This document shows positions 1 to 64,000 of a stretch of DNA of 64,000 nucleotides, in pieces. The notes beneath the pieces are model-generated. The model searched no databases. It was given only the letters and a program-made list of their open reading frames with translations, and was not told the origin of the DNA. Numbering within the stretch: position 1 is the first letter of the stretch; every line of letters begins with the position of its first letter. Source of the DNA: Candidatus Poribacteria bacterium (lineage in GTDB: Bacteria; Poribacteria; WGA-4E; WGA-3G); NCBI GenBank assembly GCA_026702755.1, contig JAPPBX010000043.1:1-64000 (forward strand), written 5' to 3'. A program made the translations under genes and the position numbers.

Positions 1-1251
1 TCCGCCAAACCTGTCGGATCTGACCCACCCCACAGGACATTCATGTATAATCCGCCGCTGCGGGGGGGATAGAACGAATCTGACGAGGCGTGCCGTGCCC
101 TCGGCATTGAGACTGATGCCTCGGACTCTGAATAAATTCGTCGGAACGAGGGCGGTGTGGTCTCCATTAATGGTAATGGATGTATGGGTGCCGCCTATAG
201 GGGTCCATGTTTGCCCTGTATCCATGCTATACTGATACTCAAGAATGGTTTGTGGATTGATACCTGTAGGGACCTTCCAGTTGAGAGTGACGGTCGGATT
301 TCCCTCGCGTGTGACAATAAGCGTCTTGCTTGTGATCGGGTTGTTTTCGATAAGTGGCAGTGTGCCTGCAGCGGCGGGCGGTGTCTGTGGTCCATTATTA
401 TTTGCAGGCGGTGTCTGTGGGTTAATATTTTGTGGTGTCTGTGGTGTCTGCGGCGGTGGTGTCTGCGGCGGTGGTGGCGGTGGTGGCGGCGGTGGTGGCG
501 GTGGTGGATCTACATTGATAGTGACATCTATTGTGTCGGAACTTCTCGCTGTTGTCCCCCCGCCTTTTTCCTCGACCTTGACCTTTACACTGTAACTGTT
601 TTTGGTCGCATAATGTAGAGCATCCTTTGTTTTCAATTGACCTGTGCTGGAAACAATACTAAATGATGTCGCATCTGTTCCTTCAAGACTATACTCCAAT
701 GTAACATTATTCTCCGTATCAGTGTCTGCATTCGCCCAATGTGTTGCAGAGATAGCGAGACCAATATTGGTGTTTATTGCTGTGCCTTCACTAACGCTGC
801 GTGTCTCTGTGTCTGCCGAAAAGTAAAGAACATCCGTAATTACACCTGTAATATACCTGTCTATCCAGGTAGTCCCGTTGGACCCAATCCTAAATCTAAT
901 ACGACAAGTATCATAATACGAATCCTCATTAACTTTTATATAAATATTATAGGTTCCATTGGTCATACCACTAACGCTATATTGACCAGTACTTGACAGG
1001 GTGTATTCACCGTTCAATGTTTCACTAAACGTGACATTAGTGGGATTAGGATTATAAAATCCAGTTGTGGGGGGACGGGTATACCCTGAAAGTGTAATCA
1101 CCACTGAATTTGGAAAATTGTTACCGCGAGTGGTTGACTGCTCATTTCCTGAGGTAATAGTTACAGTCTGTGCTTCAGCTGCTTTCCCCACGAAAATAGC
1201 CAATAAGGTAGCACAAGCAAATATAAAATACAAAACTCTTGTTTTAAACAT
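1..1251 (-). CDS. Secreted cadherin-like/fibronectin-type repeat protein (C-terminus outside window)
   Basis: This frame is open without a stop from the ATG at 1251 to the left edge (417 codons), so the C-terminus is missing. The start follows AAAGGAG with 8-base spacing. Residues 1-27 form a signal peptide (basic MFKTR, a hydrophobic stretch, cleavage near AEA-Q). Residues about 143-244 look like a cadherin-type domain: SVSEGTAINTNIG at its start, a YSLEGTDATSFSI core and a DVTINV end strand. A proline-rich linker (about 13 consecutive Pro, then PQTP repeats) spans about 245-285. A fibronectin-III-like domain (VTLNWKVP, EYQYSMDTGQTW) follows at about 300-400. It is probably a surface or exported adhesion or matrix protein. 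Domain calls come from pattern recognition only. Confidence 0.8.
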   Translation of the reverse strand, partial: MFKTRVLYFIFACATLLAIFVGKAAEAQTVTITSGNEQSTTRGNNFPNSVVITLSGYTRPPTTGFYNPNPTNVTFSETLNGEYTLSSTGQYSVSGMTNGTYNIYIKVNEDSYYDTCRIRFRIGSNGTTWIDRYITGVITDVLYFSADTETRSVSEGTAINTNIGLAISATHWANADTDTENNVTLEYSLEGTDATSFSIVSSTGQLKTKDALHYATKNSYSVKVKVEEKGGGTTARSSDTIDVTINVDPPPPPPPPPPPPPPQTPPPQTPQTPQNINPQTPPANNNGPQTPPAAAGTLPLIENNPITSKTLIVTREGNPTVTLNWKVPTGINPQTILEYQYSMDTGQTWTPIGGTHTSITINGDHTALVPTNLFRVRGISLNAEGTARLVRFVLSPPQRRIIHECPVGWVRSDRFGG

Positions 1252-1433
1252 TATCTGTTCTCCTTTATTCATAACCCCAGCTGCTACCTTTATTTATAGA
1301 GTTATTTAATGCTCGTTGCGATGACAAACAAAAGCACTTTTAACTCAAAACCTTGGTCCCACACCGCAGCCCTGGGTCAATAAAGTTGAGTTCCTTGAAG
1401 TTTCTAGAGTCGATCAGGTCTGGGTAGGCGATA

Positions 1434-1493
1434 TTACTTACGTCCGCCGCCTGTTCCTGATAATAGAAAATACATAAATATCGATTTACTCAT
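1434..1493 (-). CDS. Possible 19-residue small ORF in the leader of the cadherin gene
   Basis: An ATG at 1493 sits behind an unusually good ribosome site (GGAAAGGAG, about 8 bases away) and encodes MSKSIFMYFLLSGTGGGRK. Immediately after its stop, the +1 frame stays open for about 33 codons (AYPDLIDSRNFKELNF and onward), so this may be the start of a frameshifted longer protein rather than a true micropeptide or leader peptide. I do not recognise either piece. Confidence 0.3.
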   Translation of the reverse strand: MSKSIFMYFLLSGTGGGRK

Positions 1494-1955
1494 GATTCTT
1501 TCTCCTTTCCTGCCTGACGTTGTTAGCCAAGATAACGCGCACCGAGAGAATTCCGATGCAACACAAATAGCCCGCGAGGCGCGGGTTAGATCACGCGCGT
1601 GCGGACATAAGAACAACAGACCCGCAACACCTGATGCCTCTATCTTGTGAAACAATATGCTTATTATGTGATAAGTGGGGAGGGGAATTGCTTGTAGAGA
1701 ATTAAACGCAGGAGTCATCACAGGCGTAGCAACGCTGCATGCCCACTCGGGGACTTGAGTCAACCGATTGCAGACTTTATCAAGATGGAACGGAATCGCT
1801 GCGGTTCGCATGCGTGTCACCTGACGTTTACTGCTGGGACGCAGGGTTTTTTCATCACTTTCGCTTCAACACAACCGAAGTATCTATAACAAACTCGCGG
1901 GAAAAATACCGACACCTGAGATATTCGGAAACTTCATATATTCACATTTGTTAAA
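1494..1955 (-). other. Long untranslated leader, no recognisable gene
   Basis: Between the promoter at 1961-1989 and the small ORF at 1493 lie about 460 bases where I recognise no protein in any frame. One open frame exists from about 1820 but its translation has no family resemblance. A strong GC hairpin (arms 1571-1576 and 1580-1585, CCCGCG/CGCGGG) lies inside. It may be a structured 5' leader or a small RNA gene; I could not match it to a known riboswitch, tmRNA, RNase P or 6S pattern. Confidence 0.3.
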
Positions 1956-1960
1956 AAAAT

Positions 1961-1989
1961 ATAATATCATACATTTTAGTATTAGTCAA
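1961..1989 (-). promoter_or_regulatory. Sigma-70-type promoter reading left
   Basis: On the minus strand there is TTGACT (1984-1989), a 17-base spacer and TATTAT (1961-1966). Transcription would start near 1955 and run towards the small ORF and the cadherin-like gene. Confidence 0.55.
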
Positions 1990-2178
1990 GTTAAAAATTG
2001 CGATAAAGTCAATCATTATAAGGGTTTATTCGAGTGTTGGATTCGGTCATATTTTTTGATATAAAATAACAAAATAATAATGACTTTATCTAACACTTTG
2101 CGATTGACGCGACTTTTGCAAAACTGCTCCGATACATATTTCATAGCAGATATGGAAGACTCTGGTAGGTAATGCCCG

Positions 2179-2225
2179 GGCAGGCACAAGACCTGAATAC
2201 ATGGACAGGCACAAGACCTGCCCCT
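2179..2225. repeat. Duplicated CAGGCACAAGACCTG unit
   Basis: The 15-mer CAGGCACAAGACCTG occurs twice about 33 bases apart; the outer GGCAGG and CCTGCC can pair into a hairpin. It is followed by CCCCTACGAGG, a short string resembling others in the gaps near 33180 and 60170. Confidence 0.6.
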
Positions 2226-2538
2226 ACGAGGGTTTTTGAGGGATAGAAAAGAGTGGGTTTCGGGGTGGGGAAACACCGAAGCAAAAACACCCCTACGAAA
2301 CTGTCGATATATTTCATAGGATTTGCCCTAAATATCGGTGATTGAAAAGTGGAAAAAAGGTTGACCACCAACGGTAAATCAGGGTATAATAGTTCCATGC
2401 GGACTGAAAAATCTTTAACGCTTCATTGGTGTCGAGTTTTCGTGATTTCCAAGAGGCATTGGAGAGGACATCAACCCGGAAACAGACGAACACATAACCC
2501 ACTCCATAAACTTCCACAAGATGATAGCGGCTTCTGTT

Positions 2539-2586
2539 GTCTGAATCGCGGATTTTCACGGATGACACGGATGACGCGGATTTTTT
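2539..2586 (+). repeat. Dispersed GAATCGCGGATT...ACGGATGACGCGGATT repeat, copy 1
   Basis: This is a purine-rich unit built of CGCGGATT and CACGGATGA blocks after GTCTGAATCG. Further copies lie near 22.7, 25.0, 25.2, 28.0, 28.1 (inverted) and 32.5 kb, always between genes. Confidence 0.75.
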
Positions 2587-2607
2587 AAGAGGTTTTTGGT
2601 GGGATCC

Positions 2608-2629
2608 GGTGCGGTTTTCTAACCGCACC
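2608..2629. repeat. GGTGCGGTT-AACCGCACC hairpin repeat, copy 1
   Basis: A near-perfect inverted repeat with 9-base arms and a 4-base loop. Four more copies lie at 33098, 33333, 43257 and 56457. Confidence 0.8.
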
Positions 2630-2667
2630 AAAACCACCTTTCAATATTGATTTTTACGGAAGTAGAA

Positions 2668-3080
2668 ATGCCCGAACCTCACCCCATTTGTTCATCCCGA
2701 CGACTTGTTCTGGACGATCGTATCATTGAAGAGGTCGTTGAAGCAAAACTCACGCTTGGAGAAATCACCAAACCCTCCCAGAACCCGCTCTTTGGTGAGG
2801 ACAAACCGTGGGAACCCCGTTTCGACAATGTCTATGCCAACGTTATCTATGATACGGATGATCGGCTTTACAAATGCTGGTATAATCCGTTCATTGTAGA
2901 TAAGCGGGTCTGGATAAAGCGGGTAGCCAACGCGCTGTTAGTAAACCGGTCCACACGACTGGAACGGATGCCTACGTGGAATGGGAAACGAGTCAAGATT
3001 TAGCCGGTTTAAGTGGGGACGAAGTTCGGCTCAGATTTCAGTTTCACAATGCCAAGTTGTATGCCTTCCAGTTCCGGTAG
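2668..3080 (+). pseudogene. Remnant of a larger protein: N- and C-terminal pieces joined out of frame
   Basis: From the ATG at 2668 the frame encodes about 85 residues that read as a real protein (LVLDDRIIEEVVEAKLTLGE, FDNVYANVIYDTDDRLYKCW). The frame then becomes nonsensical until its stop at 3003. A second frame, from about 2952 to the TAG at 3078-3080, encodes a plausible C-terminus (TDAYVEWETSQDLAGLSG, VRLRFQFHNAKLYAFQFR). The two parts look like the ends of one glycosyl-hydrolase-like protein of several hundred residues whose middle was deleted with loss of frame. The family assignment is from memory of similar sequences and is tentative; the broken state is clear. Confidence 0.65.
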
Positions 3081-3279
3081 GGAATGTAGATTGCCAGATT
3101 CTATTCCTGTATTTCATCTCAAATAGTCCTCTTGTTTTATGGCTTGATGTCTTGTGGTCGCGCAAACACTGATGATTAGGTTGAGAAAAATGGCGTGCTG
3201 TGATAGAATAATCCCAAACATTGCTGCTTCATATTCACTTCATAGAACGTAGAGGCATAATTGGAGTCAATACGGTTTG

Positions 3280-4515
3280 ATGTCATTTAAATCTATCTTT
3301 ATTTCGGTATTTTTGGGGACAGCTCTGATTACTGTTGTGCTAATCCTGAATGCGAGACGACCTGCAATGGAAGTAGATCAGCCAAGTGCTGATTTTGTGC
3401 GGGCGACGGGGAAATGCGCGGAGTGCCATCGCCGCGAAACGTCTGCAATTGTCCACCAATTTGAACGGAGCGAGCATGCAAAGCACGGCGTAAGTTGCTT
3501 GGATTGCCACAAAGCTGTGGAAAATCAGGAAACACAGGCACATCGGAGCTTCACTATCGCGAAGCAACTCACGGCGAAAAATTGTAGCGAGTGCCATACA
3601 ACCGAGTATTCGCAGTTCCTCCGAAGCCGACACGCGGCACCGGCTTGGGCAGCGGTATTGGGTGCGAAGGATTTTACAGCGGAACAGATCGCCTTCGCTG
3701 AGAAATACCACAAAGGTGCAGTGGATCGTCCTGCGAATCCTTTAGCGATTGCAGAGGGTAAGAGTGCTATGGATGTTGGATGTTTGGGATGCCACGATAT
3801 AGGTAAGCCGAATCCGGATGGTTCCATTGGGACGTGTACAGCCTGCCATGCGCGGCATTCAAGTTCGGTTGCGCTGGCGCGGGAGCCCGAAACTTGTGGG
3901 CAGTGCCACATGGGACCTGACCATTCACAGATTGAAATCTACCATGAATCCAAGCACGGCGTGCTTTACAATGCCCAAAAATCAGAAATGAATCTCAAAG
4001 CACCACCGAAAGCACTCACGACAGCAGATATGACTGTGCCTACATGTGTGACATGCCACTTGAGCGGTTTGGATGGATTAAATGTGACACACGATACAAC
4101 AGAACGACTCTCGTATTGGCTATTTGCGGCGGTTTCTGAAAAGCGTCCGACTTACCAACAGGGGCAAGATGCGATGAAAGAGACGTGCTTAAAATGCCAT
4201 GCGAGTTCACAGGTAGAGATTTACTATCAGGAGGCTGAAGGTGTTGTTGCTGATACCAACCGTAAAATTTCGGAAGCCGTGATGCTAATGACATCGCTAC
4301 GTGAAGACGGATTGCTGACTGAAACGCCTTTTGATGAACCTATCGAATTTCTCTACTTCGATCTGTGGCACTATTACGGTCGGACAGCAAAACACGGCGC
4401 GTTCATGGGGGGTGCGGATTTTGTTCAGTGGCACGGAAATTATGAACTTTTGTTGAAGATGACGGAGTTGAAAAGAATTGCCCAAGAACTCAGAGAAAAT
4501 GCTGCAAAACCATAA
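3280..4515 (+). CDS. Octaheme cytochrome c, hydroxylamine oxidoreductase type
   Basis: The 411-residue product has an N-terminal membrane anchor or uncleaved signal (residues 5-25) and exactly eight CxxCH haem-binding motifs starting near residues 46, 73, 102, 168, 186, 206, 256 and 303. Eight haems and the C-terminal segment HYYGRTAKHGAFMGG followed by ADFVQWHGNYE fit the HAO-like octaheme family. These enzymes act outside the cytoplasmic membrane on hydroxylamine, hydrazine or nitrite. Direction (oxidation or reduction) cannot be read here, because it depends on a cross-linking tyrosine that needs an alignment. I chose the ATG at 3280 over the TTG just before it. The downstream membrane protein overlaps its end. 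Confidence 0.85.
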   Translation: MSFKSIFISVFLGTALITVVLILNARRPAMEVDQPSADFVRATGKCAECHRRETSAIVHQFERSEHAKHGVSCLDCHKAVENQETQAHRSFTIAKQLTAKNCSECHTTEYSQFLRSRHAAPAWAAVLGAKDFTAEQIAFAEKYHKGAVDRPANPLAIAEGKSAMDVGCLGCHDIGKPNPDGSIGTCTACHARHSSSVALAREPETCGQCHMGPDHSQIEIYHESKHGVLYNAQKSEMNLKAPPKALTTADMTVPTCVTCHLSGLDGLNVTHDTTERLSYWLFAAVSEKRPTYQQGQDAMKETCLKCHASSQVEIYYQEAEGVVADTNRKISEAVMLMTSLREDGLLTETPFDEPIEFLYFDLWHYYGRTAKHGAFMGGADFVQWHGNYELLLKMTELKRIAQELRENAAKP

Positions 4516-5290
4516 GGGATTGGCTGCCAGACTGCTCGACTTTTTTATTATTGCGAACCTGGCGTTTTTGGCACTTGACGTGTTTTTAGCGCACTCTGTC
4601 AACGCATTTGCACATCCCGCGGAATGGATCCCTTTCTACTTCTCGTTAGGTGCGTCCGTACTGCTCGTTCTAATACTTTTTCGGAAAAAAGGGCAGTGGA
4701 GAGAGTGGTGTCGGTTTAGCGTTGGGTGGGGTGCTGTTTGTATTGGCATCTCTGGCATGTTCTTTCATCTCGGCAGCGAATTCTTTTCTGATTTGACCCT
4801 CAAGAATCTTGTCTATACAGCACCATTTGTAGCACCGTTGGCTTTTACCGGGGTAGGGTTGCTTTTAATAATGAACGGTATGATTCGCGATACGGATTTA
4901 GAATGGGCACAATGGGTTGTGTTTATGGCGGGTTTCGGGTGGTGTGGTAATTTTATTCTCTCCGTTTTCGACCACGCGCAAAACGGGTTTTTCAATCCGT
5001 CTGAGTGGTTGCCGGTGTTTACGAGTGCTATCGCTGTCGGGTGTTTGGCAACGTTATTTTTTGTTCCTCACCAACCCACTTTTCTTAGGTTCTGTGTCAT
5101 TGTTTTGGGAATCAACTTCATCGTTGGTATCGCGGGGTTCTTCTTCCATTTGGCGGTAGATCTGCAAGCCCCAGGTGTTACGCAGATAGATAAATTCCTC
5201 TATGGCGCGCCTTTGTTCGCGCCCCTTCTCTTTCCAAATCTATCGCTCCTCGCGCTCTTAGGTATCTGGAAAATTTCTACCACAAACTGA
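4499..5290 (+). CDS. Multispan membrane protein, probable partner of the octaheme cytochrome
   Basis: The 263-residue product has about seven hydrophobic segments and little else. The gene starts at an ATG inside the end of the cytochrome gene (17-base overlap), so the two are translationally coupled. Two similar halves can be seen: the pairs HPAEWIPF/NPSEWLPVF and ISGMFFHLGSEFFSDLT/IAGFFFHLAVDLQAPG recur about 125 residues apart, suggesting an internal duplication. His residues in FFHL are candidate haem or quinone ligands. It may be the quinone-linked membrane partner of the cytochrome; this is inferred from position only. Confidence 0.7.
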   Translation: MLQNHKGLAARLLDFFIIANLAFLALDVFLAHSVNAFAHPAEWIPFYFSLGASVLLVLILFRKKGQWREWCRFSVGWGAVCIGISGMFFHLGSEFFSDLTLKNLVYTAPFVAPLAFTGVGLLLIMNGMIRDTDLEWAQWVVFMAGFGWCGNFILSVFDHAQNGFFNPSEWLPVFTSAIAVGCLATLFFVPHQPTFLRFCVIVLGINFIVGIAGFFFHLAVDLQAPGVTQIDKFLYGAPLFAPLLFPNLSLLALLGIWKISTTN

Positions 5291-5326
5291 GTTCGCGGTT
5301 TAGGATGGGCGCGTTGAGATAAGGAT

Positions 5327-5369
5327 AAACCCTGAAAAAGGAAATTTAGGGGGTTTCTTTCTGTTTTCT
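5327..5369 (+). terminator. Probable terminator after the cytochrome pair
   Basis: AAACCC (5327-5332) pairs with GGGTTT (5351-5356) and is followed by a T-rich run (CTTTCTGTTTTCT), 37 bases after the membrane protein stop. Confidence 0.5.
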
Positions 5370-5379
5370 AAGTACTTGT

Positions 5380-5398
5380 CGGAGTGTTTTCAACTCCG
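5380..5398. terminator. Second hairpin between convergent genes
   Basis: CGGAGT (5380-5385) and ACTCCG (5393-5398) form a 6-base stem with a 7-base loop, followed on the plus strand by ATTTCT. It sits between two convergent genes and could serve the plus strand. Confidence 0.4.
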
Positions 5399-5420
5399 AT
5401 TTCTGGGTGACTACTGCAAG

Positions 5421-6611
5421 TTACAGTTCATGGACGTGCGCCCGAATCTTCTGGAATGCGTCTAAAATCAGTTGCATGTCGTCTGTATCACCTAAGAACA
5501 TGGAGTGTCCGAAGCTGCAAACCTCTTCGCGGTACACCCGTTCCGCCTCTGGACAATTGAGCGTGCTGTAATCAATTGCTTGGTCTCCGAGATATTTGCG
5601 AGGTAATCCCAACTGGTCAAACAATTCCGGGTTGCCGAAGGGACCTTCGTTGTAGATAGGCTCACCGTGTGCGCCCACACCACATGAGATGCCCTCTGCG
5701 CTGAGTGCTTCCATGAACCTTCCGCGTGAAATACCCCCGAATTCCTCAGAGACGAATCGGAAATCCCAATAGTAGAAACACCAGCGTGTGACACGTTCGT
5801 CGCGTGGAATTGGGTGAAGTCCCTCTATCGCTTCCATACCTTTGGAAAGGTATGCGATATTTCGTTCACGCGTCTCTACCTGTTCTTCAAACCTTTCGAG
5901 TTGGCTTAACAGAAGCGTTGCTTGGAAGTTTGTCATCCGCATATTCAATTGCGCGAAGCTGCCTGCCTTTCCTGCGAGTTCTTCGTCATTTGTTATCACC
6001 ATCCCACCTTCACCACAGGTGAGCGTTTTCCCCATCTGGAAACTGAATGCTCCGAGATGTCCGATTGAACCCATCCCTTTTCCGCGCCACTGTGAACCGT
6101 GTGCATGCGCGCAATCCTCGATCACCTTGAGATTGTGCGTTTCAGCAATCTCCATGATGGCATCCATATCTGCGGGATAGCCGCCGTTGTGTACCGGTAT
6201 GATTGCCCGCGTTCGCGGTGTGATGGCTTTCTTGATCGCATCGGGCGCGATGTTATAGGTGAGTGGGTCTATGTCAACGATTACCGGCACGGCGTTGACG
6301 CAGACAGCAGATGTTCCTGTTGCTACAAATGTGAGCGCCGGAACGATGACTTCATCACCCGCGGTGACACCAGCCGCCTTTAGTGCACATTGTAACGCCA
6401 CAGTGCCGTTGGCGAGTGGAATCCCGTATTTTGCGTCCTGAAACGCTGCGAATTTTTCACCGACTTCATCGACTTTCTCACGTCGGTTCCACGCGCCGCT
6501 CCGCAGGGTTTCTAAAAGTGCGTTCTCTTCGGTTTCATCAAAGATGGGCCAGTTTTTCCCTAAACTTCCTTTAACGACAGGTTCACCGCCATTGAGTGCC
6601 AACTTTGTCAT
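5421..6611 (-). CDS. DegT/DnrJ/EryC1/StrS-type PLP aminotransferase
   Basis: The 396-residue fold-type I enzyme normally transaminates keto-sugars. The PLP lysine lies in GAFSFQMGKTLTCGEGG; the upstream EDCAHAHGSQW and ANGTVALQ blocks are typical. The frame is open further upstream, but ATG 6611 has GGGGGAAAC before it and a promoter at 6658-6686 whose start site lies inside the longer frame, so I chose 6611. After EELAGKAGSF the sequence jumps quickly to MRMTNFQATLLLSQLER; relatives as I recall them have some 15-20 more residues here, so a small in-frame deletion near the substrate pocket is possible. Substrate unknown. Confidence 0.85.
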   Translation of the reverse strand: MTKLALNGGEPVVKGSLGKNWPIFDETEENALLETLRSGAWNRREKVDEVGEKFAAFQDAKYGIPLANGTVALQCALKAAGVTAGDEVIVPALTFVATGTSAVCVNAVPVIVDIDPLTYNIAPDAIKKAITPRTRAIIPVHNGGYPADMDAIMEIAETHNLKVIEDCAHAHGSQWRGKGMGSIGHLGAFSFQMGKTLTCGEGGMVITNDEELAGKAGSFAQLNMRMTNFQATLLLSQLERFEEQVETRERNIAYLSKGMEAIEGLHPIPRDERVTRWCFYYWDFRFVSEEFGGISRGRFMEALSAEGISCGVGAHGEPIYNEGPFGNPELFDQLGLPRKYLGDQAIDYSTLNCPEAERVYREEVCSFGHSMFLGDTDDMQLILDAFQKIRAHVHEL

Positions 6612-6657
6612 GTCCGTTTCCCCCTTGTTATATGCTCCAGTATTATGGATAGTTCTG

Positions 6658-6686
6658 ATTTTAGCAATGCGTCCTTTTTTTGTCAA
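6658..6686 (-). promoter_or_regulatory. Consensus sigma-70 promoter for the aminotransferase gene
   Basis: TTGACA (6681-6686), a 17-base spacer and TAAAAT (6658-6663) lie on the minus strand about 45 bases before the chosen start codon. Confidence 0.75.
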
Positions 6687-6789
6687 TTTCTTTAGCACCG
6701 TTGGGGCATAATGTTTATGGCATTTTGCTTGCAGATTTAAGCGGGATCCCTTATAGTAATCTTCAAAGACCTAAAGCACCGCGTAAATA

Positions 6790-7704
6790 ATGAAATCAAC
6801 GAATCAAACCATCACTGCAATTGAAGGCATTAAGGTAGGGCATGCTACTGACACAACTGCCCGAACAGGGTGTACTGTTGTCCTCTGCCCAGCGGGGGCA
6901 ACGGCAGGCGTTGACGTGCGTGGTGCTGCACCCGGCACACGGGAAACAGAGGCACTCCGTCCAGGACGTTTAGTCCAAAAAGCACACGCCGTGCTACTGA
7001 CGGGCGGAAGTGCCTTCGGCTTGGATGCTGCAGGTGGTGTTGTCCAGTATCTTGAGGAACAAAACGTTGGTTTTCCTGCAGGTCCTGTTCATGTGCCGAT
7101 TGTTCCTGCGGCCGTAATTTTCGATCTGGGGATCGGGGATGCAAAGGTGCGTCCGGATCGAAAGATGGGGTATCAGGCGTGCCTGAATGCGACAGATGAA
7201 CCGGTCGCAATGGGTGCCATCGGGGCAGGGACAGGTGCCACGGTTGGTAAGGCTCCGGGTGTTTCAGCTTCTCCGGGGGGTGTCGGTTCAGCGTGTGAAT
7301 ATCTTGATTCCGGTTTGATTGTCGCTGCTGTTGTGGTTGTGAATGCGTTGGGGAATGTTGTGCATCCAAGGACTGGTGAAATTCTCGCGGGTGGAAAGGA
7401 GAACGGTGGATTCATGGACATTACTGAACGACTTTTAGATGCCAATAATATCGTTCGTGGAACGAACACAACTATCGGTGTTGTGGCAACAAACGCTACG
7501 CTTACCTCGGCGGAAGTGAACCGGGTCGCGGAGATGGCGCACGACGGGATGGCACGCGCGATTCGTCCGTCACATACGATGTTCGATGGAGATACACTTT
7601 TTGCGCTCGCTACAGGAGCACATACTGGCAGCAGCGTGAATGCTGTCGGTATCCTCGCTGCGGAGGTTGTCGCTGAGGCAATCGTTAACGCGGTGACCGC
7701 CTAA
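6790..7704 (+). CDS. P1 family (DmpA-like, MEROPS S58) peptidase
   Basis: The 304-residue product matches the short P1/DmpA-type N-terminal nucleophile hydrolases throughout: an N-terminal GIKVGHATD, then GCTVVLCP, LLTGGSAFGLDAA and GAGTGATVGK. The conserved NTTIGVVATNA segment near residue 232 contains the expected autocleavage site before a threonine. DmpA relatives remove N-terminal D-amino acids or beta-amino acids from small peptides; the substrate here is unknown. It has no signal peptide. Its stop overlaps by 4 bases the stop of the convergent gene on the other strand. Confidence 0.85.
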   Translation: MKSTNQTITAIEGIKVGHATDTTARTGCTVVLCPAGATAGVDVRGAAPGTRETEALRPGRLVQKAHAVLLTGGSAFGLDAAGGVVQYLEEQNVGFPAGPVHVPIVPAAVIFDLGIGDAKVRPDRKMGYQACLNATDEPVAMGAIGAGTGATVGKAPGVSASPGGVGSACEYLDSGLIVAAVVVVNALGNVVHPRTGEILAGGKENGGFMDITERLLDANNIVRGTNTTIGVVATNATLTSAEVNRVAEMAHDGMARAIRPSHTMFDGDTLFALATGAHTGSSVNAVGILAAEVVAEAIVNAVTA

Positions 7705-9074
7705 ATAGGTTTCCCTTGCATTGCTTCAGGGATATCTATGCCGAATTCATTTAATACCGTCGGGGCAATATCATATAGGCTTTTCGGAGGGACACATCCA
7801 CGCTTTGCTCCGTTCTGTTTGATAATAAAGATACCCATCTCCGCGTGGTTGCAATCGTCGGGACCGGTGTCGTTCTCGTAGGTATAGATGCTGTTATATC
7901 CGACACTTCCGACGGAGCGCCAAAAGAGATTTCCGAAGTAGACGATGAGGTCCGGTGGAATGTTCCGGCATTCCCGATAAACTTCTTCGGGTTTGAAAAC
8001 GCGCGTGTTGATATTATCTCCGGCTTCATCTACAATTGCTTCGAGTTGTGTTTTTAGTTCGTTGCGGACACTCTCGTAGTTTTGGGGACTGACAATTCCG
8101 TTCGGTTCTCTGCCTTCAACATTTATAAAGATTCGTCCGTAATATCCGCCTTCTCCCCACGCCTTGGTTTTTTCCCAATCCACCATATCCGGGGTCCACC
8201 GTGTAATCTCTTGCGGTTCGGTTTTGAGTGTTAGATAGCCGTGTTGCCGGAGCCATTCGTTGACGCAAATACCGCCGTCCATCCGTTTTGCGCCGTGGTC
8301 GGAGACAACCATGACAGTGGTATCCTCGTCTACGGACGCTAATGTCTCTCCGAGTTCTGCGTCGAGAACGCGATAGTAGTTCCGCATCGTCTCTGAGAAC
8401 GGCGAATTCGGTTCATATTTTGGATGCGTTTTGTCCCAAAATCGCCAGAAAGCGTGGTGAAGCCGGTCAGAACCCATTTCAACCATCGTGAAGAAATCCC
8501 ACTCTTTGGTCTTAATCAGATGGCGTGTGAGTTTGAAGCGTTCAGATGTCATCTTGAGGAGTTGTTGTTCCAGTTCGGCGCGTTGATCCGTTCGGAAATT
8601 TGGAATATCGATCATGTAATCGCTTGCGACCTGATCAATTTCCCGCGATAGTCGTCTTGGGAACGTCCACTGCGGGTTGCGGTCAGGCGTGAGGAAACTG
8701 GTGACCATCCATCCCGGAAATGGCTTGGCAGGGTAAGTGAGCGGTACTCCCAAAACGACCGATTTCTTCTGTGCCTGTCCCAAGAGGTCCCAGAGTGTTG
8801 GCACTTTCACGGCGTGTGCGTTTGCAATCGTCAAGGCATCGTAGGAGTAGTCTTTGCGGTTGCGAAAGCCGTAGATACCGATTTCGCCAGGATCGCGGCT
8901 GGTCATCATACACATCCACGCTGGCACGGTGATAGGTGGAATCGTACTCTCCAGTTCTCCGTACGTGCCTTCTGCCATCAAGCGATGTGTATTGGGCATA
9001 TCGTCTTTGAATGCGTTAAAGACGAGTTCCGGCGCAGCACAATCCCAACCGATAATAAGGACGCGTTTTCTCAT
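7701..9074 (-). CDS. Alkaline-phosphatase superfamily phosphodiesterase/nucleotide pyrophosphatase
   Basis: The 457-residue product belongs to the type I phosphodiesterase/nucleotide pyrophosphatase group of the alkaline phosphatase superfamily. The first metal site is GWDCAAPE at residue 9; the nucleophile is probably the Thr of TVPAWMCMMTS near residue 50. The other metal ligands are in GSDRLHHAFW, VVSDHGAKRMDG and DCNHAEMG. There is no signal peptide, so it is likely cytoplasmic. It sits among sulfatase and dioxygenase genes, so it may remove phosphate or sulfate esters from sugars or lipids; substrate not determinable. Confidence 0.85.
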   Translation of the reverse strand: MRKRVLIIGWDCAAPELVFNAFKDDMPNTHRLMAEGTYGELESTIPPITVPAWMCMMTSRDPGEIGIYGFRNRKDYSYDALTIANAHAVKVPTLWDLLGQAQKKSVVLGVPLTYPAKPFPGWMVTSFLTPDRNPQWTFPRRLSREIDQVASDYMIDIPNFRTDQRAELEQQLLKMTSERFKLTRHLIKTKEWDFFTMVEMGSDRLHHAFWRFWDKTHPKYEPNSPFSETMRNYYRVLDAELGETLASVDEDTTVMVVSDHGAKRMDGGICVNEWLRQHGYLTLKTEPQEITRWTPDMVDWEKTKAWGEGGYYGRIFINVEGREPNGIVSPQNYESVRNELKTQLEAIVDEAGDNINTRVFKPEEVYRECRNIPPDLIVYFGNLFWRSVGSVGYNSIYTYENDTGPDDCNHAEMGIFIIKQNGAKRGCVPPKSLYDIAPTVLNEFGIDIPEAMQGKPI

Positions 9075-9099
9075 ATTTTAATTATTAAATCTGCTTAAA

Positions 9100-9900
9100 T
9101 CACGGCTTGTGATCGGTGTTAACAGGCGGTTCGTCGTTGTCAAGAAAGCGGTCAATCGTGTTTCTCGTTGCCGGGCGCGTGCGGAAATCGGCAACCCATG
9201 GTTCACGGAAGTACGCCTGCTTTTCACGCGGTAAAGCGGACAACACTTCAGGTGGAATCGGTAGACGGTGCCAATGTGTCGCGAGATGCGCATAAGCGTT
9301 TAGTACTGCGACACGCGGTGTCTCCCGTTGCCACACGGGACCGGCGTGACACAGGTTTTCCGTGAAGAAGATTGCACTGCCAGCGGGGCATTCATAGGTC
9401 ATCAGGAACGGACTCCGCTCTCCGTCCTCTAATGACATGTGGTCAGGATGCATCGGGAAGTTGGATTTGTGACTACCGACGATAAAGTGTGTTCCACCAT
9501 CGTTTTTGGAAATATCTGTCAGTTCAAAAACGACGCGTACCATTCCAGCGTGGATCTGTCCGTTGTTGACACGGTATCCGAAAATCGGATCTGCCTGTTG
9601 CGGTCCACCACCGTGGAGTTCACCGTGCCTCCGCCCTTTTTCGCGCCAGACAGAGTAGGAGTGCTCTAACCGGATCTCAGGTCCGATGATTTCGTGTAGG
9701 ACCTCGAGGACTTTGGGATGGTCAATCAGGACGCTCGCGGGACCACCGGGTACGGCACGGTGTTCCGGTGGTAAGGATTCTTTGTCATGATGTATCCGGT
9801 CAATCTGATCAACGATTGCATCTACTTCGTCGCGTTCAAGGATCGCGGGACGCACAAGGAATCCGGTTAAGTCAAATCGAAATTTTTCTTCATCAGTCAT
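9100..9900 (-). CDS. Phytanoyl-CoA dioxygenase (PhyH) family protein
   Basis: The 266-residue product is a non-haem Fe(II)/2-oxoglutarate dioxygenase-like protein. The opening FDLTGFLVRPAILERDEVDAI is typical of the family. The C-terminal half contains VFELTDISKNDGGTHFIVG, GSHKSNFP, and CPAGSAIFFTENLCHAG followed by a conserved Arg near RETPRVAV. The metal His/Asp set cannot be assigned fully by eye. ATG 9900 is preceded by GGAG. It probably hydroxylates a small substrate and follows the phosphodiesterase with a 25-base gap, suggesting co-transcription. Confidence 0.85.
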   Translation of the reverse strand: MTDEEKFRFDLTGFLVRPAILERDEVDAIVDQIDRIHHDKESLPPEHRAVPGGPASVLIDHPKVLEVLHEIIGPEIRLEHSYSVWREKGRRHGELHGGGPQQADPIFGYRVNNGQIHAGMVRVVFELTDISKNDGGTHFIVGSHKSNFPMHPDHMSLEDGERSPFLMTYECPAGSAIFFTENLCHAGPVWQRETPRVAVLNAYAHLATHWHRLPIPPEVLSALPREKQAYFREPWVADFRTRPATRNTIDRFLDNDEPPVNTDHKP

Positions 9901-10024
9901 AGGTTATCTCCTATGTTGGCTTTGTGATAATGCATAGAATACATGGATATTTCTGATTTTATCGTAAAACCAACTACAACGAACAATTATAGTAAAACCC
10001 ACAATTAATTAGATATTGTAGAAC

Positions 10025-10084
10025 GGCGAGGATACAATCCTCGCCAGCAGCGGTGTGTGGAAGGGCGAGGATATAATCCTAGCC
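10025..10084. repeat. Tandem GGCGAGGAT-ATCCTCGCC hairpins
   Basis: Two copies of a 21-base inverted repeat lie at 10025-10045 and 10064-10084, directly after the sulfatase stop. The second has one base change in its right arm. They could act as transcription end signals but lack a T run. Confidence 0.7.
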
Positions 10085-10108
10085 AGCGTCGGTGAAGGTT
10101 TTCGCTTC

Positions 10109-11467
10109 TTATGCCCAGCGGGGTTTTCCTCCGCCGAACCGCTGCTCGCTGATGTTCCACAATTCCGATAGACCGAGTTGCCGAATGTGTTCAATTCCGG
10201 GTAGAAATGGGTCGTTTACTCGGGTTAGCCACTCTTGGAGTTCTGTCTCTAATTCTGCCCGCAGTCCTTGTGAGTCTGCATCGTCTATGAGATTGATCAT
10301 CTGATATGGGTCGTTGTCGTTGTCGTAGAGGAGCCATCCCGTTTCGTCGTAATGACGTGCGTAAGTGTGGCGATGCGTTCGGACACCACGCCACTCGCGG
10401 ATACCGAAGTGGAAGCCTTCACTCCCGTGTAATGGGACTCCAAGGAAGACAGATTGTGGCTCGTCAATTGTCTTGCCGAGCATCGCTTCTGAAAGGTCGA
10501 TGCCTTCGACACCCTCCGGAATCGGTAGGTCGCATAAGGATAACATTGACGGCATAAAGTCGACGAGGCTGAGCAGGGTATCCCGGGTAACGCCTGCTGG
10601 GATTCTACGGGGCCAGCGGATCATAAACGGGATACGGGCAGATTCTTCCCATGGCCGTTCTTTTCTGACGTGTCCATGGCTACCGAGCATATCACCGTGA
10701 TCGGACGTGTAGACGAGAATAGTATCGTCAGCGATGCCGAGTTCGTCGAGGGCAGTCATCAAGCGTGCAAGGTTTTCATCCAGAGCCGTGATATGCGCGT
10801 AGTAGCCGGAGATGTCTTTCCGTGTTGCGGGTGTATCTGTCGCGTTTGGCCGTAACTGAATCTGGTCGGGTGGATACATCTCCTTGTAACGTTCAGGGAC
10901 ATGTTCATAAGGATTATGCGGTGGTCCCCAGCTCATATAGAGGCAGAAGGGTTCATCGACGTGGTCGCGGCAGTATTGAATCGCCTGATCGGTCTGGAAC
11001 TCTGGTTCGTAACCTTCAATCTGCATCTGATTCCCATCAGAGTCGTGGTAAGGTGCATTGAAATAGTTATGATGACAATTCCATCCGATCCAATGGTCAA
11101 AGCCGAAACGCATTTCAGGGGTGATGAACTTGTCCCGCGGCATACCGCCGAGGTGCCATTTGCCGATGTAGCCGGTTGCGTATTCTGCTTCTTTGAAGAC
11201 TTCCGCAATGCCGGTTTCTGTCAATGGGAGTGGCAGATCGTTGGAAACGGCTTTGTGGTTCAACGGGTATTTGCCTGTCATGAGGCATCCACGCGCAGGC
11301 ACACATATCGGGACGTTCGTGAAGGTGTTCGGAAAAAACATCCCTTCCTGTGCGAGTTGATCCATCGCAGGCGTTTGCACTTGCGGGTTGCCTGCGCATC
11401 CGACATCGCATTGACGATGCTGATCGCCGAAAACAAAAATTAGATTGGGTTTACGGGCGGTTTCCAT
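10109..11467 (-). CDS. Sulfatase (formylglycine-dependent, Cys type)
   Basis: The 452-residue type I sulfatase carries the formylglycine signature CVPARGCLMTGKYP at about residues 55-68, with Cys as the residue to be oxidised. The first metal Asp lies in FVFGDQHRQ, and the second metal pair in TSDHGDMLGSHG at about residue 260. GKWHLGG near residue 101 is a further hallmark. There is no signal peptide, so it would act inside the cell on imported sulfated sugars. The substrate is not predictable. A formylglycine-generating enzyme is not in this window. The start at 11467 follows AAGGAAC. Confidence 0.92.
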   Translation of the reverse strand: METARKPNLIFVFGDQHRQCDVGCAGNPQVQTPAMDQLAQEGMFFPNTFTNVPICVPARGCLMTGKYPLNHKAVSNDLPLPLTETGIAEVFKEAEYATGYIGKWHLGGMPRDKFITPEMRFGFDHWIGWNCHHNYFNAPYHDSDGNQMQIEGYEPEFQTDQAIQYCRDHVDEPFCLYMSWGPPHNPYEHVPERYKEMYPPDQIQLRPNATDTPATRKDISGYYAHITALDENLARLMTALDELGIADDTILVYTSDHGDMLGSHGHVRKERPWEESARIPFMIRWPRRIPAGVTRDTLLSLVDFMPSMLSLCDLPIPEGVEGIDLSEAMLGKTIDEPQSVFLGVPLHGSEGFHFGIREWRGVRTHRHTYARHYDETGWLLYDNDNDPYQMINLIDDADSQGLRAELETELQEWLTRVNDPFLPGIEHIRQLGLSELWNISEQRFGGGKPRWA

Positions 11468-11503
11468 TGCTGTTCCTTTATAAGTAAGATAGGCTGTTCT
11501 GTC

Positions 11504-12511
11504 TCACTGCATCCACGTATAAATTTGGCGAAGTGCTCCCTCACTCTGGGCCCACAGTGCCCTTTTCAGTGGTGAAAGGATCTTTGTGTAGCTGGCGAAA
11601 TCTGTATGAACGGCGCGATACTGTTCTTTATGCGCGATTAACCCTGTGTTCTCCGGAGGCGATGCCCCGAAATCCACCCATTCATATTTTTCACGACACG
11701 CTTGTGTAATGATGTAGTGGAAAATCGCGTTGTTAGGGCGGTATTTCAAAAATTCTGGCACGGATGCCTCGCACCACAAGGTTAGGGTCCGGTTGAAATG
11801 TAGATAGAGCAATCCCGCGATCATTGTCCCGCGATATGTCGCGATAGCAAGTCTGGCGATTTTCTGCTCTAAAAGCGTTTGCATGAGTGATTGTGGCTTC
11901 GGCGTGCCTCCCAATCGTTTTACCGTTGTGAGATACATGTTGTAGAATGTGGATAACGCCTCTGGGTTGTCCGTATTCGTGACTTCTACACCCGATTTTT
12001 CCGCTTTTCGCACTGCACCTCGCACGCGTTTGTTATAGGCGTGCCAGAGCGTATCAATGTCCCCGTTTGTCTTTAAAAGATGTGTGAAGTGAGTTGTACA
12101 TTCATAGCCGATTTCCGTGAGAAGATCACCGTAGATCGCGGTGTGTTCTGGTGTCAACGTCCAGCGGATCTCACACCACCCTCTTTCCATTGCTGCCGTT
12201 TCAACGGATGCTATCAACGCTTCGGGGTTTGCCTGTGATGAATCTATAAGATGGACACCGCCAAATAGGTTCCACGGCATTGAGTGCCATAAACGGATGC
12301 CCGGTATCGGCTGAAAGACGAAGGCGGGCAGCACACCTACAATTGCGTCTTCTTGCCTAATGAGTGAATAGACTGGGGTAAGTTGTCTGAACGAACTCGC
12401 TAATGCATCTCGCCACGCGAGGCTTTGGAAGGCAGTACTCCCCGGACACTGCCGAATAATGGTGTCCCACTCGTTCTGGTTTTGAGGGGTAAGGGGTTCT
12501 ACCGTGTACAC
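11504..12511 (-). CDS. FemAB/GNAT-like acyltransferase (Acetyltransf_6 type)
   Basis: The product belongs to the FemAB-like double-GNAT group. AFQSLAWRDALASSF at about residue 26 and KRVRGAVRKAEKSGVEV in the centre are typical, and the end contains YEWVDFGASPPENTG followed by a run matching the acyl-acceptor half. A start at GTG 12511 lies 15 bases after the stop of the upstream gene; a longer frame exists but would overlap that gene by 100 bases. Members add amino acids to lipid or peptidoglycan acceptors or acylate polysaccharides; the substrate is unknown. Confidence 0.7.
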   Translation of the reverse strand: MYTVEPLTPQNQNEWDTIIRQCPGSTAFQSLAWRDALASSFRQLTPVYSLIRQEDAIVGVLPAFVFQPIPGIRLWHSMPWNLFGGVHLIDSSQANPEALIASVETAAMERGWCEIRWTLTPEHTAIYGDLLTEIGYECTTHFTHLLKTNGDIDTLWHAYNKRVRGAVRKAEKSGVEVTNTDNPEALSTFYNMYLTTVKRLGGTPKPQSLMQTLLEQKIARLAIATYRGTMIAGLLYLHFNRTLTLWCEASVPEFLKYRPNNAIFHYIITQACREKYEWVDFGASPPENTGLIAHKEQYRAVHTDFASYTKILSPLKRALWAQSEGALRQIYTWMQ

Positions 12512-12525
12512 ATGTAGATTGAAAA

Positions 12526-13464
12526 TTATGTCGCCAATGCTGCAAACAGTGCCTTGATGTAGCCAACGGAATAGGCTAACCCGACATCGCCTTCTAATCT
12601 CGGAATATGATCGGCGTTGATACACCCGTCAAATCCGACCTTTTGGAGTTCTCGGACAATTTTGAAGGCGTTCATATCGCCATCGTCGAGGAGGACTTCC
12701 TCGAACGCACCAGCCGTTGAGAGACTTCCACGTACGTTTCGCAGGTGAACCATGAAGATGCGTCCTTTACGTCCGTAGTTGTTGATTTCGTCGAGGACAA
12801 TGGTGCTACCACCCGCTTCGGCACGGGTGCCGCAACAGTAAAGGTAGCCAACGTTCCTACTGGGAAACGCATCGATGACACGATGAAAGCCGAGGCTGCC
12901 GAGCGGTGTATCCGGGTTTGGCACGTCTGATGGATGGATGGCGAGTTTAATGTCGTGGTCGTCGGCGATAGGGACGAGTGCACCGTAGACCTCGGTGAAG
13001 CGTTTCCACCATTCGTCGAGTGCTTCCATTGTGGGTGTGTCTGGCGGATTCTTGGTGGCGGCACGGCTTTCGCCGCGTGAGGTATATCCACCCCTATGGA
13101 CAGAAGGATAACGCGTCATGAGATAATCAAAGGTATCTCCCCAGAAGCGTTGCCGTGCGATAGGCACACCGGCTTCGGCGAAGACCCGAAGCGCATTACA
13201 TGTGTTCTCCAGTTCCTTTTCACCATCGGGTTGTCCCGTCATGAACTTCTCTGTGATATTCGGAAGCGTTACGCGGTTGATGTCGAGTCCCCATGAACGG
13301 ATCTGTTTCTTGATTTTCAGTACTTCGTCTAAATCGGGGTAACCCTGTTCACTAACGCCGGGGAAAGCACCGCCGTTTCCGAAGTCAATGCAGTCGGCAC
13401 CGAGTTGTGTAACCTGTTTTAGGTAACTATCTGAAAGTCCACCATCCCAGACTGAAATCCTCAT
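12526..13464 (-). CDS. Mannonate dehydratase (UxuA)-like TIM-barrel enzyme
   Basis: The 312-residue product matches the UxuA family, which dehydrates D-mannonate to 2-keto-3-deoxygluconate. Metal-site segments are visible in order: AIHPSDVP, YCCGTRAEAGG, MVHLRNVRG, LDDGDMNAF and the late NADHIPRLEGD. It is shorter than E. coli UxuA (about 390 residues), as in many sugar-acid-degrading relatives. This fits the oligogalacturonate lyase-like gene in the same region. The leader repeat carrying AAGGAAAA ends about 20 bases before the start. Other hydro-lyases of the fold are possible. Confidence 0.75.
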   Translation of the reverse strand: MRISVWDGGLSDSYLKQVTQLGADCIDFGNGGAFPGVSEQGYPDLDEVLKIKKQIRSWGLDINRVTLPNITEKFMTGQPDGEKELENTCNALRVFAEAGVPIARQRFWGDTFDYLMTRYPSVHRGGYTSRGESRAATKNPPDTPTMEALDEWWKRFTEVYGALVPIADDHDIKLAIHPSDVPNPDTPLGSLGFHRVIDAFPSRNVGYLYCCGTRAEAGGSTIVLDEINNYGRKGRIFMVHLRNVRGSLSTAGAFEEVLLDDGDMNAFKIVRELQKVGFDGCINADHIPRLEGDVGLAYSVGYIKALFAALAT

Positions 13465-13487
13465 ATTTTTAATTTTCCTTTTTTTAA

Positions 13488-13516
13488 TTTTCCTTGCGGT
13501 TCGTTCAGAGAGGTTA
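13488..13516 (-). repeat. Leader repeat AACGAACCGCAAGGAAAA, copy 1
   Basis: Read in the gene direction this repeat ends in CGCAAGGAAAA, a ribosome-binding-like string, 24 bases before the start of the mannonate dehydratase-like gene. Sister copies lie at 13668 (degenerate), 15241 and 20423. Confidence 0.7.
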
Positions 13517-13544
13517 AGCGTTCATATCCGCCCACCGTATAGCT

Positions 13545-13640
13545 GAAGAAATCCGCAGAAATCCGCAGAAACACCCAAGCAATACGCAGAAATACCCAAG
13601 CAAAAACACCCCAAGCAAAAACCCCTCCATTACATTTCGG
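13545..13640. repeat. Short tandem AGAAATCCGCAG / ACCCAAGCAAAAAC repeats
   Basis: AAATCCGCAGA occurs twice in tandem and CCCAAGCAA(AAAC) three times, then CATTACATTTCGG. The same CACCCAAGCAAAA...CATTACATTTCGG string recurs at 55536-55572. The 259-base gap between 13465 and 13723 holds no gene. Confidence 0.6.
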
Positions 13641-13667
13641 ACTTGCGATCTTTGGCTAACTTTCTAC

Positions 13668-13697
13668 TTTTCCTTGTGGTTCAATGAAGGGGGTTAG
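13668..13697 (-). repeat. Leader repeat, degenerate copy 2
   Basis: TTTTCCTTGTGGTTCAATGAAGG differs from the other copies by several bases and lies about 200 bases from a start codon. Confidence 0.5.
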
Positions 13698-13723
13698 GCA
13701 TTAACATTTATCTCCGCTTGTTA

Positions 13724-14731
13724 TCAAAGAGGTAACGGAACAGATTGTCCACTCTCTACGGATTGGTATGCGGCAAGTGCGATTTCGACTGCGGCGCGCC
13801 CGTCTAATCCTGTGATCGGCGGTGGTGTATCGTTACGGATCGCCTCCACGAAGACGCGGATCTCTTCTTGAACCGGTGGGGGTACCGTAATATCTGCGAT
13901 TTTAATCTGTCGTCCTTCACCCTCAAAGGGTTTTATCTGGATAGTTGCGTCGCCACCCCAGGTCTGTGGGAAGTAGATGGAACCGCCTTCACAATCGACA
14001 CGTCCACCGTATCCACCAACGGCAGACACATGACTGGAATGGAGCAAACCGACTGCACCGTTTACAAAATTCAAAGAAGCAAGAACGACATCTGGATAGT
14101 CGCTCTTATCTGGTCCGTATTGTCCACCAGCACCATAGACAGCGGTGACATCCCCACAGGTCCAGCGCATAAAGTCGATTTCGTGTGCGTTGATTTCCAT
14201 GAGGGTCCCACCGGATTTCGCACGTTCTAATCGCCATGGGGTATGACTATACCCACTGCTCCAAGGTCCACCGATACGATGCACCATCATACAAGCGGGC
14301 GCGCCGAGTTCACCGCTTTGCACGATCTCGCGGACTTTGGAGTGCGTCGCGTGATAACGACACACCAAACCGATAGTAAGTTTTACATCGTTTTTCTCGG
14401 CGGCAGCAATCATCGCATCGCAATCGGACAGCGTCGGTGCCATTGGTTTTTCGGAAAAAACGTGTTTGCCTGCGTTTGCTGCATCGACTGCCATGGGTGA
14501 ATGCATAAACGGCGGTGACGCTATCAGGACTGCTTGAATCCGATCGTCGGCAAGTAGTTCATGGTAATCCGACGTGTAAGATGCATCAAGGTCTGTGGCA
14601 AGTTTTTCTGCCAGTGCGTCTTGCACATCGCTGACGCAGATGACTTCTATCCCTTCAACGGCGTGTGCGCCATTCGCGAGGCTTCTGCCCATGCCGCCGC
14701 ATCCGATAACACCAACTCCTATCGTTTCCAT
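13724..14731 (-). CDS. Gfo/Idh/MocA-family oxidoreductase
   Basis: The 335-residue NAD(P)-dependent dehydrogenase has the Rossmann glycine motif GVIGCGGMG at residues 7-15. The conserved EKPMAPTLSDCD at about residue 94 contains the catalytic-type Lys. GGTLMEINAHEIDFMRW at about residue 175 carries the His typical of sugar dehydrogenases of this family. It likely oxidises a sugar or inositol. A truncated, diverged copy of its N-terminus lies immediately upstream (14863-15231), so a tandem duplication happened here. Confidence 0.9.
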   Translation of the reverse strand: METIGVGVIGCGGMGRSLANGAHAVEGIEVICVSDVQDALAEKLATDLDASYTSDYHELLADDRIQAVLIASPPFMHSPMAVDAANAGKHVFSEKPMAPTLSDCDAMIAAAEKNDVKLTIGLVCRYHATHSKVREIVQSGELGAPACMMVHRIGGPWSSGYSHTPWRLERAKSGGTLMEINAHEIDFMRWTCGDVTAVYGAGGQYGPDKSDYPDVVLASLNFVNGAVGLLHSSHVSAVGGYGGRVDCEGGSIYFPQTWGGDATIQIKPFEGEGRQIKIADITVPPPVQEEIRVFVEAIRNDTPPPITGLDGRAAVEIALAAYQSVESGQSVPLPL

Positions 14732-14862
14732 AATTTATCTCTCCGTTTAATTACGGTGGATTTGTAATTACGTATACACCTTCGATCAGAAACCAATCTC
14801 TAACTTATCTTATCAGGAAGGGATTTGGAAACCTCGCTAATGATGCACCTACTAATAAATAT

Positions 14863-15231
14863 CTACGTGTTTCTAAGGTTATCAAAAAATTCCTCTGGCG
14901 GGAGTAAATGTTCAATGAGCATCTGTTGAATTCCTTCTGTGTCGAGTGGTGCTATGCTATGAAAATTATATTTACCAGCTGCCACCGTATCAGTTACGAT
15001 CTCCTGTGAAGGTGGCGTAGCAATTAACACCACATGAACCCGGTCATCTGAGAGCAATTCATGATAATCCGATGTCCATGACACATTGAGGTCTGCTGCA
15101 AGTTTTTCAGCCAGTGCTTCTTGCGAGTCGCTAACGTAGATAACCTCTAAGCCTTCAACAGCATGCGCACTGATGGCAAGGTGTCTCCCCATATCGTCGC
15201 ACCCAATAACACCAATTCCAATCGTTTCCAT
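14863..15231 (-). pseudogene. Truncated duplicate of the Gfo/Idh/MocA oxidoreductase
   Basis: The first 75 residues are closely similar to the neighbouring 335-residue enzyme (METIGIGVIGC, ALAEKLAADLN, TSDYHELLSDDRVHVVLIAT). After residue 75 the similarity ends, and the protein stops at 122 residues without the substrate domain. The glycine motif is damaged (GCDDMG instead of GCGGMG), so cofactor binding is doubtful. A leader repeat supplies AAGGAAAA 10 bases before the ATG, so it may still be translated. I read it as a gene relic, possibly expressed. Confidence 0.75.
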
Positions 15232-15240
15232 TTTTTTACT

Positions 15241-15270
15241 TTTCCTTGCGGTTCGTTTGGACGGGTTTAG
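15241..15270 (-). repeat. Leader repeat AACGAACCGCAAGGAAAA, copy 3
   Basis: The repeat provides the ribosome-binding-like AAGGAAAA 10 bases before the ATG at 15231. Its similarity to the 20423 copy continues leftward in gene sense (GGGTTT...AACGCTCCT). Confidence 0.7.
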
Positions 15271-15303
15271 GGAAAACGCTCCTGTACATATATTCAGAAA
15301 AAA

Positions 15304-16203
15304 TTATCTTCGTCTGGCTTTGATGTGACCCCACGTAGTGCTTAAATGGTTCACAGAGGGGCTGACATCGAGCCCTGTGGCTTTCATATTGTTTTGAACC
15401 TCTGCTGCACTCAAGACGCGGTCATAGATACGGAATTCGTCGATATACCCCTGAATTGTATCGCAATCACACCCATCTGAACGGTCTCCAATACCGAGGA
15501 AAAGCCCACCTTTTGGGATTTTACCACCCTTCATGGCGTACCTCTTTTCCTGCTTTCCATTCACATAGTAGTGAACCGTTTCACCGTCATAAGTGCCGGC
15601 AAGGTGCAGCCACTCTTCAAGCGGAATATCTTCCAGTACATTGTCTTTCGCTGCTTGGGTTGATTGACCACCGGCTCTGATGAAGAAGCCGTGTTGGTTA
15701 TCATCATCGTCGTAGTAAAGGCTCGCGACTGCGGTGTTTGCTGGCATATCGTCGAGTGAGATAATCCGATTCCAACTGTCATCGAGGGCGTTGATGTAGA
15801 CCCAGCATTCCAAAGTGATCTCATCCCAATCACGGTCAATTTTCGGTGGGTTTGAATCTTCAACGAGGAGGCGGTCAACACTGCCATCGAAAAGGATGCA
15901 CTCGCCGACTTGGCAGTCAGAAGCAGGTGCAAGTTCGGGGTCCCCCTTAACAGCGGCAGCGAGCCCTGAAAAGATATCTACTGCCTCTTTTTTAATTTTT
16001 ACTGTGTCTTTGTCGAAAGACCAATAAGCGACTAAACCATTTTCAACTGCACCGGTGATTGCATCGGCTGGCGGCGCGTTCCATAAGAGAAGCGCGAGAA
16101 GGAGAAAGGCGAATGCGCATTTGGCATTCGCAAAGACTGTGAAGCACTGTGAATTTTTCACAAAATGTCTATCCTGAAAACGAGCACCGCTTTTTAGATA
16201 CAT
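15304..16203 (-). CDS. Secreted LamG (concanavalin A-like) domain protein
   Basis: The 299-residue product has a long basic N-region and a signal core (AFAFLLLALLLW, cleavage near ADA). A single LamG/ConA-like jelly-roll covers about residues 55-275: GLVAYWSFD, ITLECWVYINA, GTYDGETVHYYVNG and IDEFRIYDRVLSAAEV are all typical. Such domains bind glycans. The last residues, LSTTWGHIKARRR, include a TWGxIK tail echoed by the TolB-like protein at 42091 (TTLWGKLK). The start at 16203 follows GGAAGGAG. A glycan-binding surface protein is likely. Confidence 0.85.
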   Translation of the reverse strand: MYLKSGARFQDRHFVKNSQCFTVFANAKCAFAFLLLALLLWNAPPADAITGAVENGLVAYWSFDKDTVKIKKEAVDIFSGLAAAVKGDPELAPASDCQVGECILFDGSVDRLLVEDSNPPKIDRDWDEITLECWVYINALDDSWNRIISLDDMPANTAVASLYYDDDDNQHGFFIRAGGQSTQAAKDNVLEDIPLEEWLHLAGTYDGETVHYYVNGKQEKRYAMKGGKIPKGGLFLGIGDRSDGCDCDTIQGYIDEFRIYDRVLSAAEVQNNMKATGLDVSPSVNHLSTTWGHIKARRR

Positions 16204-16340
16204 GATTCACTCCTTCCACCTGTTAAAGTGGTATCAGATCGTTGAGGCATGAATGCCACGACCTATAATTTCAGTTTGTTTGAGCACCTATATACGAATG
16301 CGTTGCATCCCATCGCGTTCCAGTGACAGAAATAGAGCGT

Positions 16341-17735
16341 TTAGAACATGTCCCGCATTGCACGTTCTCGGCGATCAGCATCTCGACGTTCCCGTTCCTC
16401 ATCGGTCATTTGATCGTGTTGTACAGCCGTAATGGGGCGATATTCAGCGACCTCACTCTTCCGCTTGAACACCCGGAAGAAGTCGAAGCGGGTTAAGGTT
16501 GGTGGGATGTTTCCGGGACACAGCGCGTGTACGCCAACATGTACTGAATTTCCCATGCCGACATTCGTTTGTCCGCAGCTTCTCCATTGGATGCCGTCAT
16601 CACTGGCGAAAGACGAGAATTGGTTCCCTCTGCGTTCCAGACGTAAGAAGAGTTCTCGCACATTTCTGAGTCCACTACTGCGTCCACGCAAATTGAAGGA
16701 GCGTCCAACATGGCGTTCAAATCGGACATCACCTCTAAAGGCATGCGGTCCTGAGGTTTTCTCTAAACGGAGGAACCTGTTTGGATTTTTCCATACCAGT
16801 AAACCTCCGTGCTCTTTCAATTGTGGCGAGATTCGCATGCGAGTTTCGATGGCGAAATCACCTACTATTTCCATGAGGAGCCGTGGTGCACTCATATCAC
16901 CACTTCTACCGTCTGGACCGTGCCACAGGTCTTGTCCGGGTTCAGTCCGCATTTCGAGATAGCCTTGGCGTTCTGACCATGCGCCGCCACCTTTCGGATC
17001 TTCCCATCGCCATTCTGGACGCATATTGTTTCCAATGAATTCATCTTCAAAAACCATCTCCGTGAACTCGCCAGAGGATGCCCATCCTTCAATCTTAATG
17101 GCGGAGATAGAATCCCCGAAGTTTTGCGGGAGTAAATGGAGGTTCGGCAGTTCCTTTTTATATTCCGAGGGTTCCATACGGATCGGTAAGGGTGCCCCTT
17201 CAAAGTCGGGGTGTTCATAGAAAACGACTTCCGCGCCATCTCGTGGGAAATCGGGACCTTTAAAGATACGAATTGAGGATATCCGGTCTTCAAACCAAGT
17301 TCCGCCTTGAGCATCGCGTAGGTTGGCAATATCACGTAGGATTGTGATTTTTCTGCCTCGGAATTCGACGTGTTCATAGCAATCCACAATCAGCGGAATC
17401 GTTCCCCACTCGGGTCCAACGACTTCCAATGTGGAGCCGAAGTTAATGGAGGAGATTCTGTCCGCAAAATTGTAGGAGGTATCGTGCAAGTTCGGGTAAA
17501 ATCCGGGACCGAGTGCCAACTTTTTACCGCGGTAGTTAACGTGCTGGTAAAAGATGGCTTTATAGTTCGGATTTGACGAGAAGTTTGGCCCCTTATAGAT
17601 ACGAACAGAAGATATATTGTCTTGAAATCCAATAGTGCGCGTATGCTGAACAGGTTCTACAACATATCCCATTCTGCCGCGGAAGTTTGTATGTTGGAAC
17701 ACCTCAACAATAAGACGCGGTATGACGATTGGCAT
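16341..17735 (-). CDS. Four-motif beta/gamma-crystallin protein with C-terminal ConA-like (DUF1349-type) domain
   Basis: The 464-residue product begins with four Greek-key motifs of about 40-55 residues (near 7-50, 58-100, 115-160, 167-215). Each has an aromatic-rich start (VFQHTNFRGR, FYQHVNYRGK, CYEHVEFRGR, FYEHPDFEGA) and ends in QDNISSV, ADRISSI, EDRISSI or GDSISAI. The first three keep the (N/D)-x-x-S-S calcium-binding pattern. From about residue 225 an unrelated domain (FEDEFIGNNMRPEWRWED, FAIETRMRIS, SFASDDGIQWRSCG) resembles DUF1349 concanavalin-like proteins. The charged C-terminus ends in DRRERAMRDMF. No signal peptide is visible. Function unknown; calcium-dependent sugar binding is a guess. 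Confidence 0.75.
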   Translation of the reverse strand: MPIVIPRLIVEVFQHTNFRGRMGYVVEPVQHTRTIGFQDNISSVRIYKGPNFSSNPNYKAIFYQHVNYRGKKLALGPGFYPNLHDTSYNFADRISSINFGSTLEVVGPEWGTIPLIVDCYEHVEFRGRKITILRDIANLRDAQGGTWFEDRISSIRIFKGPDFPRDGAEVVFYEHPDFEGAPLPIRMEPSEYKKELPNLHLLPQNFGDSISAIKIEGWASSGEFTEMVFEDEFIGNNMRPEWRWEDPKGGGAWSERQGYLEMRTEPGQDLWHGPDGRSGDMSAPRLLMEIVGDFAIETRMRISPQLKEHGGLLVWKNPNRFLRLEKTSGPHAFRGDVRFERHVGRSFNLRGRSSGLRNVRELFLRLERRGNQFSSFASDDGIQWRSCGQTNVGMGNSVHVGVHALCPGNIPPTLTRFDFFRVFKRKSEVAEYRPITAVQHDQMTDEERERRDADRRERAMRDMF

Positions 17736-17756
17736 TTTTTATCTCCATTTTTTTTA

Positions 17757-17785
17757 GTTATCAGTTATCGGTTGTCAGTCTTTCA
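17757..17785. repeat. TTATCAGTTATCGGTTGTCAGT dispersed repeat
   Basis: A short run of (A)TCAGTTATC/TGTCAGT words directly upstream of a gene start. A longer, inverted set occurs at 51270-51361. Confidence 0.5.
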
Positions 17786-17843
17786 GTAAAAGAGCATTTC
17801 ATTTCAATGAGGTTCTTTCTTTCCGAGGTTTCCGAAATCTTGT

Positions 17844-19004
17844 TTATGTTTCACTGAACGTTGCTTCGTAGATTTGAGCATATCCACTTCGATCCGATGT
17901 AAATACGATATGTTGTCCGTCTGGACTGAACGATGGATGCGGATGTGTATGCTGAGGCGCGTAGACGTGAACCGGACCCCCAGCATACGGGAAGGGGCCG
18001 TTCCAATGCGCACCGATAGATGAAGCATTAGGATAACAGAGGGTTTGTGGTTCACCAATGCCGTCACGCGGATCGAAAGTTTGGATGCCAATGTCTGGGA
18101 AGTTGGTATCTGCTACCATGCGCGTTCCAGCAGGATTGCAAATGGCGTGCCATGCGTTGAACGTTGTCACCTGTCGAATTACACCTGTATCGGCGTTGAC
18201 GCATCTCATACCTCGGGGCCAGTCAACGAAAGCGAGTTCGCGCGTCCCAGGAATCCATGTTTCATGTGTGATCCATTCATTCTTTTCAATATTCTGAGCG
18301 TAAAGGCGACGGTTCCCGCTTCCATCGCGATGAATTACCCATACCCGATCGGTGAGCGGACCCGCATAGTAGAGCAGGTTAGAATCATCAGGACAAAATT
18401 GAAGGTGTCCGATGCTGTCTCTTTGTAAGATAATATCGTGTTTGCCGGTGTCTGTATCTACAATAGCGAGTGCTGCTTCTTTACCGATGTCTCCGTTCGT
18501 TGCTTGGGAGGGGTAGTTAAATCTGACTGCCCACCACCGGTCATCATGGCTGACGGATGTTGTCCCCATAGCGGCAGCGACCATCCCCTTTTCTTTCATC
18601 GCTGTGGCAGCCCGTTTAACAGCAAGTTTTGACTTGCAAGTTTCGTCAAAATTAACGAGTTCTCGTTCCTCCAGTGTCTCCAGATCGAGTCGCCAACCGC
18701 TTGTGCCAGCAGTGAAGAAAACCGCTTTTCCGTCTCGCGAGGGATGCACAGACCACTCTTCAATATCTGGTCTGTCTGTTAATTGACGCAGTTCATTTGT
18801 GGCGCGTTCTTCCGCGAATATCTGTGCGGTGCCGGTTCGGTACGAGATAAAAATCAACCGCTGCATGGCGTTGTCATACGCGGGTATGATGAAAAAGGGA
18901 TGGTGGTGCAGGGCAGACGCGGTCGTCACCTGCCGGATTTGCGTGCCAGTGCATCGATCGTAAAAAGTCCGAGATTCAGGACCGTAAACCGTGCCTTTCG
19001 CCAT
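17844..19004 (-). CDS. Oligogalacturonate lyase-like beta-propeller (PL22 type)
   Basis: The product resembles oligogalacturonate lyases, seven-bladed propellers that split unsaturated pectin oligosaccharides. Evidence includes TGTQIRQVTT, HHHPFFIIPAYDN, RLIFISYRTGTAQIFAEE and LRQLTDRPD. Near the end PQHTHPHPSFSPDG gives a Q-x2-H-x-H set which, with the His in WITHETWIPG, matches the manganese ligands I recall for this family. ATG 19004 is preceded by AGGAATACACGT; a longer frame would run into the upstream sigma-factor gene. It is cytoplasmic, without a signal peptide. True substrate uncertain. Confidence 0.7.
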   Translation of the reverse strand: MAKGTVYGPESRTFYDRCTGTQIRQVTTASALHHHPFFIIPAYDNAMQRLIFISYRTGTAQIFAEERATNELRQLTDRPDIEEWSVHPSRDGKAVFFTAGTSGWRLDLETLEERELVNFDETCKSKLAVKRAATAMKEKGMVAAAMGTTSVSHDDRWWAVRFNYPSQATNGDIGKEAALAIVDTDTGKHDIILQRDSIGHLQFCPDDSNLLYYAGPLTDRVWVIHRDGSGNRRLYAQNIEKNEWITHETWIPGTRELAFVDWPRGMRCVNADTGVIRQVTTFNAWHAICNPAGTRMVADTNFPDIGIQTFDPRDGIGEPQTLCYPNASSIGAHWNGPFPYAGGPVHVYAPQHTHPHPSFSPDGQHIVFTSDRSGYAQIYEATFSET

Positions 19005-19014
19005 ACGTGTATTC

Positions 19015-19338
19015 CTATTTGCTTTGTGCTTCAGTCTCCGTGTTTGGACGTTCAAACAATTGCCTTGCTAAACGCTTTTTACGTAGCCAATCAATGCAGC
19101 AATGCGTCGCTATTACATGAATCCAACTCTCAAAACCCTGCGGTTCCTTCAACATATCCAACTTCTGGTGGACTTTCAGGAAAATGTCTTCCGTAATCTC
19201 TTCAGCGATACGAGCATCTCCGGTTTTACGCAATGTGAGTTCATGAATCGGTGCTTGATATTTCTCCACAATTAAGCAGAACGCACTATCATCGCCTCCG
19301 AGGACGCGGTGAATAAGTTCAACATCATCGTTTTTCAT
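19015..19338 (-). CDS. Truncated ECF-type sigma factor (region 2 only)
   Basis: The 107-residue product aligns by eye with sigma-70 region 2 of extracytoplasmic-function sigma factors: AFCLIVEKYQAPIHELTLRK, EEITEDIFLKVHQKL, and FESWIHVIATHCCIDWLRKK. Region 4, needed for -35 recognition, is absent; the protein ends 20 residues after region 2. A complete relative would be about 170-200 residues or longer. It is either a decayed sigma factor or a region-2-only variant. It lies 10 bases before the oligogalacturonate lyase-like gene and after a hairpin. Confidence 0.7.
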   Translation of the reverse strand: MKNDDVELIHRVLGGDDSAFCLIVEKYQAPIHELTLRKTGDARIAEEITEDIFLKVHQKLDMLKEPQGFESWIHVIATHCCIDWLRKKRLARQLFERPNTETEAQSK

Positions 19339-19356
19339 GGATCACCTCTGATAAGG

Positions 19357-19380
19357 TCGGCGGGCACAGTGACCCGCCGA
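19357..19380. terminator. Strong hairpin between the TIM-barrel gene and the sigma fragment
   Basis: TCGGCGGG (19357-19364) pairs perfectly with CCCGCCGA (19373-19380). There is no T run on either side, so it may be an mRNA processing or attenuation site rather than a terminator. Confidence 0.4.
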
Positions 19381-19397
19381 AGCAGTATTTGAGTTTC

Positions 19398-20396
19398 TTA
19401 TTCTTCAAAGGCAGCATCGAATGCTACAGCAGAAGGTTCAAAATCGTAGCCCTTGACGGCGGCACAGGATTCACGGGCACCGTGTTCTCTGTCCATACCG
19501 CTGTCCTCCCATTCGATAGAAAGCGGACCGTCATATTCCATATTGTTCAGTGCCCGGATGATCTCTTCAAAGTTGATATTACCACGACCGATGGATCGGA
19601 AATCCCAATTTCTTCGGGCATCGCCGAAGTTCAGATGTCCGCCGAACACACCAGATAACCTCGGCGTGTCTGCCCACCAGACATCCTTCATGTGGACGTG
19701 ATAAATTCGGTCGCTCAACCGTTCAAGGAAGGCGACGTAGTCAACCCCTTGGTAACCGAGGTGACTTGGATCGTAGTTAAATCCGAATGCCTCTCTGCCG
19801 TCGACCGCCTCAATTGCGCGTTCTGCAGTGACAATGTCAAAAGCGATTTCGGTCGGATGGACTTCAAGTCCGAACTTGACACCCACCTCATCAAAGACAT
19901 CGAAAATCGGGTTCCAACGGTTCGCAAAGTCTTCAAAACCGGCATCAATTTGCCCTGGATCGTTCGGGGGGAAAGAGTAGAGAAGATGCCATATAGAGCT
20001 GCCCGTGAAACCGTTAACAACATTCACGCCGAGTTTTGCGGCAGCGCGAGCAGTGTTTTTCATTTCCTCAGCGGCACGTTCTTGAACGCCTGCGGGATCG
20101 CCATCGCCCCAAATAGCCTCTGACAAAATGCCTTGATGCCGACTGTCGATGTTATCGCAGACGGCTTGTCCGACGAGGTGGTTGCTGATTGACCAGACCT
20201 TTAGTCCGTATTTCGCGAGGAGGTCGTGTCTGCCTTGGCAGTAGTTGTCGTCTGCAAGTGCTTTATCCACTTCAAAGTGGTCACCCCAGCAGGCGAGTTC
20301 TAAGCCGTCATAGCCCCATCCGCTCGCTTTTTCTGCTAACTCTTCTAACGTTAAATCTGCCCATTGGCCTGTAAAGAGTGTTACAGGTCTTGCCAT
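19398..20396 (-). CDS. Sugar phosphate isomerase/epimerase-like TIM barrel
   Basis: The 332-residue product belongs to the xylose isomerase-like TIM-barrel (AP_endonuc_2) group. The metal-binding ligands can be followed: Glu in [11 protein letters not shown], Asp/His in [11 protein letters not shown], the HVHMKD strand, and Glu in LSIEWEDSG followed by DREHGARES. Family members isomerise or epimerise sugars or inosose; the substrate is unknown. Such genes usually pair with Gfo/Idh/MocA dehydrogenases, two of which lie within a few kb. The leader repeat at 20423 lies 27 bases before its ATG, and GAAGGAG lies about 10 bases before. Confidence 0.85.
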
Positions 20397-20422
20397 AATA
20401 GTGTTGCTCCTTCGTATTTTTA

Positions 20423-20452
20423 TTTTCCTTGCGGTTCGTTTAGGAGGGTTTC
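20423..20452 (-). repeat. Leader repeat AACGAACCGCAAGGAAAA, copy 4
   Basis: It sits 27 bases before the TIM-barrel gene start. The similarity to the 15241 copy extends over about 45 bases (CGCAAGGAAAA, then GAACGCTCCT in the inverse reading). Confidence 0.7.
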
Positions 20453-20589
20453 GTAAGAACGCTCCTAATATCCCAACTTAGGCGTAATTTCTGGTTTCCA
20501 AGTGCTGTTTTAGCGAGTCAAAAAGGTAGTCCAGTTTTTACAATCCTAAATTGTGCTGTGAAAGCAGAGTGCCTGGAGAAAAGTTAAGA

Positions 20590-21294
20590 TTAGCTGCGTG
20601 CTTTCAAGCGTTCGATCTCTTCTCGGAGTTCTGCGAGTTCTGCCTCAGCTCTCTGGCGTGCAGCGGCTTCTTCATCAGCGCGTGCGGATGCTGACTCCGC
20701 GGGTGTCTGCAACCAAGCATCCGCAACTGGATCATAGATATCTAAACCGACATCACCCACATAGAAATCTAAACCGAGCGCAGCGGAGTGCAGACCCCCA
20801 TCTGGATCTGCCGAAATTGGGACGTACAAACCATCAACCAAAGTGAAGCCCATTATAGGCGAGGGTAAATATAGACCCTCGGCATCATACAAAAAATAGT
20901 CTTGGATTCCCAATGAAGCGTAGAGTTCCATCTTGCGCCCCAAGTCGTTGCGATAGGTACCTTTGCTGGAGAACTCCATCGCGAAGTCAGGGACCTTCCC
21001 CTCCTTCCAGACAAGATAACTCCGCCGAGGTTTCTTACCTAAGCCGAAAGCGACCAGGACATCCGGTGAAACCGATTGACGTGGGTCTCCCTCGACATAA
21101 TACATGAGTATATCGCCAGAAACATAAACTTCCAGTCTTTCTTCAAAATGTGCGTCAAGGGCTTGTAACGTCCGCGTAAGGATACGTCTGTGAGTGTCGC
21201 TAACCGCCATAGGTTTTCCATCCGAGTCAGGATAAAGTTCATCGTCCTCTGTAGGGGCGTAAGGGATATGCGTCCCTTCTTTATAGGTATCCAT
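20590..21294 (-). CDS. Uma2-family (DUF820) PD-(D/E)xK endonuclease-like protein with C-terminal coiled coil
   Basis: The 234-residue product has the Uma2 core: SPDVLVAFGL near residue 80 and VPDFAMEFSSKGTYRNDLGRK (Asp and E-x-S-S of the nuclease site) near 105-125, then YASLGIQDYFLYD. The last 35 residues are a charged Ala/Glu/Arg coiled coil. I chose ATG 21294 because GGGAGG sits 8 bases upstream; the frame opens 15 bases earlier but that would place the ribosome site inside the gene. Uma2 proteins are abundant in cyanobacteria and other lineages and their biological role is unclear. Confidence 0.8.
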   Translation of the reverse strand: MDTYKEGTHIPYAPTEDDELYPDSDGKPMAVSDTHRRILTRTLQALDAHFEERLEVYVSGDILMYYVEGDPRQSVSPDVLVAFGLGKKPRRSYLVWKEGKVPDFAMEFSSKGTYRNDLGRKMELYASLGIQDYFLYDAEGLYLPSPIMGFTLVDGLYVPISADPDGGLHSAALGLDFYVGDVGLDIYDPVADAWLQTPAESASARADEEAAARQRAEAELAELREEIERLKARS

Positions 21295-21365
21295 TGGGGT
21301 GCCTCCCATTTTCGTGAGATGCCTGAATACACGGGCGTTTTGTTCTATGTTGCCTTACGAAAAGA

Positions 21366-22538
21366 TTATGCCGGTGGCGTGTAGCTTGCATCAATCCATG
21401 CACGCTGTTTGCCGCTTTCTACGGCAGCGTTAATAAAATGTACGCCGCGGGCACCGTCTTGAACGGTCGGGAAATCGGTATCAAATTCAGCAGGGCCCTC
21501 GCCTGCGATTTTCGCTGCCATCGTGCGTGCGGCGTTCACATAGATATTTGCGAATGCTTCAATAAATGCCTCTGGGTGTCCAAAGGGTATCCGTGAGTTG
21601 TGCTGGACGATCTCCGATAGATAGTCGTTACCGCGTTTGTAAACCTGTTCGGGACCGTCCGGGAAACGGACGTAGAGATAGTTCGGGTTCTCCTGATGCC
21701 ATTCCAGTGAAGCCTCAGTGCCGTAGACGCGAATGCGTAGATTGTTTTCTTCACCGACCGAGATTTGTGATGCATACAGAACGCCGCGGACACCGTTTTC
21801 ATAGTGCACCAGTAGATTGCCGTCATCTTCTAACAAGCGTCCCTCTACAAAAGTGGTCATGTCTGCACAGATTTCTTCGATGTCCAATCCCGTGATGTAG
21901 TGTGCCAAATTCTCGGCGTGGGAACCGATGTCTCCGATACATGAAGATGCACCCGCTTGTTTGGGGTCTGTGCGCCAGACAGCTTGTTTCGCGCCTTCGT
22001 TTTCTAAGAATGTGGCGAGCCAGCCCTGGGGGTATTCTACGACGATCTTGCGAAGCACTCCGAGTTTCCCCTCTTTCACGAGTTCACGCGCCTGCTTTAC
22101 CATCGGATAACCTGTGTAGTTGTGTGTCAGTGCAAAGATGGCATCGTGCTGTTTGACGAGGCTGCAGAGGGATTCAGCATCAGCAACCGTTGTGGTCATC
22201 GGCTTGTCACAGACGACATGGAACCCGGCTTCAATGAAGGTTTTGGCGACATCGAAATGGACGTGGTTTGGTGTTACGATTGAGACGAAATCAATGCGTT
22301 CGCCTTCGGGCAGTTGGCTCTCTTTTTCTGCCATTTCGTGGTAAGAGCCGTAGACTCGGTCTGCGTCAAGGAAGAGTTCAGCACCTTGTTGCTTAGATTT
22401 TTCGGGTGATGATGAGAACGCGCCAGCGACGAGGTCGATTTCCCCGTCGAGTGCCGCGGCTTTCCGATGGACGGCACCGATGAACGCATCCGGTCCGCCG
22501 CCTACCATGCCGTAACGGATTTTTCTGTTTAGTGGCAT
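21366..22538 (-). CDS. Gfo/Idh/MocA-family oxidoreductase
   Basis: The 390-residue NAD(P)-dependent dehydrogenase has YGMVGGGPDAFIGAVHRKAA at its start, the IVTPNHVHFDVAKTFIEAG strand, and CDKPMTTTVADAE (the EKP-type motif, here DKP) near residue 102. IGDIGSHAENLAHYITG at about residue 210 contains the family His. It is only distantly similar to the enzyme at 13724. ATG 22538 is chosen; AAAGGAG lies somewhat far upstream (about 13 bases). A promoter at 22616-22644 fits. Confidence 0.9.
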   Translation of the reverse strand: MPLNRKIRYGMVGGGPDAFIGAVHRKAAALDGEIDLVAGAFSSSPEKSKQQGAELFLDADRVYGSYHEMAEKESQLPEGERIDFVSIVTPNHVHFDVAKTFIEAGFHVVCDKPMTTTVADAESLCSLVKQHDAIFALTHNYTGYPMVKQARELVKEGKLGVLRKIVVEYPQGWLATFLENEGAKQAVWRTDPKQAGASSCIGDIGSHAENLAHYITGLDIEEICADMTTFVEGRLLEDDGNLLVHYENGVRGVLYASQISVGEENNLRIRVYGTEASLEWHQENPNYLYVRFPDGPEQVYKRGNDYLSEIVQHNSRIPFGHPEAFIEAFANIYVNAARTMAAKIAGEGPAEFDTDFPTVQDGARGVHFINAAVESGKQRAWIDASYTPPA

Positions 22539-22615
22539 CTTGCGTATTTTCTCCTTTGCTTTGTAATCTGGGCGTGCAAGTTTCGCCCTACCGTGATATT
22601 TTGATTCCACTATAC

Positions 22616-22644
22616 ATTATCCCATATTTGGGTACTTTTTTCAA
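22616..22644 (-). promoter_or_regulatory. Promoter for the Gfo/Idh/MocA gene
   Basis: TTGAAA (22639-22644), a 17-base spacer and GATAAT (22616-22621) on the minus strand, about 80 bases before the start codon. Confidence 0.55.
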
Positions 22645-22718
22645 GATTTTTTGGGATGCGTAAATATTCAGTCAAAATTTAGGGGTGCGGGGTGCTATTT
22701 GAGTGGGACGTTATTTTC

Positions 22719-22810
22719 TGTCAGAATCGCGGAGGGTGCGGATGGCACGGATGACGCGGATTATTGTCAGAATCGCGGATTTTCACGGATGACACGGATT
22801 TCGCGGATTG
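22719..22810 (+). repeat. Dispersed GAATCGCGGATT repeat, two tandem copies
   Basis: Two copies (about 22719-22763 and 22765-22810) begin TGTCAGAATCGCGGA and contain the ACGGATGAC/CGCGGATT blocks. The first carries an inserted GGTGCGGATGG. The gap 22611-22860 otherwise holds only the promoter. Confidence 0.75.
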
Positions 22811-22860
22811 ATACTCTGTAACATCAAGTGATCTGCTAAGCGGATAGTTTTGTTGGGCTG

Positions 22861-24123
22861 CTATGCCTGCGAGGGTGTTAGCAGTGCAGCGATGTCTTCT
22901 GGCGGGTTGACATCGGGGCTCCCTTCAAGATTTACGATGTTTCTGTTGATATGGTGGAATGCGTTGATACTGTTTTTTCCTATGATATTCGCAACTTTCA
23001 GGTCCAATCTTGCATTTTCCCACTGCTGCAGCCTTGACCATACCACGCCGCGATTGTAATATGCTTCGGCATAATCGGGATTAGATTCAATCGCTTTGTC
23101 CATGTCGTCGATGGCAAGTTCCAGTTCACCTTCAACTAAGTAAACAAGACCACGATTATTATATGCTTCGGCAAAGTTTGGCTTGAGTTCTATTGCTTTG
23201 TTGTAGTCTACAATGGCTCGGTCAAATTCGCCTTTGGCATAATAAGCGTAACCACGACCACTGTACGCGTGAGCGAAGTCTGATTTGATTTGTATCGCCG
23301 CGTCAAAGTCTTTAATGGCAAGATCAATCTCATCTTTTTTCTTCTGAACCACTCCGCGATTGTTATACGCTACTGCATAATCAGGTTGAAGTTCTATCGC
23401 TTTTGTATAGTCTTGGATGGCACATTCAAGTTCACCACTATTTTCATAAGCAACGCCGCGATTGCAATATGCTTCGGCAAGTTCAGGATTTAGGCGTATC
23501 GCTTTGTTAAAGTCCTTGATAGCGAGACTTGTTATCCCTTTCATAACGTAAGCGTTTCCACGATTATTATAGGCATACGCCAAATTAGGCTGGAATTCTA
23601 TTGCCTTACTCGTGTCCTCAAGTGCTTTATCAATATCACCTTTATCTTTGTAAACCGAGCTGCGATTGTTATACGCCTTGGCAAAATCGGGTCTGAGCTC
23701 TATTGCTTTGTCGAAGTCTTGAAGGGCTTGGTCTACTTGATTCATCTGATGGTATGTCAAGCCACGACCGTTATAGGCATCGGCGAAATTTGGTTTAATT
23801 TCTATCGCCTTTCTGAAGTCCTGTAGGGCACGCGCAAACTCACTTTTTTTGCTGTAGGCGATCCCACGACCACAATAGGCATCAGCATTATCGGGCCTGA
23901 GTTGTATTAGTTTATTATAGTCTTTGATGGCAGATTCAAAATCACCTTTGATGCGATAAGCGTAGCCGCGTATACTATAGATAGGGGCGTAATCGGGTTT
24001 CAGTTCTATTGCTCTACTGTATTCTTCAATGGCTTCGTCGTATTTTCTCGCGAACAGCCTCTGGTTCCCGCGTCGCGAATGTTTGGAAAAAAGGTCGTCC
24101 CTATCAGTTAATTTGTTGTTCAT
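22861..24123 (-). CDS. TPR protein with eleven tandem repeats
   Basis: After a 15-residue start, the 420-residue product consists of about eleven 34-residue tetratricopeptide repeats of the NNRG-x-AY...AI-x-DY-x-KAIEL-x-P type, followed by a 40-residue non-repeat tail. There is no signal peptide, membrane segment or catalytic domain, so it is most likely a protein-binding scaffold. It lies 11 bases downstream of the FRG-domain gene and probably shares its promoter (24956-24984). The closest neighbour in repeat style is the TIR/TPR protein at 25885. Confidence 0.85.
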   Translation of the reverse strand: MNNKLTDRDDLFSKHSRRGNQRLFARKYDEAIEEYSRAIELKPDYAPIYSIRGYAYRIKGDFESAIKDYNKLIQLRPDNADAYCGRGIAYSKKSEFARALQDFRKAIEIKPNFADAYNGRGLTYHQMNQVDQALQDFDKAIELRPDFAKAYNNRSSVYKDKGDIDKALEDTSKAIEFQPNLAYAYNNRGNAYVMKGITSLAIKDFNKAIRLNPELAEAYCNRGVAYENSGELECAIQDYTKAIELQPDYAVAYNNRGVVQKKKDEIDLAIKDFDAAIQIKSDFAHAYSGRGYAYYAKGEFDRAIVDYNKAIELKPNFAEAYNNRGLVYLVEGELELAIDDMDKAIESNPDYAEAYYNRGVVWSRLQQWENARLDLKVANIIGKNSINAFHHINRNIVNLEGSPDVNPPEDIAALLTPSQA

Positions 24124-24134
24124 AACAGTGTCCT

Positions 24135-24908
24135 TCAGGAGTCAAGTGCGTCAACTGATAAGTTATAAGGTTGTGTAGCACTATTTCTTTCAAAAAAACC
24201 GAGTAAGTCGGAAAATAAGGTTTTTTCCGAGATTCCCATTTTTTCTAACGCCGTTTTGATATCTGCTTTGTCACCGCTACGGATTGTAATTTCTTGTGTG
24301 ATCATTGCTGTATCTATTTCCGGTAAACCGAATAGGAACACCGATTGCTGCATAATCAACCGTTGGGTTTCCACTATTTGACTGTCCAGCGTCGGAGACC
24401 ATAGATACCAATCTTCTTGATCAGTCGGAAAAAGTACTGCCAAATCTTGTTGAAGCTGTTCAATAGTTGTTATCTCTTCAATTTTCTCACTATTGTTTTC
24501 CAGCACAATAACCTTGCCATTTATGTTCTCATTAGTGCACGCGAACCAGAGAGCGACTAATGGAGCAAAGGTAAAATCAATTCAGCCTGTAGCAACACGA
24601 TTATGCTGTAAATGCGCCATGCACTCTAAAGCGGACAGGTCTCTATATGTAGATGGATACCTCAGTTTAATCTCATCAATAATTTCAAGGAGATAATTCT
24701 GGTACAAATCGCGCAACGGATAAGGCAGAAGATCGTCTTCCCGTCCCAAATCCTCGGAACTGCTTACCAAGCGACGATAGGCACTACTGGTTATACGCCA
24801 TGTCTCGTTTTCCTGACCACGATAGAGGTAGCTTTTTTCGGGATTGGTTATCGTGTCTATTTGGTTGATGTAGTCTGCTAAACTGGATATTTCTACTGGT
24901 GTGTTCAT
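24135..24908 (-). pseudogene. FRG-domain protein interrupted by one in-frame TGA
   Basis: One frame from ATG 24908 to the stop at 24135 is a 257-codon FRG-domain gene with a single internal TGA at 24582-24584. The first part contains YLYRGQENETWRITSSAYRRL and ECMAHLQHNRVATG. After the TGA, in the same frame, it continues IDFTFAPLVALWFACTNEN and on to FLFGLPEIDTAMI, exactly as expected for the FRG core. The TGA replaces what is normally a Leu or similar before IDFT. No other lesion is visible. FRG domains occur in phage-defence and mobile contexts. Either a recent nonsense mutation, a sequencing error or readthrough explains it. Confidence 0.75.
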
Positions 24909-24955
24909 GCGATATTTCTTGATTCTATGTTCCTTCAACCACAATCCTTAATCAG

Positions 24956-24984
24956 ATTATACAATTTAGGGGTGTGTTTGTCAA
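24956..24984 (-). promoter_or_regulatory. Perfect consensus promoter for the FRG/TPR operon
   Basis: TTGACA (24979-24984), a 17-base spacer and TATAAT (24956-24961) on the minus strand, about 48 bases before the FRG start codon. Confidence 0.8.
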
Positions 24985-24994
24985 TTGCTATTTT

Positions 24995-25109
24995 ATATGA
25001 ATCGCAGATTACCGCGGACTAAATAGATTACGCGGATTTTAAGAGTGGCTCTGTTCGTAGTTGGGCGATTCATTGCCCCTTTTTCTAAATCTCGGATGAC
25101 GCGGATTTT
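24995..25109 (+). repeat. Degenerate GAATCGCGGATT repeats
   Basis: One diverged copy at about 24995-25040 (GAATCGCAGATTACCGCGG) and a fragment at 25086-25109 (TCTCGGATGACGCGGATTTTG). The 24945-25377 gap contains these, the promoter and the next copy, and no gene I can recognise. Confidence 0.6.
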
Positions 25110-25207
25110 GTTCTTTGTGCATCCAAAATTTACTTTCACGAAACAGGATCAATGGTTGGTTTGGCGGCTTGAAGGGAATAAGCCTCGGGGGGATGCGCTG
25201 CGCGTCC

Positions 25208-25242
25208 GTCTGAATCGCGGATTATCACGAAGGACGCGGATT
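25208..25242 (+). repeat. GAATCGCGGATT repeat copy
   Basis: GTCTGAATCGCGGATTATCACGAAGGACGCGGATT, a shortened copy of the dispersed repeat. Confidence 0.7.
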
Positions 25243-25377
25243 GAAGAGGGTATTCTATCGCCAAGGTTCATCTTTTAATCCGTAAGTGAGTTGTGTGAGA
25301 ATCAACCTCTTGATTTCCAGACTTTTCGGCCTGAAATTGTGTCATACACCTATTTCAAACCTACATAGTATTCATTT

Positions 25378-25713
25378 TCATCTCAGTAATGTAGCCACCG
25401 TTTGCCCATTTTTCTCCATCATGTGGCTGATGGCTTGCCTGTGGCTGATGGCTTGAATTGCGGGTTGAGGGATTATAGGTTGGACTTCTCGAATGGCATC
25501 CCAATCAATCACCGCTGTCCACAACTTTTCTTCTTCTGAATAGTGAACAATCCCCTCAACCTCAAGCTCTTCGCTATAGATGATAAGGGATTGTCCCTCT
25601 CGCAGCACAATTCCGTGACGTTCGAGATCTTCTATTGTACCAACGCAGCTCAGTCGCACCCTGCCTTTTACATCTGCGTTGTGGAAGTCTGCGAAAACTC
25701 TGACTTTATTCAT
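25378..25713 (-). CDS. Hypothetical protein of 111 residues
   Basis: A small soluble protein with an even, credible composition. It starts MNKVRVFADFHNADVKGRVR and has GTIEDLERHGIVLREGQSL near the centre and EGIVHYSEEEKLWTAVIDW after it. I recall similar short proteins in cyanobacteria and other Uma2-rich genomes, but no function. The end carries a short duplication (QAISH twice), copied at DNA level as an 18-base direct repeat near 25422-25457. GGGAGAC precedes the start. It lies between the FRG/TPR pair and the TIR protein. Confidence 0.65.
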   Translation of the reverse strand: MNKVRVFADFHNADVKGRVRLSCVGTIEDLERHGIVLREGQSLIIYSEELEVEGIVHYSEEEKLWTAVIDWDAIREVQPIIPQPAIQAISHRQAISHMMEKNGQTVATLLR

Positions 25714-25811
25714 CTTCTTTGTCTCCCAAGATTTGGAACTGTCGGTGTAAGCAGTTTACTAACTTGTTTGGGTGTGAGTCCTAATCAAGTTATCTGCTAA
25801 GAAAACAATTT

Positions 25812-25862
25812 CGCAATAAGTAGTTTCGGGCTTGGTTAAATTCGTTTTAACCACTTATTGCG
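25812..25862 (-). terminator. Large hairpin after the TIR/TPR gene
   Basis: CGCAATAAGT (25812-25821) pairs with ACTTATTGCG (25853-25862), with a further GGTTAAA/TTTAACC arm pair inside. In the minus direction it follows the TIR gene stop by about 20 bases and is followed by AAATTGTTTTC. Probable transcription end. Confidence 0.55.
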
Positions 25863-25884
25863 TTTAAATTTTGGTTTATGTTGG

Positions 25885-27822
25885 CTATTCTGCATGGCGT
25901 CTCAACAGAAAAGCATCTTTACGGTTTTTACGTGCAATCATATTGGAAGGATTTAGACGAATACATTTATCAAAATCTGCTATAGCACGCTCATACATCT
26001 CTTTTCTACTATAAGCTACACCTCGTGTATTATAGGCACTGCTATAATGAGGGTCTATTTTAATCGCCTTACTACAATCTGCTATAGCATGGTCATACAT
26101 CCCTTTTTCACTGTAAGCAAATCCGCGATTGCTATACGGAAAAGGATCATTAAGGCCTATTTCAATCGCCCTACTACAATCTGCTATAGCATGGTCATAC
26201 ATCTCTGTTTTAGTGTAAGTATTACCTCTATTAGCGTAGGCTGGAGCATGATTAGGGTCTATTTTAATCGCCTTACTACAATCTGCTATAGCATGGTCAT
26301 ACTCACCTTTGTAACCATAAGCAACGCCACGATTAACATAAGGATCGGTATAATCAGGAGAAATTCTGATTGCTGTATTGCATGCTGCTATAGCACGGTC
26401 ATACTCGCCTTTTGCACTATAAGCAGTAGCAAGATTGTTATAGGCTTTAGCATGATTCGGATTTATTTCAATGGCTTTATTATGCTCCGCTATAGCACGG
26501 TCATACTCGCCTTTTGCACTGTAAGCAGCACCACGGTTATTGTAAAATACAGGACAATCAGGCGATATTTCAATTGCTTTGCTATAATCTGCTATAGCAC
26601 GGTTATACTCACCTTTCATTTGAAAGGCACATCCGCGATTGTTATAGACTTCAGCATTATTCAGGCTGAGTTCGATTACACGCGAGTAGACTTTTAACGC
26701 TTCGTCTATTTGATCCAACATCATCATGAAGTTACCCCGATGGAATGCTAAGAAAGCAAGTGTTTCTATTTCCTCGGGTGTTACACTCGGTGAGGGCTTT
26801 GCTTGAGATCGCATTTCGTTTACAACTTTTCGGATGCCCTCTACCACACTCATCCATCCTTTGCTCTCAGGGTTCCATTCGCTAATATCGTAAATTGGTT
26901 TGCCTTTTTCAGGAAGAACTTCAAAACCCCTGAGTTGATGATTGAGCCAATCACAATGCTCAAGGATAATTGGAATAATCCTTATTTCTTGGTTTAATGC
27001 TTCTGCTAATTCCTTGTTGCAGTTTTTAGAGGCAAGACTTGCAGCAGAGACAAGGTAGAGAAGTAGATCCGAATCAGCAACCTTTTCGAGAATATCTTCC
27101 TGAAGTGCTCCATCTCCAGGCGTGAGTTGACCATCATCCCATGTTACTAGTTCGTTATTCTGCTCCATTACGCCGAGACATTTTCGTAATTCGTTCTTCG
27201 CCTCTATATTTTCGTGTGAATAGGTAATGAATCCTTTTAGTGGTTTGTCGTTTGCATTTTCATGATATCTCTTCTTGCTAACACCTTCTTGACCTATAGG
27301 TGTTTTAGAGTCCCCAGTGTTTACATTTTGATCGTGTTCATAGTTAAACGATTTTTCTTTACCACTCTCAGGATTAGGAACATTGTTGTCATCGGACGAT
27401 GTTTTTTGCGATGCGGTACTTGATAACTTTTTTATTAAAGCTTCATAGACTTCTTCAATAGATATCAAACGTAGATCAAGATACCCGACTGTGGGAGGAA
27501 TGCCCGGAATTTCTGTATCGTCAAGACGGACGGGAAGGATATACTCACGGTTTTCTTGAAATGCCCTTGCCTGAGCAAGTTGGCGTTCATGGGTTGTCCA
27601 CAACTTTTGTTCGTAGTATTTAGACAAGAACATCACACAATAGTGAGCTTGGTCTTTGTAAACTGATGACAAGTAGTCATACAGGTTTTTGCCCCACAGA
27701 TTTGCTAGCTCATTCTCATCATAAAAGCACGAATAGCCGTTCATTTTAAGAAGATCTGCTAACTCTTTGGCATGCTTTCTATCTTCTCCTGCAAATGATA
27801 ATACTACATCGTATTCTTGCAT
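25885..27822 (-). CDS. Double TIR-domain protein with eight C-terminal TPRs, candidate defence effector
   Basis: The 645-residue protein opens with a TIR domain (about 2-125): YDVVLSFAGEDRKHAKELA, FYDENELANLWG, and KLWTTHERQLAQA with the Glu expected for NAD-cleaving TIRs. After a polar linker (about 140-195) comes a second TIR-like domain (about 197-340): LKGFITYSHENIEAKNEL, WDDGQLTPGDGALQEDI, SDLLLYLVSAASLASKNCNK. Residues about 360-640 form eight TPRs. Bacterial TIR proteins commonly degrade NAD+ to abort phage infection, with repeats as sensors. It has its own consensus promoter (27928-27956) and sits with FRG and restriction-modification genes. The role is inferred. Confidence 0.85.
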   Translation of the reverse strand: MQEYDVVLSFAGEDRKHAKELADLLKMNGYSCFYDENELANLWGKNLYDYLSSVYKDQAHYCVMFLSKYYEQKLWTTHERQLAQARAFQENREYILPVRLDDTEIPGIPPTVGYLDLRLISIEEVYEALIKKLSSTASQKTSSDDNNVPNPESGKEKSFNYEHDQNVNTGDSKTPIGQEGVSKKRYHENANDKPLKGFITYSHENIEAKNELRKCLGVMEQNNELVTWDDGQLTPGDGALQEDILEKVADSDLLLYLVSAASLASKNCNKELAEALNQEIRIIPIILEHCDWLNHQLRGFEVLPEKGKPIYDISEWNPESKGWMSVVEGIRKVVNEMRSQAKPSPSVTPEEIETLAFLAFHRGNFMMMLDQIDEALKVYSRVIELSLNNAEVYNNRGCAFQMKGEYNRAIADYSKAIEISPDCPVFYNNRGAAYSAKGEYDRAIAEHNKAIEINPNHAKAYNNLATAYSAKGEYDRAIAACNTAIRISPDYTDPYVNRGVAYGYKGEYDHAIADCSKAIKIDPNHAPAYANRGNTYTKTEMYDHAIADCSRAIEIGLNDPFPYSNRGFAYSEKGMYDHAIADCSKAIKIDPHYSSAYNTRGVAYSRKEMYERAIADFDKCIRLNPSNMIARKNRKDAFLLRRHAE

Positions 27823-27927
27823 TTTTGCTACCTCTTAAATCCTTGCAAACTGGATTTCCACACAATCCGAGATTCAGACACTTTATTCTGTTTCTTACTC
27901 CTACAATGTGTCTTTCCTACATGTTAA

Positions 27928-27956
27928 ATCATACCATGTTCATGCTGGTTTGTCAA
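27928..27956 (-). promoter_or_regulatory. Consensus promoter for the TIR/TPR gene
   Basis: TTGACA (27951-27956), a 17-base spacer and TATGAT (27928-27933) on the minus strand, about 105 bases before the start codon. Confidence 0.75.
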
Positions 27957-27973
27957 TTTCAATTTTGCGAAAC

Positions 27974-28009
27974 TGTCTGAATCGCGGATTACGCAGATTT
28001 CGCGGATTA
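27974..28009 (+). repeat. GAATCGCGGATT repeat copy
   Basis: CTGTCTGAATCGCGGATTACGCAGATTTCGCGGATTATT lies just upstream of the TIR gene promoter and faces the inverted copy at 28115. Confidence 0.7.
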
Positions 28010-28114
28010 TTGCCTTTGGTATCGGCAAGTTGTTTTCCCGAATGATAGAGCGTTTTTCTATGTCAATGTTTGATGTTTTTCTTTCGATGCGCTTCCGGTG
28101 ACAGAAACCCTTAA

Positions 28115-28160
28115 AATCCGCGTTAATCCGTGTCATCCGCGTAATCCGCGATTCAGACAC
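28115..28160 (-). repeat. GAATCGCGGATT repeat copy, inverted
   Basis: This copy reads in the opposite direction to the one at 27974, so the two flank a 105-base unit as inverted repeats. Confidence 0.7.
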
Positions 28161-28225
28161 TCCCCTCCACAATCGCAATCTCATCTTCCGTTAAATTATA
28201 CAATTCATAGACCAGTTTATCAATC

Positions 28226-31200
28226 TCATTTTGAAGATTTTGCCCTCGATAGACGGAAATTTACCTGCTCAATTAAGGCGTTTCTGATATCTTCCAGTCT
28301 GTCTTGAAAACCAAAATAGTCTGCAACTATGTCATCTATGAGCAAATGTTCATCTGTGTAAATCTCCTTTGAAACAGGCAACGGTTCTCTATCTTTAAGT
28401 ATCTCAAATACCTGCTTTGCTTCGCGCTCAAAGTCAAAATTAAAATCTATGGGTAACATTTTCATATCTGTTGCTTCTGCTTTCAACAATCCGCCCCCAA
28501 GATTTTTCCGACCAGTAATTTCCCTGAACAACCAGACAAAAGAAGAATTTAGGTAAACCCACAAACAATAGTGCGTCTCTGAATTCCAAAGGTCTTCCGG
28601 CAGATACAATTCTACATGACTATATGAAAATGCCCGACACGAGTTGAAAGTACAGTAATGACGTGCGCCCACACCTCGGGGCATAACTAATGCCGGTATT
28701 TTTTCCATTCTCTTGCTTGCTAACGCGGGTTTTATCCTTTTGTCGGCAGAAGCAGCAATAAATTGCGCACTTTTGACAATAACTGGCAAATCAGAATTAT
28801 CAGCACTCAATTGGCTTAAAGGAAAATTCAATCCTTGCCCAAAAGAAATCTTGTCACTTACATTTTTACGTGCTTCTGATCTCATCTTTGACAGTATTTC
28901 TCTATAAAATTCGGGCATTGAGAAGATGTGCCCCCACTTCATCAATTGGCTTGATTTTATTACCTTGTTGTCACTAATAATCAGGTTAGCATCAACAACG
29001 CCATACTCTATATCTTCCACTGCTTCTCTAACAAAAAGAGTGATAATAGTGTTTATGTTCTGACTTTTACTATCGGAGAAAAATTTGCTACTACTATCAA
29101 TAATTTTCAAAAAGGAAAATCTGTTGACAGAGAATTGTTGGAACTTGTGTCCATAATCGGTATTGAGCCAAGCGTTTTGCGTGATAAAGCATCCATTCCC
29201 AGATTCATTCAAAAATTTGGACGAACGGGCGTAAAAATAGATTAGCAGATCGCTGCCGCGAGGCAGCGCGTCTTGCCAATCAGAAACGACTTGTTTTCCA
29301 TAGGCTATTTTCTGTTCATCCGATAGTAAGCTGTTCCTGGACTCAACATACGGCGGATTGCCAATTACCACATCAAATCCGTCTGTGATTCCGAACATCC
29401 ATTCTGAATCAAACCAATCGGCAGAGGCGTTTTGGTCATAGATATCCCATTTAGCGATCTTTTCAGCATCATCTGCTGGCATGCCGAAATGCTTTAGTTC
29501 GGTTGCCAATTCTGCTCGCAATTCTCCGTCCTTAATCTTGCATGTGCGTTTGCGTTGACGGGTGGTGGCGTGGAAATGCTGCTCACGGTTGTCGCGCAGT
29601 GCCTTTTCCAAATTTTGTGCTGTGTTGCTCGTCAACGTTCCTTGTGCCTTGAGCCCAATCAGTGTGTTTGCGGCGATAAAACGCGTCTCCAAATTTGGCA
29701 AGGGTTTGATACCGAAGTTATCTGCGTTCTGCTCGGGCTCCTGCTCAATTGCGAGGGAGATAAAGAAGCGGAGTTTGGCGATTTGGCACGCTACAGACTG
29801 GATGTCTACACCGAAGATGCTGTTTTGGATGAGGTATAACTTGCGTCCAAAGTCTGAATCTCGGTAGCGTTTGAAGGTTTCGTCAATTTCAACGAGTTCT
29901 TCACGGCGTGCTTCGTCGTCTTGTGTATCAAAAGCGACTTCTGCACGTTGGACGGCGCGTTCCTTCTGTAATTTTTCCCATCGGTTGTTATCTGGGTCAA
30001 GTCGGCGGAGTGCGAGCGTCAGTTTGTGGAGCATTCCCATCGGGAACGCACCGGAACCGACTGCGGGATCCAGGACCTTGAGTTCGGAAATTGCTCGGAC
30101 GATTGCGTCCGTTTCGACATCATCAAACCATTCGTTGGCATCGTCGAAGGCTTGGGCATAGTCGAGGAGATAGTGTAACCGTTCATCCCACAGTTTTGCG
30201 TCTCCATCGGTTGGGTCGCATTTTTGGGATAACGTGGCGACCAATGCTTCTTCCACCATGTAGTCAACGATAGCCCGTGGGGTGTAGTAGGATCCGGTCT
30301 GTTTACGCACCGTTGCACCGGTTTCGGGGTTGTAGGCAGCGAGTAGATTTTCAAACACTCTGCCGAGCAGTTCGGGATCCAAAGCCACTTCTTGCTCTAT
30401 CGGTGTGTTCTCCTCGACAGTGAATTTGTAGTGTTCAAGTAGCGGGATGAGTCCTTGCTGCGCATCAAAAAAAAGGCGGTTAGGGATGGATAACTTGTGG
30501 TACTGATTATCAGAGAAACAGTCTATTCGGTAACTCGCTTCACCCGTTGCTTCCCAACTATCGAGGCAATCGAACAATCCGCCGTTGATGAAGGGTGTTT
30601 TGCCGAACAGTTCCAATAGTCTATCGGGGTCGCGCATCTGATCTTTATAACGATAGCGTGAGAAATCGCGATTTGTGGCGTAGCCAACGGTGCTGAACTT
30701 TCGTTTATCTATTTCGGTGTTGAGTGTGGCGAAAAAGAGGTTTTGTAGCACGGCACGATAGTAGGCATCGCCGTTATCAAAGTCATCCTCTTTGAGTAGG
30801 TCTTGGATCTGTGTTTTGTTGAATAACGCATCTGTCACCAATCGTTTTTCCTTGATAAACCAGATAAAGAGCAGGCGTGTGATGAGGCGTATCACATGCT
30901 CCTCCGGTTGTAAGGTGCGGTTTTCGTCTGTCGGGAATGTTGCTGTCTCTATTGCCCATTCATACCACGCGAAAAGTTTTCGATAGAACTGCTTATTGAG
31001 TTCTTCGGTGTCCAACTTGGCGAGCCATGCAGCCAGCAGTCCGTCGAAGTTTTTCGGTTTTCTGTTGTCGTCTATCCATTGGACGCATGCCTCAAGTGAG
31101 AGTTCGGAGAGGATGTCGAGATGTGCGCGATGGGGGTTGTTCAGGCGGATGTCTTTGATGAGGGTGACTTGTCCGAGTACATCGCGGTCTTCATCAGTTT

Positions 31201-31666
31201 TGTCTGGACGGCGGTCGGCAAATGCGACCGTCAAACGATTCCGGGCGCGAAATAGGATCACAGTGGGTGCGAACAGACGTTTGTTAATTTCTCTTGTGAA
31301 TTCGGCGTATTTGGTTCGGGAGTAGGTGTTATCTTTTAGTTCAACTGCACAGAACAGGAAACTTTTTATGTTTCCTTTGTCGAAAGCATCTGACTCGAAG
31401 AGTTTTTGCTGAATATCGTCAGTGATTTCATCACTTGTGAACTGGAACACGAGTTTCACAGATTCGGCGTGTTTGCGGAATTCTTGTTCGGTCTTGGTGT
31501 TCGGGTTCAGTGGTGGGAATTCTTCAAAAAAGTCCTGGACGGTGCCGGAGAGTTCAAGCGTGCGTTCACTGCGGTAGCCTATCGTTGCTAAGAGGTCTTT
31601 TGCTTTTTCTAAGAAATCACCGGTTGGGATTGCTGATAGTACGGATTTGATTGCCACTTGGTTCAT
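28226..31666 (-). CDS. Eco57I-like N6-adenine DNA methyltransferase (type IIG/ISP-like restriction-modification protein)
   Basis: The 1146-residue product has a conserved N-terminal region (with FCAVELKDNTYSRTKYAEF near 105, a possible but unproven E-x-K nuclease site). A methyltransferase core follows: GSYYTPRAIVDYMVEEAL near 458, SAM motif VLDPAVGSGAFPMGMLH near 530 and catalytic NPPY near 770. The C-terminal region (HYCTFNSCRAFSYSHVELYL, LGGGLLKAEATDMKMLPI) is like target-recognition domains of the TaqI/Eco57I group. It probably methylates adenine in a specific DNA site. A PLD-SNF2 helicase lies 1.7 kb upstream with toxin-antitoxin genes between. Confidence 0.9.
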   Translation of the reverse strand: MNQVAIKSVLSAIPTGDFLEKAKDLLATIGYRSERTLELSGTVQDFFEEFPPLNPNTKTEQEFRKHAESVKLVFQFTSDEITDDIQQKLFESDAFDKGNIKSFLFCAVELKDNTYSRTKYAEFTREINKRLFAPTVILFRARNRLTVAFADRRPDKTDEDRDVLGQVTLIKDIRLNNPHRAHLDILSELSLEACVQWIDDNRKPKNFDGLLAAWLAKLDTEELNKQFYRKLFAWYEWAIETATFPTDENRTLQPEEHVIRLITRLLFIWFIKEKRLVTDALFNKTQIQDLLKEDDFDNGDAYYRAVLQNLFFATLNTEIDKRKFSTVGYATNRDFSRYRYKDQMRDPDRLLELFGKTPFINGGLFDCLDSWEATGEASYRIDCFSDNQYHKLSIPNRLFFDAQQGLIPLLEHYKFTVEENTPIEQEVALDPELLGRVFENLLAAYNPETGATVRKQTGSYYTPRAIVDYMVEEALVATLSQKCDPTDGDAKLWDERLHYLLDYAQAFDDANEWFDDVETDAIVRAISELKVLDPAVGSGAFPMGMLHKLTLALRRLDPDNNRWEKLQKERAVQRAEVAFDTQDDEARREELVEIDETFKRYRDSDFGRKLYLIQNSIFGVDIQSVACQIAKLRFFISLAIEQEPEQNADNFGIKPLPNLETRFIAANTLIGLKAQGTLTSNTAQNLEKALRDNREQHFHATTRQRKRTCKIKDGELRAELATELKHFGMPADDAEKIAKWDIYDQNASADWFDSEWMFGITDGFDVVIGNPPYVESRNSLLSDEQKIAYGKQVVSDWQDALPRGSDLLIYFYARSSKFLNESGNGCFITQNAWLNTDYGHKFQQFSVNRFSFLKIIDSSSKFFSDSKSQNINTIITLFVREAVEDIEYGVVDANLIISDNKVIKSSQLMKWGHIFSMPEFYREILSKMRSEARKNVSDKISFGQGLNFPLSQLSADNSDLPVIVKSAQFIAASADKRIKPALASKRMEKIPALVMPRGVGARHYCTFNSCRAFSYSHVELYLPEDLWNSETHYCLWVYLNSSFVWLFREITGRKNLGGGLLKAEATDMKMLPIDFNFDFEREAKQVFEILKDREPLPVSKEIYTDEHLLIDDIVADYFGFQDRLEDIRNALIEQVNFRLSRAKSSK

Positions 31667-31690
31667 TATGGTGTGTTCCTACGCGACTAT

Positions 31691-31721
31691 AAAAAATGGG
31701 GTGGCAGTGTGTGCCAGCCCC
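31691..31721 (-). terminator. Rho-independent terminator after the toxin-antitoxin pair
   Basis: On the minus strand GGGGCTGGCA pairs with TGCCACCCC (31698-31721, one bulge) followed by ATTTTTTAT. It lies between the antitoxin stop (31790) and the methyltransferase start (31666). Confidence 0.7.
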
Positions 31722-31789
31722 TGTTATTTTCAAATGTTTCTGGATAATTTCTAACGATTCTTGCTGTTTTATTCGATCATGGGTCCCAA

Positions 31790-32014
31790 CTATGAAAATA
31801 GAGAAAATAGATGGCTAATACGGTGCCGGAGCCGGCGCAAAAAGGTGTTAGTACGCTTCGGTTGATCATCAGAAACTTCAGTGCTATTCTCTGTTTCAGG
31901 TGTGTCTTCAGTACGCAAAGTTTCCCACCGCTTTCGCGCCAGTGTTGAGACTTCCTCCGACATGCCTCGTTCTTTAAGATAATCATCAAAGCTGCTACCA
32001 CGGTACTTATTCAT
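31790..32014 (-). CDS. Putative antitoxin of the HigB-type toxin, lacking a recognisable helix-turn-helix
   Basis: The 74-residue product starts MNKYRGSSFDDYLKERGMSE, as in many XRE-type antitoxins next to HigB-like toxins. After about residue 28 it becomes polar, then basic (PKRTNTFLRRLRHR), and lacks the usual DNA-binding helix pair. GGAAGGAG precedes ATG 32014, which overlaps the toxin stop by 8 bases, giving translational coupling. It may be a shortened antitoxin that neutralises without repressing. Confidence 0.65.
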   Translation of the reverse strand: MNKYRGSSFDDYLKERGMSEEVSTLARKRWETLRTEDTPETENSTEVSDDQPKRTNTFLRRLRHRISHLFSLFS

Positions 32015-32387
32015 GTGATCCGCTCCTTCCTCTCCAGAGTTCACTTCGTTTTCGCGCCAGACGCAAATCTCTCTGTGGTGTTTTTTGAGATTTTTTAATA
32101 AAACCGTGCAGAAGGATTATCTCGCCGGCTTCAACAGTAAACAAAACCCGCGCAATACGTTTTCCTTTGCTGATACGGGTACGGATTTCCCACAGATTTT
32201 CTTCACCCTGTAACTTTTTGACGAGACGCGTGCGTGCCACTAAAGGCCAATGTTCAGCTACGATTGTTATGTCTGCATCAATTATCCTTTCGTCTCTTGT
32301 TCCAAGCCCTTCCAACCATTCCCGGACCGGTTCATTTCCCTGGTCCGTGCGAAAGAAGACGACGCGAAGTTGTGATGTTACGTTCAT
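32007..32387 (-). CDS. RelE/HigB-type (Gp49-like) toxin
   Basis: The 126-residue product matches the phage-derived Gp49/HigB-like RNase toxin family: RVVFFRTDQGNEPVREWLEG near the start, DADITIVAEHWPL, LVKKLQGEENLWEIRTRI and ARVLFTVEAGEIILLHGFIKKSQKTP. The conserved Lys/Arg residues and the HGFIKKSQKTP end are complete, so it looks active. These toxins cut mRNA on the ribosome. The toxin precedes its antitoxin, the higBA order. A promoter lies at 32421-32450. Confidence 0.85.
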   Translation of the reverse strand: MNVTSQLRVVFFRTDQGNEPVREWLEGLGTRDERIIDADITIVAEHWPLVARTRLVKKLQGEENLWEIRTRISKGKRIARVLFTVEAGEIILLHGFIKKSQKTPQRDLRLARKRSELWRGRSGSHE

Positions 32388-32420
32388 AAGAAAATAAAAC
32401 GTTATTGATTACCCGAAGAA

Positions 32421-32450
32421 ATTATATCACAAATTGAAGTATCGCGTCAA
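32421..32450 (-). promoter_or_regulatory. Promoter for the toxin-antitoxin operon
   Basis: TTGACG (32445-32450), an 18-base spacer and TATAAT (32421-32426) on the minus strand, about 34 bases before the toxin start. Confidence 0.65.
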
Positions 32451-32494
32451 AAGAAATTCATATCTGTTTTTGTGTGAGCTGGACGATTGTATGT

Positions 32495-32541
32495 TGTCTG
32501 AATCGCGGATTAGCACGGATTTACCGGATTTCGCGGATTAT
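32495..32541 (+). repeat. GAATCGCGGATT repeat copy
   Basis: GTTGTCTGAATCGCGGATTAGCACGGATTTACCGGATTTCGCGG, between the toxin promoter and the HTH gene. Confidence 0.7.
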
Positions 32542-32556
32542 TCATCTTGTTCATAA

Positions 32557-32973
32557 TTACCCTTCCTCTGTTGAAACGCGGTGTTCATCAAGTTTCGGAT
32601 TGGAGGTTGCTAACTCAAGTGAGGCAACTGAAGAATCTTCAGTAGTATCTTCACGGTGTAGACTTGTAGTTGACAGTGGTGCAATTGATAGCTGACACCC
32701 AAGTGCGTTAAGAACGGTGCTAAGCGTGTCAATTTTTGGTGTTTTCGTGCTGTCTGACACTTCCGATAGGAGGTGTGGTTCAATATCTATTTTCTTGGCG
32801 AGTGTAGAAATTCCGCCCTTTGCTTCAACGACATACTGAAGTGCCAACTGAATTATGGCGAGATTCTCGTGGACCTGATATTCTTCTATGACTGCATCGA
32901 GAAAATCTCCCACACTTTCTTCTTCCGCGAGTTGTTCAATGAGGAAAGCATGCCATGTTCCGTAAATTTTCAT
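32557..32973 (-). CDS. HigA-like helix-turn-helix regulator (addiction-module antidote type)
   Basis: The 138-residue product has a central region like putative addiction-module antidotes: AIIQLALQYVVEAKGGISTL then KKIDIEPHLLSEVSDSTKTP (an XRE-type helix-turn-helix) and IDTLSTVLNALGCQLSIAPL. The last 35 residues are polar and acidic. ATG 32973 follows AAAGGAGAGG; a strong promoter lies at 32997-33025. No cognate toxin is adjacent in the usual place. It could regulate the toxin pair downstream or the restriction genes. Confidence 0.7.
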   Translation of the reverse strand: MKIYGTWHAFLIEQLAEEESVGDFLDAVIEEYQVHENLAIIQLALQYVVEAKGGISTLAKKIDIEPHLLSEVSDSTKTPKIDTLSTVLNALGCQLSIAPLSTTSLHREDTTEDSSVASLELATSNPKLDEHRVSTEEG

Positions 32974-32996
32974 CTTTTGTGCCTCTCCTTTGAAAT

Positions 32997-33025
32997 ATGA
33001 TACCATGCCCATTATAAAAAGTCAA
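32997..33025 (-). promoter_or_regulatory. Promoter for the HigA-like gene
   Basis: TTGACT (33020-33025), a 17-base spacer and TATCAT (32997-33002) on the minus strand, 24 bases before the start codon. Confidence 0.65.
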
Positions 33026-33097
33026 GATTGTCGTGAGTATGGAGCAGGGGTATTTAACTTTAAGAAACTATCGGTTTCGCGCCTTTTTCGACAATCC

Positions 33098-33119
33098 GGT
33101 GCGGTTAGGAAACCGCACC
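33098..33119. repeat. GGTGCGGTT hairpin repeat, copy 2
   Basis: GGTGCGGTT-AGGA-AACCGCACC. The gap 33026-33371 holds this copy, the one at 33333, and CCCCTACGGGG-like strings near 33180 and 33225; no gene is visible. Confidence 0.8.
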
Positions 33120-33332
33120 ATAGGTGTCAATTTAGCGATTTTTCGAGGTGTTTTGTGGCAGTTTTAACAGATGCCGCCCCTACGGGGCTTTATCTTTTTT
33201 CATTCCCATTTCTACACAGATACCATCCCTACGGGATTCAAGAGGTTTTTGATGTCTTCAAGGTTTCTGTGTAAAACTCGGTTCGGTTAGATGAAGATTA
33301 AGAATTTAATCGGGTAATTTTTACCGATGCCC

Positions 33333-33354
33333 GGTGCGGTTAGGAAACCGCACC
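33333..33354. repeat. GGTGCGGTT hairpin repeat, copy 3
   Basis: Identical stem and loop to the copy at 33098, 17 bases before the helicase stop. Confidence 0.8.
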
Positions 33355-33371
33355 TACTGGGGATGGACTAA

Positions 33372-36300
33372 TTATGCGATAATCAACCACGTCACCAATT
33401 TGAAATCACCAGTGTCTTTAGGTGCTTTGGATGCTGGTGTGAGTTTTGCCTCGCGGGGACTTCCGCTCTTCAAAACTTGGCTCTGGGTCTTTGTATGCGC
33501 CCGTGTGATGTGCGAAATGACGGTGTCTAAAAGTTTGTTGTAATGTACCATGTTATCACCGTATTCCGTCTCTTGGTCAAACCAGAGACACAAATCATCT
33601 ATTGTGTCCTCCTTGCCAACCGCAGATGCTTCAAATAGATCCAACACCTGTTTGGCATTGATACACCCGTAACGGATATCCCCGCTGTTTCGGATATAAA
33701 CGGCATAGTACGGATGGATGGGACTGGCGGTTTTTTGCTGTTTATCCGTGCTTGCGTTTGTTTGCTGCAGAAAGAAGATAACACCCTTTTCCGTAGGGTT
33801 ATTTTCGTTGTTGGTAACGGCATAAGCACCATCAGGTGTTGCCTCAAGTTTCGCTCTATTTCTTTCGAGATATTTGAGGAGTTGCGCGAAGAAATAATCT
33901 AACGTAAAGTCGCTCATTACCACATTGTCAGAGAGCTCATCTAAATCAAGCACCTCTTCACGGAGCCGTTCCAATTGCTGATCCCGGAAATTGAGTTCCA
34001 TCTGTGCCTGTTCATAAACCGATTCATTCAACGGGTCGTCATCACCACTTGCGGTCGCATCAGCGAGTGCCATACGGGATTCAACGCGATTTCGTAAACG
34101 GAGATAGACCTCCATATCTTCGGTGGGCCAATAGTTAATCATCTTGACGGCGACGTTATTGCTCCCGATCCTGTCAATCCGTCCAAACCGTTGAATGATA
34201 CGGACGGGGTTCCAGTGTATATCGTAGTTGAGGACAGTATCGCAATCCTGAAGGTTTTGCCCTTCTGAGATACAGTCTGTCGCAATAATCAGGTCTATAA
34301 TGTCGCTTGCGTCATCAGAACGTCCTCTTGCGCGTGGAGCAAAGTTTGTTAGGATATCGCTGAATTTATTTTCTCCGGAGGTCGTTCGCGTCATATCTCC
34401 AGAAACCAGTGCCATATTCAGATCTAATTCCGATGTGAGTTCGGACAAGTTATCATAAAGATATTCTGCCGTATCCTTGAAGGTGGTAAAGATGAGCAAC
34501 TTGCGATTAGGGTTTCCATCCTTATCTTTCGTAGGGTTTAGTGCCTTGTCTCGAATATGCTTTTTAATCTCTTTCAGTTTTCCATCTCTTTCTGGCGTGA
34601 TGGATTTCACTTTTTCTAACACAGCCGTTAGGGTCTGTTTATCTTGAATGATGTCCTGTTTCCATCGGGTGCAATCCAGCTCTTTTAAATGGTAGGGATT
34701 TCTGGCACGATTGATTAAAAATTCCTCATCGTCTTCATCGTCATCAGGAAGGACATCGGCGGTGTCTGCTATATTGCCCTTTTTCTCAAAGCGTTCAATC
34801 TTCTCCAGCATTTCATCGTGTTTGTTGATGGTGCGTTCAAGTGTTTCAGAGAGGGAGTGCGCAGAACTTTCCAGCCGTTTGAGGAAGTTGGTCTGCATCA
34901 TGCCGATAAGGAATTTCTCGCGGTCTGCTTGGTTGAAACGGAATTTCTGTTTTTCATCTGCCAACCGCTGTTTTGCTGTTTCATCGACAACATAACTTGA
35001 AGGTCTATAGATGGATAGCTCGAAATCACCTATCTGATCCGCCAACGCTTTATATGAAAGTTGACCTGATAGGTCGGTGGGTGGATGGCAGTTTACTGGG
35101 TCCAGTTGTGTAGGGAATTCACCGATTTTTTCTATTTCTTCGGCATAGTATTTTATGATATGCCTTCGGGAACGCGCGATAGAAACGCCGCCGAGCAATT
35201 GGAAAAAGTCTACGCCTAAAGTATCAAATAATTCTGTTTTATCTCTTGTGCCATCTTTTAGTGGCTTTTCTTCCCATGCCTTGAAGGCTTTTTGTGCCTG
35301 CTGTATTAAAGTACGGATATTGCTAACCCCTAAACTGTTTCTAAAGACATCCTCGCGTTTTTCTGTCATGAGATATATCTGATTGCGGAGGTCGGCGAGT
35401 GAAGTATTTACCGGTGTCGCGGAAAGCATCAGTACTTTGGTTTTTGTGCCTTCCTTGATGACCTCCTCTAAGAGGCGGGAATAGCGGGTGTGGCGGAAAT
35501 TACCATCTTTGTCCTCACGGGGTTTGCTATCGTTTCGGAAATTGTGCGATTCGTCAATAACAATCAGGTCAAAATTTCGCCAATTGAAATCTGCCAGATT
35601 GACACCGCCAGAATCACCGCTATATCTGGATAGGTCGGTGTGGGATAGTAAGGTGTATCCGAATTTGTCATCAAGGAACTCATTAGATGCTTGTGAATTA
35701 TGTGCCGGATAGAGTGCCCAATTTTCGCGAAGTTTTTTCGGACAGAGGACAAGGACGCGTTCGTTTCGCAATTCAAAAAATTTGATAACAGCGAGTGCCG
35801 TGTAGGTTTTTCCTAACCCGACGCTGTCTGCTAAGATGCAGCCGTTGTGTCGCAACAATCGAGCAATAACACTTTTCGCTCCCTCTTTTTGAAAGTCGTA
35901 TAACTTGTCCCAGATTTTTGTGTCGTATAGATGTATATCCTCAAGGGTCTGTTCGTTTGTTTTTCGGGTCTCAATTTCTTCACGGAACAGTTCGTATAGG
36001 GTTTTGTAATAGATGAGTTCTGGTGGGTGATCTTGCCCGATCTGCTTCAGTTTTGCCAGCACTGTCTCTTTGACATCTTCAACCAGTTCATCGTTATTCC
36101 AGAGTTCATCAAACCACGCCTTGAGGTCAATCCGGTCGCGGTCGCTATCCACCTCTAAGTTGAGTTCAATGTTGCTGTTATTTGAACTGAGTCCGAGTCC
36201 GCGTACCGTAAAGTTGGAGCTGCCGAGAATTGCTTTGTCAACGCCGTTATTGGCGATATGGTACATCTTCCCGTGTATCAGATTTGCGTCGCGGGTTGTG

Positions 36301-36647
36301 CGGATGTCTACCTTCTCTTTTATCCATTCGGCACACGCTTTGGCAATCGGTTTCTGTCGGAGTTGCTGGTTGAGTTCTAAACCTGTATCCGTTATGTCAA
36401 ACGCTTTTTTATCTGTGTTATTCGGATCCATACGTTTGACAAAATCGGGATCACCGAAAAGAAAGCGGAGTTCCTCTATTTTGTTGAGGGAATGTTGCAT
36501 CTTTTCATAAGCGTAGATGGTGAAGTAGGCAGATACGATGGAGAGTGCGGAACCGTTTTTAATTTCCTGTTGTAGAAAATCGTGAACTGTGTCACGGAGA
36601 AGGTTGTCTCGGATGCCGGATTTTAGGGATGCGTTTTTATTTGACAT
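33372..36647 (-). CDS. PLD-nuclease/SNF2-helicase fusion protein
   Basis: The 1091-residue product starts with a phospholipase D-like nuclease domain (about 1-200): one H-x-K motif in LIHGKMYHIA near 126 followed by AILGSSNFTVRGL. A SNF2-type helicase follows: FQKEGAKSVIARLL, Walker A LADSVGLGKTYTAL near 277, Walker B IDESHNF near 364, LMLSATPVN, and motif VI IQRFGRIDRIG near 820. A long insertion with acidic DDDEDDEEF lies between the lobes. Such proteins occur with adenine methyltransferases in restriction-like systems. ATG 36647 is chosen because a longer frame overlaps the upstream Uma2 gene. Confidence 0.9.
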   Translation of the reverse strand: MSNKNASLKSGIRDNLLRDTVHDFLQQEIKNGSALSIVSAYFTIYAYEKMQHSLNKIEELRFLFGDPDFVKRMDPNNTDKKAFDITDTGLELNQQLRQKPIAKACAEWIKEKVDIRTTRDANLIHGKMYHIANNGVDKAILGSSNFTVRGLGLSSNNSNIELNLEVDSDRDRIDLKAWFDELWNNDELVEDVKETVLAKLKQIGQDHPPELIYYKTLYELFREEIETRKTNEQTLEDIHLYDTKIWDKLYDFQKEGAKSVIARLLRHNGCILADSVGLGKTYTALAVIKFFELRNERVLVLCPKKLRENWALYPAHNSQASNEFLDDKFGYTLLSHTDLSRYSGDSGGVNLADFNWRNFDLIVIDESHNFRNDSKPREDKDGNFRHTRYSRLLEEVIKEGTKTKVLMLSATPVNTSLADLRNQIYLMTEKREDVFRNSLGVSNIRTLIQQAQKAFKAWEEKPLKDGTRDKTELFDTLGVDFFQLLGGVSIARSRRHIIKYYAEEIEKIGEFPTQLDPVNCHPPTDLSGQLSYKALADQIGDFELSIYRPSSYVVDETAKQRLADEKQKFRFNQADREKFLIGMMQTNFLKRLESSAHSLSETLERTINKHDEMLEKIERFEKKGNIADTADVLPDDDEDDEEFLINRARNPYHLKELDCTRWKQDIIQDKQTLTAVLEKVKSITPERDGKLKEIKKHIRDKALNPTKDKDGNPNRKLLIFTTFKDTAEYLYDNLSELTSELDLNMALVSGDMTRTTSGENKFSDILTNFAPRARGRSDDASDIIDLIIATDCISEGQNLQDCDTVLNYDIHWNPVRIIQRFGRIDRIGSNNVAVKMINYWPTEDMEVYLRLRNRVESRMALADATASGDDDPLNESVYEQAQMELNFRDQQLERLREEVLDLDELSDNVVMSDFTLDYFFAQLLKYLERNRAKLEATPDGAYAVTNNENNPTEKGVIFFLQQTNASTDKQQKTASPIHPYYAVYIRNSGDIRYGCINAKQVLDLFEASAVGKEDTIDDLCLWFDQETEYGDNMVHYNKLLDTVISHITRAHTKTQSQVLKSGSPREAKLTPASKAPKDTGDFKLVTWLIIA

Positions 36648-36660
36648 AGATGCTTCAACT

Positions 36661-37278
36661 TTAATGAGAAAATAGGACGCGTTCGTATATTTCTTGTAAA
36701 GGCAGCTCGCAGTGGATGGAGGTGAGTGGTAGGCTTTCTTCAAGTTTTTGGAAGTCGGTGAAAATCCAGTCCTTTCCTGTCGTAGGTGCAGTTCCCTGTT
36801 TTTCTTGGCGGCGGTGGTGTTCGACAAGTACTTTGTCTTGGGCGACGAGGACGTATTCCTGCAACGACGCGAGGTGTCGGTAGTGTGCGAATTTTTCGCG
36901 TCTATCATAAACTTGAGTTGAAGGCGAGAGTACCTCTACCAAGATAATGGGGTTGAGAAGTGTGTCAAAGACATCGTCTTCAAAGCGCGGTTCTTCACAA
37001 ACGACAACGACATCTGGGTAGAAGTAGGAGGTTGTCGTAGGTGTGCTCACGCGCATCTCGTTCGCGTAGGTTTCACATTCGCTGCCTCTTAATAAAGTGC
37101 GGAGTTCACCAAAGATATTACCTGTAATCAGATTATGCTCGCGACTTGCACCGGACATCGCAATTAATTCGCCGTTTATGTATTCGTGTCTGATTATTTC
37201 TCCGGTTGGCAGTGCTTTGCGTTCAAAAGCGATGTATTCTTCGGGTGTAAGGCGTGTTTGTGTTGCGGGGATTGCCAT
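36661..37278 (-). CDS. Uma2-family (DUF820) endonuclease-like protein
   Basis: The 205-residue product has the classic Uma2 layout: TRLTPEEYIAFER at the start, HEYINGELIAMSGAS near 35, YPDVVVVCEEP near 100, ILVEVLSPSTQVYDRREK near 125 (the E-V-L-S nuclease motif) and YRHLASLQEYVLV. It is unlike the Uma2 protein at 20590 and has no coiled coil. GGAGG precedes ATG 37278, which lies inside the end of the AbrB gene (56-base overlap). It precedes the helicase by 13 bases. Confidence 0.85.
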   Translation of the reverse strand: MAIPATQTRLTPEEYIAFERKALPTGEIIRHEYINGELIAMSGASREHNLITGNIFGELRTLLRGSECETYANEMRVSTPTTTSYFYPDVVVVCEEPRFEDDVFDTLLNPIILVEVLSPSTQVYDRREKFAHYRHLASLQEYVLVAQDKVLVEHHRRQEKQGTAPTTGKDWIFTDFQKLEESLPLTSIHCELPLQEIYERVLFSH

Positions 37279-37582
37279 GATTTCCTCCGGATGCAGTTTT
37301 CTTCTGTTTGTCATATTCTTCCTGTCGAAGCTCAGCAACTGCGCGTTCAACATCTTGATAGACTTCTTCTTCGCTGATACCTCTATTTTGTTCGTGGACG
37401 TTATTCATTACTTGTAGGAGTTTTTCCCAATCTTCTGATGTCACTAATTTTTGGGGCGTAATCACGACGGAATCACCTTCAATTCGAGCATCCACAACAT
37501 CGCCCTTTTTAAGTCCTAAACTTTCTCGGATTGGTTTAGGAATGGTTATTTGTCCATGTTCGAGGATTTTAGCAATTGCCAT
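37223..37582 (-). CDS. AbrB/MazE-like (SpoVT/AbrB domain) DNA-binding protein
   Basis: The 119-residue product has an N-terminal swapped-hairpin AbrB domain: AKILEHGQITIPKPIRESLG then GDVVDARIEGDSVVITPQ. A helical tail (YQDVERAVAELRQEEYDKQKK) and a basic C-terminus (YTRRIHRF) follow. Such proteins are antitoxins or repressors. Its usual toxin (MazF or PIN) is missing; the overlapping downstream gene is Uma2. ATG 37582 follows AAGGAG with 8-base spacing. Confidence 0.85.
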   Translation of the reverse strand: MAIAKILEHGQITIPKPIRESLGLKKGDVVDARIEGDSVVITPQKLVTSEDWEKLLQVMNNVHEQNRGISEEEVYQDVERAVAELRQEEYDKQKKTASGGNHGNPRNTNTPYTRRIHRF

Positions 37583-37787
37583 ATTTTTGCTCCTTTTTGG
37601 ATGATTTTCAATAATTGGTGTATTTTTAAGTATAAAGCATTTTTGGTAAATAGTCAACCTGTTCGTTGCGTCAGGATCGTTCTCTATAACCATTCAGTGA
37701 TTTTCTGTATACAACTTCCCAATATGTGGTATACTGTTACGGAAACTGAAAGCGTTCTGCTGTTAGAACAACTTGGAGGAAATTTGT

Positions 37788-38762
37788 ATGAATACACCAC
37801 CAGAAAGAAAGTGGGATGGGACGGTTGTCCGCTATCCGGATCCGGCGATTGAGGTGCTGGATCCTCGTTTTGGAAAATATAAAATCGGGAATTCCGTTGT
37901 TGAGCGGTTATGGACGGGGTCGCGCTGGGCAGAGGGACCTGTCTGGTTCGGGGATGGCGGTTACCTGCTTTGGAGCGATATTCCGAACAATCGGATTCTG
38001 AAATGGGAGGAATCCACGGGTCAGGTAAGCACCTATCGTAAGCCGTCTAACTATAGCAACGGACACACGCGCGATCGGCAGGGGAGACTCGTCAGTTGTG
38101 AACACGGGGCACGGCGCGTTACACGAACCGAATACGACGGCACGATTACCGTGCTGATGGACAGTTTCAATGGGAAACCGCTCAACGCTCCGAACGACGT
38201 GGCGGTTCATCCGGATGGGCATATCTGGTTTACCGATCCCGGATACGGTATCATGCTCAACTACGAAGGGCATATCGCCGAATTTGAACTGCCAACCTGT
38301 GTTTATCGTCTCAACCCAGATACCGGAGACGCAACTGTCGTGATAGATGAACTCGAAAAACCGAACGGCATCTGCTTTTCACCCGATTATGATAAACTCT
38401 ATGTCGTTGATACAGGTGTTACACATAAAGAAGGAACGCCGCGGCATCTCTTCGTCTACAATGTGATAGATGGTGAGCGACTCGGCGATCAAGAGGTCTT
38501 CTGCGATATGTCCCCGGGGATTGCTGACGGTATTCGGTGTGATGTTGATGGAAATCTCTGGGCAAGTGCGGGTTGGGTTGGCGACGGCTACGATGGTGTG
38601 CATGTCTTTGCGCCAGATGGAACACGTATCGGACAAATTCACCTCCCAGAAATCTGTGCAAATCTCTGTTTCGGTGGTGTAAAACGGAACCGATTGTTTA
38701 TGATGGGAAGCCAATCTCTTTATTCGGTTTATGTAGAAGCACAAGGCGTGCCGCTTTTTTAG
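37788..38762 (+). CDS. SMP-30/gluconolactonase/LRE-family beta-propeller
   Basis: The 324-residue six-bladed propeller has the metal-binding Glu in RWAEGPVWFGDGGYLLWSD near 50, DRQGRLVSCEHGARRVTR near 100, APNDVAVHPDGHIWFTDPGYG near 130-150 and EKPNGICFSPDYDKLYVVDTG near 200, with a late Asp in PGIADGIRCDVDGNLW. Members hydrolyse sugar lactones. TTGGAGGAAATTTGT before ATG 37788 gives a good ribosome site. It has no signal peptide and fits the sugar-acid theme of the region. The exact lactone is unknown. Confidence 0.9.
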   Translation: MNTPPERKWDGTVVRYPDPAIEVLDPRFGKYKIGNSVVERLWTGSRWAEGPVWFGDGGYLLWSDIPNNRILKWEESTGQVSTYRKPSNYSNGHTRDRQGRLVSCEHGARRVTRTEYDGTITVLMDSFNGKPLNAPNDVAVHPDGHIWFTDPGYGIMLNYEGHIAEFELPTCVYRLNPDTGDATVVIDELEKPNGICFSPDYDKLYVVDTGVTHKEGTPRHLFVYNVIDGERLGDQEVFCDMSPGIADGIRCDVDGNLWASAGWVGDGYDGVHVFAPDGTRIGQIHLPEICANLCFGGVKRNRLFMMGSQSLYSVYVEAQGVPLF

Positions 38763-38788
38763 TCGGGATTACAAATCCCCCCTACAGG

Positions 38789-39625
38789 ATGATGAACACA
38801 GACAACCTTGAACGTATCAACTGTCCGATTTGTGAACGCGATGAGGCGAAGCTGCTCTTTAATAAGGATTCTCTATCGGTGGTCGCTTGTAAGCAGTGCC
38901 GATTGCGGTATGTTAATCCGCGAGTCGATCGTCAGACGCTTGAATCGGAGTATATTGAGACCTATTATCCACCTGATAAAGTGGATCGCATCCAGACAGA
39001 CAGTATGGAATGGCTGCAGATGACGGAGCGTCTCACGGAATTAGAGAAGCGGCATCGGAACAAAGGACGACTGCTGGATGTCGGGTGTGGTATCGGTACC
39101 TTTCTTCACCTCGCGCGAGAACAGGGGTGGGAATCACACGGCGTTGAACCTTCCAAGAGCGGTAGTAGTTTTGCAAAAGAAGAGCATAAACTGGATGTGC
39201 AGTGTGGAGACCTTTTTGATGCTGATTTTCCGCCCGCACACTTTGACGCAATCACGCTCTATCATGTGTTAGAACATATCTCTGAACTCAATCCGTTTCT
39301 CAGTGAGTTACGCCGGATTCTGAAACCTGCAGGAACTGAGGAAAAGGCAGGCACCTTGGTCATTGAAGTCCCGAACGGTGAGGGGCTGCAGAGCCGTCTC
39401 CAGAAAGCGGATTGGCCTTATGTCCATCCGCGGGATCATCTCTACTATTTCTCTGCGCACTCCTTGCCGAAATTGCTTCAGAAGCACGGTTTTCGTAACA
39501 TTAAGTTGGGAAAACCGAAGCGCGTTAGTCCATCAACAGGAGTCCATTTCGCGCTCCGTCAAGCGGCAACTGCTGCACTCGTCCAGTTTCACTTGGGCAC
39601 AGTGATTCGGGTGTACGCAAGTTAG
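38789..39625 (+). CDS. Class I SAM methyltransferase with N-terminal zinc-ribbon-like segment
   Basis: The 278-residue product begins with a cysteine cluster (CPICERDE, then CKQCRLRYVNPRVD near 30) typical of Methyltransf_23-type enzymes. The SAM motif GRLLDVGCGIGTFLHLA follows near 95. LYHVLEHISELNPFL and the RILKPAG segment with VPNGEG complete the fold. It resembles methyltransferases acting on sugar-nucleotide or polysaccharide substrates. It follows the gluconolactonase-like gene after 26 bases. Confidence 0.85.
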   Translation: MMNTDNLERINCPICERDEAKLLFNKDSLSVVACKQCRLRYVNPRVDRQTLESEYIETYYPPDKVDRIQTDSMEWLQMTERLTELEKRHRNKGRLLDVGCGIGTFLHLAREQGWESHGVEPSKSGSSFAKEEHKLDVQCGDLFDADFPPAHFDAITLYHVLEHISELNPFLSELRRILKPAGTEEKAGTLVIEVPNGEGLQSRLQKADWPYVHPRDHLYYFSAHSLPKLLQKHGFRNIKLGKPKRVSPSTGVHFALRQAATAALVQFHLGTVIRVYAS

Positions 39626-39635
39626 TGGACGTGCG

Positions 39636-40103
39636 TTACGATGAAGGTGCTTGATAGGAGAACGTTTGGATGACATCGTTCATGAGGAGACGCTGCGCGA
39701 TGGTCTCAAGAATTTCGGCGTTCAGGGAACCTGTCAACCAGTACTTATGTCCCGTCCGCACAGTGGTGATATCTGTGATGCCTAAGTCTTTGATGCCTTT
39801 GACAGTGCTATCGCCCACTGCGTCAGTGACACCGGCTTTGAATTGTACCTCAAGTGTCCAACCTGTTGCGGGGTCGTTTTGAGCGGCGAAAGTGTATGCT
39901 TGTGTGATAGGATCGGCGAGGAGTTCAGCACCAATTCGGTCAATAGTTTGTGCATCGAGCGCGCCTTCGATCCAGTAAACCGTGGCTGTGCGGACAGAAT
40001 GGATGCCACTGATGCCGAGGTCGGCGATGTCTTCAAGAATGCCCTGTCCGACCGTGTCGGGGACTTCGGGTTTATAATAGACTTCAACTTTCCAATTATT
40101 CAT
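39636..40103 (-). CDS. Tandem PurS-like protein (two fused PurS domains)
   Basis: The 155-residue product consists of two similar halves of about 75 residues each. WKVEVYYKPEVPDTVGQGI and ILEDIADLGISGIHSVRTAT in the first correspond to WTLEVQFKAGVTDAVGDSTV and KGIKDLGITDITTVRTGHKYW in the second. Each half matches PurS, the small partner of formylglycinamidine synthase (PurL/PurQ). PurS is normally 80-85 residues and works as a dimer; here the dimer is fused. No other purine gene is nearby. It has its own promoter (40163-40190). Confidence 0.75.
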   Translation of the reverse strand: MNNWKVEVYYKPEVPDTVGQGILEDIADLGISGIHSVRTATVYWIEGALDAQTIDRIGAELLADPITQAYTFAAQNDPATGWTLEVQFKAGVTDAVGDSTVKGIKDLGITDITTVRTGHKYWLTGSLNAEILETIAQRLLMNDVIQTFSYQAPSS

Positions 40104-40162
40104 GGTTTTATAGTTGCTATTTCTGTAAATAGAAATTCCTCTGTCTTTTTGGGATTTTTTCA

Positions 40163-40190
40163 ATTGTACGAAAAATTTCGATAAAGTCAA
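40163..40190 (-). promoter_or_regulatory. Promoter for the tandem PurS gene
   Basis: TTGACT (40185-40190), a 16-base spacer and TACAAT (40163-40168) on the minus strand, about 60 bases before the start. Confidence 0.55.
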
Positions 40191-40233
40191 ATTAAAATCA
40201 CGTTTTCTTGTGAAAGATGTTATAATGGTAACC

Positions 40234-40276
40234 TATATACAGGCAGTGTTTTGTATATACACGCAGTGTTTTGTAA
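40234..40276 (+). repeat. Tandem ATATACAGGCAGTGTTTTGT repeat
   Basis: The unit TATATAC(A)GGCAGTGTTTTGTA occurs twice back to back with one change. A separate hairpin CACTGC-TTC-GCAGTG lies at 40343-40357. The gap 40191-40481 otherwise holds nothing I recognise. Confidence 0.6.
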
Positions 40277-40481
40277 AAAAAAATAAAATACTGTTCTATC
40301 CATTTTGAATTTAGGATAGGTTCGTAGCCGTGCGATTTACCGCACTGCTTCGCAGTGAGAATAGGTCAACAACGGGCAATAAATGGTTTTCGTATGACAA
40401 ACCAAAGCAGCCCTATGATTTGAAAGCACACAAAGTACTATATTTTAGCGATACCCTTAATCCGATGCAGAGGTAAGAATC

Positions 40482-40766
40482 ATGTTTTCTATTACATTGG
40501 ATGTCCCCACTGAACTTTCAACCCCTCTTTCTATCTCTGGCTATAATCGAGAAAAACTGACTGAGGAAGCGAAACAGTTGCTTGCAATTTCGCTTTTCGA
40601 GCGTAACATTCTCTCTTTAGGGCAAGCTGCCAAATTGGCCGAACTACACTTATGGGATTTTATTCAGATTCTGAATCAGCAGGACATTCCTATTGCTGAA
40701 TATGATGATGAAGAAATCCAACAGGAATTGAAGATGGTCGCATGCTTAACACAGCAAACAAAGTAG
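40482..40766 (+). CDS. UPF0175-family protein, likely antitoxin
   Basis: The 94-residue product has the UPF0175 hallmark KLTEEAKQLLAISLFERNIL then SLGQAAKLAELHLWDFIQIL, and EYDDEEIQQEL near the end. The family is commonly paired with a DUF3368 PIN-domain toxin encoded just downstream. Here only a fragment of that partner remains (40767-40862). The start has GAGG 8 bases before it. Confidence 0.85.
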   Translation: MFSITLDVPTELSTPLSISGYNREKLTEEAKQLLAISLFERNILSLGQAAKLAELHLWDFIQILNQQDIPIAEYDDEEIQQELKMVACLTQQTK

Positions 40767-40862
40767 CCGACATTGCTATTACAACTACTACAAAAAGGCT
40801 TCCGACTCAGCAATAGATTGATCGATGCAGTGCTTGAAGAGGCGGGCGAACCTCTTTTGTAG
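40767..40862 (+). pseudogene. C-terminal relic of a DUF3368 PIN-type toxin
   Basis: Directly after the UPF0175 stop, the frame encodes LLLQLLQKGFRLSNRLIDAV then LEEAGEPLL and a stop. This looks like the end of a DUF3368 toxin, whose N-terminal 130 or so residues with the PIN active site are missing. The reading is based on the typical GFRLS...LI-x-x-VL-x-x-AGE ending and on the antitoxin next door. Confidence 0.6.
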
Positions 40863-40900
40863 CGAAGTGCTTTTTTAATTATGAATAAGGACAGTGAAAA

Positions 40901-41758
40901 ATGCCAACCGAACAGACTTCTAATACGGATTTGCAAACAATACCACTAAACATTCTGGTTTTCGGGGCACACCCCGATGATTGTGATATTAAAGCCGGTG
41001 GTGTTGCTGCTCTATATTTACAACAGGGACATCGCGTTAAGTTTGTCTCTGTTACAAACGGTGATGCTGGTCACCACGAAATGGGTGGCGGTCCTTTAGC
41101 ACAACGGCGATATGCCGAAGCACAAGCCGCCGCCGAAGTTATCGGAACCCTTGAATATGAACTGCTGGACAATCACGATGGCGAACTGATGCCGACGTTG
41201 GAAAACCGATATAAAATCATTCGTACAATACGTGAATTCCGTCCAGATTTGATTATGACACACCGCCCGAACGATTATCATCCCGACCATCGGTATACGT
41301 CAACGTTGGTGCAAGATGCGGCGTATATGGTTACGGTGCCGAATATCTGTGCGCTCACGCCACATCTGAGGAAAAATCCTGTTATTGTCTATTTGAGCGA
41401 CGGTTTCATGAAACCCTATCCGTTCACACCGGATGTTGTTGTCGGCATTGATGTTGTTGTTGAACAGAAGATTGATATGCTCCACTGTCACGTCTCGCAG
41501 TTTTACGAGTGGCTTCCTTACAACGGTGGCACATTAGACGCTGTTCCTACTGACGAATCGGCGCGGCGCGCATGGCTTGCCGAACGGTTGTTGAATCGTT
41601 TTAGCGATACTGCTGAAAAGTATCGAGATTTGCTGATAGCACTCTATGGAGAAGAAACAGGCGCACAGGTCAAATATGCTGAGGCATTTGAGGGATGCGA
41701 ATACGGAGCATCACTCACGGCAGAAAATATTCCAACCCTCTTCCCGTTTTTCACATAA
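40901..41758 (+). CDS. PIG-L/LmbE-family N-deacetylase
   Basis: The 285-residue product has the zinc motif GAHPDDCDIKAGG near 23 and the third ligand in HRPNDYHPDHRYTS near 120. These enzymes remove acetyl groups from N-acetylglucosamine conjugates (mycothiol or bacillithiol synthesis, lincomycin, GPI anchors). TNGDAGHHEMGG near 50 is typical of this group. It is followed by a cytochrome gene in the same direction with a 19-base gap. AAGGA precedes its start. Substrate unknown. Confidence 0.9.
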   Translation: MPTEQTSNTDLQTIPLNILVFGAHPDDCDIKAGGVAALYLQQGHRVKFVSVTNGDAGHHEMGGGPLAQRRYAEAQAAAEVIGTLEYELLDNHDGELMPTLENRYKIIRTIREFRPDLIMTHRPNDYHPDHRYTSTLVQDAAYMVTVPNICALTPHLRKNPVIVYLSDGFMKPYPFTPDVVVGIDVVVEQKIDMLHCHVSQFYEWLPYNGGTLDAVPTDESARRAWLAERLLNRFSDTAEKYRDLLIALYGEETGAQVKYAEAFEGCEYGASLTAENIPTLFPFFT

Positions 41759-41777
41759 GGAGTCCCGTATTAACGAT

Positions 41778-42044
41778 ATGCCAACAGAACAAGCCAGTGC
41801 CAGGACGCTTTTTGTTATTGTTAGTGTTATTGGTCTCATCTTTGCGATTGTTATGGTTATTCTTTTTTTTAATGCTGCGCCCGCCCGTTCTAACATTGAG
41901 GTGCATCGCGGTTCAGAGGAAGCGGCTGAGTGTTTGAAGTGCCACTTAAGAGGCGATGAGAAGTCGCCGACAATGCCACATCTCAATGTCGGTCGGTGTA
42001 ACCTCTGCCATGGATTATCGAAGGAGAAAGCGGACGTTAAATAA
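41778..42044 (+). CDS. Small membrane-anchored diheme cytochrome c
   Basis: The 88-residue product has a hydrophobic N-terminal anchor (FVIVSVIGLIFAIVMVILFF) and two CxxCH motifs (CLKCH near 53, CNLCH near 76) with few other residues, so it probably carries two haems outside the membrane. The ATG at 41778 is chosen; AAGGAG lies 15 bases before it. Its first six residues MPTEQAS repeat the MPTEQTS of the upstream deacetylase, a curious local similarity. It could donate electrons to the octaheme cytochrome, which lies 37 kb away; this is speculative. Confidence 0.75.
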   Translation: MPTEQASARTLFVIVSVIGLIFAIVMVILFFNAAPARSNIEVHRGSEEAAECLKCHLRGDEKSPTMPHLNVGRCNLCHGLSKEKADVK

Positions 42045-42090
42045 CGTGAGTTCGATAATAAAAGCAATGACAGACATGGAGGCTATAAAA

Positions 42091-43089
42091 ATGAAAGGGC
42101 ACCTGACTTATATCATGTTTGGAACGATACTACTTTTAGCGTATTTCTTGCTCGCAGCGAATCTTTATGTCTACGCATCCGATGTTCCGTATATTGCTTT
42201 CAGTTCCAACCGAGATGGAGATTATGACATCTACATCATGGATATAAAAGGGAAGAATCTCCAGAACTTAACAAACAGCCCAACGCATGAGTTTAAACCA
42301 GCGTTTTCACCGGACGGACATCGGATGGCTTATGTTTCCTCTCGGCATGATGGCTATCTCGAAATCTATGTGATGAATCTTAGGACAAAGGTATCCTACC
42401 GCTTGACGAATCATCCGAAACATGACGATAATCCCGCATGGTCTCCAGACGGACGATGGATCGCGTTTGACTCTAATAGAGGAGGGACAACATATCACAT
42501 CTATAAAATCCAACCTGATGGCAAGAATCTACAACAACTGACGCACGGGGTAGTGGATAGAAACTACAACGCGGCTTGGTCGCCTGATAGCCAATCAATC
42601 GCTTTTGCTTCTTCCAGAGCGGCTCCTGGCATTTATATCATGGATGCTGATGGCGGAAATCCGAGACGCCTCGCAAACCAACCGCAACGGGGACACATGC
42701 CCTCATGGTCGCCGGATGGAAAACAGATCGCTTTTAGTGATACGATGTTAGGAGGACATCGGGATCCCCTTTTCGGAAGAAGTCGGGATATCTACACGCT
42801 AAACGTAGACGGGAGTCAGCTCAGGCGGCGGACACGCCATCCATCTATGGACATATTTCCGGATTGGAGTCCTGACGGACGATCAATTGTTTACTATTCC
42901 AGGTGGAATCAAAAATATGACATTTATCTTATAAAAGGTGGGCTTGGGCAACATGGCGGTCGATTGACGCGTCATCCAGCGGAGGATAAGCATCCGACGT
43001 GGGTGCCTATGAATTATCTCTCTGTTTCTCCGACTGAGGAGACACAAACGACACTTTGGGGCAAACTCAAGCAATCTGTCCACGACTAA
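42091..43089 (+). CDS. TolB-like WD40/PD40 beta-propeller, exported
   Basis: The 332-residue product has an N-terminal signal or anchor (YIMFGTILLLAYFLLAAN) and about six PD40 blades, each with a pattern like AFSPDGHRMAYVS, AWSPDGRWIAFDS, AWSPDSQSIAFAS and SWSPDGKQIAFSD. It resembles TolB C-terminal propellers and lacks the N-terminal TolB domain. The start at 42091 follows GGAGG with 8-base spacing; the frame is open earlier but less plausible. The C-terminus TTLWGKLKQSVHD resembles the tail of the LamG protein. Confidence 0.8.
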   Translation: MKGHLTYIMFGTILLLAYFLLAANLYVYASDVPYIAFSSNRDGDYDIYIMDIKGKNLQNLTNSPTHEFKPAFSPDGHRMAYVSSRHDGYLEIYVMNLRTKVSYRLTNHPKHDDNPAWSPDGRWIAFDSNRGGTTYHIYKIQPDGKNLQQLTHGVVDRNYNAAWSPDSQSIAFASSRAAPGIYIMDADGGNPRRLANQPQRGHMPSWSPDGKQIAFSDTMLGGHRDPLFGRSRDIYTLNVDGSQLRRRTRHPSMDIFPDWSPDGRSIVYYSRWNQKYDIYLIKGGLGQHGGRLTRHPAEDKHPTWVPMNYLSVSPTEETQTTLWGKLKQSVHD

Positions 43090-43256
43090 ATGAAGCGCGT
43101 CTAATGCCACAACATGGCACTTTCTATGTCATCATAGCAAAATAGGGGATTAGACCCCACTGTTTGAAGAAACTGCTTTTAAAGGAATATAGGGCTTATG
43201 CACAATTGGGCTGAGTCCTATCTTCAGAAGTCACAAACGCTTACCATCACGGGATC

Positions 43257-43277
43257 GGTGCGGTTACAAACCGCACC
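43257..43277. repeat. GGTGCGGTT hairpin repeat, copy 4
   Basis: GGTGCGGTTACAAACCGCACC, 16 bases before the prmA stop, where it may act as a transcription end for two convergent genes. Confidence 0.75.
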
Positions 43278-43292
43278 TACCTTGCTTTAAGA

Positions 43293-44171
43293 TCAGAGCG
43301 CAGCTTTAATTCCTACCCAAGTGATACTGTCTTCTGCCTCGCTGATGACCTGAAGGATTTCAAACCGATTTGCCTCTAAAGCCAATTGAACCTGCGCAAA
43401 CTCAGTCTCCAAAATCCCAGAAAAAATAACGATGCCTTTGGGATGCAACCGTGGTGCACAGTCGGGAATGATCGGGAGAATCGCTTTTGTTAAGATATTT
43501 CCGATAATAAGATGGTATTTGCTTTCTACTCCCTTGAGTCCATCACCTTGAGACAAGTACACCTGTGCTGCGACCCCGTTCGCCTGAAAGTTTTCTGCTG
43601 CAACAGGAATTGCTGTTGGGTCGAGTTCAATCGCGTCAACGTGTTTCGCCCCTAACTTGACAGCGGCAATCGTTAGGATACCGGAACCTGTTCCGATGTC
43701 GGCGATGTTGTGATGTGGTTCGACGGTAGTTTCTAATAGTTCGAGAGAGAGTCGCGTCGTCGGATGGTACCCCGTGCCGAATGCCATGCCCGGGTCGAGT
43801 TGAATCAGGATGTCTGTTTCATTGGGCTGAGTATCGTGCCAGGTCGGTGTGATGAAGATCCGTTTTCCGACACGTTGCGGTGGAAAGGCGGCTTTCCAGG
43901 TTTCTTCCCACTTTTCAGATTTGACCTGTTGTAAATCAATCGTGGCGGGGTGTGGTTCGATGCCCCACGTTGGAAGTTCCGCAAGGAAATCACGGAGTCT
44001 CTGCATCCGCGCCCCGACTCTGTCATCTAAAGGGTAGTGCGCGATAAGGTTTATTGTGGACGCGGTGCTATCCTGGAGTTCAACACCGGTTGCGTTCATT
44101 TCAAAGAGGCAGTGCGCGACAGCTTCGGATGCCTCTTGAGAGGTCGTTACCGTAATTTTTGCCCAGTTCAT
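43293..44171 (-). CDS. prmA: Ribosomal protein L11 methyltransferase
   Basis: The 292-residue product matches PrmA, which trimethylates ribosomal protein L11. The LDPGMAFGTGYHPTTRLSLE block near 128 is family-specific; the SAM motif IADIGTGSGILTIAAVKLGA lies near 160, and LIIGNILTKAILP near 225 replaces the usual N-I-L-A motif closely. The length is standard. It lies 50 bases downstream of dnaJ and probably is the last gene of the operon starting at grpE or further upstream. Confidence 0.95.
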   Translation of the reverse strand: MNWAKITVTTSQEASEAVAHCLFEMNATGVELQDSTASTINLIAHYPLDDRVGARMQRLRDFLAELPTWGIEPHPATIDLQQVKSEKWEETWKAAFPPQRVGKRIFITPTWHDTQPNETDILIQLDPGMAFGTGYHPTTRLSLELLETTVEPHHNIADIGTGSGILTIAAVKLGAKHVDAIELDPTAIPVAAENFQANGVAAQVYLSQGDGLKGVESKYHLIIGNILTKAILPIIPDCAPRLHPKGIVIFSGILETEFAQVQLALEANRFEILQVISEAEDSITWVGIKAAL

Positions 44172-44221
44172 TTTTTCGCACCTACGCGCTCGCGCGCTTT
44201 CGGAAAACTGAACGGCATTTT

Positions 44222-45343
44222 CTATTCGTCTTCTTCGTCTTCGTGTCTTCCCAGCAATTTATCCCAGAATCCACCGTGTTCGTGCTGATAGGATTCTCCG
44301 CGCAATTTCGCAAATTCTTCTAACACTCTTCGCTCCTCGGCGTTGAGGTGTTCTGGCGTTTCGATTTCCATTCTCACAACCAGATCGCCTGAATAGGAGC
44401 GTTTATAATGCGGGACCCCTTTGTTGGGGATACGGAGTTGCGCGCCGTACTGTGTACCGGGTGGAATATCTAATTCTTCCGCTCCGTCTATGCTCTCGAC
44501 TGTAATTTTTCCGCCAAGCGCGGCTTGGATGAATGAGATTCTGGCTGACGTAATCAGATCGTTTCGGTCGCGTTGAAAACGCGCGTGTGGTACAACATTG
44601 ATAACAACAAATAGATCACCCGGGGGCGCACCGTGTATACCTACTTCGCCTTCGCCTCGCAATTGGTATTTGAAGCCGGTGTCAACGCCTTTTTCAACGT
44701 TTAATTTAATGTCGCGCGTATTTCGGACAACGCCTCTCCCGCCACAAGACTGACAGGGTTCTTGAATAATTTCACCTTCGCCACGACATGTTGGGCAGGT
44801 GCGGGACATAGTGAAAAAACCTTGGGACTGGCTGACTTGTCCTCTGCCGTGACATTGCGGACACGTTATCACACTCGTCCCCCTTCTTGCACCACTCCCT
44901 TCACATTCCAGACACGATTCAACCCGTGGCACCTGAATTGTGACCTGTTTGCCGTGAATGACATCTTCCAAAGTGACTTCTAAGTTGTATTGTAAGCTGC
45001 GTCCACGCTTGGGGGCGCGTCGGCTGCCGCCGAACCCACCTAAGATATCACCAAAGACATCACCGAAAATATCATCAAGGTTTACGCTAAAGCCTCCAAA
45101 GTCGGGACCAAGATCATCAAGTCCTGCGTGACCGAACCTATCGTAACGTCCCCGTTTCTCAGGATCACGTAGTACCTCATAAGCCTCTGTGGCTTCCTTA
45201 AATTTGTCCTCGGCTTCTTTATCGCCAGGATTTTTGTCGGGGTGGAATTGGATAGCGAGTTTACGGTAAGCCTTTTTTATTTCGTCTTCGTCGGCATCAC
45301 GATTCACACTCAAAATCTCATAATAGTCGCGTTTTTGTCTCAT
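44222..45343 (-). CDS. dnaJ: Chaperone protein DnaJ
   Basis: The 373-residue product has all classical parts: J domain with the HPD at about residue 34 ([15 protein letters not shown]), a G/F-rich region ([12 protein letters not shown]), four CxxCxGxG zinc motifs ([32 protein letters not shown]) between 140 and 215, and the C-terminal substrate domains. It stimulates DnaK. grpE lies 11 bases upstream; no dnaK is in the window. The end HEDEEDE is unusually acidic. Confidence 0.97.
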
Positions 45344-45354
45344 AAACTCCCTTC

Positions 45355-46230
45355 CTATGCCTCTTCAACAGCGTCAGTGGTCTCGGTATCGTCTGACGTA
45401 TCGTCGTTTGGTTCCTCTTCTTTTTCAGCCGGTCCCTGCGAGACCACAACTTGTGAGGCGCGTAGGACACGGGTATGTAACATATAGCCACGCCGAAATT
45501 CCTCGATTATTTGCCCCTCTGGTACATCGTCCGATGGCGTGACGAGGAGTGCTTCGTGCTGATTCGGATCGAATGCTTCACCAACCGCTTCAATTGGCTC
45601 AAGCCCGTGGATTTTGAGCGCGTCCAATAATTGTTTGTGAACGAGTTCTACACCTTCGTTGAAGCTTGTAAACTCTGGTGAGGCATCGTCTGCTTCAACT
45701 TTCTCGACGGCACTTTTAATTGCGGCTTCCAGACTGTCCAACACCGGGACCATTCCTTCAAGGATCCCTTCGTTAGCGAACTTAATTTGTCGCTGGTAGT
45801 CGGCCTGCAAGCGTTTTTTTGTGTTTTCAGCTTCTGCTGCTGTGCGTAGGAGCCGCTCGCGTTCCTCTTTGTATTCCTGATGCACCTGTTGCACGGCAGC
45901 ATCTACTTCTTTTTCGATTTCTGTCAGCAACAGGTCTTCGCGTTCCGATTCATATTGCTTCTGTACTCTTTGGACGATAGCCTCCACCTCTGTTTTAACT
46001 TCTGATTTGAGGTTGGCAGCGGTTTTTTCGACGCGTGAAACACGTTCTTCTATCTCTTTCTTCACTTCCGATTTAACGGTGTCAAGTGCCCCTTCCGCCA
46101 TTTCTCGCATACGGGTGGCAATCGTTTTTTCTTTATTTTCAGTGGCATCGTTATCGGTAGATGTTTCTGTATCATCAGCGGATGCTTCTTCTACTTTGGT
46201 TCCTATGTGTATTTCTTTAACTTCAGACAT
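45355..46230 (-). CDS. grpE: GrpE nucleotide exchange factor with a long N-terminal coiled coil
   Basis: GrpE releases ADP from DnaK. The core lies in about residues 140-265: [31 protein letters not shown], and DPNQHEALL with [23 protein letters not shown]. At 291 residues it is about 90 longer than E. coli GrpE; the extra 1-135 region is charged heptads ([18 protein letters not shown] and [17 protein letters not shown], a near-repeat). The C-terminal tail is acidic. Start ATG has GAGGA before it. Confidence 0.93.
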
Positions 46231-46304
46231 GATGAAATCCTCGTATCTTTTGGTAAGTGTGCATTTGTGTAAAGATTAAAAACTTAGACAGAGACGGCGT
46301 TTAT

Positions 46305-47057
46305 TTACGCATGAATAGCCTTAGCGAAAGCTTCCATGAGTTCAAAGGATCCGTTTTTTTCAAGGATGTTGCCTGTCACAATGAAATCAGCACCTGCTTC
46401 TACTTTTTTCGCGGCGATTTCCGGTGTGCGGATACCGCCACCGACGATTAGCGGAATGCTGATTTGCTCCTTCACTGTCGCTATCATTTCACCTGGAACG
46501 GGGTGTTTCGCACCACTTCCCGCCTCCAAATATACCATCTGCATACCGAGGTACTGCGCTGCCAATGCATGCGGTCCCGCGATGTCTGGTTTATCACGCG
46601 GGATAGGCATCGTGCCGCTCATAAATTCAACGGCGGTTTTGTTGCCACCCTCAATAAGCATGTAGCCGGTAGGGATGGGTTTGAGTGCGTAACGTTGTAT
46701 CCACGGTGCGGCTTTGACCTGTTCGCTAATGAGATAGTTCGGGTTGCGCCCACTTATAAGGCTGATGTATAGAATCGCATCAGCATGGGGCGTGAGGTGC
46801 ATCGAATCACCGGGAAACAGGACGAGTGGGAGTTCTATTTCCTGCTTGAGGGCTTTCGCAATAGGGTGCAAATCGTTCGTTAAGAAACTGCCGCCGAGCA
46901 AGATTGCATCTGCGCCTGCGAGTTCAATTTCCCTCGCAAGTTTGACGCATTTTTCAGCTTCGCACTGCTCTGGATCGATCAGAACGAAATAGCCGGCCCG
47001 GTGTTTTTTCAGGACCTCGTGGAGGTAGTCAAGAACCCAATTTGATCTCAAATGCAA
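46305..47057 (-). CDS. Geranylgeranylglyceryl phosphate synthase-like (GGGPS/PcrB family)
   Basis: The 250-residue TIM barrel joins a polyprenyl chain to glycerol-1-phosphate, the first ether-lipid step in archaea. Key segments: YFVLIDPEQ near 22, DAILLGGSF near 50, LVLFPGDS near 75, AILYISLISGRNPNYLI near 91, YLEAGSGA near 175 and PLIVGGGIRTPE near 204. The SLISGRNPNYLI block resembles the archaeal/Bacteroidetes-type GGGPS rather than Bacillus PcrB. The frame extends upstream to 47156, but the promoter -10 (47147-47152) lies there, so translation must begin downstream, probably at a TTG at 47057 or 47051. Confidence 0.8.
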   Translation of the reverse strand: MHLRSNWVLDYLHEVLKKHRAGYFVLIDPEQCEAEKCVKLAREIELAGADAILLGGSFLTNDLHPIAKALKQEIELPLVLFPGDSMHLTPHADAILYISLISGRNPNYLISEQVKAAPWIQRYALKPIPTGYMLIEGGNKTAVEFMSGTMPIPRDKPDIAGPHALAAQYLGMQMVYLEAGSGAKHPVPGEMIATVKEQISIPLIVGGGIRTPEIAAKKVEAGADFIVTGNILEKNGSFELMEAFAKAIHA

Positions 47058-47146
47058 TTTTCCTTTTTTCCCTGCGTTAAACCTCGGTTTGCAAGCTATG
47101 CCTTTTCTGAAGTTGAGGGAGTTGTGAATCGGCGGTGATGTTAAGA

Positions 47147-47175
47147 ATTTTAACACATTTATGACAATTTGTCAA
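47147..47175 (-). promoter_or_regulatory. Consensus promoter with overlapping palindrome before the GGGPS-like gene
   Basis: TTGACA (47170-47175), a 17-base spacer and TAAAAT (47147-47152) on the minus strand, located in the end of the upstream methyltransferase gene. The palindrome TGACAATTTGTCA (47162-47174) covers the -35 and could be an operator. Confidence 0.7.
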
Positions 47176-48392
47176 ATTCTGTGTTGGCGTGCTAACTCAT
47201 AGAGTAAAACGCCCGCTGCGATCCCGACATTGAGTGACGATTGTCCGGATGCCATCGGGATGCGGACGAGTTCTGTGCAGCGTTCACGGGTTTCAACAGT
47301 GAGCCCCGTGTTCTCATTACCTACAACGATAGCCGTGGGTAGCGAAAATTCTACCTCATACAGCAGGTTTTCGGCACTTGCCGTGGCACCTAATACGCAC
47401 CAACCTGCCGAATGAAGTGCCTCAATTGCGCTACCGGTATTTGGCGTATAAAATAGGGGTAAACGTCCAACTGCCCCGCGAGAGGCGCGGATGCAGTTTT
47501 TATGAAAGGGGTTGGCACCTTCCCCACTCAATAGGACGGCGGATACGCCCGCCGCGTCTGCTGTCCGTAGCGTCATTCCAAGATTGTCAGGATTTCCAAT
47601 GTTCTCCGCTATGAGTAATGAACATCTCGAACTGAAGTGAAAATTGAGGCTACCAGATTCCGCAAGGAAGTTGGGGTAGTTGAGATGAACGGAAGCGATT
47701 ATTGATGGCACAGGTCTTGTGGTTGTGACCGAACCCATCACGCCGTTGCTTACCTGATAAAAAGATAGATTTTCTGCTGCTGCGCGCTTGAGCATATCCT
47801 TCCCTTCCGATGTCGCAACGAATTCAGTGGTATAAAGCAGCGTTTCGATCGGAAGTCCACCTTCCACGGCTCGCTCCACTGTCAGATGCCCTTCAATGAC
47901 AAATTGGGTATGGTCAAATTTGCCTTTCAAGGAGGCTAATTTGCGAAGGTGCGAAACGATTGTATCTTTCCGTTTTGAGACGGCGCGTTGTTCTGATATT
48001 GTGCTGCTTCCTCGCTTGATACCTTGATAGAAAGAACCGGTGCTGCTCTGAACTATATTCGCGTCTAAGAGGTCGTGAAGTCTGTCATCTATCCAGTTCT
48101 CTGTGCGGGGGAACAGACCTGTGCGCCCTCGTGGAAATGCGAGCAACAGTTCTCTCAAACCGCGTTCGGTTGTCGTTGTGAGATGAACTTGATAATCACT
48201 GTTAGGTGTATCCGTCGGTTCCAGGAGCATAACCCCGTTAAGCTGCTGCCAGCCTGTAACAAATATCTCATAGGCAGGATGCCATTTGCCCGTTTCTTGG
48301 AAGGTCCGATACGCCTGCTTGAAACGGGACACCGCGTTTGCATTCAGATTCTCTCTTTTTAAGAAATCAACAACCTTATCGTAGTCTATCAT
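47172..48392 (-). CDS. SpoU/TrmH-family RNA 2'-O-methyltransferase with an extra N-terminal domain
   Basis: The 406-residue product has a C-terminal SPOUT domain: LLIAENIGNPDNLGMTLRTA near 270, AIVVGNENTGLTVETRERC near 365 and IPMASGQSSLNVGIAAGVLLYE at the end, the three SpoU motifs. A substrate-binding domain (FVIEGHLTVERAVEG) precedes it from about 175. Residues 1-150 are extra; WHPAYEIFVTGWQQLNGVML and LLLAFPRGRTGLF recall the N-terminus of some GNAT-like proteins, so a domain fusion is possible. ATG 48392 overlaps the stop of the UbiA gene (ATGA), indicating coupling. Confidence 0.85.
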   Translation of the reverse strand: MIDYDKVVDFLKRENLNANAVSRFKQAYRTFQETGKWHPAYEIFVTGWQQLNGVMLLEPTDTPNSDYQVHLTTTTERGLRELLLAFPRGRTGLFPRTENWIDDRLHDLLDANIVQSSTGSFYQGIKRGSSTISEQRAVSKRKDTIVSHLRKLASLKGKFDHTQFVIEGHLTVERAVEGGLPIETLLYTTEFVATSEGKDMLKRAAAENLSFYQVSNGVMGSVTTTRPVPSIIASVHLNYPNFLAESGSLNFHFSSRCSLLIAENIGNPDNLGMTLRTADAAGVSAVLLSGEGANPFHKNCIRASRGAVGRLPLFYTPNTGSAIEALHSAGWCVLGATASAENLLYEVEFSLPTAIVVGNENTGLTVETRERCTELVRIPMASGQSSLNVGIAAGVLLYELARQHRI

Positions 48393-49237
48393 AGAAACGT
48401 TCCGAGGTAGATCGCTCCAAGTCCGACGAATATATCCCATTTCATCCAGCGTTGGATGAACGCACAACTTTCTTTGGATACATCTCGCCATAGACGAATT
48501 GCCAAACCGATGAGCACCAGATCAACACCCAGCACCACGATGATTAGGTAGTGCCATGAATACCACCCGAATAGATATGGAACTGGACTAAATAGGATAA
48601 CCAATGCCATGAAACTGATCGCTATCCACGCGGCAATCCGTGGGTTGAGGGTCGCAAGTGTTTTCACGTTGTTTTTGAGGTCGCCTTCTGTATCCTCAAG
48701 GTCTTTGACAATCTCCCGCGCCATTGTGAACAAAAAGGCAAAGATCGCTGGAATCAATGTGCCTTGGACGGAGTCTATTGCTACGCCGCCAGCAATGAAG
48801 GTTAAACCTGTTAATCCACTGACGACTAAATTACCGATGAAAGGCGCACGTTTCAACCAGAAAGCATAACTCACAAGCGCGACAAACACGAGGATAGCAA
48901 TGCCTGTTGCGTTTTTGTTAATCAGTGCTCCCAACCAGATACCGATGACGATAAGGACTATGGCGAAGATGAGTGCCTCCACACGTCGAATTCGTCCGGA
49001 AGGGAGAGGACGCTGTGGACGGTTGATCTGGTCGATGTTGTAATCACAATAATCATTTATAGCGTTACCAGCAGAAAGCAGGACAAGCGCGGAAACCGAA
49101 ACCAATAGGAGACGGATATCTACAAGGTTTTCTATCCTTCCTTGACTGGCGAACATCCCACCGAGCCATGCAGAAATAAAGGCGATAATTCCGTTAAGTG
49201 GACGTGCCAGTTCGAGATATGCAATCAACGTCTTCAT
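48389..49237 (-). CDS. UbiA prenyltransferase resembling archaeal digeranylgeranylglyceryl phosphate synthase
   Basis: The 282-residue membrane protein has about eight membrane segments and both Asp-rich UbiA motifs: NAINDYCDYNIDQINRPQRP then LPSGRI near 60-85, and TMAREIVKDLEDTEGDLKNN near 190. The NRPxRPLPSG and AREIxKDxEDxEGD forms are those seen in the archaeal enzyme that adds the second geranylgeranyl chain to GGGP. Together with the GGGPS-like gene downstream it would make a two-chain ether lipid precursor. Other UbiA functions (menaquinone, haem A, chlorophyll) are less likely by motif. Confidence 0.8.
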   Translation of the reverse strand: MKTLIAYLELARPLNGIIAFISAWLGGMFASQGRIENLVDIRLLLVSVSALVLLSAGNAINDYCDYNIDQINRPQRPLPSGRIRRVEALIFAIVLIVIGIWLGALINKNATGIAILVFVALVSYAFWLKRAPFIGNLVVSGLTGLTFIAGGVAIDSVQGTLIPAIFAFLFTMAREIVKDLEDTEGDLKNNVKTLATLNPRIAAWIAISFMALVILFSPVPYLFGWYSWHYLIIVVLGVDLVLIGLAIRLWRDVSKESCAFIQRWMKWDIFVGLGAIYLGTFL

Positions 49238-49271
49238 TTTTTATAGCCTCAATCCGATGAAAGAAAGTTTG

Positions 49272-50219
49272 TTAGGGATAACGGATATTGAAGCGCGCCC
49301 TATAATACCAGCGAACAGAGAGCAATATTAAAACAAACCAGAGTAGATACAGTGGAAATAATAAGCTTGCACACAGACTTAGGGTTAGAATCCCGATGCG
49401 TGTTCCCCAAATGATGACGCTCTGCTTCGGACGAAAGTTGATATAGATAAAGATTGGTAGGCAGACGATACTTGCCGTGCCAGCAATCCAGTCCTTGAAG
49501 AATATAGCACTACCGATAGCGACGAGTAACAGGACTAAACTTAACCGACATGCCCATTTTGTTCCGAGCCATACTCCTGTTGTGTAATCTCCACCGCGTT
49601 TGTCGCCTGCTAAATCAGGGAGCGTCGTATTGACGAAGGCTGCAGCGACACAGAACAGGTATGGGAGGCTTCGCCAGATCGCTTCGGTATCAATCGGTGC
49701 TAAAAGACCCCAACCTACGAGAAAGGCGAGACCTCCATAACCGAGCGCGTTGGCGCACAAATCGAGAATGGGCTTTCCTTTCAGACGAAAAGGACGCACA
49801 GAGTAGGCAAATCCGAGTATGATTGATAGCGAAATGAGCGTAAGATAGGTGAGGTTGTTGGGAAAAACGAGCAGACTTAGCAGGATTGAGAGCGTTATCA
49901 GGACACCAATTTGCCATTTAAGCACCTTTAGTTTAACATAACCTTGTGCAACGAGATATAACTTGTTATTAGCTGCATCTGTCTCACGATCTGTTATCTG
50001 ATTGACGATGTAAACAGCTCCGATGAGGAGTGTGTAGAGACAGAGCGTTGCCCACAACCTTATGGGTTGAGATGGTGTCGGTGCTTCTGGCATCGTACTT
50101 CCGTGATGATAGCCTAAGAGGACGAGTGTCCAAACCGGAAAGAGGAGCGTCGGTCGTAAAACTGCCAGATAGTCAAGAAATTGAAGCATCTGGTTTCTAA
50201 TGGTGTATCTACGATTCAT
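49272..50219 (-). CDS. Second UbiA-family prenyltransferase
   Basis: The 315-residue membrane protein has about nine membrane segments. Its first Asp motif is VNQITDRETDAANNKLYLV near 85 and the second LPDLAGDKRGGDYTTGVWLG near 210. It is only distantly similar to the neighbour at 48389 and lacks the NRPxRP form. The prenyl acceptor is unknown; it might act on a quinone or a lipid precursor. It overlaps lpxD by 11 bases and is followed by the first UbiA gene after 34 bases. Confidence 0.75.
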   Translation of the reverse strand: MNRRYTIRNQMLQFLDYLAVLRPTLLFPVWTLVLLGYHHGSTMPEAPTPSQPIRLWATLCLYTLLIGAVYIVNQITDRETDAANNKLYLVAQGYVKLKVLKWQIGVLITLSILLSLLVFPNNLTYLTLISLSIILGFAYSVRPFRLKGKPILDLCANALGYGGLAFLVGWGLLAPIDTEAIWRSLPYLFCVAAAFVNTTLPDLAGDKRGGDYTTGVWLGTKWACRLSLVLLLVAIGSAIFFKDWIAGTASIVCLPIFIYINFRPKQSVIIWGTRIGILTLSLCASLLFPLYLLWFVLILLSVRWYYRARFNIRYP

Positions 50220-51261
50220 CCTCCAACTTTTGAAGTTTTTCTTCTAACTCCGCGACCCGTTTTTGGAGTTTCGTGAATTCAGGGAGCAGTTCCGGCAATT
50301 TCCGGGTTGCGGCGTGGATTCGCAATTCCTGTTTGTGGGGACGCGCGGGGAATCCGGACAGATGGCTTCCCGCGGGCATATCCTTTGTAACTGCGGATTT
50401 CGCATAGACAACGCTATCTTCGCCGAGTGTCAGATGCCCGGCTGCACCGCCGTGCCCCGCAATATTGACTCGGTCGCCGAGCGTTGTGCTGCCAGCAATA
50501 CCGACCTGTGCGGCGAGGCAGCAATCTTCCCCAATTTCAACGTTGTGTGCGATCTGAACGAGATTATCCAATTTAGTGCCGCGTTTGATAAGCGTTTCGG
50601 AGAGCGTCGCTCTATCAATCGTCGTATTCGCGCCGATCTCAACGTCGTCCTCAATGACGACGGTGCCAATCTGCGGGATTTTATGGTGCCGGTTGCTAAC
50701 GGGTGCGAATCCGAAGCCGTCGCTTCCGATGACCGCCCCACAGTGTATGATCACCCGATCACCGATGGTTATCTCTTCTCGGATACTGACGTGTGAATAG
50801 ATAAGTCCATCAACACCTATCTTACTTCCCTCACCGATGCAGACAAAGGGTTGGATAACAGTGTCATCCCCGATTTCAACATTGTCGCTGATGCAAGCGA
50901 ATGCCTGAATTGAGACGCGCTCACCGAGTTTAACGTTCTCTCCCAAAATTGCTGTCTCATGGACCCCCGGTAGTGCTTGATGGTTTTTGTCATACGAGAA
51001 CATTTCCAGCACTTTAACGAAAGCCCAATACGGATTTTCAACGCGAATTGTTGGCTTTCCGTTCCCCTTAACACCGTGGCCAATAATAATCGCACCGGCT
51101 TGCGTCGTTGCTATAGCAGCGATATATTTGGGATTCGCGACAAACGTAATTTGAGTCGGGAGTGCCTCCTTGATTCCGGAAACCCCTGTAATCTCAATAT
51201 CACCATCCCCAGAAAGATCGCCATTCAAGCGTTCACAAATTTCTTTGAGTTTCATACGCAT
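50209..51261 (-). CDS. lpxD: UDP-3-O-acylglucosamine N-acyltransferase
   Basis: LpxD adds the N-linked acyl chain in lipid A synthesis. The 350-residue product has the N-terminal uridine-binding domain (SGIKEALPTQITFVANPKY), a left-handed beta-helix of hexapeptides from about 100 to 300, and the catalytic His in NLVQIAHNVEIGEDC near 240. The GHGGAAGHLTLGED turn has Gly where many relatives read Q-V-G. The C-terminal helix (LQKRVAELEEKLQKLEDE) is a coiled coil for trimer formation. The presence of lpxD implies LPS. Confidence 0.95.
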   Translation of the reverse strand: MRMKLKEICERLNGDLSGDGDIEITGVSGIKEALPTQITFVANPKYIAAIATTQAGAIIIGHGVKGNGKPTIRVENPYWAFVKVLEMFSYDKNHQALPGVHETAILGENVKLGERVSIQAFACISDNVEIGDDTVIQPFVCIGEGSKIGVDGLIYSHVSIREEITIGDRVIIHCGAVIGSDGFGFAPVSNRHHKIPQIGTVVIEDDVEIGANTTIDRATLSETLIKRGTKLDNLVQIAHNVEIGEDCCLAAQVGIAGSTTLGDRVNIAGHGGAAGHLTLGEDSVVYAKSAVTKDMPAGSHLSGFPARPHKQELRIHAATRKLPELLPEFTKLQKRVAELEEKLQKLEDES

Positions 51262-51269
51262 CTATAATA

Positions 51270-51361
51270 GTCATCAGTCTTCGGTTTTCAGTCATCAGTT
51301 ACAAGAGGTTTGGTTAAACGAAAGCCTCTTAACTGACAACTCTTAACTGATAACTGACAAC
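51270..51361. repeat. GTCATCAGT / AACTGATAACTGACAACT repeat cluster
   Basis: Repeated TCATCAGT words on one side and AACTGACAACTCTTAACTGATAACTGACAAC on the other form an imperfect inverted repeat that fills the gap between ompH and lpxD. Related words occur at 17757. Confidence 0.6.
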
Positions 51362-51924
51362 TATTCCTCGTTTTTGTCCTTCTTGTCGTCTTCATTCATC
51401 AAGCCGATTAACTGCTGCGTCAAATCGTAGTCCTTTTTCACATAAAGCGTGATGAGCCGTTTTTCAAGGATGATGTCGTAGTTTTCGGCTTCACCAACTT
51501 GGATAATGAGTTCTTGAAGACCGTTGTAAATCGGTTCCATCAACTCTTGCTCTTTTTCAAGCAGTGCTTGTTGACCGACCTCGACCTCACGTTGGTATTC
51601 CTGTTGTTTGAGGAGAATTTCGTTGTCCAAATCCGCGGTCTGTGCTCTTTCGACGAAGAGCTCGGTTTTTGCCTTCTTCTCTTGTAGCGTCCTGATTTCG
51701 TCTCCCAGCTGCTGTAACTTCGCTTTCAGCCGTTCACTTGCCGCTTGGAGCAGTTGAGTTGCGTCCTTCGCTTTTGCAGATCCTTCTAAGACTTGTTGTG
51801 TGTTCACGACACCGATTTTGAAGGCTTGCTGCCCGATGCTTCCAGTACTAAAACAGAAGGCTGTGAGACCGATAATTAATATTGTTAGGCGTACTTGGTA
51901 AGCACCCAACCGAAATGGTTTCAT
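51361..51924 (-). CDS. OmpH/Skp-like periplasmic chaperone
   Basis: The 187-residue product has a signal peptide (LTILIIGLTAFCFSTGSIG, cleavage near 32) and the Skp/OmpH pattern: FKIGVVNTQQVLEGSAKAKD after the signal, a long coiled coil (about 60-135) and IIQVGEAENYDIILEKR near 150. Skp carries outer-membrane proteins to BamA; the position between bamA and lpxD is the common arrangement. The C-terminus is highly charged (NEDDKKDKNEE). Confidence 0.9.
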   Translation of the reverse strand: MKPFRLGAYQVRLTILIIGLTAFCFSTGSIGQQAFKIGVVNTQQVLEGSAKAKDATQLLQAASERLKAKLQQLGDEIRTLQEKKAKTELFVERAQTADLDNEILLKQQEYQREVEVGQQALLEKEQELMEPIYNGLQELIIQVGEAENYDIILEKRLITLYVKKDYDLTQQLIGLMNEDDKKDKNEE

Positions 51925-52117
51925 AATTTAAATCCTTTCTTTCTTTTAAGAAAGAAATTAGTTGCCTCATTCTCTGCAGTTCTGACATTTGCTGCCAGAA
52001 CTTCGAGTGTATGCGTTTGTCCATGATTTCCCGCCTTTTGGAGCGAGAACTTTAAAGGGGTGTTATCCCTACCCTTAACTTTGATAGCCGCCACGAATTG
52101 CGTTGTGAATCCTTTTC

Positions 52118-54574
52118 TTAGAATCCGGGTCCAACTGTGAAGTGGAATTTACCAGCGGGTTCACCGGTAACGCGGTCCAACCCATATCCCCAACCCAACC
52201 GAACTAACATACCGAGCATGGTAAACCGGGCTTCAAGACCGAGTCCTCGTTTCAAATTGATTTGGGTAAAGGGGTTTGTAACACTTTCATCCCACACCTG
52301 CCCTATGTCGAAAAACAGAGCTCCTGTAAGCTGCTGAGAGATGGGAACTCGATATTCCAAGTTGGCGAAGAATACCTTGTCACCACCATAAGGATTAGGA
52401 ATACCCGATTCATCAGGATCGGGGTAGATTTCCCAATCTTCGTAGCCACGAATGCTATCTACACCGCCGAGGAAAAAGCGTTCATAGAATAGGTAATAGG
52501 CATCGGTGCTTTTACTTCGCATGTAACCGGCGCGGGCATGTGTGGCAATGACATGGTTCCACCAAGGGCTATAGAACCAACTGGTGTCCGCGTAGTATTT
52601 TTGGAATTTGTTATCCGCTCCCAAGAAACCGCCAGAGTATTCATAAGAGAGTGTGTGAAATGAACCTGCCGTTGGATCAAATAGGGAGGTGCGATAGTCG
52701 CGGGTATCCCTTCCAAGGGCAAATAGGATACTTCGCGTGGAGCGGTCGTATAGTTTTTCATCAAGGTTGTATGACTGCACACTTTCGTTCCGAAAGCGCA
52801 CGGACAGATCGATGTCGTGTGCGATTGGTCGTCCGAGTGTTAGCGATGCGCCGCGTCTTGCCCAAATGTACCGATCATATATGGAATTGCTTCCCAACTG
52901 ACGATTATAGAGCGCACCCACCGTTCCGTAGTAGCGGCGGAAGCGGCGGTTGTTGTAGATTCTGGCGTTAAGCCGAGTTGGTGTCCCCAAAATCCAGGGG
53001 GTTCCAAAACTGAGTTCGGCTGTGTGATGGTCACGGGTGCCTAATTCGCCCTTTACGTGTACCCGATAAGCGCGCCCGCGGAAATTGTTTTGTCCAACCT
53101 CTGCAACACCGAAGATTCCGCCTTCACTGCCGTAGCCACCACCGAGACTCAACATTCCCGTTCGGGGTGTTTCCGCGATGTTAACTCTTAACTCTTTTCG
53201 GTTTTCTTCGGATGTATCACTCGGGACAAAATCGACGGCACGGATAAAAGACCCCATCTGGAACAAACGTTGCCGCGCTTTGCGGAGTGCTTTCACATCT
53301 AATAACTCATCAGACTTGATTTTCAGGAAATCCAGTTCGCGTTTGACAACGTGTTCTTTCGTTTTTTCTAATCCGGTAATGGTTACCTTATCAATAATTA
53401 TGACATCTCCTTCGTTAATGCTCAAGGTGATGTCAACGACACCATCTACTTCATTGAAGACGGGGCTGGGTAGGACTTCCGAAAGTAGGTAACCTTTATC
53501 GAGGTAAGCCTGCTGTAATTTCGCGATTGATTCGTCGAAGGTACCGCGGTTGAAAATCTCACCTTCTGCAGGGTCGAGCATGCTTCGTATCTTTTTTTCC
53601 GAGAAGAGGGTTTTCGCGCCGCCATCTACTTCAATTGTGTAAGTGCCTATAATAAATTCGGGTCCTTCATCAACGGTGATGTCAAGCATTAAACCGGTCT
53701 TGTCTTCTGTGAATCGTTTTTCATAGCCGTGGACCTTTACCTGTGCGAACCCGCGATCCTGATAATAATTTCGGAGATTGAGAGATAAGTCCTCTTCTTC
53801 AAAGAGTATCTGATCGAAAGGCTTACCAATACGGGTTTTGAGTTTTTTCCGTAGTGTGTTGTCGGAGACTTTTGTACTTCCAATAAAGTTGATCTCCTCG
53901 ATCCGCACCCTCGGTCCTTCGTTTATCTCAAAAGTGACCTGAACAGTATTAGCTTCATCGTCTCTATCTCCGAGATGGGTTTGGATACCGACGAGATAAT
54001 ACCCTTTTTCATGATAAAGTTTCTCAAGTGCTCGTTCGCTTTCCCATCGTCGCCGGTCACTATAAATTTCTGAAGGGCGGAGCGTAATCTCATCTTTGAG
54101 TTTGCCGATGCTCAAGTTTTCGTTTCCGATAATGTTAATCCCGGAAATCTTTGGACTTTCGACGACTTTATAGATAACTTCTAATCCACCGCCTTCGACG
54201 GGTTCCACGTCTACGTTAATTTCGGAGAAGAAACCCGTGTCTTTATAAAGACTTTTCAGGTCTTGCGTAAGGAGTTCTTCGGATACTTCGGAGCCGACCT
54301 GCGTCTGGATAAGGGTACGCAGCATATCTTCGGAACTCGTTTTCACGCCTGCAAAAGAAATTTTCTTGACGAGGAGCATCGCGTCAGCAGGTGGTTTGGT
54401 GGCACTTGCTGTGGTGTCCTTGTCGGCTTCTAATTTGTCCTGTTGCTCGGCGGTTGCGGCTTGGGGACCGAACACTGTATTTGTCGTTTCTGTCGCTTCT
54501 TCCGCAAAAGCGGTGATCGCCGCAAGTCCGACGATTAGGCTTATCAGAATCAGAATGTTTTTTGATGCATTCAT
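52118..54574 (-). CDS. bamA: Outer membrane protein assembly factor BamA
   Basis: The 818-residue product has a signal peptide (1-24), an acidic linker, five POTRA domains from about 65 to 420 (each with a FxGV/IxGN and YxxxGY pattern, for example ISGINIIGNENLSIGKLKD), and a C-terminal 16-strand beta-barrel. The VRGY-type motif appears as SIRGYEDWEIYP near 700, and the protein ends in Phe (FTVGPGF), the barrel insertion signal. BamA inserts beta-barrels into the outer membrane. GGAGG precedes the start. Confidence 0.97.
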   Translation of the reverse strand: MNASKNILILISLIVGLAAITAFAEEATETTNTVFGPQAATAEQQDKLEADKDTTASATKPPADAMLLVKKISFAGVKTSSEDMLRTLIQTQVGSEVSEELLTQDLKSLYKDTGFFSEINVDVEPVEGGGLEVIYKVVESPKISGINIIGNENLSIGKLKDEITLRPSEIYSDRRRWESERALEKLYHEKGYYLVGIQTHLGDRDDEANTVQVTFEINEGPRVRIEEINFIGSTKVSDNTLRKKLKTRIGKPFDQILFEEEDLSLNLRNYYQDRGFAQVKVHGYEKRFTEDKTGLMLDITVDEGPEFIIGTYTIEVDGGAKTLFSEKKIRSMLDPAEGEIFNRGTFDESIAKLQQAYLDKGYLLSEVLPSPVFNEVDGVVDITLSINEGDVIIIDKVTITGLEKTKEHVVKRELDFLKIKSDELLDVKALRKARQRLFQMGSFIRAVDFVPSDTSEENRKELRVNIAETPRTGMLSLGGGYGSEGGIFGVAEVGQNNFRGRAYRVHVKGELGTRDHHTAELSFGTPWILGTPTRLNARIYNNRRFRRYYGTVGALYNRQLGSNSIYDRYIWARRGASLTLGRPIAHDIDLSVRFRNESVQSYNLDEKLYDRSTRSILFALGRDTRDYRTSLFDPTAGSFHTLSYEYSGGFLGADNKFQKYYADTSWFYSPWWNHVIATHARAGYMRSKSTDAYYLFYERFFLGGVDSIRGYEDWEIYPDPDESGIPNPYGGDKVFFANLEYRVPISQQLTGALFFDIGQVWDESVTNPFTQINLKRGLGLEARFTMLGMLVRLGWGYGLDRVTGEPAGKFHFTVGPGF

Positions 54575-54626
54575 GATTAACTATCCTCCTGTGTCTTACA
54601 TGTCTCCGCTCGCGTTTATAATTCCT

Positions 54627-55508
54627 TCATGCCTCAGAATTGTAGATCGGGGTGCCGTAGCTGTTTGCAAACTTCCGAAATGCGGCAATTAGTTTTTCTG
54701 TTATTTGTCCGGGCTGTCCATTCCCGATGGGGCGCTGGTCTATTTTCACAACGGGTATAACTTCGGCGGCTGTGCCGGTGAGGAAGCATTCATCAGCAAT
54801 ATAGAGGTCGTGCCGTGTAAAAACACGCTCCTCAACCCGCATACCCGCTTCACGGGCGATATCAATAACGCTGTTTCGAGTCACACCCTCCAAAATCCCC
54901 ATGTGAACGGGTGGTGTGACAAGTACCCCGTTCTTGAGCCAGAAAATATTATCGCCACTACATTCGACGACGTAACCTTCGGCATTGAGCATCAATACCT
55001 CTTCTGCGCCCGACTGTTTGCCCTCAATTTTTGCTAAGATATTGTTTAGATAGTTCAATGACTTAATGCGCGGGTTAATGGCTTCCGCGTAATTTCGTCG
55101 GACAGAGACGGTTACGATCTCCAATCCCTCTTCATAAAACTTTTGTGGGTAGAGGGTGATTTTATCTGCAATAATTATTATGCTTGGCTTTGGACATTTA
55201 GCCGGATCGAGTCCGAGATCCCCTACCCCGCGAGTTACAACCAGTCGAATATAGGCTTCTGTGAGATGGTTCCGACGGAGTGTTTCCAGAACCGTTGCCT
55301 CCATCTTTTCAATGGACATGGGGATCTGTAACATAATTGATTTCGCAGAGTCGTAAAGCCGCTCAAGGTGTTCATCGAGTTTAAAGACCCTGCCGTTATA
55401 GGAACGGATGCCTTCAAAAACGCCGTCCCCATAAAGCAATCCGTGGTCAAACACCGAGACTTTCGCTTCTGCTTTGGGTAAAAATTCTCCGTCGATATAA
55501 ATCAACAT
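54627..55508 (-). CDS. ilvE: Branched-chain amino acid aminotransferase
   Basis: The 293-residue fold-type IV PLP enzyme has the catalytic Lys in INPRIKSLNYLNNILAK near 155, GVFEGIRSYNGRVFKL near 32, Glu in AEGYVVECSGDNIFWL near 190 and the phosphate-binding ADECFLTGTAAEV near 250. The start MLIYIDGEFLPKAEAKVSVFDHG is typical. It makes or degrades leucine, isoleucine and valine. It lies 50 bases upstream of bamA and may be in the same transcript. Confidence 0.93.
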   Translation of the reverse strand: MLIYIDGEFLPKAEAKVSVFDHGLLYGDGVFEGIRSYNGRVFKLDEHLERLYDSAKSIMLQIPMSIEKMEATVLETLRRNHLTEAYIRLVVTRGVGDLGLDPAKCPKPSIIIIADKITLYPQKFYEEGLEIVTVSVRRNYAEAINPRIKSLNYLNNILAKIEGKQSGAEEVLMLNAEGYVVECSGDNIFWLKNGVLVTPPVHMGILEGVTRNSVIDIAREAGMRVEERVFTRHDLYIADECFLTGTAAEVIPVVKIDQRPIGNGQPGQITEKLIAAFRKFANSYGTPIYNSEA

Positions 55509-55535
55509 TTTTTAATTATGGCCTCCTGATCCAAA

Positions 55536-55572
55536 GAAACACCCAAGCAAAACCCGTCATTACATTTCGGGC
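55536..55572. repeat. ACACCCAAGCAAAA...CATTACATTTCGG repeat
   Basis: Nearly the same string as in 13600-13640. The gap 55509-55740 has no gene; it ends with ACCGGGGACCCCACCCACC-type low-complexity sequence near 55670. Confidence 0.6.
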
Positions 55573-55740
55573 AGGTTTCTGGTTATCCTGAACTGATATT
55601 TTAGAGTTGTGCAATTAATAAAAATAAATAGAGCCTTTCAGATCCTTAATACTGTTGGGACTCACTGGAAACCGGGGACCCCACCCACCACTGGGAAGGG
55701 GCACTAAATCTAATGGCGCGGTGTCCAAGGAGGCCCATCG

Positions 55741-56448
55741 TTAAAAAACCTTTCCGTCAACGAGTTGAACAACTCTGTCTACTTGCTGGGTAAGTTCTTG
55801 ATTATGCGTTACGATAACGAAAGTTTGTCCAGATTTCGAGTTTAGATCCCATAGAAGTTCCAGCACTGCTTCGCTGCTTCGCCGGTCGAGGTTGCCAGTC
55901 GGTTCATCAGCGAGGACAACCTTCGGTTTATTGATTAAAGAGCGTGCAATTGCGACGCGTTGCCGTTCACCGCCGGACAGTTGACTTGGGAAGTGCGAAA
56001 GTCTTTCAGAGAGTCCAACGTAGTCAAGCAGTGCCTCTGCCTCTTCGTAAACCTGTTTATCGTTTGAGGTTGTTATTAAAGCCCCCATTGCGACATTCTC
56101 AAGTGCGGTAAATTCCGGTAATAAGTGATGGAATTGAAACACAAATCCTATTTCCTTATTCCGAAATCGAGCGAGCTCCGTATCGGGTAGCGTGAAAATG
56201 TCGTGTTCGTCGTATAAAACGCTTCCTGTTGTCGGTCGGTCAAGCGTCCCAATAAGATGGAGTAGTGTGCTTTTCCCTACTCCTGATGCACCGATGATCG
56301 CAAGTAATTCTGACATATATATTTCAAGATTGATGCCTTGAAGTACTGGAAGTTCCGCCTCGCCATCATAGTAGGACTTGTGTAAATCTACAACGCGGAT
56401 AATTGTCTCTGCTGGATTCGGCACAGGCTTCCTCTTTTTTCTATTCAT
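55741..56448 (-). CDS. lolD: Lipoprotein-releasing ABC transporter ATP-binding protein
   Basis: The 235-residue ATPase has Walker A IGASGVGKSTLLHLIGTLD near 53, Q-loop VFQFHHLLPEFTALENV, signature LSGGERQRVAIARSL near 160 and Walker B KVVLADEPTGNLDRRS. These details, and the permease directly upstream, identify the LolD/MacB-type group. It drives release of outer-membrane lipoproteins from the inner membrane. A GGTGCGGTT hairpin lies between it and the permease gene. Confidence 0.9.
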   Translation of the reverse strand: MNRKKRKPVPNPAETIIRVVDLHKSYYDGEAELPVLQGINLEIYMSELLAIIGASGVGKSTLLHLIGTLDRPTTGSVLYDEHDIFTLPDTELARFRNKEIGFVFQFHHLLPEFTALENVAMGALITTSNDKQVYEEAEALLDYVGLSERLSHFPSQLSGGERQRVAIARSLINKPKVVLADEPTGNLDRRSSEAVLELLWDLNSKSGQTFVIVTHNQELTQQVDRVVQLVDGKVF

Positions 56449-56456
56449 TCGGTACC

Positions 56457-56476
56457 GGTGCGGTTAGAACCGCACC
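56457..56476. repeat. GGTGCGGTT hairpin repeat, copy 5
   Basis: GGTGCGGTTAGAACCGCACC between lolC/E and lolD; here the repeat sits inside an operon, so it is unlikely to be a full terminator. Confidence 0.75.
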
Positions 56477-56497
56477 TACCAGTCAAATGCGTAAGTC

Positions 56498-57952
56498 CTA
56501 TTCATGTTGCAAGGCTTCGACCGGCTTCAAATTTGCCGCCTGCCATGCTGGATACAGCGTTGCAAGCCAGCAGATCAAAAATGAAAGTGCGTTGATGAAG
56601 ATGACAAAAAACCAATTGATCTGTATCGGCAGCTGATTCATCTGGTAGACTTGACTCAGCCCAAGATCTGCGAGCGAAATCGGTCTAACGGCGCAATAGA
56701 GCGCGAACCCTATTACGATGATCCATAAAACGCCGAGTCCAAACTTCCACCCTCCACCGCGCGGCAGTGCTCGTCGCAATGCAATAAACACTTGTAAGAA
56801 AACTGGCACAATAAGTGCAAGCGTGAACCAGTAAGAAGGTCTCACATTATTGAAACTCAGAAGCCAACAGAGCGAGAGACCGAGAGCAGTACCGAGCATC
56901 GTTCCCAGTAACCCGATAACGCTGCCCTGAATCATAAATATTTTCATGATGTTGCCCCGTGATGTACCGAGCGTCCGTAGAGTGCCGATTGCCTTTGTCT
57001 TTTCCATCACGGTCATAATCAGTGTGCTTGCGATGTTAAAAGCCGCGACTAAAATAATAAGTGCTTCAATAACAACGGTGAGGATTTTCTCCATACGAAG
57101 TGCCGAGAAGAGTGGTGCCTGCATCTCCATCCACGTTCTTGCGTCCGGCATCCCCTCTAATACACTAAACTCGACGGTGTCCTCAATTCGTCTGGCAATC
57201 TGTGGTGCCAACTCCGCGTCAATTAATCGGACAAAGATGGCATTTATCCGGTTCGGTTTGTTATACAATTTTTGGGCGGCATCTATATGGATAAATCCGA
57301 AATTGTTGTCGTAAACTGCCATCTCGGACTCATAGAATCCAATCACAACGAAGTTCGCCAGATCCGGCACGAACATTGATTCGTTTATTTTCACAAGTTT
57401 AACGATAAGCCGTAGAACATCGCCTTTGATAATGCCGAGACGGGCTGCCAAGCGTGCCCCGAGAACAATACCGCCGGTAATAGTTTCATCTCTGATGAGC
57501 CGAGCGTCTTCAAGAAATGTCGAGTTCAGAAAGTTGGTTGATCCATCTACAAATTCTGAGAAGCCGGTGACTTTGTTTTCCTGAACTGGATCGATGCCTT
57601 TAATATAAATTACGTCCTGAATGGAGTCACTATGTTCTGGAAAAACACCAATCTGCGACAAAACAACGGGCGAAGTAGCGACGACTTCATCAATTGCTTC
57701 AATCTGCTCAATCCGATTTTGGTAGTTATCGAAATAACTGTGACCATGCAAATGAAAAACAACGTGTGCTTCGTTGGCAAGAAACCGATCTTTTAGTCCA
57801 TGCTCAACGCCGTTTAAGACAGCAATCGCAAGAATTACGGTTGCTACACCGAGCGCAACACCACCGATAGAGATGATGCTGATAATTGAGATAAAGGACT
57901 GTTTTCGCCGTGAGCGTAGGTAGCGGGAGGCTACGAACCATTCAAATCTCAT
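56498..57952 (-). CDS. Lipoprotein-releasing ABC transporter permease (LolC/LolE type)
   Basis: The 484-residue product has the typical FtsX-like layout: a first membrane helix (SFISIISIISIGGVALGVATV), a periplasmic domain (about 55-280), then three helices. FEWFVASRYLRSRRKQSFIS at the start and IVLGARLAARLG near 170 are LolC/E hallmarks; MEKTKAIGTLRTLGTSRGNIMK near 315 is the coupling loop. An extra about 85-residue insertion carries an additional hydrophobic pair (VPVFLQVFIALRRAL and VLWIIVIGFALYCA). The upstream GNAT gene overlaps its start by 4 bases. Confidence 0.85.
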   Translation of the reverse strand: MRFEWFVASRYLRSRRKQSFISIISIISIGGVALGVATVILAIAVLNGVEHGLKDRFLANEAHVVFHLHGHSYFDNYQNRIEQIEAIDEVVATSPVVLSQIGVFPEHSDSIQDVIYIKGIDPVQENKVTGFSEFVDGSTNFLNSTFLEDARLIRDETITGGIVLGARLAARLGIIKGDVLRLIVKLVKINESMFVPDLANFVVIGFYESEMAVYDNNFGFIHIDAAQKLYNKPNRINAIFVRLIDAELAPQIARRIEDTVEFSVLEGMPDARTWMEMQAPLFSALRMEKILTVVIEALIILVAAFNIASTLIMTVMEKTKAIGTLRTLGTSRGNIMKIFMIQGSVIGLLGTMLGTALGLSLCWLLSFNNVRPSYWFTLALIVPVFLQVFIALRRALPRGGGWKFGLGVLWIIVIGFALYCAVRPISLADLGLSQVYQMNQLPIQINWFFVIFINALSFLICWLATLYPAWQAANLKPVEALQHE

Positions 57953-58521
57953 ATATCCTCAGACGAGATAGGAGCTAATGAATTAAAGTCCACCTTTAGC
58001 ATCCCGTATCCCATTAAATCCTCAAAGTTGTCCCATTTTTTGATGTGTTGCCGGAAGCATCCTTCGTAGCGCATCCCGATTTTTTCCAGCACCCGTCCTG
58101 AAGCAGGGTTTCTTTTGAAGTGTCTCGCATGAATTCGGTTCAACTTTAATACTTCAAAACCATACGCAACAACTGCTCCTGCTGCTTCTGTGGCATACCC
58201 GCAGTTCCAATAAGGTTTACCTATCCAGTAACCGAGTTCGCCATTTTCGTTCTTTAGGTCGAGTCTAAGTTCTATTCCGCCGATTAAGTTTTTGTCTGTT
58301 CTAAGTGTAATTGCGAAGTTTAGTGCTTCGTCTTTTTCAAACTTGTCGGAACAGGCGCGCATCCATTCTTCAGCCATCCCATCTTCGTAGGGGTGCGGCA
58401 TATTCGTTAATGTTGATGCCACATCAAATTCACCTGCAAGGTGTTGCACATCCGCCGCATCTTCAAGTGTAAGGGAGCGAAGTAGCAATCTTTCTGTAAG
58501 GAGCGGTGGTGCGGACCTCAT
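57949..58521 (-). CDS. RimJ/RimL-type GNAT acetyltransferase
   Basis: The 190-residue product has LLTERLLLRSLTLEDAADVQ at its start, NGELGYWIGKPYWNCGYATE near 95 (acetyl-CoA pocket) and LNRIHARHFKRNPASGRVLE near 135, typical for the RimJ/RimL group that acetylates protein N-termini or small molecules. The stop overlaps the lolC/E start (ATGA). A promoter lies at 58543-58570. Confidence 0.9.
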   Translation of the reverse strand: MRSAPPLLTERLLLRSLTLEDAADVQHLAGEFDVASTLTNMPHPYEDGMAEEWMRACSDKFEKDEALNFAITLRTDKNLIGGIELRLDLKNENGELGYWIGKPYWNCGYATEAAGAVVAYGFEVLKLNRIHARHFKRNPASGRVLEKIGMRYEGCFRQHIKKWDNFEDLMGYGMLKVDFNSLAPISSEDI

Positions 58522-58542
58522 TTTTCTACGAACTCACATTTT

Positions 58543-58570
58543 AGTATACGGCACTGAATTGTATCTTCAA
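58543..58570 (-). promoter_or_regulatory. Promoter for the GNAT-lolCE-lolD operon
   Basis: TTGAAG (58565-58570), a 16-base spacer and TATACT (58543-58548) on the minus strand, about 22 bases before the GNAT start. Confidence 0.5.
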
Positions 58571-58624
58571 AAAAACGAACGGAGCATCAACCTTTCTGTG
58601 TGAAGTATCGGTGGTGCTATCATC

Positions 58625-60097
58625 TTAGCTTTCCGGACGCATTTGTGGAAACAGGATCACGTCACGGATGGAGTATTGATTCGTTAGCAGCATTGTCAGT
58701 CTGTCAATACCGATACCGAGTCCACCCGTCGGTGGCATACCGTACTCCAATGCGCGTAGATAGTCCTCATCTACCATAAAGGCTTCATCGTCGCCTGCCT
58801 CTAAACTGCTTGCCTGCTCAAGAAAACGTTGGCGTTGGTCTATCGGATCGTTAAGTTCACTAAAGGCGTTTCCAACCTCCATCCCACAGATAAAAAATTC
58901 AAAACGTTCTACGAACTCTGGATTTTCTGGCTTCTTTTTCGCAAAGGGTGAAACCTCGATAGGATGATCCGTTATAAATGTCGGTTGGATCAGTTTTGGT
59001 TCCGCAAATATTTCAAAGAATTCGGCTATAATTTCGCCTCTCGTCTCATCACCGGCTAAGTCAACTCCGGCATCAACTGCAGCTTTGTAGAGTTCATCTC
59101 CTGATAGTGGTGTTGGATCAATACCGCTGTATTCTTGGATTGCATCCACCATACTCAGCCTACGCCATGGCGGTGTGAGGTCGAGTTCGTAATCTTGATA
59201 GGGGATCTTCGTTGTCCCGTGAACCATTTTCGCCGTGTCAGCGATTAGCGTCTCCGTTAGTTCCATTATCTGAATGTAGTCGGCATAAGCCTGATAGAGT
59301 TCCAACATTGTAAATTCAGGATTGTGGTCCCTGTCCATCCCTTCATTTCGGAAATCGCGCGAGAATTCATAAACCCGCTCGAAGCCTCCTACAATCAGAC
59401 GTTTGAGGTAGAGTTCGTTTGCGATCCGTAGATAAAGCGATTGTTCCAATGTATTGTGATAAGTTGTGAACGGACGCGCGTTTGCGCCACCATAAATCGG
59501 TTGAAGGACAGGTGTTTCGACTTCAATAAAACTTTGGGCATTGAGCATATTGCGGATTGCCTGGACGATTTGCGTCCTTTTTAGAAAGACATCCTTCACC
59601 TCGGGATTCATGATGAGATCAGCGTATCGTTGTCTATAGCGTGTCTGTTTATCTTGTAGACCGTGCCATTTTTCGGGGAGCGGTCGGATAGATTTGGAGA
59701 GGAGTTCTATGGAATCAACGAGTACTGTCAATTCCCCTGTTCGTGTTCGGAACACTGTTCCTTCAGCACCGACAATATCACCCGTATCGAAGCGTCGATA
59801 GATTTTATAGGGTTCCGCTCCGACTTTATCTCGGCGGACGTAAATCTGAATTCTGCCTTCACCGTCTTGCAGATGTGCGAAGCTGCTTTTCCCGTGGTCG
59901 CGCTTCGTCATAATTCTGCCTGCGATACGAATTTTCTGCGCTTCGTCGGGGGTTTCTTCGACATCGGCGAAATCTTGATGAATCGCGGAAGTTGTATGTG
60001 TAGGCTCGTATTTATGTGGATACGGCTCTACGCCAAATTCTCGAATCTCGTCCAACTTCTCGCGACGTTGCTGAATTAAATCTTTTGTTTCTTCCAC
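58625..60097 (-). CDS. lysS: Lysyl-tRNA synthetase (class II)
   Basis: The 490-residue product has the N-terminal OB-fold anticodon domain (IRIAGRIMTKRDHGKSSFAH), class II motif 1 (FIEVETPVLQPIYGGANARP near 190), motif 2 (VYEFSRDFRNEGMDRDHNPE, the Arg of which holds ATP) and motif 3 (GLGIGIDRLTMLLTNQYSIR near 465). The SIRDVILFPQMRPE ending is diagnostic for LysS. It charges tRNA-Lys. Confidence 0.97.
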   Translation of the reverse strand: MEETKDLIQQRREKLDEIREFGVEPYPHKYEPTHTTSAIHQDFADVEETPDEAQKIRIAGRIMTKRDHGKSSFAHLQDGEGRIQIYVRRDKVGAEPYKIYRRFDTGDIVGAEGTVFRTRTGELTVLVDSIELLSKSIRPLPEKWHGLQDKQTRYRQRYADLIMNPEVKDVFLKRTQIVQAIRNMLNAQSFIEVETPVLQPIYGGANARPFTTYHNTLEQSLYLRIANELYLKRLIVGGFERVYEFSRDFRNEGMDRDHNPEFTMLELYQAYADYIQIMELTETLIADTAKMVHGTTKIPYQDYELDLTPPWRRLSMVDAIQEYSGIDPTPLSGDELYKAAVDAGVDLAGDETRGEIIAEFFEIFAEPKLIQPTFITDHPIEVSPFAKKKPENPEFVERFEFFICGMEVGNAFSELNDPIDQRQRFLEQASSLEAGDDEAFMVDEDYLRALEYGMPPTGGLGIGIDRLTMLLTNQYSIRDVILFPQMRPES

Positions 60098-60253
60098 GGT
60101 TCTTCCCTTCTTCGTTTTACTTTATCAGAACTATTGCTTTTAATATTCTAATGCAATTCTATAGACATATCACCCCTACGGGGTGGGGAAAGAGACGAAA
60201 ACCCTTTCTGAAATGTGCAAAACCTGTTAGTAGCAGCTTGGGTTATTTTAATA

Positions 60254-60282
60254 ATTATACTTTAGTTTTGCTCATAAAGCAA
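60254..60282 (-). promoter_or_regulatory. Possible lysS promoter
   Basis: TATAAT (60254-60259) lies 17 bases after a weak -35, TTGCTT (60277-60282), on the minus strand, about 155 bases before lysS. Between it and the gene is a CACCCCTACGGGGTGGGG hairpin (near 60169-60188). The 60098-60334 gap has no gene. Confidence 0.45.
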
Positions 60283-60334
60283 CGAAAAAAGACGAATACC
60301 GGACAGTGTATTTTTCGGGTGCGCTATCCAGTTA

Positions 60335-61436
60335 TTATTTTCGTGCCTTCATTTTGAGATAACTTTCGATGAAGGCATCTAAAGCACCATCTAAGACAGC
60401 GTTAACATTACCGCTCTCAACGTTTGTGCGTAGATCCTTGACGCGTTGATACGGGTGCAGTACATAAGAACGGATTTGGCTGCCGAAGTCGATTTCCAGA
60501 CGTTCACTTCGCTGTTTTGAAATTTCTGCTTCACGTTCTTCACGATATTTTTCATGAAGACGCGAGCGGAGCAATTTCATGGCGATTTCGCGGTTTTTGT
60601 GCTGTGAACGTTCATTCTGGCACTGCACGACAATCCCGGTTGGTTTGTGTGTAATCCGAACAGCTGAGTCTGTTACGTTGACATGCTGTCCACCCGCGCC
60701 GCTCGCGCGATAGAAATCGATCCGCAGATCTTCCTGTTGAATATCCACGTCCACGGTGTCATCAACTTCAGGCGTAACGTCAACAGCAGCAAAGGAAGTG
60801 TGCCGTCGTTTGTTGAAATCGTAAGGGGACAAGCGAACAAGGCGATGTACACCGGCTTCGGACTGGAGATAACCGTAAGCGGATGTGCCGGTAACGAGGA
60901 TAGTTGTGCCTTTGATGCCAGCTTCGTCGCCAGCGGTGATGTCAAGGATTTCAGTTTGATAGCCGCGTTGGTCACACCAGCGAAGGTACATCCGCATTAA
61001 CATCCCCGCCCAATCCTGAGCATCGACCCCACCAGCACCGGGATGGATGTTGAGGATGGCGTTATTTTCATCAAACTCGCCTGTCAGCATTAACCGGAGT
61101 TCCATCTGTTCAAGGCGATTTGAGATGCTCTCCAATCCGTCTACAATCTCGGTTTGCAGACTTTCATCGTTCTCTTCGGTAGCGAGTTCAACGAGGGTCT
61201 GGATGTCTTCAATTTTGAGATTGAGTTCTTCGTACGCTCCAACTTCGTCTCGGAGAATAGCGATACGCTGATTAACCTTTTGAACACGTTGGGCATTGCT
61301 CCAGAAGTCCGGGGAGATGGTCGCTTCTTCGAGTTCAGCTAATTCTTTTTGTTTTTCAGCCAGGTCAAAGATAGCCTCCGATTTCCAGAAGGCGGGTTTG
61401 CATCTCTTCAACCTGGTTTTTTAAATCTACAAGCAT
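60335..61436 (-). CDS. prfB: Peptide chain release factor 2, with programmed +1 frameshift
   Basis: RF2 ends translation at UGA and UAA. The gene starts at ATG 61436 (GAGGA upstream) and reads 23 codons to CTT TGA C: the UGA is at 61365-61367 and the frame must shift +1 to read GAC (61364-61366). The internal GGAGGC and the TAT CTT TGA C string match the known autoregulatory site. The rest encodes the GGQ motif (YRASGAGGQHVNVTDSAVRI near 250) and the SPF-type recognition loop appears as LSPYDFNKRRHT. Total about 366 residues. Confidence 0.95.
61364..61379 (-). promoter_or_regulatory. prfB recoding site: GGAGGC-TAT-CTT-TGA-C
   Basis: Shine-Dalgarno-like GGAGG, slippery CTT and an in-frame TGA followed by C. 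High RF2 stops here; low RF2 allows the +1 shift, as in E. coli. Confidence 0.93.
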
Positions 61437-61454
61437 TTCATTCCTCATGAATCG

Positions 61455-63164
61455 TTAAGAATATCTACGACGGAATCGGAGGACGATTAGACGACCGAAC
61501 CATCCAACGCAGATTAAAGCACAGAGAATCGAAAACCAATCCCCGTAGCGGGTATAGAGCGTCTGTTCACGTTTCGCAGACGGAAGCAGTGGAACGGATG
61601 TGATAAGCGTTTGGGCGGTGGTGTCCGGTGTTATCAAAGGAGTCGTTATTCTACCGAACTTATCCACTACGCATGTAAATCCGCCGTTTGCACACCGAAA
61701 TACTGCGATCCGATTCTCGATTGAGCGGAAAGGTGCCATCGACAGGTGTAGTTCTGGGAAAGCAGTCCCTTTGAACCAAGCATCGTTTGTGAAGATTCCC
61801 ATGACCCTTGCCCCTTTTTGGACAGGTCTGCGGAATTCGTCCGGAAACACTGATTCAAAGCAGATTGAAACACCAACGTCTGTTCGCTGGGGATCCGCCT
61901 TGTCTTTGGCATTAGACACTGCCTCGCGGTAGGGAGGTCCCAACCCATTACTGGCAATTTCCGTTTTATGTTTAACGTTAAACACCGGTAAAAGGTTTAC
62001 TGTTTTTCCCGGTGTAAAGGGTTTGAACTGGATAAAATCGGGGATGAAATCTGGAAGTAGGTGTTCCAGAGGTACATATTCGCCGAATGGAACGAGGTGC
62101 ATCTTGGCATAACTTCCATGTATCTTTCCATCTGGAGATATTGAAAGGACACGGTTGTATATCTGTTCACTCTTTTTGACGTTCTTGGAGAACTCTCCTA
62201 TTGCCTTGTCTGTTTCTCCTTGGTTAGCCGTGCCGATGAGTATTGGCGTTGCCGTGTTGCGAAGCATTTGGGCGAATCTACCGTGGTACGTTGGCCACGC
62301 GCCTGTCAGTGCCTCGCTTCGGATTGCTGTTTCGGGCCACACAATTAAATCAGGTTTTTCTGTGCTGGTTTTATATGTGAGGTTGATATAACGCTGCAAA
62401 ATCGCTGGAAATTGACGTGTGTCCCATTTCTGGAGTTGTGAGACGTTGCCGGGAACGAGCGCGATTTTCAAGGTTTCCGTATTTGTGGCTTTGTCTAAAG
62501 GTGCAGCGTTCTTAAGTTGAAAAATCCCGTAACTGAAGCAGAAGAGCGTCAGAATTAGTGGTAGGATTATGGCACGAATTTCCTGCCGCCATTGGTGACG
62601 GTTGCAAAGCACGGTGGCGATACCTGCATTGAAAAGCACAATGATGAAACTGATCCCGTGCACACCAATGAGAGAGGCTACCTGTATTCCCGGTAGATTG
62701 TTCCATTGTGAGTAACCGATGCTTCCCCACGGAAATCCTGTTAGCATCCAACTCCGTACCCATTCCAATGCTGTCCAGATGCAAGCGGCTGCGATAGGAA
62801 ACAATATACCAGAACGCCATGGCGCAAACCTTAGCAACACAGCAAAAATGGCGAAGTAGACGGCAATATATCCGACTAATAGCAGATACGCCATCATCGT
62901 CACGAGAATATTCCCTGTCGTTGTCGCGAAAACACCCGCATACGGATAGAGAAGCAGGATAGCGGGAAGCAGCCCCGCAAAAAACAGAAATCCCGTTACG
63001 TAACCGATCCAGAAAGCGGATTTCCAGTTTGTTGCGCGCGTCAATGCAATGAAGAACGGCACCATCGCAACCCAAGCACACGGAAAGAGGTTTAAATTAG
63101 GGAAGCTAAGAAACAACAGTAGTGCTGAGAGTGCCGCAAATATCCAGTGTTGATAGCGTTTCAA
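61455..63164 (-). CDS. lnt: Apolipoprotein N-acyltransferase
   Basis: Lnt adds the third acyl chain to lipoproteins. About six N-terminal membrane segments (residues 7-215, in this numbering) are followed by a nitrilase-like domain with the triad Glu in LIVWPETAIR near 300, Lys in GSYAKMHLVPFGEYVP near 370 and Cys in GVSICFESVFPDEF near 440, then FTNDAWFKGTAFPELH and a last helix. The frame is open to a GTG at 63263; the TTG at 63164 leaves the usual short cytoplasmic start (LKRYQHW) before the first helix, so I prefer it, with no good ribosome site either way. prfB follows after 18 bases. Confidence 0.9.
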   Translation of the reverse strand: MKRYQHWIFAALSALLLFLSFPNLNLFPCAWVAMVPFFIALTRATNWKSAFWIGYVTGFLFFAGLLPAILLLYPYAGVFATTTGNILVTMMAYLLLVGYIAVYFAIFAVLLRFAPWRSGILFPIAAACIWTALEWVRSWMLTGFPWGSIGYSQWNNLPGIQVASLIGVHGISFIIVLFNAGIATVLCNRHQWRQEIRAIILPLILTLFCFSYGIFQLKNAAPLDKATNTETLKIALVPGNVSQLQKWDTRQFPAILQRYINLTYKTSTEKPDLIVWPETAIRSEALTGAWPTYHGRFAQMLRNTATPILIGTANQGETDKAIGEFSKNVKKSEQIYNRVLSISPDGKIHGSYAKMHLVPFGEYVPLEHLLPDFIPDFIQFKPFTPGKTVNLLPVFNVKHKTEIASNGLGPPYREAVSNAKDKADPQRTDVGVSICFESVFPDEFRRPVQKGARVMGIFTNDAWFKGTAFPELHLSMAPFRSIENRIAVFRCANGGFTCVVDKFGRITTPLITPDTTAQTLITSVPLLPSAKREQTLYTRYGDWFSILCALICVGWFGRLIVLRFRRRYS

Positions 63165-63356
63165 GAGGTTTTCCGTGGGGATACCCTCCGTTTTCTTGTA
63201 TTTGACTCTCTTTAATTTTATGTTACGGAAGTGGCATCTGTCAAGGGAATTCTGAAGTTTCACAGAAGCGTTCAGTTTTCAGCAGATATAGGTTTGTGGT
63301 GGGACGACCTTAATTGTCTGAACCAGGATTTACAGGATTCAAGGATTTTCAGAAGC

Positions 63357-63443
63357 GCGTGTTGGGTTTCTCTTCGTTCAGCCCAACCTACAATGTGACA
63401 ACCGAAACGCGTGTTGGGTTTCTCTTCGTTCAACCCAACCTAC
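63357..63443. repeat. Two copies of GCGTGTTGGGTTTCTCTTCG...CCAACCTACAA
   Basis: Copies at 63357-63391 and 63409-63443 differ by one base (AGCCCAACC/AACCCAACC). Each can fold GTTGGGTT with AACCCAAC. They lie between lnt and the partial gene to the right; a relic of the CGCGGATT-type repeat (GTCTGAACCAGGATTTACAGG) is at 63316. The 63165-63453 gap has no gene. Confidence 0.75.
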
Positions 63444-63453
63444 AAACTAATAA

Positions 63454-64000
63454 CTAAAAGAGGTCTGTTTTCAATAGGTGTGCGATTTTGATGAACACGA
63501 TTCGCTCAGTGTCTCCCGCTACGTCCCGATTGTCATTGTAGACGATAAATAAATTACTTTCGGGACGATACTCATAGGCGAAGAGTGCGAAGACTCGACG
63601 TTCTCTCTCTAACGTGAATTCTGCGCTTGCTCTCGCATACATCCGTTGCGCAAATTGGTAATTTACAATAAAGCGGCGCGTCCATTCTGAAAGTTCCCAC
63701 TGCATTCCATTGGGTTGTTTCTCATGAAGTCGCTGTAAAATAAACTCGAAACTGAGTTTTGCTGTGGGACGAATCGTGATCTCCGGGCGGATGAAGAATG
63801 TGTCTTTATCATCGCGGACACCGAAGCGTCCGGTGTTTCGGATTTGCACGTATTTTGGTGGGAACCATCCGGCGAAGAAACGGACAGTTCTATCGGTAAA
63901 AGGTTTGTTGTCCTCATCAACGTGATAATACCATTCAGGTCCGAGCAGGAAAAAGAAATTGTAAACCCCGAAGAGTCCGCTAAAACTTGCTCTGTGGTTT
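63454..64000 (-). CDS. C-terminal end of an outer-membrane-type beta-rich protein (start outside window)
   Basis: The frame is open from the right edge to the stop at 63454 (about 181 residues). The sequence alternates polar and aromatic residues as in beta-barrels (WFPPKYVQIRNTGRFGVRDD, FIRPEITIRPTAKLSFEFIL, YARASAEFTLERERRVFALF) and ends FIKIAHLLKTDLF with a terminal Phe. SNLFIVYNDNRD and the ending recall the DUF5916 family of putative outer-membrane carbohydrate-binding proteins. The identification is from the C-terminal part only. Confidence 0.65.
   Translation of the reverse strand, partial: NHRASFSGLFGVYNFFFLLGPEWYYHVDEDNKPFTDRTVRFFAGWFPPKYVQIRNTGRFGVRDDKDTFFIRPEITIRPTAKLSFEFILQRLHEKQPNGMQWELSEWTRRFIVNYQFAQRMYARASAEFTLERERRVFALFAYEYRPESNLFIVYNDNRDVAGDTERIVFIKIAHLLKTDLF

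Follow-up and report, generated by a model that had tools for sequence, protein, structure and literature searches.

Outside nitrifiers and anammox bacteria, it is an open question how cytochromes of the HAO family are wired to the membrane and which substrates they reduce. A locus in a sponge-associated Candidatus Poribacteria bacterium (5.84-Mb draft genome, assembly GCA_026702755.1) raises it in a concrete form: what is the membrane protein encoded immediately behind an octaheme cytochrome, and what might the two do together? The window, i.e. the whole stretch of DNA analysed, covers the first 64,000 nucleotides of contig C43 (JAPPBX010000043.1). A preliminary description of positions 3280-5290 had proposed an HAO-like octaheme cytochrome with a duplicated membrane partner, and had suggested that the enzyme may reduce nitrite or hydroxylamine, or else be an uncharacterised variant whose quinone-linked partner is new. 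Elsewhere in the window, a 645-aa ORF, whose start presumably resembles a TIR domain, lies beside a 1146-aa ORF (25885-31666, minus strand), possibly as a defence or signalling pair, and a glycine-rich low-complexity run (245-595, plus strand) is placed inside a larger opposite-strand ORF (1-1272, minus strand).

The first gene of the locus (3280..4515, plus strand; the start was taken as the ATG at 3280, while the ORF list begins at the TTG at 3277) encodes an octaheme cytochrome c of 411 aa. The eight CxxCH motifs of the preliminary description are indeed present, against at most two in any of 20,000 versions of the protein with shuffled residues, and the HAO-family model PF13447 matches over its cut-off (E 3.1e-31). 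Eight motifs were also counted in all 70 whole cytochromes of the comparison set, whose sequences had been chosen for at least eight. Sequence matches in the PDB comprise the octaheme protein 4qo5 (6.3e-37), the HAO 4fas (3.7e-21) and hydrazine dehydrogenase. The AlphaFold2 model is of moderate quality (pLDDT 72.2, pTM 0.60); its best Foldseek match is again 4qo5 (1e-9), and in the VIA comparison its C-terminal half (residues 197-411) reaches a Z of 11.7 with both HAO and 4qo5 (rmsd of 3.2 over 206 and 3.1 over 209 residues, respectively). Residues 3-25 (3286..3354, plus strand) form a helix in the model and are predicted to cross the membrane; they are followed by R27 and P28, which are kept in at least 95% of the 70 sequences. 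Most of the 30 partner-linked sequences compared have a similar N-terminus (L157 being the most divergent), and we read the helix as an uncleaved membrane anchor.

The direction in which such an enzyme works may be approached through its active site. An alignment for the cross-linking tyrosine, suggested in the preliminary description, places Tyr467 of HAO (1fgj) on Trp384 of the window cytochrome, within the motif FVQWHG. The exact column is uncertain by one, because HAO carries one extra residue there, and neither neighbour of the column is a tyrosine in the window cytochrome; residues 382-386 read VQWHG in all 70 sequences, while 68 of them have Phe and 2 have Tyr at residue 381. The oxidative P460-bearing HAO and hydrazine dehydrogenase have a Tyr cross-linked to heme 4, which is thus missing here. 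The place of Tyr467 is occupied by a group signature, GADFVQWHG (residues 378-386; 4411..4437, plus strand), found in full in 66 of 70 cytochromes, with W384, H385 and G386 in every one. An "HAO-type C-terminus", as it had been called, therefore holds at the family level only, the signature itself being different from the GGWTYTEG of HAO. Asp267 and His268 of HAO, a pair that we take to be catalytic, align to Asp214 and His215, and His215 is present in 70/70 sequences.

According to the available part of a recent paper (PMC12758564, 2025), oxidative enzymes have the Tyr and reductive ones a His at that site, the absence of Tyr is tied to reductive function and most non-anammox members are described as reductive. 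In the window cytochrome, His385 adjoins the column aligned to HAO Tyr467. Since the cross-linking Tyr is absent and the Asp/His pair is kept, the cytochrome is likeliest a reductive enzyme, as judged from its sequence. It shares an HAO fold without the Tyr with the reductive HAO-like enzymes (HAOr, epsilon-Hao and IhOCC), as indicated by the alignment and by a model with a pLDDT of only 72. The closest solved relative, 4qo5, is presumably IhOCC of Ignicoccus hospitalis, which is reportedly a membrane-associated octaheme cytochrome. It is the best PDB match not only in the sequence and Foldseek searches given above but also in a profile search (3.8e-100), and it too lacks a Tyr at the HAO Tyr467 column, where it has Phe; however, it is longer (521 aa vs 411) and has Asp-Val where the window cytochrome has Asp214-His215.

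The second gene (4499..5290, plus strand; ATG at 4499 as the best start, with the mechanical ORF beginning at 4478) overlaps the cytochrome gene by 17 bp and encodes a membrane protein of 263 aa. AlphaFold2, run on 18 relatives, predicted eight long helices (mean pLDDT 80.7, pTM 0.81), and the two similar halves noticed earlier were recovered: residues 1-131 (4499..4891, plus strand) and 132-263 (4892..5287, plus strand), each a 4-helix unit. Alignment of half 1 with half 2 by hhalign, based on 75 of 77 partner sequences (the contig-cut L117 and L156 were dropped), gave a probability of 98.8 (E 4.8e-17, 102 columns), whereas the highest value among 30 column-shuffled controls was 4.4, and the reversed control gave 2.06. 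By these profiles, the two halves did arise by internal duplication. His32 is aligned with His159, one Glu-Trp-x-Pro motif with the other, and His90 with His217. These four histidines, as well as Asp27, are present in 76/77 partners, the lone miss for the histidines being the contig-cut L156, and they lie near the predicted outer ends of TM1 and TM3 (His32, His90) and of TM5 and TM7 (His159, His217). Mean numbers of K+R per loop (75 sequences) are 3.0, 2.8, 1.2, 1.3 and 1.3 on the N-terminal side vs 0.5, 1.0, 0.2 and 1.1 on the opposite side; from this bias, the N-terminus is probably inside and the four histidines near the periplasmic ends of TM1, 3, 5 and 7. In cytochrome b proteins, heme is held within a 4-helix bundle by a diagonal pair of histidines. 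That each half of the partner has two invariant ones, all of them predicted to be periplasmic, suggests two b-hemes, and two placed histidine pairs (H32/H90 and H159/H217), as expected of a bis-His diheme b membrane protein, are found in the sequence and predicted topology. We infer that each half may bind one heme b, facing the cytochrome.

As far as sequence comparison reaches, the partner belongs to no known family. No family exceeded its cut-off in Pfam (18 members, then 31 diverse members) or NCBIfam (31 members), a profile search of PDB sequences gave no match up to E 10, and Foldseek returned nothing for the model at E <= 0.001. Its best VIA matches are two soluble Bacillus proteins, the metal-binding helix bundles 3dby and 3d19 (Z 16.5 and 16.3), followed by unrelated bundles at Z of about 10-11 and, lower, by designed heme-b bundles; we take these matches to reflect no more than a common packing of helices, which proves nothing. 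Matches to YWFCY, ECF and ceramidase families stayed below cut-offs and were inconsistent between members. A quinol dehydrogenase of the NapC/NrfH/cM552 type (tetraheme or pentaheme c, PF03264) was rejected, as the partner has no CxxCH and no Pfam family over cut-off. A bc-type cytochrome b was rejected as well: PF00033 and PF00032 match neither the window partner nor the 31 diverse members, and PF00033 matches the cytochrome b of locus L063 (see below) at 7.5e-52. For an NrfD/PsrC-type subunit, with its eight TM helices in two 4-helix bundles, the picture is mixed: the partner does have eight helices and a duplication, but no NrfD family appeared in the Pfam and NCBIfam scans and no NrfD-type chain is among the VIA matches listed, a negative with no power to exclude. 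An adjacent FeS subunit (NrfC/PsrB) is not found, no third conserved neighbour being seen in 47 loci. The locus combines a known enzyme family (HAO) with a new dedicated partner.

How dedicated the partner is can be judged from its distribution. Relatives of the partner, scanned in one genome per species, gave 76 loci in named genomes, in Poribacteria, Gemmatimonadetes (Gemmatimonadota), Oligoflexales, Marinimicrobia/Neomarinimicrobiota, Planctomycetota, Zixiibacteriota, Acidobacteriota, KSB1, Pseudomonadota, Myxococcales (Myxococcota), Halobacteriovoraceae and one Caldilineaceae, i.e. under about 10 phylum-level names. Complete-chromosome records with the pair include Minicystis rosea DSM 24000 (L155) and Planctomycetota strain ZRK32 (L115); no plasmid copies were found. 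A cytochrome, whole or broken, lies directly upstream of the partner on the same strand in 75/76 loci. In 72 of the 76 this is a multiheme ORF (complete and with eight motifs in 69, truncated at a contig end in 3); in L121 the cytochrome is in broken frames, and in L085 and L149 it is cut or broken. The one locus without it, L156, consists of the second half of the partner at a contig end, with no cytochrome in 3.5 kb. Among 117 relatives, 35 genomes have the partner and in 34 of them the cytochrome adjoins it. The remaining genome (G018) carries a broken partner remnant without a cytochrome; it is a decayed copy (L162:4733-5044, contig C4) in which some 97 residues of the second half survive, pointing to loss within the genus. 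Another relative, G006, has two complete pairs (C72:78788-80795 and C29:7346-9338), whose partners are 92% and 62% identical to that of the window. In-frame stops were seen in one cytochrome (G026) and one partner (G056). Within the genus the pair occurs in 18 of 38 genomes (one with an in-frame stop, some cut by contig ends), and this patchiness implies that it is dispensable.

The reverse search started from the cytochrome, in 392 Planctomycetota genomes (HAO-family match at E <= 1e-40, up to 4 candidates scored per genome). Such a match was present in 63 genomes. Thirteen of them have a cytochrome with 47-69% identity to that of the window, and exactly those 13 hold the partner, adjoining and on the same strand; the cytochromes of the other 50 are at most 46% identical and have no partner. 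The partner alone was found in 0 of 392 genomes. This two-way co-occurrence is exclusive and rules out a chance pairing. The preliminary description would have been undermined by a membrane protein not conserved beside related cytochromes, and conservation was found in all three sets (75/76 loci, 34/35 relatives and 13/13 Planctomycetota).

The two proteins diverge at different rates: in 39 of the 40 non-Poribacterial loci with a whole cytochrome, the cytochrome is 62-72% identical to that of the window, whereas the partner is 39-55% identical (40% and 31%, respectively, in L157), so the cytochrome evolves slower than the partner. No third conserved neighbour gene was found in 47 loci (L111-L157, of which 46 are outside Poribacteria and L117 is Poribacterial), and because no third gene travels with the pair, it should be self-sufficient. 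No nitrogen gene is a conserved neighbour in the same 47 loci, which counts against the N-oxide proposal made below. No regulatory motif, including an FNR/NNR/CRP-type site, was detected in the 67 upstream regions scanned, and no strongly conserved upstream block in 28 Poribacterial upstream regions.

A tree of 60 cytochromes was built from 48 of the 70 whole partner-linked sequences (near-identical Poribacteria were thinned) and 12 others, with L066 left out. The 48 form one group, with a support of 94/89 when L157 is included and 100/98 without it; the placing of L157 is less sure than the core group because of long branches (L078, L068, L157 and L065). Next to it is a group containing L063, L064 and L067, at all of which a bc-type cytochrome b is present. 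These three and L066 are the nearest cytochrome relatives outside the partner-linked group (36-40% identity), but it is a bc-type cytochrome b that adjoins the cytochrome there, and not the 8-TM protein. At L063, Pfam confirmed the cytochrome b (PF00033, E 7.5e-52) and identified a Rieske protein beside it (PF00355, E 3.8e-13). In the four loci looked at, the bc-type cytochrome b is a second quinol-oxidising partner in the same slot of the same enzyme family.

The genome of the window adds evidence on both sides. As stated in the preliminary description, the usual HAO partners are absent: the partner has no CxxCH, and the genome yielded no gene of the NapC/NrfH family, which turned up in 1 of the 57 genomes searched across the order. 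NrfA, NirK, NarG and NapA are likewise not found over cut-off in the genome. On two other contigs, C48 and C114, a NirA-like nitrite/sulfite reductase, an MFS transporter adjoining it and a contig-end molybdopterin oxidoreductase were noted (L160:3096-6293 and L158:4515-6497). By their sequences, these are likely a nitrate-assimilation cluster split between contigs, from which it follows that the organism probably meets nitrate and nitrite. No dissimilatory nitrate reductase exceeds the cut-off in this genome, and the supply of periplasmic nitrite is thus a point against the proposal, as are the patchy distribution, the lack of an upstream FNR/NNR/CRP-type site and that of a confident Foldseek match for the partner.

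From these observations we infer, with a probability of roughly 55%, that the pair is a membrane-anchored quinol:N-oxide reductase complex in which the 8-helix protein serves as a diheme-b quinol dehydrogenase. Both genes would encode one inner-membrane redox complex, with the cytochrome held on the outer membrane face by its N-terminal helix. Heme 4 of the cytochrome, served by Asp214 and His215 and free of a P460 tyrosine cross-link, would be the site where nitrite, nitric oxide or hydroxylamine is reduced, probably in the direction of ammonium. The partner, as the cytochrome's dedicated electron donor, would consist of a fused pair of 4-helix bundles; in each of them one b-type heme would be held between the His of the first helix and that of the third, both hemes lying near the periplasmic side. 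Electrons would pass from quinol to the b-hemes, then to the eight c-hemes and the substrate, so that the partner would do the job of NrfH/NapC. Quinol oxidation would release its protons on the side where the substrate takes them up, which would make the step electroneutral, as it is in NrfHA. The preliminary suggestion of a reductive enzyme or an uncharacterised variant with a new partner is supported by the absent Tyr and the conserved partner, its quinone linkage and substrate remaining in the conditional. Soil myxobacteria lead an aerobic life; their carrying the pair, like its patchy spread, would also be compatible with a role in removing toxic NO or hydroxylamine instead of in respiration that supports growth.

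Three other readings were weighed against the quinol:N-oxide reductase. The most serious of them, although in our view unlikely, is that the partner has no redox cofactor and acts as an assembly or anchoring factor, or offers an NrfD-like heme-free quinol site, with electrons coming from a soluble carrier. Sequence cannot show cofactors, and NrfD-type quinol subunits also have eight predicted helices (available part of PMC12285233); however, the four invariant histidines at equal depth, two per repeat, speak against it, the cytochrome already has an anchor of its own, and the 47 loci share no neighbouring gene for an FeS protein of the NrfC kind.

The other two concern the cytochrome. That it reduces a sulfur compound (sulfite, tetrathionate) or another acceptor seems improbable: its closest solved relatives are 4qo5 and HAO-type proteins, not MccA or OTR, and the Asp/His of the N-oxide site are kept, even if no nitrate reductase over cut-off supplies nitrite in the genome and the available part of PMC9213671 proposes sulfur reduction for a Desulfobacterota clade of HAO-family proteins that falls outside the nitrogen-cycling one. 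Slightly less probable still is the reverse direction, a forward HURM-like module in which the cytochrome would oxidise hydroxylamine, hydrazine or NO and the partner would hand the electrons to quinone. A membrane partner could work either way and the cytochrome shares its family with HAO and hydrazine dehydrogenase, but the P460-forming Tyr is missing in all 70 aligned cytochromes and no ammonia-oxidation gene is a conserved neighbour (neighbours being those of the 47 loci only).

The proposed quinol:N-oxide reductase resembles known systems in part. In the available part of the work on reverse-HURM in Nautilia profundicola (PMC3701875), HaoA, a Tyr-less HAO-family cytochrome, is proposed as a quinol-fed nitrite reductase together with a CycB of cM552/NapC type; the quinol link proposed there is a tetraheme c cytochrome, whereas the protein in that role here would be the 8-TM partner, which lacks CxxCH motifs and does not resemble the NapC family. 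NrfHA, as presented in the available part of PMC12285233, is likewise a two-gene quinol-to-multiheme reductase on the outer membrane face, an arrangement predicted here; unlike it, the window cytochrome scores 22.9 bits with the NrfA model, below cut-off, and the pair gives no NapC/NrfH-family match. Earlier reports of HAO-like genes cover some of the phyla that carry the pair (PMC11266412, PMC10732223 and PMC9213671, as far as their available parts go). The octaheme "Onr/Hao" genes in Phycisphaerae (PMC11266412) concern some of the same organisms (L120, L129 and L151) and a reductive role was suggested for them, but a membrane partner is not mentioned in the available part of that article. 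A description of the cytochrome and 8-TM pair was not found in the open-licence PMC literature, outside whose reach most subscription papers lie, and the pair may be described elsewhere.

The available part of PMC9213671 calls for work on HAO proteins outside clade III. Because the pair is a defined, strictly co-occurring donor-acceptor couple, with complete-chromosome carriers among its hosts, the question of membrane wiring becomes directly testable. Tentatively, and at somewhat less than even odds, the partner would represent a new class of respiratory quinol dehydrogenase, made of a duplicated 4-helix unit with two periplasmic-side b-hemes and unrelated to NapC/NrfH, NrfD and bc-type cytochrome b, and the pair a minimal two-gene ammonifying or N-oxide-detoxifying respiratory complex spread across many phyla without NrfHA. 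The two-gene unit points to an undescribed feed of membrane electrons into an enzyme of nitrogen-cycle type in a sponge-associated bacterium, and, if it is indeed an N-oxide reductase, genomes scored as non-ammonifying for lack of nrfHA would need rescoring.
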